DNA of 15,629 nucleotides, from contig PMOM01000195.1 in assembly GCA_003161535.1 (NCBI GenBank), positions 1-15,629 of the forward strand, in the 5' to 3' direction. Numbering within the stretch: position 1 is the first letter of the stretch; each line of letters begins with the position of its first letter. The stretch comes from Caulobacteraceae bacterium (GTDB lineage Bacteria; Pseudomonadota; Alphaproteobacteria; Caulobacterales; Caulobacteraceae). A program made the position numbers and the translations under genes. A model generated the notes under the pieces. It was not told the DNA's origin, made no database searches, and saw only the letters and a program-made list of their open reading frames with translations. Of the stretch, positions 1 through 15,629 are shown one piece after another.

Positions 1-842
1 TCGTTGAAGTCGTGGGCCGGGGTGATCTTCACCGCTCCCGAGCCCTTCTGCGGATCGGCGTAATCGTCGGCGATGATCGGGATCGGACGGCCGACGATGG
101 GCAGGCGCACGCATTTGCCGATCAGGCCGGCGTAGCGCGCATCTTCCGGGTGCACCGCGATGGCGGTGTCGCCCAGCATGGTTTCGGGGCGGGTGGTGGC
201 CACCACGATCTCGCCGGAGCCGTCTTCCAGGGGGTAGGCCAGATGCCAGAAGTGGCCGTTGACCTCGCGCTGTTCGACCTCCAGATCGGAAATCGCCGTC
301 TGGAATTGCGGATCCCAGTTCACCAGTCGCTTGTCGCGGTAAATCAGCTTCTGCCGGTGCAGGGTGACGAACACCCGGCGCACCGCCGCCGACAGGCCGT
401 CGTCCAGGGTGAAGCGCTCCCGGCTCCAGTCGCAGGAGGCCCCCAGCCGCCGAAGTTGTTCGACGATCGCCCCGCCGGACTTGGCCTTCCATTGCCAGAT
501 GCGTTCGACGAAGGCCTCGCGCCCCATGTCGCGGCGGCCGATATTGCCCTCGTCGGCGAGCTGGCGCTCGACGACCATCTGGGTGGCGATGCCGGCGTGA
601 TCGGTCCCCGGCAGCCACAGGGCCGCCATGCCGCGCATGCGGGCGAAGCGGACCAGGACATCCTGCAAGGTGGTATTGAGCGCGTGGCCGATGTGCAGCG
701 CGCCGGTGACGTTGGGCGGCGGGATGACCAGGGTGAAGGTCGGCGCGCCCGGATCATCGCTGGGTGCGAAGGCGCCCGCCGCCTCCCATTGGCGATAGAG
801 ACGCGGCTCGGCGGTGGCGGGGTCGAAGGTCTTCTCAAGCAT
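1..842 (-). CDS. valS: Valyl-tRNA synthetase, N-terminal part (gene runs off the left edge)
   Basis: Class I aminoacyl-tRNA synthetase that charges tRNA-Val in the cytoplasm. The first 280 residues are visible. They contain the class I signature in the form [16 protein letters not shown] (residues 41-56, HIGH at 50-53), the stretch [10 protein letters not shown], and the start of the CP1 editing domain ([19 protein letters not shown], about 214-232, then [14 protein letters not shown] at the window edge). These are textbook ValRS motifs, and the Asp of the HDFND motif belongs to the editing site. The ATG at 842-840 is chosen because the protein then begins [20 protein letters not shown], the normal ValRS N-terminus; the Shine-Dalgarno sequence is weak. 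The gene lies 90 bp downstream of popZ on the same strand, the order seen in Caulobacter. About two thirds of the protein, including the KMSKS region, is outside the window. Confidence 0.97.
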
Positions 843-907
843 GACCGGTTTCGCGTTGGAGCGAGGCGCGCCGCTTTGGGGCGCCGGACGAGACGAGCGG
901 CTGGTTT

Positions 908-924
908 CCCGCTTGCGAAGCGGG
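908..924 (-). terminator. Hairpin after popZ, possible terminator or mRNA-end structure
   Basis: A perfect 7-bp stem with a 3-nt loop, cccgctt-gcg-aagcggg on the plus strand, begins 8 nt past the popZ stop codon. There is no U-tract after it on the minus strand, so it may be a weak terminator, an RNA 3'-end protector, or an attenuator between popZ and valS. Confidence 0.4.
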
Positions 925-932
925 TGAAGCGC

Positions 933-1421
933 CTAGCGTACTCGACCGCGCGAGATGCGCTCAACCTCCTCGTCCACGCGCGCCTGGACGATCGAGGCCA
1001 GATGCTGGTCGAGCCAGGTCTTCAGCATGGGCCGAAGCAGTTCGCGGGCGACGTCCTCAAGGCTGCGGCCGGCGGGTGGCATGACCAGGTGGGCTCGGTC
1101 GCTGACCGAGGTGTCGACGGCCGTCGAAAGCCTGCCAAGCGAAGAGGCGGCGCTGGCGGCGGTCGACTCGCCGACCAGGCCGTGCTCCAGCCGCGCTCCG
1201 GCGGGAGGCTGCTGGGTTGGAGCGGCGGAAGGGGCGCCGCGATCGGGGGCTGGCGCATCGACGCTCGGCAAGGCCGCGGGCGCCCGTTCGGTCAACAACA
1301 GTCGCTCACCCTCCGACCTTGGCCTGGGCGGATTCTCGGGGGCCTCGTCCTCGGAAATGATCCGCCGGATGGAGGCCAGGATTTCATCCATGCTGGGTTC
1401 CGGGGCGGTCTGATCGGGCAT
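933..1421 (-). CDS. popZ: Polar organizing protein PopZ (DUF2497 family)
   Basis: PopZ self-assembles into a polar condensate that in Caulobacter tethers the ParB-parS centromere and recruits cell-cycle signalling proteins. The 162-aa product shows both conserved ends of the family: an N-terminal client-binding helix (MDEILASIRRIISEDEA, residues 11-27) and a C-terminal helical oligomerisation module (about 120-162) with RSLEDVARELLRPMLKTWLD and the terminal VDEEVERISRGRVR. The region between is disordered-looking and rich in Pro and Ala. The ATG at 1421-1419 is chosen because it gives the family's short acidic start MPDQ..EPSMDEIL; the frame is open further upstream but that part has no homology. 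Compared with C. crescentus PopZ (about 177 aa) the linker (about residues 27-84) is shorter and nearly neutral: 7 acidic against 6 Arg residues by my count. It sits between a TolC-family gene and valS. Confidence 0.95.
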   Translation of the reverse strand: MPDQTAPEPSMDEILASIRRIISEDEAPENPPRPRSEGERLLLTERAPAALPSVDAPAPDRGAPSAAPTQQPPAGARLEHGLVGESTAASAASSLGRLSTAVDTSVSDRAHLVMPPAGRSLEDVARELLRPMLKTWLDQHLASIVQARVDEEVERISRGRVR

Positions 1422-1462
1422 TTCGGCGAGCCATGGAGCTGAACGTGGAAAGTAGAGCTGAC

Positions 1463-1491
1463 GTGATACGCGACAACGCCGCCGATCGCAA
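1463..1491 (-). promoter_or_regulatory. Candidate sigma-70-type promoter for popZ
   Basis: Reading the minus strand, TTGCGA (1491-1486) is followed after 17 nt by TATCAC (1468-1463), which would start transcription about 35 nt upstream of the popZ ATG. The match is partial. No CtrA-type TTAA-N7-TTAA box or GANTC methylation site was seen in this 103-bp gap. Confidence 0.35.
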
Positions 1492-1506
1492 TTTCCTCCA
1501 CGGCCT

Positions 1507-1524
1507 GGGCGCCGCGCGCCGCCC
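1507..1524 (-). terminator. GC-rich hairpin directly after the TolC-family stop codon
   Basis: The bases immediately after the TAG of the TolC-family gene fold as a 5-bp stem (GGGCG / CGCCC) around a GC-rich 8-nt loop. No U-run follows. It could end the upstream transcript before the separate popZ promoter; the call is weak. Confidence 0.25.
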
Positions 1525-3003
1525 CTAGCGCCCGGTCTCCACGACCGCCGGCCGCTCGATGATCGCCGGCGCGCCGATGCGGTCCAATCCGGAGACCACC
1601 GGCTGCCAGGGGATCCAGCCCCACGCATGGCGCACGTGATCGAAATTGGTTTTCGGATCGTAAGGCGCCGCCACCGTGGTGAGGTCCTGGGCGAACAAGG
1701 AGCCGGTGGCGGCCAGCAAGGCGGCGGCGGCGACATATTCGTCGTGCCTGGCGGTGACCAGGGCGAGCTGGGCGTTGCCAAGATCCTGCTCGGTGATCAG
1801 CACGTCCAGGGTGGTTCGAAGGCCGGCCTGAGCCTCCTGGCGGACACCCTCGAAGGCGATATTGGCGGCGCGCACCTGTTCCTGGTTGGCCAGAAGGCCG
1901 GCGCGGGCCCCCAGGAGCTGGTTCCAGGCCCGCGAAACGCTGAGCAGAACCTGACGCCGGGTGGTCTCGATGGCGATGCGATCGACGTTGTTGTTCTCCG
2001 CCGCCTGTCGGATGCGCGATGAGGTCAGGCCGCCGGTAAACAGCGGAAAGCTGGCCACCGCCGTGGCCGACACATCGTGGCTGTAGTTGGCGAACGGGCT
2101 GGCGAGACCTAGATTGCCGCCGATGTAGCCGAGGTTGGCCTGAAGCGAGAGGGTGGGGCGGGTCTGCGCCTTGGCCTCGGCCACGCGCGCGGCGCTGGCC
2201 TGTTCGGCGTAGTCGGCCTGGCGGACTTGAGGATTGTTGCTCATGGCCGCGCTGAAGGCCTGATCGACGGTGGCCGGCAGCAGTCGGCCGAGCGAGGGTT
2301 CGGGGGCCAAGTCGCCGGGATTTTGACCGACCACGGCGGCGTAGCCGGCGCGGCTGTTGGCCAGCTGCGCCTGGGCGGCGGCAAGTTGCGCGCGGGCGGC
2401 CGCCACGCGGCCCTCGGTTTGCGCGACATCGGTGCGGGTGATTTCGCCGACCTCGAACCGGGCTTGCGATTCCTCTCGTTGGCGATCCAAAAGACGGACG
2501 TTTTCCTCGGCGATGGCGACGCTTTCCTGATCGCGCCTGACATCCGCATAGGCTTCGATGACGCTCTGCAGGACGCTCTCCTCGGTGGCCCGCAGAAGCT
2601 CGCGTCCGGCCAGTATTCCGGCCTCGGCGGCGCTCACCTGGCTCGACACGCGTCCGCCGGTGTAGATCGGCTGGGTGAGGCTCAGGGTCGCGCTGGAGGT
2701 CTGGCTCTGGCCGGTGGGAAAACTCTGGGTCTGGCCCGGCGCCGACTGGCCGGCGAACTGTTCATTGTTGGTGTCCGTGGTCACCGTCGCCTGGACCGTG
2801 GCCGTGGGCCGATAGCCCGCTTCGGCCTGCACATAGGTCTCGTCCAGGGCGCGCTGGGTGGCCCGCTGGCCCTGCAGGGTGGGATTGGACGCATAGGCCA
2901 GGGCGATGGCGTCGGCCAGGGTCTCGGCCCGCGCGCCGGCGCCGGCCGCCAAGGCGAGGCCGCAGATGGCGACTCGCAACTTGCCCCGGTGACTATTCGA
3001 CAT
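1525..3003 (-). CDS. TolC-family outer-membrane efflux / type I secretion protein (RsaF-like)
   Basis: Outer-membrane channel subunit expected to trimerise and dock onto type I secretion or efflux systems. The 492-aa protein has a Sec signal peptide (about residues 1-26, cut near GARA-ETLADAIALAY). It then has two tandem outer-membrane efflux repeats (about 27-235 and 236-440), marked by the duplicated strand-turn motifs LTQPIYTGGRV and ASFPLFTGGLTSSRIRQA and by long Ala/Gln/Glu-rich coiled helices. The C-terminal tail carries YDPKTNFDHVRHAWGWIPWQ. The ATG at 3003 is preceded by a good Shine-Dalgarno GAGGA six bases upstream. In C. crescentus a TolC paralogue used for S-layer export (RsaFb) is, as I recall, encoded next to popZ, so this is probably its orthologue; that is inference from gene order. 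No inner-membrane transporter or adaptor lies beside it, so its substrate cannot be read from context. Confidence 0.93.
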   Translation of the reverse strand: MSNSHRGKLRVAICGLALAAGAGARAETLADAIALAYASNPTLQGQRATQRALDETYVQAEAGYRPTATVQATVTTDTNNEQFAGQSAPGQTQSFPTGQSQTSSATLSLTQPIYTGGRVSSQVSAAEAGILAGRELLRATEESVLQSVIEAYADVRRDQESVAIAEENVRLLDRQREESQARFEVGEITRTDVAQTEGRVAAARAQLAAAQAQLANSRAGYAAVVGQNPGDLAPEPSLGRLLPATVDQAFSAAMSNNPQVRQADYAEQASAARVAEAKAQTRPTLSLQANLGYIGGNLGLASPFANYSHDVSATAVASFPLFTGGLTSSRIRQAAENNNVDRIAIETTRRQVLLSVSRAWNQLLGARAGLLANQEQVRAANIAFEGVRQEAQAGLRTTLDVLITEQDLGNAQLALVTARHDEYVAAAALLAATGSLFAQDLTTVAAPYDPKTNFDHVRHAWGWIPWQPVVSGLDRIGAPAIIERPAVVETGR

Positions 3004-3055
3004 GCGCCGTCCTCGACTGGCCCCGATTGAGGGGGTCTGGACCGGCTATGAACGA

Positions 3056-3070
3056 CGGCGGGGACCGCCG
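3056..3070 (-). terminator. Perfect hairpin between the PIMT-like and TolC-family genes
   Basis: The plus strand reads cggcgg-gga-ccgccg: a 6-bp stem with a 3-nt loop about 50 nt past the PIMT-like stop codon and about 50 nt ahead of the TolC-family start. There is no U-tract. It may be a terminator remnant or a structure in the tolC leader. Confidence 0.3.
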
Positions 3071-3094
3071 CTAGCCTCGCGCCGATTAAGCTTT

Positions 3095-3106
3095 CGTCAC
3101 GTGACG
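3095..3106. promoter_or_regulatory. 12-bp palindrome CGTCACGTGACG upstream of the TolC-family gene
   Basis: A perfect 12-bp inverted repeat centred on CACGTG lies in the 115-bp gap ahead of the TolC-family gene, about 90 bp upstream of its start. Its symmetry and position suit an operator for a dimeric regulator. No regulator gene is present in the window and the protein that might bind is not known. Confidence 0.3.
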
Positions 3107-3118
3107 GACGCCATGCCG

Positions 3119-3688
3119 TTAAAACACGAAGCCGCGCGGCGCCTCGAATCCGGCCATGATCGGCGGGGTGCTGTCGAACAGGGGCAAGGATCCCACCGCC
3201 CCGGCCGACCGCAGATAGAGCACGGCGCGGCCGATCGGTCCGTCGCGCTCGACCACGCCCAACCGCCCGCCCGGCGCCAGGGCCGCCAGCCAGGCCGCCG
3301 GCGCGCGCGCCACGGCGCCTTCGCATACCACCACGTCGTACGACCCGCTGGCCGGGATGGCGTCAAGCGCATCCAGACGGGTCACCGCCAGGCCCATGGC
3401 CTCCAGCACCTGGGCGGCATAGGGCGCGGCGATGGCCAGGCAGGTCTCGCCGGCGCGCGGGCGCAGGGCCTGCAACAGTTTGGCGACCTCGCGGGGCCGC
3501 AGCATCCAGCGACCCGGCGCATATTCGATCTCGGCGTCGGCATAGGCGAGGCGGCGCTTGGCGGCCGGCGCCAGGTCCTCGCGGGCGACGGCGCGCATGG
3601 CGTCCTGGATGGCAAGGTCGGGAACATCCGATGGACGCACCTGGCTGTCCACCATGTTCGTCCGCTCGGCCGCCAGGTCGGCGCTCAT
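3119..3688 (-). CDS. PIMT-family (protein-L-isoaspartate O-methyltransferase-like) protein with decayed SAM motif
   Basis: The 189-aa product starts MSADLAAERTNMVDSQVRPS and continues VPDLAIQDAMRAVARE, the conserved N-terminal part of the alphaproteobacterial PIMT family, followed by the APGRWMLRPREVAKLLQAL helix. PIMT enzymes methylate isoaspartyl residues for protein repair using S-adenosylmethionine. Here the glycine-rich motif I, normally of the type hD(V/I)GxxTGY, reads CLAIAAPYAAQVLEAMG. The next segment, which usually carries the ribose-binding acid and motif II, is shortened to about 15 residues before YDVVVCEGAVARAP. The later motif LAPGGRLGVVERD is intact. Family members usually exceed 210 residues, so this one is short and may not bind SAM. 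ATG 3688 is chosen because it fits the family start; a TATAAC-type promoter lies just upstream. Confidence 0.82.
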   Translation of the reverse strand: MSADLAAERTNMVDSQVRPSDVPDLAIQDAMRAVAREDLAPAAKRRLAYADAEIEYAPGRWMLRPREVAKLLQALRPRAGETCLAIAAPYAAQVLEAMGLAVTRLDALDAIPASGSYDVVVCEGAVARAPAAWLAALAPGGRLGVVERDGPIGRAVLYLRSAGAVGSLPLFDSTPPIMAGFEAPRGFVF

Positions 3689-3725
3689 GAGTGATCTCTG
3701 AAAAATTCGGGGCGATCCGCGCGGG

Positions 3726-3755
3726 GTTATAGGTCGCCGGCGAAGCCTGAAGCAA
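3726..3755 (-). promoter_or_regulatory. Candidate sigma-70 promoter of the PIMT-like gene
   Basis: On the minus strand TTGCTT (3755-3750) and TATAAC (3731-3726) are separated by 18 nt. The -10 box matches the consensus at five of six positions and would give a leader of about 30 nt before the ATG at 3688. Confidence 0.42.
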
Positions 3756-3791
3756 TCGATGCGCGCTTCAGAGGCCATTTGGGCGGCCTTG

Positions 3792-3820
3792 TTGCTCGCG
3801 CAAGGGCCATCTGTTAGCCA
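3792..3820 (+). promoter_or_regulatory. Candidate promoter of tRNA-Cys
   Basis: TTGCTC (3792-3797), a 17-nt spacer and TAGCCA (3815-3820) would place the transcript start a few bases before the tRNA. The -10 match is poor; position is the main support. Confidence 0.28.
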
Positions 3821-3834
3821 TCGCCACGCCTCTG

Positions 3835-3908
3835 GGCCTGGTGGCGGAGTGGTTACGCAGCGGACTGCAAATCCGCGCACCCGAGTTCGATTCTCGGCCA
3901 GGCCTCCA
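3835..3908 (+). tRNA. tRNA-Cys (anticodon GCA)
   Basis: A complete cloverleaf can be drawn. The acceptor arms GGCCTGG / CCAGGCC pair perfectly. The anticodon stem GCGGA / TCCGC holds loop CTGCAAA with anticodon GCA at 3867-3869. The T arm is CCGAG-TTCGATT-CTCGG. The discriminator base is U, as needed for cysteinyl-tRNA synthetase, and CCA is encoded (3906-3908). It reads toward the fimbria operon, which is transcribed in the opposite direction and ends 29 bp away. Confidence 0.97.
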
Positions 3909-3937
3909 TCGCCCTCGCAACGGTCTCAGCCGAGCGG

Positions 3938-4957
3938 CTAGTCGTAGGTCACCGTAACGGAGAGGGTGCCCTGGTAAAGGCCGGAAGGCGTTGTGTTGGT
4001 GACCGCGAAGTGGCCGCCGACGCCAAAAGGCAGGGTGCCGGATGACCCCACCGTGCCGCCGAGGGTGCCGCTTGCGAGGGTCGTCGTGGTGGTGACGGTC
4101 AGGATGTTGGCTCCCGAGGTCAGGTTGAAGTTCGGCGCGCTGATCGTGAAGGTTTGCTGGCCCTCACCGGTGACGGTGTAGTTGGCCGCGGTTCCGGTGG
4201 AGCCGGCGAGCGCGCCGTTGCCCGCGCCGCTGATTGACCGGCCACCCGCCGCGGCGATGGTCACCGTGTTGGTGGTGCCCACGAGGGTGGACCTCACGAT
4301 GGAGCCGAAGTTCAGGAGCGAGTTGTTGGCTATGCTGATGGGGCGAAGGACGGTGGCCGTGGCGGTGCCCGCCGCCAAGTTGACCGGTGTGCCGGTATCG
4401 GGCGCGATGCCCTCCACCTCGAATTGCGACGTGGCCGCGCCGGTGGCGCCGCTCGTGTTGTCGGAAATCGGTATGTCCATGCCCAGGAGGAAGGTCTCGG
4501 TGCCGTTATGGGCGACCGAGGTGGTGTTCTTGAAGGTCAGCGTCGAGGTTCCGGCGCCGGTCACGCTCGACGGCGTGAACGAGCCGGCGGACACGTTGAA
4601 AACCCCCAGAGCGCCCATCCGCCCGCTCGGCGAGCCCACGGCGACGATCTTGAACAGGGAGCTGGCGCACGATCCCGATGTCCCACCGCAGGTGGCCGTG
4701 ACGGTGATCAGGCTCGTCCCAGTCGTGACCCGCACGGCCGAGCCGCCGGCTTGGCCGATGGCGCCGGAACTGGCGGTGACGGTGAAGGTCGTGGTCCCGC
4801 TTCCGGCCGCGCCGGAGACCACCTTCCCCAAAGCGGGCGTCGCCGTGACCGTGGCCGATAGCGTTCCCGCCGCCCAGCCTGGCGCGGCGGTCAGACAGAG
4901 CAAGGCGCCGGCCACGCCGGCCGCGTGAAATCGTCCGAGGCGTCCGGCGCGCGTCAT
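3938..4957 (-). CDS. Two-domain DUF4402 fimbrial protein, putative tip/adhesin subunit
   Basis: Last gene of the fimbria operon, 34 bp after the usher. The 339-aa product has a signal peptide (about 1-30, ending GWAA). Residues 196-339 form a DUF4402 pilin domain that aligns with the two small pilins of the same operon: VLRPISIANNSLLNFGSIV against their VIQPITIANNTLLAFGTVI, then YTVTGEGQQTFTISAPNFNL and a final strand ending VTVTYD. Residues 31-195 are an extra beta-rich domain with the only two cysteines of the mature protein (C90, C97), likely a disulfide loop. This half may be a very divergent second DUF4402 copy (FLLGMDIPISDN resembles the GVGG strand region). One extra N-terminal domain on a single gene copy at the operon end suggests a tip adhesin or an anchoring subunit. 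The ATG at 4957 gives a clean signal peptide; the Shine-Dalgarno is weak. The ligand cannot be predicted. Confidence 0.8.
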   Translation of the reverse strand: MTRAGRLGRFHAAGVAGALLCLTAAPGWAAGTLSATVTATPALGKVVSGAAGSGTTTFTVTASSGAIGQAGGSAVRVTTGTSLITVTATCGGTSGSCASSLFKIVAVGSPSGRMGALGVFNVSAGSFTPSSVTGAGTSTLTFKNTTSVAHNGTETFLLGMDIPISDNTSGATGAATSQFEVEGIAPDTGTPVNLAAGTATATVLRPISIANNSLLNFGSIVRSTLVGTTNTVTIAAAGGRSISGAGNGALAGSTGTAANYTVTGEGQQTFTISAPNFNLTSGANILTVTTTTTLASGTLGGTVGSSGTLPFGVGGHFAVTNTTPSGLYQGTLSVTVTYD

Positions 4958-4991
4958 CCTGAACAGAGTAACGCGTAACCTAGCGGAACGG

Positions 4992-7976
4992 TCAATTTAT
5001 TGTCGGTGCGGTGACCAGGGGCGCGTCGGGCCTGTCGAACACAACCTCGGCGGTCAGGTCCGGCAGGGAGCCGCCGGTCGCCGGCACCACCAGGCGTTTG
5101 GGGTCTTTCAGGCGCATGTGCAGGCGTTCGGCCTGTTCGGGGTCGAGCTGGAAGTCATAGGCCCCGGCGCTCAGGTGCTCGAAGTCGGCGGTGCCGTCGT
5201 ATTCGGTGGAGGCCTCCAGGGGCGTCCCGTGTTCGGGGACGAGGCGAACGCGCACGGCTGACAATCCGACCAGCGCTCCGTCCTGCATCAGCACGACGTG
5301 GGCGATCAGTTCGCTGCTGGCGGTGATCGGATAGGGGACCCGAATCACCAGGCCGGGCCTGGGCGTGAAGATGACGGTGTGCGGCGGCGACTCCACGAAG
5401 GGATCGTCGATGGCGTCCAGCCCCACCTGCAGCCGGGCCGTCGGCGAGGAGCCCAGGCCGGTGATGAAGACGCGGCCCTTGGCGTCGGTCACCGCCTTGC
5501 TCGCCCCCCCATCGATGCTGACATTGGCCACCGGCTTGTCGCCCGGCTCATAGACGCCGCTGCCGCTGTTATCGACGAAGGAATCGAAGGCGACGCTGCC
5601 CCCCGCCGCCGGGCCCGGACGAGTGACCACATAGCGCCGGCTGGCCGGATCGAACACCAGACCGAAGGCGAAGGAGACGCCGATCTGCCAGACATTGGTT
5701 GGCGTGGTGTAATTGCCGCTCACCGACAGGTCGCCATAGCGGGTGTGCATGATCGTCCCGGCCTGAAACGTGGTGTCCCGGCCGGCGAAGGACTGGCCAA
5801 GGCCCAGGTGCAGGGTGGTGGTCTTGGTCAGATCGTGGTCGGCGGTCACGCTGAGGTCGGCGACCTGAAACTTCGGTGTGATGTCGTAGTCCAGGCTGGC
5901 GCGCAGTTGCCATCTGAACTTGTAGAAGGTCGAGGCGGACAGATTGCCGGTGGTGACGGTGCTGCCGGCGGCCGCCGGCGTGGTGCTGGCCAGGGCCCCG
6001 GGCATGCCGTTGGCCAGGGCGACGCTCGCCGCGTTGGCCGAAACCGGAGTGACATTGGCCGGCGGGGGCGGGGCGTTGGACTGGAAATCCACCGAGTTCG
6101 ACAGCAGGATGTCGCGCACGGTGACCGAGGAGTGAAAGCTCCCGATCAGGCTCGAAGAGTGGTCGGCGAAGACATTGTAGGATCCCCCCAGGCTAAGGGG
6201 CAGCAGAAGGCGTTTGAACGGCTGCAGGTTGAAATCCATGTCGACTTCGCTGTGGCTCACCAGCACGCGAGGATCGGCGCCGCTGCCCACGGTCTCGTCG
6301 AGAAAGCCACCCTGATATTCGGCGTGGCGCACGACGGTCGAGATGCCGAAGAGTTTGCCGGCCAGCCCCAGGGATTCGGCCGAGCCGCCCCGGTTGTCCC
6401 CGGCCGCGTCCAGTTGCACCGAGAAGCCCAGAAACGACGAGCGCGTCCCGGCGGTGATCATGAAGCGCCGCAGGCCATTGGGCGGGGTATAGGCGGCCAG
6501 GCCACCGATCAGGGTCACGCCTTCGGTCAGGCCATAGGCGGCGTCGGCGGTCAGCCGCAGCGCGCCGGTTCCCGGCGTCACCGGCTGGCCTGGCGCCAGC
6601 TTTTGCACATTGATCAGCGGCGTGTCTTGCTGGACGACGCCCATCTCGAAGGTCAACTTGCCCTTGGCCAGTTGGCCGCCGCCGACATTGACGATCCGCG
6701 TGGTTTCGCTGCGCACCCCGCCTGGGCCATTGAGGACGATGCGGATCACGTTCAGCCCGCGCACCAGGGGCACGTTGAGGAATTCATACCGCCCCTGCAC
6801 CGGGGTTCTCTGGCCGCTGCGCAGGACATCGTTGATGTAAAGCTCGGCGTCATAGCCGATCGGCAGGTCGCCGCGCAGGTCGATGTGATTGAAGACGCTG
6901 GTCTGTTCCAGCGGCGCGGTGGTGAAGGCGAAGCCCCGGCCGCCCGTGCCGCGCGGGCCTAGCGCCAGGACCGGGGTGAAGACATCGCCGGCGCTGGCGC
7001 TGGTGGCGTTAATCGGGCCAAGCAGGCCGCCCTTGACGTCGTGCCGCTCGAAGGTGGCCTGGACGCTGGAGAGCTGGCCGTTCAGGTCCGAGCCGAGGAA
7101 ACCCCGGAAGCCCGTGTAAAGCAGGTCATCGGCCACGCGGATTTCGTAGCCGCGCGGAAATTGCGGGGAAATGGCGCTGCCGCCGCTCTGCAGCGAGATG
7201 TCGAAGGCCGGCGGACTGAACAGCAAATAGGGCGAGACAATGCGCAGGGCCGGCTCGGCGCCTTCGACGTCCGGCCGCAGGGCGCGCAGCTGCGCGACGC
7301 GCTCCAGTCGGGCCTGGATCGGCAGCTTCTCGGTGGCCTTGAGCTTGAGCTGCAGCGCCTCGACGTCGGTGGTGATCTTGACCGGCAGGATGCGCTCCAG
7401 CGCCGAGGCCCGCACGTAGATGTCGACACCCGTGGCGGCGATGTCCAGCGGCGTGAGGTTCAGATCGCGTCCGTTCAGGCGGCCGACCCCGCTGGCCAGA
7501 TCGATGAGCAACGCCTGCTGAGCCTGACCCAAAGATCCGCTCACCCGCCGCTCGGTGGGCGATACAGTGATATTCAGGTCCAGCAGACGGGCGAGTTCCC
7601 CCAGCGGCAGCAGGGGATCGTCGGGCGATCCGTAGGCCGGCAGGGCGTCGGTGAGGGTAACTCCGTCCAGATCCACGGCCAGCAACAGCAGATCTTCGTC
7701 GTGGATTTCCGCCTTGGGGACGGCGGTCGCGGCCGCCAGGGCGGGGGGCCCGGCTTGCGGTGGAGGCGCGGCGGGTCTGGTCGGGACGGCCGTGCGCGGC
7801 CCGGCTGTATCCGTGGGCGTCGACGGGCTAGCGGCGGCCAGGGCGACCGCGGGCCACCCCCCGGTCAAACCAACAAGCGCCAGGGCCAGCCAGGAGGCCC
7901 AACTACGGAGTTTTGAAGGTTGTTGTCGCAACCACTCGACCCGGGGCCGTGTCGTCGTCCTTGAAACTGATTTCAA
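4992..7976 (-). CDS. Divergent fimbrial outer-membrane usher
   Basis: Large outer-membrane protein expected to assemble and secrete the DUF4402 pilins. Layout of the 994 aa: signal peptide (hydrophobic 29-48); Pro/Ala/Thr linker (49-88); periplasmic N-terminal domain (about 89-225) made of two similar half-repeats around PLLPLGELARLLDLNITVSP and DIYVRASALERILPVKITTD; a beta-barrel with a plug-like insert (about 363-432, GYDAELYINDVLRSGQ..EFLNVPLVRGLNVIRIVLNG); more barrel strands to about 780; then two Ig-like C-terminal domains (about 790-880 and 885-980), the first starting FDSFVDNSGSGVYEPGDKPV as in CNA-B/SdrD-type folds. The order matches chaperone-usher ushers, but sequence similarity to PapC-type ushers is low. 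No cysteine is present. The frame opens with TTG at 7976, overlapping the chaperone gene by 74 bp; a second TTG at 7931 would give a more usual signal peptide and a 29-bp overlap. Translational coupling is likely with either start. Confidence 0.82.
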   Translation of the reverse strand: MKSVSRTTTRPRVEWLRQQPSKLRSWASWLALALVGLTGGWPAVALAAASPSTPTDTAGPRTAVPTRPAAPPPQAGPPALAAATAVPKAEIHDEDLLLLAVDLDGVTLTDALPAYGSPDDPLLPLGELARLLDLNITVSPTERRVSGSLGQAQQALLIDLASGVGRLNGRDLNLTPLDIAATGVDIYVRASALERILPVKITTDVEALQLKLKATEKLPIQARLERVAQLRALRPDVEGAEPALRIVSPYLLFSPPAFDISLQSGGSAISPQFPRGYEIRVADDLLYTGFRGFLGSDLNGQLSSVQATFERHDVKGGLLGPINATSASAGDVFTPVLALGPRGTGGRGFAFTTAPLEQTSVFNHIDLRGDLPIGYDAELYINDVLRSGQRTPVQGRYEFLNVPLVRGLNVIRIVLNGPGGVRSETTRIVNVGGGQLAKGKLTFEMGVVQQDTPLINVQKLAPGQPVTPGTGALRLTADAAYGLTEGVTLIGGLAAYTPPNGLRRFMITAGTRSSFLGFSVQLDAAGDNRGGSAESLGLAGKLFGISTVVRHAEYQGGFLDETVGSGADPRVLVSHSEVDMDFNLQPFKRLLLPLSLGGSYNVFADHSSSLIGSFHSSVTVRDILLSNSVDFQSNAPPPPANVTPVSANAASVALANGMPGALASTTPAAAGSTVTTGNLSASTFYKFRWQLRASLDYDITPKFQVADLSVTADHDLTKTTTLHLGLGQSFAGRDTTFQAGTIMHTRYGDLSVSGNYTTPTNVWQIGVSFAFGLVFDPASRRYVVTRPGPAAGGSVAFDSFVDNSGSGVYEPGDKPVANVSIDGGASKAVTDAKGRVFITGLGSSPTARLQVGLDAIDDPFVESPPHTVIFTPRPGLVIRVPYPITASSELIAHVVLMQDGALVGLSAVRVRLVPEHGTPLEASTEYDGTADFEHLSAGAYDFQLDPEQAERLHMRLKDPKRLVVPATGGSLPDLTAEVVFDRPDAPLVTAPTIN

Positions 7977-8922
7977 GTTGCTCGCCGGGCGCGGGCGTCC
8001 GCTTTAAGGGGATCTGCATCTGTCGGTGATCGATTTCCGTATAAACGCCGACGCCGCGCGCCAGGCCCAGGGGGTCCTTGGAGCCCTTCTCCTTGGCGCC
8101 GCGCACCTCGATATTGCCGAACAGGGAGCTCGTCCCCGATCGAACGATTTCGAATTTCAGCACCGAGATTGGGCGGGGCGGAGAGGCGCCATCGGGCGAC
8201 AGATTCTCCGTCGTGATGCTTACCTTCTCGATGCTTCCGCGCACGTCGGGCGGGCCGACGCGGATGATCAGCGGAATGCTGATCCCGAAGACCGAGTTGA
8301 TCTGAAACCGCAGCTCCCGCGGATTGCCGATGGCGGCCTGCTCGGCGGTGAGACCGATGTCCCTGGGCGGAATGGTGGTGACCGTCAGGTGGGTTCGATA
8401 TTCGCCCGGCTGCGGCGGATTGCCGGCCGCGCCCGCCACCGGCGCTTCGGCGCGGATGCGGATGGTCTGGCCCTTGCCTGGCGCCAGGGTGGCGCGACGC
8501 GGCGCCGTCACCACCATGGCTTTGGCGGACAACAGCTTATCGAGATAGGGCTTGAGGTCTGGCTTGCTCGCGGCTTCGTCCACGGCCACGATCTGTCCGT
8601 CGGGAAGCATGATCCGGTCGACCAGCTGGATATCGAAGGTGGCCGGCCCCGTGCCCTGGTTGAAGACGTAGACGGTGGCCGTCCGTCCCAGGTGGTCAAA
8701 GGTGACGCGCTTGGGCGAAATGTTCAGGTTGGCGTGAATGTTGTTGGTCGGCGCCACTGTCGTGGCGGCCGGAGGCGTGGCGGCGGTCGCGCGGGCCGTC
8801 CCTTGGGCGATGGCCACGCACGCAAACGCGGAGAAGACGCCGAACAAAACAGCGGGAGCCAACCATGCGCCCGCGCGGCGAGCGTAGAGCCGCGTGGGCG
8901 AAGTTGCCGCCTTGCCTGCCAT
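7903..8922 (-). CDS. PapD-like periplasmic fimbrial chaperone
   Basis: The chaperone would bind nascent pilins in the periplasm and donate a strand to complete their fold before delivery to the usher. The 339-aa product has a long signal sequence (about 1-40) and an Ala/Thr/Pro linker. Domain 1 (about 64-215) contains NISPKRVTFDHLGRTATVYV and APGKGQTIRIRAEAP, which correspond to the conserved Arg-containing first strand and the basic/QTIRI strand of PapD-like chaperones, followed by GEYRTHLTVTTIPP. Domain 2 (about 225-339) is more variable. Length is above the usual 230-250 aa, partly through the N-terminal linker. ATG 8922 is chosen; an upstream GTG at 9000 would add 26 residues with no signal-peptide features and no ribosome-binding site. 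It follows the third subunit gene by 96 bp and overlaps the usher gene. Confidence 0.87.
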   Translation of the reverse strand: MAGKAATSPTRLYARRAGAWLAPAVLFGVFSAFACVAIAQGTARATAATPPAATTVAPTNNIHANLNISPKRVTFDHLGRTATVYVFNQGTGPATFDIQLVDRIMLPDGQIVAVDEAASKPDLKPYLDKLLSAKAMVVTAPRRATLAPGKGQTIRIRAEAPVAGAAGNPPQPGEYRTHLTVTTIPPRDIGLTAEQAAIGNPRELRFQINSVFGISIPLIIRVGPPDVRGSIEKVSITTENLSPDGASPPRPISVLKFEIVRSGTSSLFGNIEVRGAKEKGSKDPLGLARGVGVYTEIDHRQMQIPLKRTPAPGEQLEISFKDDDTAPGRVVATTTFKTP

Positions 8923-9018
8923 GCGCCGCGTCCGCCAAGTCGATCCGGCCCCAGGACCGTGGAGAGGAGGCAAATCTTGAAGGTTTCCGATTAATCCCAC
9001 GTGAACATTGCCCCGGCG

Positions 9019-9591
9019 CTAATTGTACGAGGCGATCACGGTCAGCACGCCCTTGTAATTGCCAGGTACAAGGTTGTTGCCCGCGGTCACCGCCCCGCCG
9101 ACGCTGAAGCTCAGGACCCCGCCGTTCAGCGTTCCGACCACCGCGACCGGTCCGCTGAACATGCTTCCGGTCACCACGCCGGGGACGACACCTGCCCCGG
9201 CGCCCAATCCGGGGGTGGCGCCAACCGGACTGACCGTGCTCACCGTAATGGTGTTGGCGCCGCCTGCTTGCACCACATCCACCGTGGCCGGCACCGACAT
9301 CGATAGGGCCGAACCCCCGCTGGAGACCGCGACGTTGGCGGTGGAACTGGTCACGCCGCCGCTCACCCCGCTGCCCACCGCCGCCGGTATGTTGGCCATG
9401 CCGCTGTTGACGATGGTGTTGACGGTGGACGCCTGGACGGTGAAGGTCAGGTTCTGCGTCACCGTGATCGAGGCTGGGTCATTGACCTGGGCGGTGGCCT
9501 GGGTCACCGAGCTGGCGCTGTTCTGCGCGCGCGACGCCGAAGCGCCAAGCGCCGCGGCGGCCAATATCGTCAGGGCGAGGAAGGCGCGCAT
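9019..9591 (-). CDS. Third, divergent DUF4402-like fimbrial subunit
   Basis: Secreted 190-aa protein: signal peptide MRAFLALTILAAAALGASASRA, then QNSASS, the same mature start (AQNSA) as the two neighbouring pilins. The body is rich in Val, Ser, Ala, Gly and Thr with no cysteine. It keeps the family's ends: SITVTQNLTFT near the N-terminus, and GGAVTAGNNLVPGNYKGVLT leading to a last strand that ends IASYN. The central part (about 55-140) is a Gly/Ser-rich sequence not shared with the other subunits. ATG 9591 is preferred over ATG 9603 because GAGG lies six bases upstream of it and the other has no ribosome-binding site. It is probably a minor or linker pilin, 116 bp downstream of a major pilin and 96 bp ahead of the chaperone. 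The exact role is inferred from position. Confidence 0.78.
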   Translation of the reverse strand: MRAFLALTILAAAALGASASRAQNSASSVTQATAQVNDPASITVTQNLTFTVQASTVNTIVNSGMANIPAAVGSGVSGGVTSSTANVAVSSGGSALSMSVPATVDVVQAGGANTITVSTVSPVGATPGLGAGAGVVPGVVTGSMFSGPVAVVGTLNGGVLSFSVGGAVTAGNNLVPGNYKGVLTVIASYN

Positions 9592-9640
9592 GGGAAGCCT
9601 CATAGCACGACACCCGCGCTCGGCGTAGCGCGACGTGCGA

Positions 9641-9708
9641 GGCGGCCCCGCCCGACCTGGGAAGGACCGCCCTTGCGCGTTCAAATTCAGTCGATGCCGG
9701 TGTCGGCC
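9641..9708 (-). repeat. Intergenic repeat copy A with hairpin (9641-9671)
   Basis: This 68-bp block, following the second pilin gene, is a near copy of 10251-10318. The 37 bp at 9672-9708 are identical in the two copies. On the minus strand the rest folds as GGCGGUCC / GGGCCGCC (8 bp with one U-G pair) around a 15-nt region with an inner CCC/GGG stem. It may be a 3'-end, processing or stability element between pilin cistrons. Confidence 0.7.
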
Positions 9709-10226
9709 TAGTTGTAGGCGACGGTGACGGCGAGGTTGCCGGTGTAGGCGGCCGATGTGGTGGTGGTGGTTACCGGAAATGAGCCGCCCACGCCGAACGT
9801 GGCGCTGCCGGTCGAGCCGATGGCGCCGGTGAGGGTGCCGGTCGCGGCGGTGGTGGTGGTGGTGACGACCAGGGTGTTGGAGCCCGAGGTCAGGTTGAAG
9901 CTCGGGGCGCTGATCGAAAAGGTCTGGCCGCCTTCGCCGCCGACGGTGTAGGTCGCCCGGCCGCTGGCCGCCGAGCCGCCGGCCGTGGCGTTGCCGCCGG
10001 TGAACGTTCGGGCGCCCGAGGTAGGATCAATGGTCACCGTGGTGGTGGTGTCGGTGGGCTTGATGACCGTGCCGAAGGCCAGCAGGGTGTTGTTGGCGAT
10101 GGTGATCGGCTGGATGACGGTCGCCGAAGACGTAGTCGTCGAGAGGGCCGAATTCTGGGCCAGGGCCGGAGCGGCCAGGGCGCTAAGCGCGGCGGCGCCG
10201 ACGGCGATCTTCAGAGCGAGATTCAT
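9708..10226 (-). CDS. DUF4402 major pilin, copy A
   Basis: The 172-aa fimbrial subunit starts with signal peptide MNLALKIAVGAAALSALAAPALA and is cut before QNSALSTTT, likely the free N-terminal donor strand. The DUF4402 pattern follows: ATVIQPITIANNTLLAFGTV, ARTFTGG, ATYTVGGEGGQTFSISAP, FGVGGSFPVTTTTT, and the last strand GNLAVTVAYN with penultimate Tyr for chaperone binding. There are no cysteines; Thr runs (up to six) are striking. The ribosome-binding site AAGGA is six bases before the ATG. It differs from copy B (10322-10840) at about 18 of 172 residues by eye and shares its downstream spacer, so the pair arose by a tandem duplication of gene plus spacer. Two strong, near-identical pilin genes at the front of the operon point to the main shaft subunit. 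Confidence 0.88.
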   Translation of the reverse strand: MNLALKIAVGAAALSALAAPALAQNSALSTTTSSATVIQPITIANNTLLAFGTVIKPTDTTTTVTIDPTSGARTFTGGNATAGGSAASGRATYTVGGEGGQTFSISAPSFNLTSGSNTLVVTTTTTAATGTLTGAIGSTGSATFGVGGSFPVTTTTTSAAYTGNLAVTVAYN

Positions 10227-10250
10227 GTCAATCCTTTCCAGGGTTCAAGG

Positions 10251-10318
10251 GGCGGCCCAGCCCGATCAGGGGAGGGCCGCACTTGCGCGTTCAAATTCAG
10301 TCGATGCCGGTGTCGGCC
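10251..10318 (-). repeat. Intergenic repeat copy B with hairpin (10252-10280)
   Basis: Second copy of the 68-bp pilin spacer, located between the two major pilin genes. Positions 10282-10318 are identical to 9672-9708. The hairpin has a perfect 7-bp stem GCGGCCC / GGGCCGC with an inner CCC/GGG stem, so pairing is kept although the sequence differs from copy A. The gene B side also has a 4-nt difference (agtt) that changes the stop codon from TAG in copy A to TAA. Confidence 0.7.
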
Positions 10319-10321
10319 AGT

Positions 10322-10840
10322 TTAGTTGTAGGCGACGGTGACGGCGAGGTTGCCGGTGTAGGCCGCCGAAACCGTGGTGGTGGCGACCGGGATCGAACCG
10401 CCGACGCCGAACGTGGCGCTGCCGGTCGATCCGATCGCGCCGCTGAGCGTGCCGGTGGCGGCGGTCGTGGTGGTGGTGACCACCAGGGTGTTGGCGCCCG
10501 AGGTCAGGTCGAAGCTCGGCGCGCTGATCGAAAAGGTCTGACCGCCTTCGCCGCCCACCGTATAGGTGGCCCGGCCGCTGGCCGCCGAACCGCCCGCCAC
10601 GCCATTGCCGCCAGTAAACGTACGGGCGCCCGATGTGGGGTCTATGGTCACGGTGGTCGTCGTGGTCGTCGGCTTAATCACGGTGCCGAAGGCCAGCAGG
10701 GTGTTGTTGGTCAGGGTGATCGGCTGGATGATGGTCGCCGAAGCCGTGGTCGTCGAGAGGGCCGAATTCTGCGCCAGGGCCGGAACGGCCAGGGCGGAGA
10801 GGACGGCCGCTGCGGCGGCGATCTTCAGGGCGAGTTTCAT
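10322..10840 (-). CDS. DUF4402 major pilin, copy B (first gene of the fimbria operon)
   Basis: The 172-aa product has signal peptide MKLALKIAAAAAVLSALAVPALA, mature start QNSALSTTT, DUF4402 core (ATIIQPITLTNNTLLAFGTV, ATYTVGGEGGQTFSISAP, FGVGGSIPVATTTV) and terminal strand GNLAVTVAYN. It is near-identical to copy A, with changes concentrated in the signal peptide and in exposed-looking loops (GGNGVAGG against GGNATAGG; VATTTVS against VTTTTTS). ATG 10840 is chosen because it gives the same signal peptide as copy A and has AAGGA nine bases upstream; the frame is open 204 bp further up, but that stretch does not look coding. As the promoter-proximal gene it is probably the most abundant product. 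Polymerisation would be by donor-strand exchange through the chaperone and usher encoded downstream. Confidence 0.88.
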   Translation of the reverse strand: MKLALKIAAAAAVLSALAVPALAQNSALSTTTASATIIQPITLTNNTLLAFGTVIKPTTTTTTVTIDPTSGARTFTGGNGVAGGSAASGRATYTVGGEGGQTFSISAPSFDLTSGANTLVVTTTTTAATGTLSGAIGSTGSATFGVGGSIPVATTTVSAAYTGNLAVTVAYN

Positions 10841-10961
10841 GCTACCAATTCCTTGGGGGCTGCGTCCCGGAGGGGACAAGGTTTTTGTCGAGGGGTGATC
10901 CGCGTGCAATCCCGCCACGTCATGGTCGGGGCAAAGCACACGAATCATGCTTGAGGATTGG

Positions 10962-10990
10962 TAAATGGGGCATGATGTTCCCCATGTCAA
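10962..10990 (-). promoter_or_regulatory. Candidate promoter/operator region of the fimbria operon
   Basis: On the minus strand a perfect TTGACA (10990-10985) sits 17 nt before CATTTA (10967-10962), a poor -10. A perfect inverted repeat ATGGGG / CCCCAT with 9-nt spacer (10965-10970 and 10980-10985) lies between and over these boxes, as an operator would. The rest of the 204-bp gap between the operon and the phosphoesterase holds no gene that I can support. Confidence 0.35.
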
Positions 10991-10991
10991 C

Positions 10992-11062
10992 GGCCTTGTG
11001 TACCGCTCACTCAAAAAAAGGGCACATGGCCTTATACCGCTCACTCAAAATAGAGGGCTCAT
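10992..11062. repeat. Tandem direct repeat, 36 + 35 bp, duplicating the end of the phosphoesterase gene
   Basis: Unit 1 (10992-11027) and unit 2 (11028-11062) abut. They share a perfect 16-bp core, taccgctcactcaaaa (11001-11016 and 11035-11050), with matching flanks (ggcctt at the start; ggg and cat at the end). Unit 2 includes the last codons and the stop of the phosphoesterase gene; unit 1 is a diverged extra copy just after it. Confidence 0.8.
11013..11033 (-). terminator. Possible intrinsic terminator of the phosphoesterase gene
   Basis: Minus-strand RNA would read AAGGC-CAUGU-GCCCUU followed by further U residues (seven T in a row including the stem end): a short 5-bp stem with one bulge and a U-tract, about 12 nt past the stop codon. 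The stem is weak, but this is the only hairpin with a U-run that I found in the window. It lies in repeat unit 1. Confidence 0.35.
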
Positions 11063-12103
11063 GGCTTTCACCCCCTGTGAGGATGCGTCGGCGTGTCGCA
11101 GATGCTGACTGATGCCGAAGGCGTCCTCCAGCGTCCGCAGCAGAGAGTAGTGATTGTAGGGCGTATCATCTTTCACGCCTCGCGGCCCGTGGTTGGTGAT
11201 CACGATGGTCGGGATGTGGCCGCCGCCGTAGTTCGAAGCGGCGGTCGGCGTCACCGCACAGCAGCCCTCCCGCGTTGGGCCCGATCCTTCGTCGAAGGTG
11301 ATGACGATGGCGAAGTTCTGCTTCGAGCGCCAGGCCGCGGTCGCCAGGATCTCGCCCACCAGCTTGCCGATCACGGCGTCGCCGCGCCGGATCAGAGGCC
11401 CGACGTTGGAGCCGATGCAATCGGCCGGCACGCCGGCGCCGTACAGGCCGTGCATCTCGTTGCATTGGTTGGGGACGATCAGGGCGAAGTTGGGCAGATG
11501 GCCACTCGCCAGATCGGCCTCCAGCTGATCGAAACCGACGATGTGGCTCGCGCGATCGCGATCGTGCTGGACGGAGGCGAAATTCATGAAGCCCGAGTGC
11601 TTGGACGCGTAAAGCGCGGTGGGATCGCCGGCGATGTAGGCCAGGGAGCCGGGAGTCGGCAGACTCTCGTAATAGCCCTTCCAGGTCATGCCCACGGCCG
11701 CGAGCTGGTCGCCCAGGTGGGGCGCGTACACCGTGTGATCGGGATATCCCGGCTGCCGGGTCGCGCTCCAGCACGCCGGATCGGTGGAACCCGGTTTGCA
11801 ATAGAAGGCGTCGTCGTCGTGGATGCCGAAGGTGTCTCCGCCCAGGAGGGCCACGTAGTTGGCTTCGCTGGGATGGACCTCGCCGTAGAAGTGCGTCGCG
11901 TCGCCATAGCGCTTGGCCAGGGCGGCGATGTTGGGCGCGTCGATGCCGCTCACCACCTGGTCGTAGTTCTTGTTTTCCTCGACGATGACGAAGATGTGGG
12001 CGTAGCGCGGCACGCCCTCCAGATTGGGAGCGGCTCGCGCGGTCGTGGAAATGATCCCGGCCGCCAGGGCCAGGGTCGCGGCAAATCCTCGAGCGACAAT
12101 CAT
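11045..12103 (-). CDS. Secreted phosphoesterase (PF04185, AcpA / phospholipase C-like)
   Basis: The 352-aa enzyme belongs to the phosphoesterase family that includes acid phosphatases such as AcpA and bacterial phospholipases C. A signal peptide (about 1-25, ending TARAA) indicates periplasmic or secreted action. Family motifs: HIFVIVEENKNYDQVVSG (metal-binding Glu43-Asn44), HPSEANYVALLGGD (Ser79 at the place of the catalytic residue), VITFDEGSG (Asp271-Glu272, metal site), IPTIVITNHGPRG, and the closing NHYSLLRTLEDAFG. Six cysteines in the mature part (102, 111, 214, 229, 281, 282) fit disulfides. The start ATG 12103 has a strong GGAGGGGG ribosome-binding site. The gene is monocistronic: 204 bp separate it from the fimbria operon and it is divergent from tRNA-Asn. 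The substrate cannot be decided; phosphomonoesterase is more likely than phospholipase given the size. Confidence 0.9.
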   Translation of the reverse strand: MIVARGFAATLALAAGIISTTARAAPNLEGVPRYAHIFVIVEENKNYDQVVSGIDAPNIAALAKRYGDATHFYGEVHPSEANYVALLGGDTFGIHDDDAFYCKPGSTDPACWSATRQPGYPDHTVYAPHLGDQLAAVGMTWKGYYESLPTPGSLAYIAGDPTALYASKHSGFMNFASVQHDRDRASHIVGFDQLEADLASGHLPNFALIVPNQCNEMHGLYGAGVPADCIGSNVGPLIRRGDAVIGKLVGEILATAAWRSKQNFAIVITFDEGSGPTREGCCAVTPTAASNYGGGHIPTIVITNHGPRGVKDDTPYNHYSLLRTLEDAFGISQHLRHADASSQGVKAMSPLF

Positions 12104-12217
12104 AAACCCCCTCCAACCCGGCGCGGCCGCGATGCGCCACCTGACAGCACGATTGTGACAAATAGCCGGTCACCCGGGCCGGCGCCCGCGGTTTTTGCCG
12201 CCGGCCCGGCGCTTTCC

Positions 12218-12246
12218 TTGCGCGCCCGCGCGCCCCAAGCTAAGAG
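12218..12246 (+). promoter_or_regulatory. Candidate promoter of tRNA-Asn
   Basis: TTGCGC (12218-12223), 17 nt, then TAAGAG (12241-12246). Read as the Caulobacter housekeeping pattern TTGACgS-N10-14-GCTANAWC it is TTGCGCG-N14-GCTAAGAG, a fair match, about 25 nt ahead of the tRNA. Confidence 0.38.
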
Positions 12247-12271
12247 CCGCTTCCTTCGTTCGATGCCCTGA

Positions 12272-12347
12272 TCCTCGGTAGCTCAGTTGGTAGAGCAGCC
12301 GGCTGTTAACCGGCGGGTCGCAGGTTCGAGTCCTGCCCGGGGAGCCA
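12272..12347 (+). tRNA. tRNA-Asn (anticodon GTT)
   Basis: 76-nt cloverleaf: acceptor TCCTCGG / CCGGGGA (one T-G wobble), D arm GCTC..GAGC, anticodon stem with loop CTGTTAA (anticodon GTT at 12305-12307), T arm with GTTCGAGTC, discriminator G, CCA encoded at 12345-12347. These fit bacterial tRNA-Asn. The gene for the alpha/beta hydrolase follows on the same strand. Confidence 0.97.
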
Positions 12348-12429
12348 GCCTCATCCTTCGAGGCCAAGCCGCATCGTCAGGTCGAGGAGCGCCGGGCTGA
12401 CACGCTGGACCAGCCTCATCGGGATCGCC

Positions 12430-13323
12430 GTGACCATCTTCGTCGCGGCTGGCGCGGGCGCGGCGGCCGCGCCTCTCTACGCCGATTGCCGGGGCGAGGC
12501 GTCGGCATCGCCGACGGTGATCCTGGAAGCTGGAGCCTTCGGAACCTCGGCCGACTGGGATTTCGTGCTGGATGATCTGGCCAAGGGCGGGCGGGTGTGC
12601 GCCTACGATCGGGCGGGCCTGGGCCGCTCGCCGCCGACGCCGGACGCCACCGACGCGCTCGCCAAGGCGGCGGAACTGGGTGCCTTGCTGGACCAACTTC
12701 ACGAGACGGAGCCGGTGATTCTGGTCGGCCATTCCAACGGCGCCCTTTACATCGAAGCTTTCGCGGGACGCTCGCCTGGGCGGGTGGCGGGACTGGTCTA
12801 TGTCAACGGCGTCGGCTCCGACGATCTTGACGACCCGCTCTTGCTGCGCGCCCTGGCGCGGGAGCGGCGCCTTTCGGACCTGGCGGTGATCGCCGCTCGA
12901 TTGGGCCTGAGCCCTCTGATCGCCTCGCGGTTGATCGGCGATGAGGGGTTGGGCGGCGAGGCGGCGGCGCGCAAGCGGGTGGCCCTGACCTCCCTCGCCT
13001 CCCTGCGTGTCGCCCGTGATGAAGACAGGGCGATCGTTCCAGCCCTTAAGACTGTGCGTGCATTGGGAGATGCGACCCGCCTCATCCCCACGGTGGTCAT
13101 CGTCGGAGCGCCCTATCCAAAAGAGCGCCTCGCCCGGGCCTGGCGGGCGGCTGAGATCGCGCCGGCCGCGCGCGCCGACCATGCCTGGATTCTCGATGCG
13201 CCCGGCGCCAGTCACGTCTCGCCGCTTGCCCGCGACCGCGCCTACATCGACGCCGCCGTGGGCTGGCTGCGCGCGCCCTTCGTCGCCCGATCTAAAGACA
13301 CCGTCCCGGCTCCCGCGCATTGA
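12430..13323 (+). CDS. Secreted alpha/beta-hydrolase fold protein
   Basis: Probable exported hydrolase (esterase-like) of unknown substrate. From GTG 12430 it has 297 residues. Fold landmarks: oxyanion-region strand VILEAGAFGTSADW (30-43), CAYDRAGLGRS (57-67), nucleophile elbow VGHSNG with Ser102, lid-like helical region (about 135-200), and catalytic-His loop GASHVSP (His262). The acid usually found after strand 7 is not obvious: that position reads VVIVGAPYPKERL. The start is uncertain. GTG 12430 cuts into a hydrophobic signal sequence and has no good ribosome-binding site. In the same frame, CTG at 12397 has GAGGAG seven bases upstream and would give TRWTSLIGIAVTIFVAAGAG, a complete signal peptide (308 aa). 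No ATG, GTG or TTG lies between it and the tRNA. The gene lies alone behind tRNA-Asn. Confidence 0.85.
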   Translation: MTIFVAAGAGAAAAPLYADCRGEASASPTVILEAGAFGTSADWDFVLDDLAKGGRVCAYDRAGLGRSPPTPDATDALAKAAELGALLDQLHETEPVILVGHSNGALYIEAFAGRSPGRVAGLVYVNGVGSDDLDDPLLLRALARERRLSDLAVIAARLGLSPLIASRLIGDEGLGGEAAARKRVALTSLASLRVARDEDRAIVPALKTVRALGDATRLIPTVVIVGAPYPKERLARAWRAAEIAPAARADHAWILDAPGASHVSPLARDRAYIDAAVGWLRAPFVARSKDTVPAPAH

Positions 13324-13453
13324 GCCCGTCTTGCTCGCAAGGCCCCATTGAGCGACACCATGCCGGCTGATGAAGTCGAACGCTTTCTTCCCAATGGGCC
13401 GACGCCTTCACGCTCGCGCCCTAGCGGATATGAAAACTTGGAGAGTCTGAACG

Positions 13454-14632
13454 ATGATCCGAAGAGCCCTCATCGCCCTTGTTGTGCTGACGATTGTCCC
13501 GCCGGCCATCGCCGCGGCGCGCGGCTATCTTGGCGTGGCGTTTGCGAGCCTTCCCCCGACGCGCGTGAACCCACTAACCGGCGAGGCGCGCATGCAGACC
13601 GGCGTGCTCGTCGCCAATGTGCTTGCCGGAAGCGCCGCGCAGCGGGCGGGTTTGAAGCCGGGCGAGATCGTCACGCGAATCAATGGCGTGGCCGTCGCCA
13701 GTCCCCAATCCGCCGTCGATGCCGTCGCTCATCATGGCGCGGGCGAAAGGCTATCGGTGACCGTCATCGACACGTCGCGGGGATTTATTCAGCAAAACCT
13801 CATCATCACATTGGCCGCCAATCCGCCGACCGGTTTCTTGGCGACGGCCGGGAACAATTTCGCCTCGCCGCCGCGGGCCGCGCCCACGCGCGGGGCCGGC
13901 GCTGGTCCGGCCGCGCCGGTTCTGCTTCGCCCTCTGCGGGCGGGCTATTGCGCGGCCATGGCGCCGCCGGGCTGGCGGGTCACCGACGCCAACAAGGAAG
14001 CCTCCGCGTTCACTGTCGCGTCGTCGAGCGGCGCCCTGCGCGCCAGCTACGGCATCGTTGGCATCAACAGTGGCCAGGCGGCGGGCTACTACGGCCCGCA
14101 ATTCCGTTCGCCGGCGGCGTTCGCGCAATTCATGGGCGGCGCGGTGTTCGGGGGCCAGGCCGTCGCTCAGCCGCCGCGATTGATGGCGTACGGCTTCCAA
14201 TTGATCACGTGGGAAACGCGGAACGGCTACAGCGGCTTTTCGATCTACAAGGTCTACCCTCTGCCGTCGGATCCTCGTGGCTACATCGTCTCCATGTACA
14301 TCGGCGGCGCGCCGTCGACCCAGGCCAAACGCCTCGCGCCCCTCGCCGTGGGTGTGGCGACCACCATCCGCTGCAACACCCAGCTACGCCCGCCGCCGCC
14401 CAATGATTTCCATCCCGCGCGCGGCGCGACCTGCTTTGGCGGCGAATGCCGCGAGAGCGATGCGGCTGGCAGCGACTTCAATTCAATTCTCGGCACGGGC
14501 TATGTGCACGATTCCGCCGGCAACAACTTCTATGTCGGGGACGAAAACTGGATCGAAAATGGACGCGATGGCCCTGGCTACTACAAGACAAACGGCAACG
14601 ACGTCACCAAGCTGACCCCGGGGTTGCAATAG
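13454..14632 (+). CDS. Exported PDZ-domain protein with uncharacterised C-terminal domains
   Basis: The 392-aa protein has a signal peptide (1-21, MIRRALIALVVLTIVPPAIA). A PDZ domain follows (about 24-122) with the carboxylate-loop-like GYLGVAF, the conserved GVLVANVLAGSAAQRAGLKPGE and VTRINGVAV, and SVTVIDTSRG. Next come a Pro/Ala/Gly linker (123-160) and a C-terminal region (about 163-320) that I do not recognise, bounded by two cysteines (GYCAAM and IRCNTQ). A Cys-containing tail (CFGGECRESD) and an Asn/Gly/Tyr-rich end (GNNFYVGDENWIENGRDGPG) close the protein. There is no HtrA- or CtpA-type protease domain, so it is not a protease as far as can be seen. The PDZ domain probably binds C-termini or misfolded envelope proteins. 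ATG 13454 has GGAGAG eight bases upstream. It ends 6 bp before the convergent gloA stop, and the 130-bp gap before it holds nothing that I can identify. Confidence 0.85.
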   Translation: MIRRALIALVVLTIVPPAIAAARGYLGVAFASLPPTRVNPLTGEARMQTGVLVANVLAGSAAQRAGLKPGEIVTRINGVAVASPQSAVDAVAHHGAGERLSVTVIDTSRGFIQQNLIITLAANPPTGFLATAGNNFASPPRAAPTRGAGAGPAAPVLLRPLRAGYCAAMAPPGWRVTDANKEASAFTVASSSGALRASYGIVGINSGQAAGYYGPQFRSPAAFAQFMGGAVFGGQAVAQPPRLMAYGFQLITWETRNGYSGFSIYKVYPLPSDPRGYIVSMYIGGAPSTQAKRLAPLAVGVATTIRCNTQLRPPPPNDFHPARGATCFGGECRESDAAGSDFNSILGTGYVHDSAGNNFYVGDENWIENGRDGPGYYKTNGNDVTKLTPGLQ

Positions 14633-14638
14633 ACGCGC

Positions 14639-15079
14639 CTACCAGGCTCCGACGTTCTGCATCGAGGTCCACGGCTCGGCAGGTGTCAGCGCGCCCCCCT
14701 TCTGCAGCAGTTCTATGGAGATGCCGTCCGGGGAGCGCACAAAAGCCATGTGGCCGTCGCGGGGCGGACGGTTGATGGTCACGCCGGCGTCCATCAGCCG
14801 TTGGCAGAGGGCGTGGATGTCATCCACCTGATAGGCGAGATGGCCGAAATTGCGCCCTTCCCCATAGGCCTGCGGATCCCAGTTGTGGGTGAGCTCCACC
14901 ATCGGCGCTCGCTTGGCCTTGGCCGCCTCGACGTCATCGGGCGCGGCCAGAAAGACCAGGGTGAAACGCCCGGCGGGGTTGTCGACACGGCTGACTTCCT
15001 CAAGTCCCAGCTTCGCGCAATAGAAGTCCAGCGCCCCCGGAAGGTCGGTGACCCGCACCATGGTGTGAAGATATCTCAC
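14639..15079 (-). CDS. gloA: Glyoxalase I (lactoylglutathione lyase)
   Basis: Converts the hemithioacetal of methylglyoxal and glutathione into S-lactoylglutathione in the cytoplasm, the first step of methylglyoxal detoxification. The 146-aa product begins MRYLHTMVRVTDLPGALDFY, the standard GloA start, and keeps all four metal ligands expected from E. coli GloA: His5 (YLHTM), Glu62 (MVELTHNW), His80 (FGHLAYQV) and Glu123 (GISIELLQ). It is a two-module VOC-fold protein of normal length with a C-terminal tail ending QNVGAW. GTG at 15079-15077 is chosen because AAGGAG lies seven bases upstream and the protein then starts exactly like the family; an open frame 27 bp further up adds no homology. 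It is convergent with the PDZ gene and divergent from the RND adaptor. No glyoxalase II gene is nearby. Confidence 0.93.
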   Translation of the reverse strand: MRYLHTMVRVTDLPGALDFYCAKLGLEEVSRVDNPAGRFTLVFLAAPDDVEAAKAKRAPMVELTHNWDPQAYGEGRNFGHLAYQVDDIHALCQRLMDAGVTINRPPRDGHMAFVRSPDGISIELLQKGGALTPAEPWTSMQNVGAW

Positions 15080-15092
15080 GCAAAGTCTCCTT

Positions 15093-15108
15093 GGTTGATG
15101 CCCCAACC
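15093..15108. promoter_or_regulatory. Small inverted repeat in the gloA / RND-adaptor divergent gap
   Basis: GGTTG / CAACC with a 6-nt loop lies immediately upstream of the gloA ribosome-binding site (15087-15092). The 113-bp gap (15080-15192) must hold promoters for both divergent genes, but I could not pick convincing -35/-10 boxes. The repeat could be an operator or chance. Confidence 0.2.
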
Positions 15109-15192
15109 TTAACTCGATCTAGCCCAATCTGGCGTGAAACCTGTCCGCGTTTTCATTTGCGTCGAGACAGGGCGCGACGGAAAAGGCGATTC

Positions 15193-15629
15193 ATGCGCTT
15201 CAAGCCAGCCTATGTCGTGGTCGCCGCAATCGTGGCGGCGGTCTTCGCCTACCTCCTGTTGCGCCCCTTGCTGGGGCACGACACCAAGACCGCGCGGGCG
15301 GCGCAGGCGGCCAAGGCGTCGGCCGTCGCCCCCCTGCCTCTGGTGCGGGTCAGCCTGACGCCGGAGTGGCAGCATGCCTATGGCGTGACCATCCGCGGTC
15401 GCACCCAGGCGGCGCGGACGGTGGTCGTGCGATCGGAGACCGCCGGGGTGGTGGCCGCCACGCCCATCCTGCAGGGCACATTCGTTCGCGGTGGAACCCT
15501 GCTTTGCCGCCTGGCCGTCGACGCCCGCCAGGCGTCCCTCGACCAGATGCGCGCCGAGATGAGGGCCAAGCAGCTGCAGATGCAGGCCTCGGCTAACCTG
15601 GCCGCCAAGGGATTCCGCTCCAAGACCCA
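15193..15629 (+). CDS. RND-efflux periplasmic adaptor (membrane fusion protein), 5' part
   Basis: The 145 residues visible before the right edge start MRFKPAYVVVAAIVAAVFAY, an N-terminal membrane anchor or signal. An Ala/Lys-rich linker and LVRVSLTPEWQHAYGVTIRG follow, the first beta strands typical of RND adaptors (VxV..v.pxxxxxxxxxxG). Then comes the lipoyl-like half TVVVRSETAGVVAATPILQGTFVRGGTLLCRL, followed by the start of the hairpin helix (DARQASLDQMRAEMRAKQLQMQ). Adaptors of this family link an inner-membrane RND pump to a TolC-type channel; the TolC-family gene in this window is 12 kb away and need not be its partner. ATG 15193 has AAAAGG nearby upstream. An RND transporter gene is expected just beyond the window. 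Confidence 0.88.
   Translation, partial: MRFKPAYVVVAAIVAAVFAYLLLRPLLGHDTKTARAAQAAKASAVAPLPLVRVSLTPEWQHAYGVTIRGRTQAARTVVVRSETAGVVAATPILQGTFVRGGTLLCRLAVDARQASLDQMRAEMRAKQLQMQASANLAAKGFRSKT

Follow-up and report, generated by a model that had tools for sequence, protein, structure and literature searches.

Gene content and setting of the operon

The window, by which we mean the whole stretch of DNA analyzed here (15,629 nt from a Caulobacteraceae bacterium, contig PMOM01000195.1 of assembly GCA_003161535.1), is wider than the operon it contains and lies on contig C50 of an assembly of 1.9 Mb in 302 contigs that is 71% complete. Six minus-strand genes, all with open frames in the ORF listing, are present in the order described by an earlier sequence-only reading, and their coordinates are confirmed: pilin 1, pilin 2, a third subunit, a chaperone, an usher, and a two-domain subunit. 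These genes, with their subregions and neighboring features, are:

10322-10840, minus strand: pilin 1, secreted, 172 aa, DUF4402 domain (70 bits; Pfam cut-off 25.2), ending ...VTVAYN
9708-10226, minus strand: pilin 2, DUF4402 domain (68.4 bits), tandem duplicate of pilin 1
9019-9603, minus strand: third subunit, remote DUF4402 relative with Gly at -14 and Tyr at -2
7903-8922, minus strand: predicted PapD-type periplasmic chaperone, 339 aa, PapD_N domain found in relatives
4992-7976, minus strand: outer-membrane usher, open frame of 994 aa as listed, predicted FimD/PapC fold (AlphaFold2, pLDDT 85.5)
7272-7718, minus strand: usher N-terminal domain (about residues 87-235), modeled as two similar beta-beta-alpha-beta-beta units plus a helix
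5649-7208, minus strand: predicted usher barrel of 24 DSSP-counted strands (residues 257-776), with the plug near residues 358-432
5034-5597, minus strand: predicted beta domains at the C-terminus of the usher (residues 794-981, approximately); the FimD alignment extends to FimD residue 833
3938-4957, minus strand: two-domain subunit, N-terminal beta-sandwich with two Cys and C-terminal DUF4402 domain
11045-12103, minus strand: phosphoesterase-family gene (96.5 bits, Pfam), directly upstream of the operon
11001-11016 and 11035-11050, minus strand: 16-nt direct repeat, in two exact copies 34 nt apart that lie some 160 nt upstream of pilin 1
10227-10321, minus strand: GC-rich intergenic hairpin after pilin 1 (fold -34.6 kcal/mol, without shuffle comparison)
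9604-9707, minus strand: similar GC-rich hairpin after pilin 2 (fold -55.8 kcal/mol, without shuffle comparison)

The operon is placed between the phosphoesterase-family gene and a tRNA-Cys gene (3835-3908, plus strand). A common chromosomal setting was sought in the flanking sequence available for 45 related loci, which is often short, and none was found: the valS, PCMT, and phosphoesterase genes of the window occur in none of these flanks, tolC in two, and an alpha/beta hydrolase gene in one. In the flanking sequence available, related loci almost never share the genes that surround the operon, which thus behaves like a self-contained cassette. The tRNA-Cys gene and a tRNA-Asn gene (12272-12347, also plus strand) flank the operon region, and tRNA sites often host gene exchange. 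Elsewhere in the window, a DUF2497 domain (70.4 bits; 933-1781, minus strand) is encoded between tolC and valS; we take this family to include the polar organizer PopZ.

The 16-nt repeat is a candidate regulator site. No further copy is present in its own assembly (1.9 Mb, 71% complete) when up to two mismatches are allowed, and a 14-nt part of it occurs in four of 106 loci, all four taken from this same place. The spacers downstream of the two pilins resemble each other, with identity at 73 of 91 aligned bases, and the hairpins within them could set expression levels. Scans of the sequence returned no promoter matches (0.6 in shuffles) and two terminator matches (4.2 in shuffles).

The two pilin genes are identical at 449 of 519 nucleotides, and their 173 codons show 43 silent differences and 18 residue changes. 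Family-wide, the subunits end in a motif of Gly at -14, alternating hydrophobic residues, and Tyr at -2; pilin 1 has the Tyr, with Ala at -14. The own assembly holds only three DUF4402 matches, namely the two pilins and the C-terminal half of the two-domain subunit (residues 207-338, 70.8 bits, Pfam). The third subunit, probably a minor one, lacks a significant Pfam match (best LdpA_C, E 0.014, below its cut-off), but its phmmer search of related loci matches 16 frames, of which 11 are matched by DUF4402 subunits as well. No spore-coat-U domain is detected by Pfam at E<=1 in any of the four window subunits. The counts of motif residues in subunits and of conserved residues in chaperones rest on frames gathered by mutual similarity. 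Among 53 single-domain subunit frames, 46 lack cysteine beyond residue 25. The N-terminal segments of the pilins are short, weakly hydrophobic, and rich in Ala, Ser, and Thr.

The predicted model of the two-domain subunit (pLDDT 88.9; family alignment A5, 44 rows) has as its best Foldseek match a CfaB-CfaB fusion (3f84, E 1.1e-4), and the FimH-FimC entry 1kiu chain B is matched at 5.1e-4; in two structure searches, integrins and cohesins are interspersed with the pilus proteins or placed above them. Fused or cut frames were left out (L005, L023, L026, L028, L031, L035, L036, L038), as was L034 from alignment A4, because its row looked frame-misread.

Evidence for the chaperone and the usher

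Neither the chaperone nor the usher of the window has a meaningful match to Pfam, NCBIfam, or PDB sequence models, and profile searches confined to the window could therefore not have confirmed them. Of the profiles suggested by the sequence-only reading, DUF4402 is found above its cut-off in three subunits, but the PapD_N and usher profiles miss the window's own proteins. For the chaperone, support comes from its relatives. PapD_N (PF00345) is annotated in protein P0125, which is among the best 120 of 883 matches and is 73% identical over 83% of the query. The same domain is found in 51 of 54 close relatives at a loose E<=1 (best 3.1e-7), and at E<=0.001 in 12 members of a diverse set of 27; the superfamily proline is kept in all 25 aligned chaperone rows. 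Judged by its sequence, the 7903-8922 product is a probable PapD-type chaperone, as had been claimed.

Seven residues, R72, P141, R176, S215, P217, R261, and Y294, are each present in 54 of 54 close chaperone relatives, and the window chaperone keeps all of them. Five of these were mapped by way of L053, a Pfam-recognized alphaproteobacterial chaperone that was aligned with both CsuC and PapD. By this route, P141, R176, and S215 fall on CsuC Pro59, Arg89, and Ser117, while R72 and P217 fall on PapD Arg8 and Lys112, which we take to be the numbering of the classical anchor residues. Since R72 and P217 are both invariant in the close relatives, the classical Arg is present and the classical Lys absent. 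According to a structural study of CsuC (PMC4654587), Pro59 of CsuC is the only residue invariant across the chaperone superfamily, classical chaperones anchor the carboxylate with one Arg and one Lys of domain 1, and Arg89 marks non-classical chaperones, with Ser117 as its conserved partner in archaic ones. Among 13 distant rows (L060-L078), the Arg89-type Arg is present in eight, the Ser in four, and the R72-type Arg in ten, so these marker residues weaken with distance. Archaic chaperones are further marked by Tyr196 and Arg174 in domain 2; the CsuC alignment covers domain 1, and in domain 2 the comparison for Y294 and R261 is confined to the close relatives.

A PDB search with the profile of the close chaperone family gave no identification, and single-sequence hhalign against FimC was negative. 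A profile restricted to family members (A6) gave weak matches, reaching CsuC only at E 0.1 and, at 0.0037, a WxL-interacting protein. The strong PDB matches of alignment A3 to FimC and EcpB were not counted, because A3 itself contains both proteins. A true relationship with the WxL-interacting protein was considered and rejected, given that a larger number of members match PapD_N and that the usher fold is clear.

The usher frame as listed, 994 aa long, has its TTG start codon within the chaperone gene. Its first 86 residues are modeled at pLDDT under 50, and database protein P0001, identical to the usher, is called as 958 aa; the true start is therefore probably downstream, at TTG 7931 or further in. 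The earlier reading had staked its interpretation of this protein on a 24-strand barrel with a plug, and the predicted structure bears this out by DSSP count, with the plug following barrel strand 6 and with FimD and PapC above every non-usher in a structure search. The usher is defined (PMC3650583) by such a barrel and plug together with N-terminal and C-terminal domains. All of these are present in the model, although the N-terminal domain has no match to that of FimD and lies outside the FimD and PapC structural alignments, which start at residue 236 or later.

At the sequence level, the Pfam Usher domain (PF00577) is absent from the window usher, from the whole assembly at E<=10, and from the best 120 of 295 usher relatives. 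A profile search of PDB with the usher family (alignment A1, 100 rows) found only SdrD and a hydroxytransferase subunit, both through the C-terminal domain, and an SdrD_B-like trace at usher residues 897-944 (17.2 bits) is below the Pfam cut-off. Single-sequence hhalign against FimD and EcpC was negative.

Several members of the usher family carry additional domains. Two family ushers (L061 4777-8451 and L068 5619-9467) have an N-terminal POTRA domain of the ShlB type (54 and 37.3 bits), that is, a secretion-pore domain joined to an usher, while other usher relatives are fused to a SPOR domain (L064 1-3498, 53.2 bits) or to an OmpA domain (P0011, 67 bits). SPOR and OmpA domains both bind peptidoglycan.

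Distribution and placement among chaperone-usher systems

A genome scan recovered 38 related loci, with record titles mostly from Caulobacteraceae (Phenylobacterium, Caulobacter) and sphingomonads (Sphingomonas, Novosphingobium, Sphingobium, Rhizorhabdus), the remainder being unclassified Alphaproteobacteria or Proteobacteria. Around the usher, 28 of the 38 loci keep the chaperone, an upstream DUF4402-type pilin, and a downstream two-domain subunit, and ten of the 38 are cut by a contig end; the gene association is more than chance. Taken singly, the chaperone adjoins the usher in 36 loci, the pilin is upstream in 33 (four are cut upstream, and L006 has its pilins downstream instead), and a two-domain subunit of at least 300 aa is downstream in 32 (six are cut there). 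Because named isolates carry it, among them cultivated species such as Novosphingobium taihuense and Phenylobacterium deserti, the family is experimentally testable.

The usher profile matches 24 of 385 genomes of the class (two marginal), 22 of 249 genomes of the order (several by weak partial matches), and 12 of 398 genomes of the phylum (some weak and partial; three outside the class, one of them marginal), the own genome being included in each count. In the same 385-genome sample, Pfam Usher is found in 32 genomes and DUF4402 in 17, and only four genomes have both the family usher and Pfam Usher. DUF4402 and the family usher occur together in 13 genomes (12 without the own genome) against 1.06 expected (hypergeometric p ~1e-14, kinship ignored), compared with four against 1.41 expected for DUF4402 and Pfam Usher. 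This test assumes that the three scans drew the same 385 genomes, and the genome identifiers agree. Four DUF4402 genomes lack the family usher, and two of these carry a Pfam Usher match. One 0.9-Mb genome (G282, with L066 and other contigs) has an unusually high number of DUF4402 matches for a genome so small, at least ten spread over several contigs, along with split ushers.

The modeled usher fold, the gene association across the family, and the sequence of the chaperone all support the chaperone-usher surface fiber proposed by the earlier reading, and it is very probable that the operon encodes a pilus of this kind from a clade outside current usher profiles. The machine is of a known kind, and the coherent branch to which it belongs, found in many Alphaproteobacteria and overlooked by standard profiles, seems undescribed. 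Consistent with the suggestion that its role may not have been described, our literature search found no description: the term DUF4402 occurs in no paper of one open-access library, and no title names the family among the matches listed. Usher surveys based on Pfam miss this family, which is spread over many alphaproteobacterial families.

The claimed distance from the Pap and Fim types is borne out by an usher tree of 40 rows (11 close ushers of 39, window included; 16 distant; 11 Pfam-recognized; FimD; and EcpC), built by a quick search with SH-aLRT support only. Close and distant family ushers form one group (27 rows, support 99), apart from ten Pfam-recognized alphaproteobacterial ushers that group with FimD (support 97); EcpC and one Pfam usher fall between these groups on very long branches, and their placement is unsure. 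The rows were picked by two different profiles, which favors such a split, and the tree was built without CsuD, CfaC, and other characterized ushers. The two sides are bridged by the weak Pfam Usher matches of L060 and L061 and by the weak reciprocal match of L053.

Comparison with type 1 and P pili of E. coli reveals a shared predicted barrel, plug, and C-terminal usher domains, the subunit Gly -14 and Tyr -2, a two-domain subunit encoded last (as FimH is in fim), and, through L053, the Arg8 of PapD. In contrast, the ushers share about 11% identity in structural alignment, with the N-terminal region of the family outside the match, the chaperone has Pro in place of PapD Lys112, and the pilins are DUF4402 proteins mostly without cysteines; of the classical Arg and Lys anchor the window chaperone has the Arg without the Lys, and PF00577 is not found in the window usher. 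Like the alternative alpha pili (CFA/I, ECP), the family has cysteine-free major subunits (EcpA has 0 Cys) and a two-domain subunit whose best structural match is the CfaB-CfaB fusion, but the Gly -14/Tyr -2 motif is missing from EcpA and EcpD, and hhalign finds no match of the usher family to the single EcpC.

We tentatively suggest, at somewhat less than even confidence, that the DUF4402 systems constitute a seventh deep clade of the chaperone-usher pathway, one whose assembly chemistry is mixed and for which DUF4402 would be the diagnostic subunit domain. The mixture would comprise Fim-like subunit C-termini, cysteine-free pilins, a chaperone in which a classical-type Arg (R72) stands beside the non-classical Arg and Tyr (R176, Y294) and the classical Lys is missing, and ushers with a different N-terminal domain. 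If this is correct, the fusions to POTRA, SPOR, or OmpA in some usher lineages would tie the secretion pore to other envelope functions.

A plausible alternative, although we consider it rather doubtful, is that the family is a divergent member of the archaic (sigma) pili, such as Csu of Acinetobacter and CupE of Pseudomonas, with the same chemistry and the same thin zigzag pilus built from a different-looking pilin. Archaic pilins have a spore-coat-U type domain, while the subunits here are DUF4402 proteins in which Pfam detects none. The close family chaperones do keep Arg, Ser, and Pro aligned with CsuC Arg89, Ser117, and Pro59 (R176 and S215 in 54 of 54), a two-domain subunit is present in both, and L053, from a Pfam-recognized alphaproteobacterial system, weakly matches the family profiles (chaperone 1e-6, usher 3e-6). 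The family also occurs outside beta- and gammaproteobacteria, to which classical and alternative systems are restricted, while archaic ones occur in many phyla, according to PMC9452303. Against this stand the mostly cysteine-less subunits, given that CsuA/B has a conserved disulfide (PMC4654587), and an usher that Pfam Usher does not recognize and that branches, in the tree lacking CsuD, apart from the Pfam-recognized alphaproteobacterial ushers.

Proposed assembly and nature of the fiber

Taking the chaperone-usher pilus as the preferred reading, a model of assembly can be built on the genes, the predicted usher fold, the family-wide gene association, the subunit C-terminal motif, and the chaperone residues, from which we infer strand exchange, roles within the fiber, and adhesion. 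The subunits would reach the periplasm with signal peptides, where the chaperone would bind each by its C-terminal strand and lend a strand to complete the fold. Chaperone-subunit complexes would be taken up by the usher N-terminal domain, the plug would shift aside, and subunits joined by strand exchange would be extruded through the 24-strand pore. For donor-strand exchange, the C-terminal motif fits, and the N-terminal extensions are those short, Ala/Ser/Thr-rich segments. The order of the genes suggests that the two near-identical pilins form the shaft and that the third subunit is probably an adaptor, while the two-domain subunit is most likely a putative tip that would attach to a surface or to a partner. 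The fiber may have a role in attachment or biofilm. DUF4402, a domain of unknown function, would thereby acquire a likely job as a pilus subunit. Attachment in Caulobacterales and sphingomonads has mostly been studied through the holdfast and type IV pili, and both groups gain a further candidate surface fiber.

The product could also be a thin, flexible polyadhesive or capsule-like fiber instead of a rod with a tip, in which case the two-domain protein would be a co-assembled or capping subunit. The operon organization allows this, the weakly hydrophobic pilin N-terminal segments are in keeping with it, and five loci (L087-L091) have shorter DUF4402-type frames downstream in place of the two-domain subunit. 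We nevertheless regard it as unlikely, as the two-domain subunit is downstream in 32 of the 38 loci, with six cut there, and as its DUF4402 half has no free N-terminal extension, which is expected of a tip subunit and counts against a non-tip role.

Returning to a pilus that functions in its host, the patchy distribution, exemplified by the 22 of 249 genomes of the order, might indicate an operon that is decaying and no longer works in the source organism; this is very improbable, given six open frames, pilin duplicates that differ mostly at silent codons, and a chaperone that retains all seven of the family-invariant residues checked. Scarcely credible is an unrelated porin or autotransporter-like barrel beside Ig-like secreted proteins, since FimD and PapC lead the structure matches with plug and C-terminal domains included, the neighborhood and subunit C-terminal motif are conserved, and the bridging ushers L060 and L061 weakly match Pfam Usher as single proteins (22.2 and 23.4 bits; cut-off 27.1), the genome place of L060 reaching 28.5 bits with its neighbors included in the frame.
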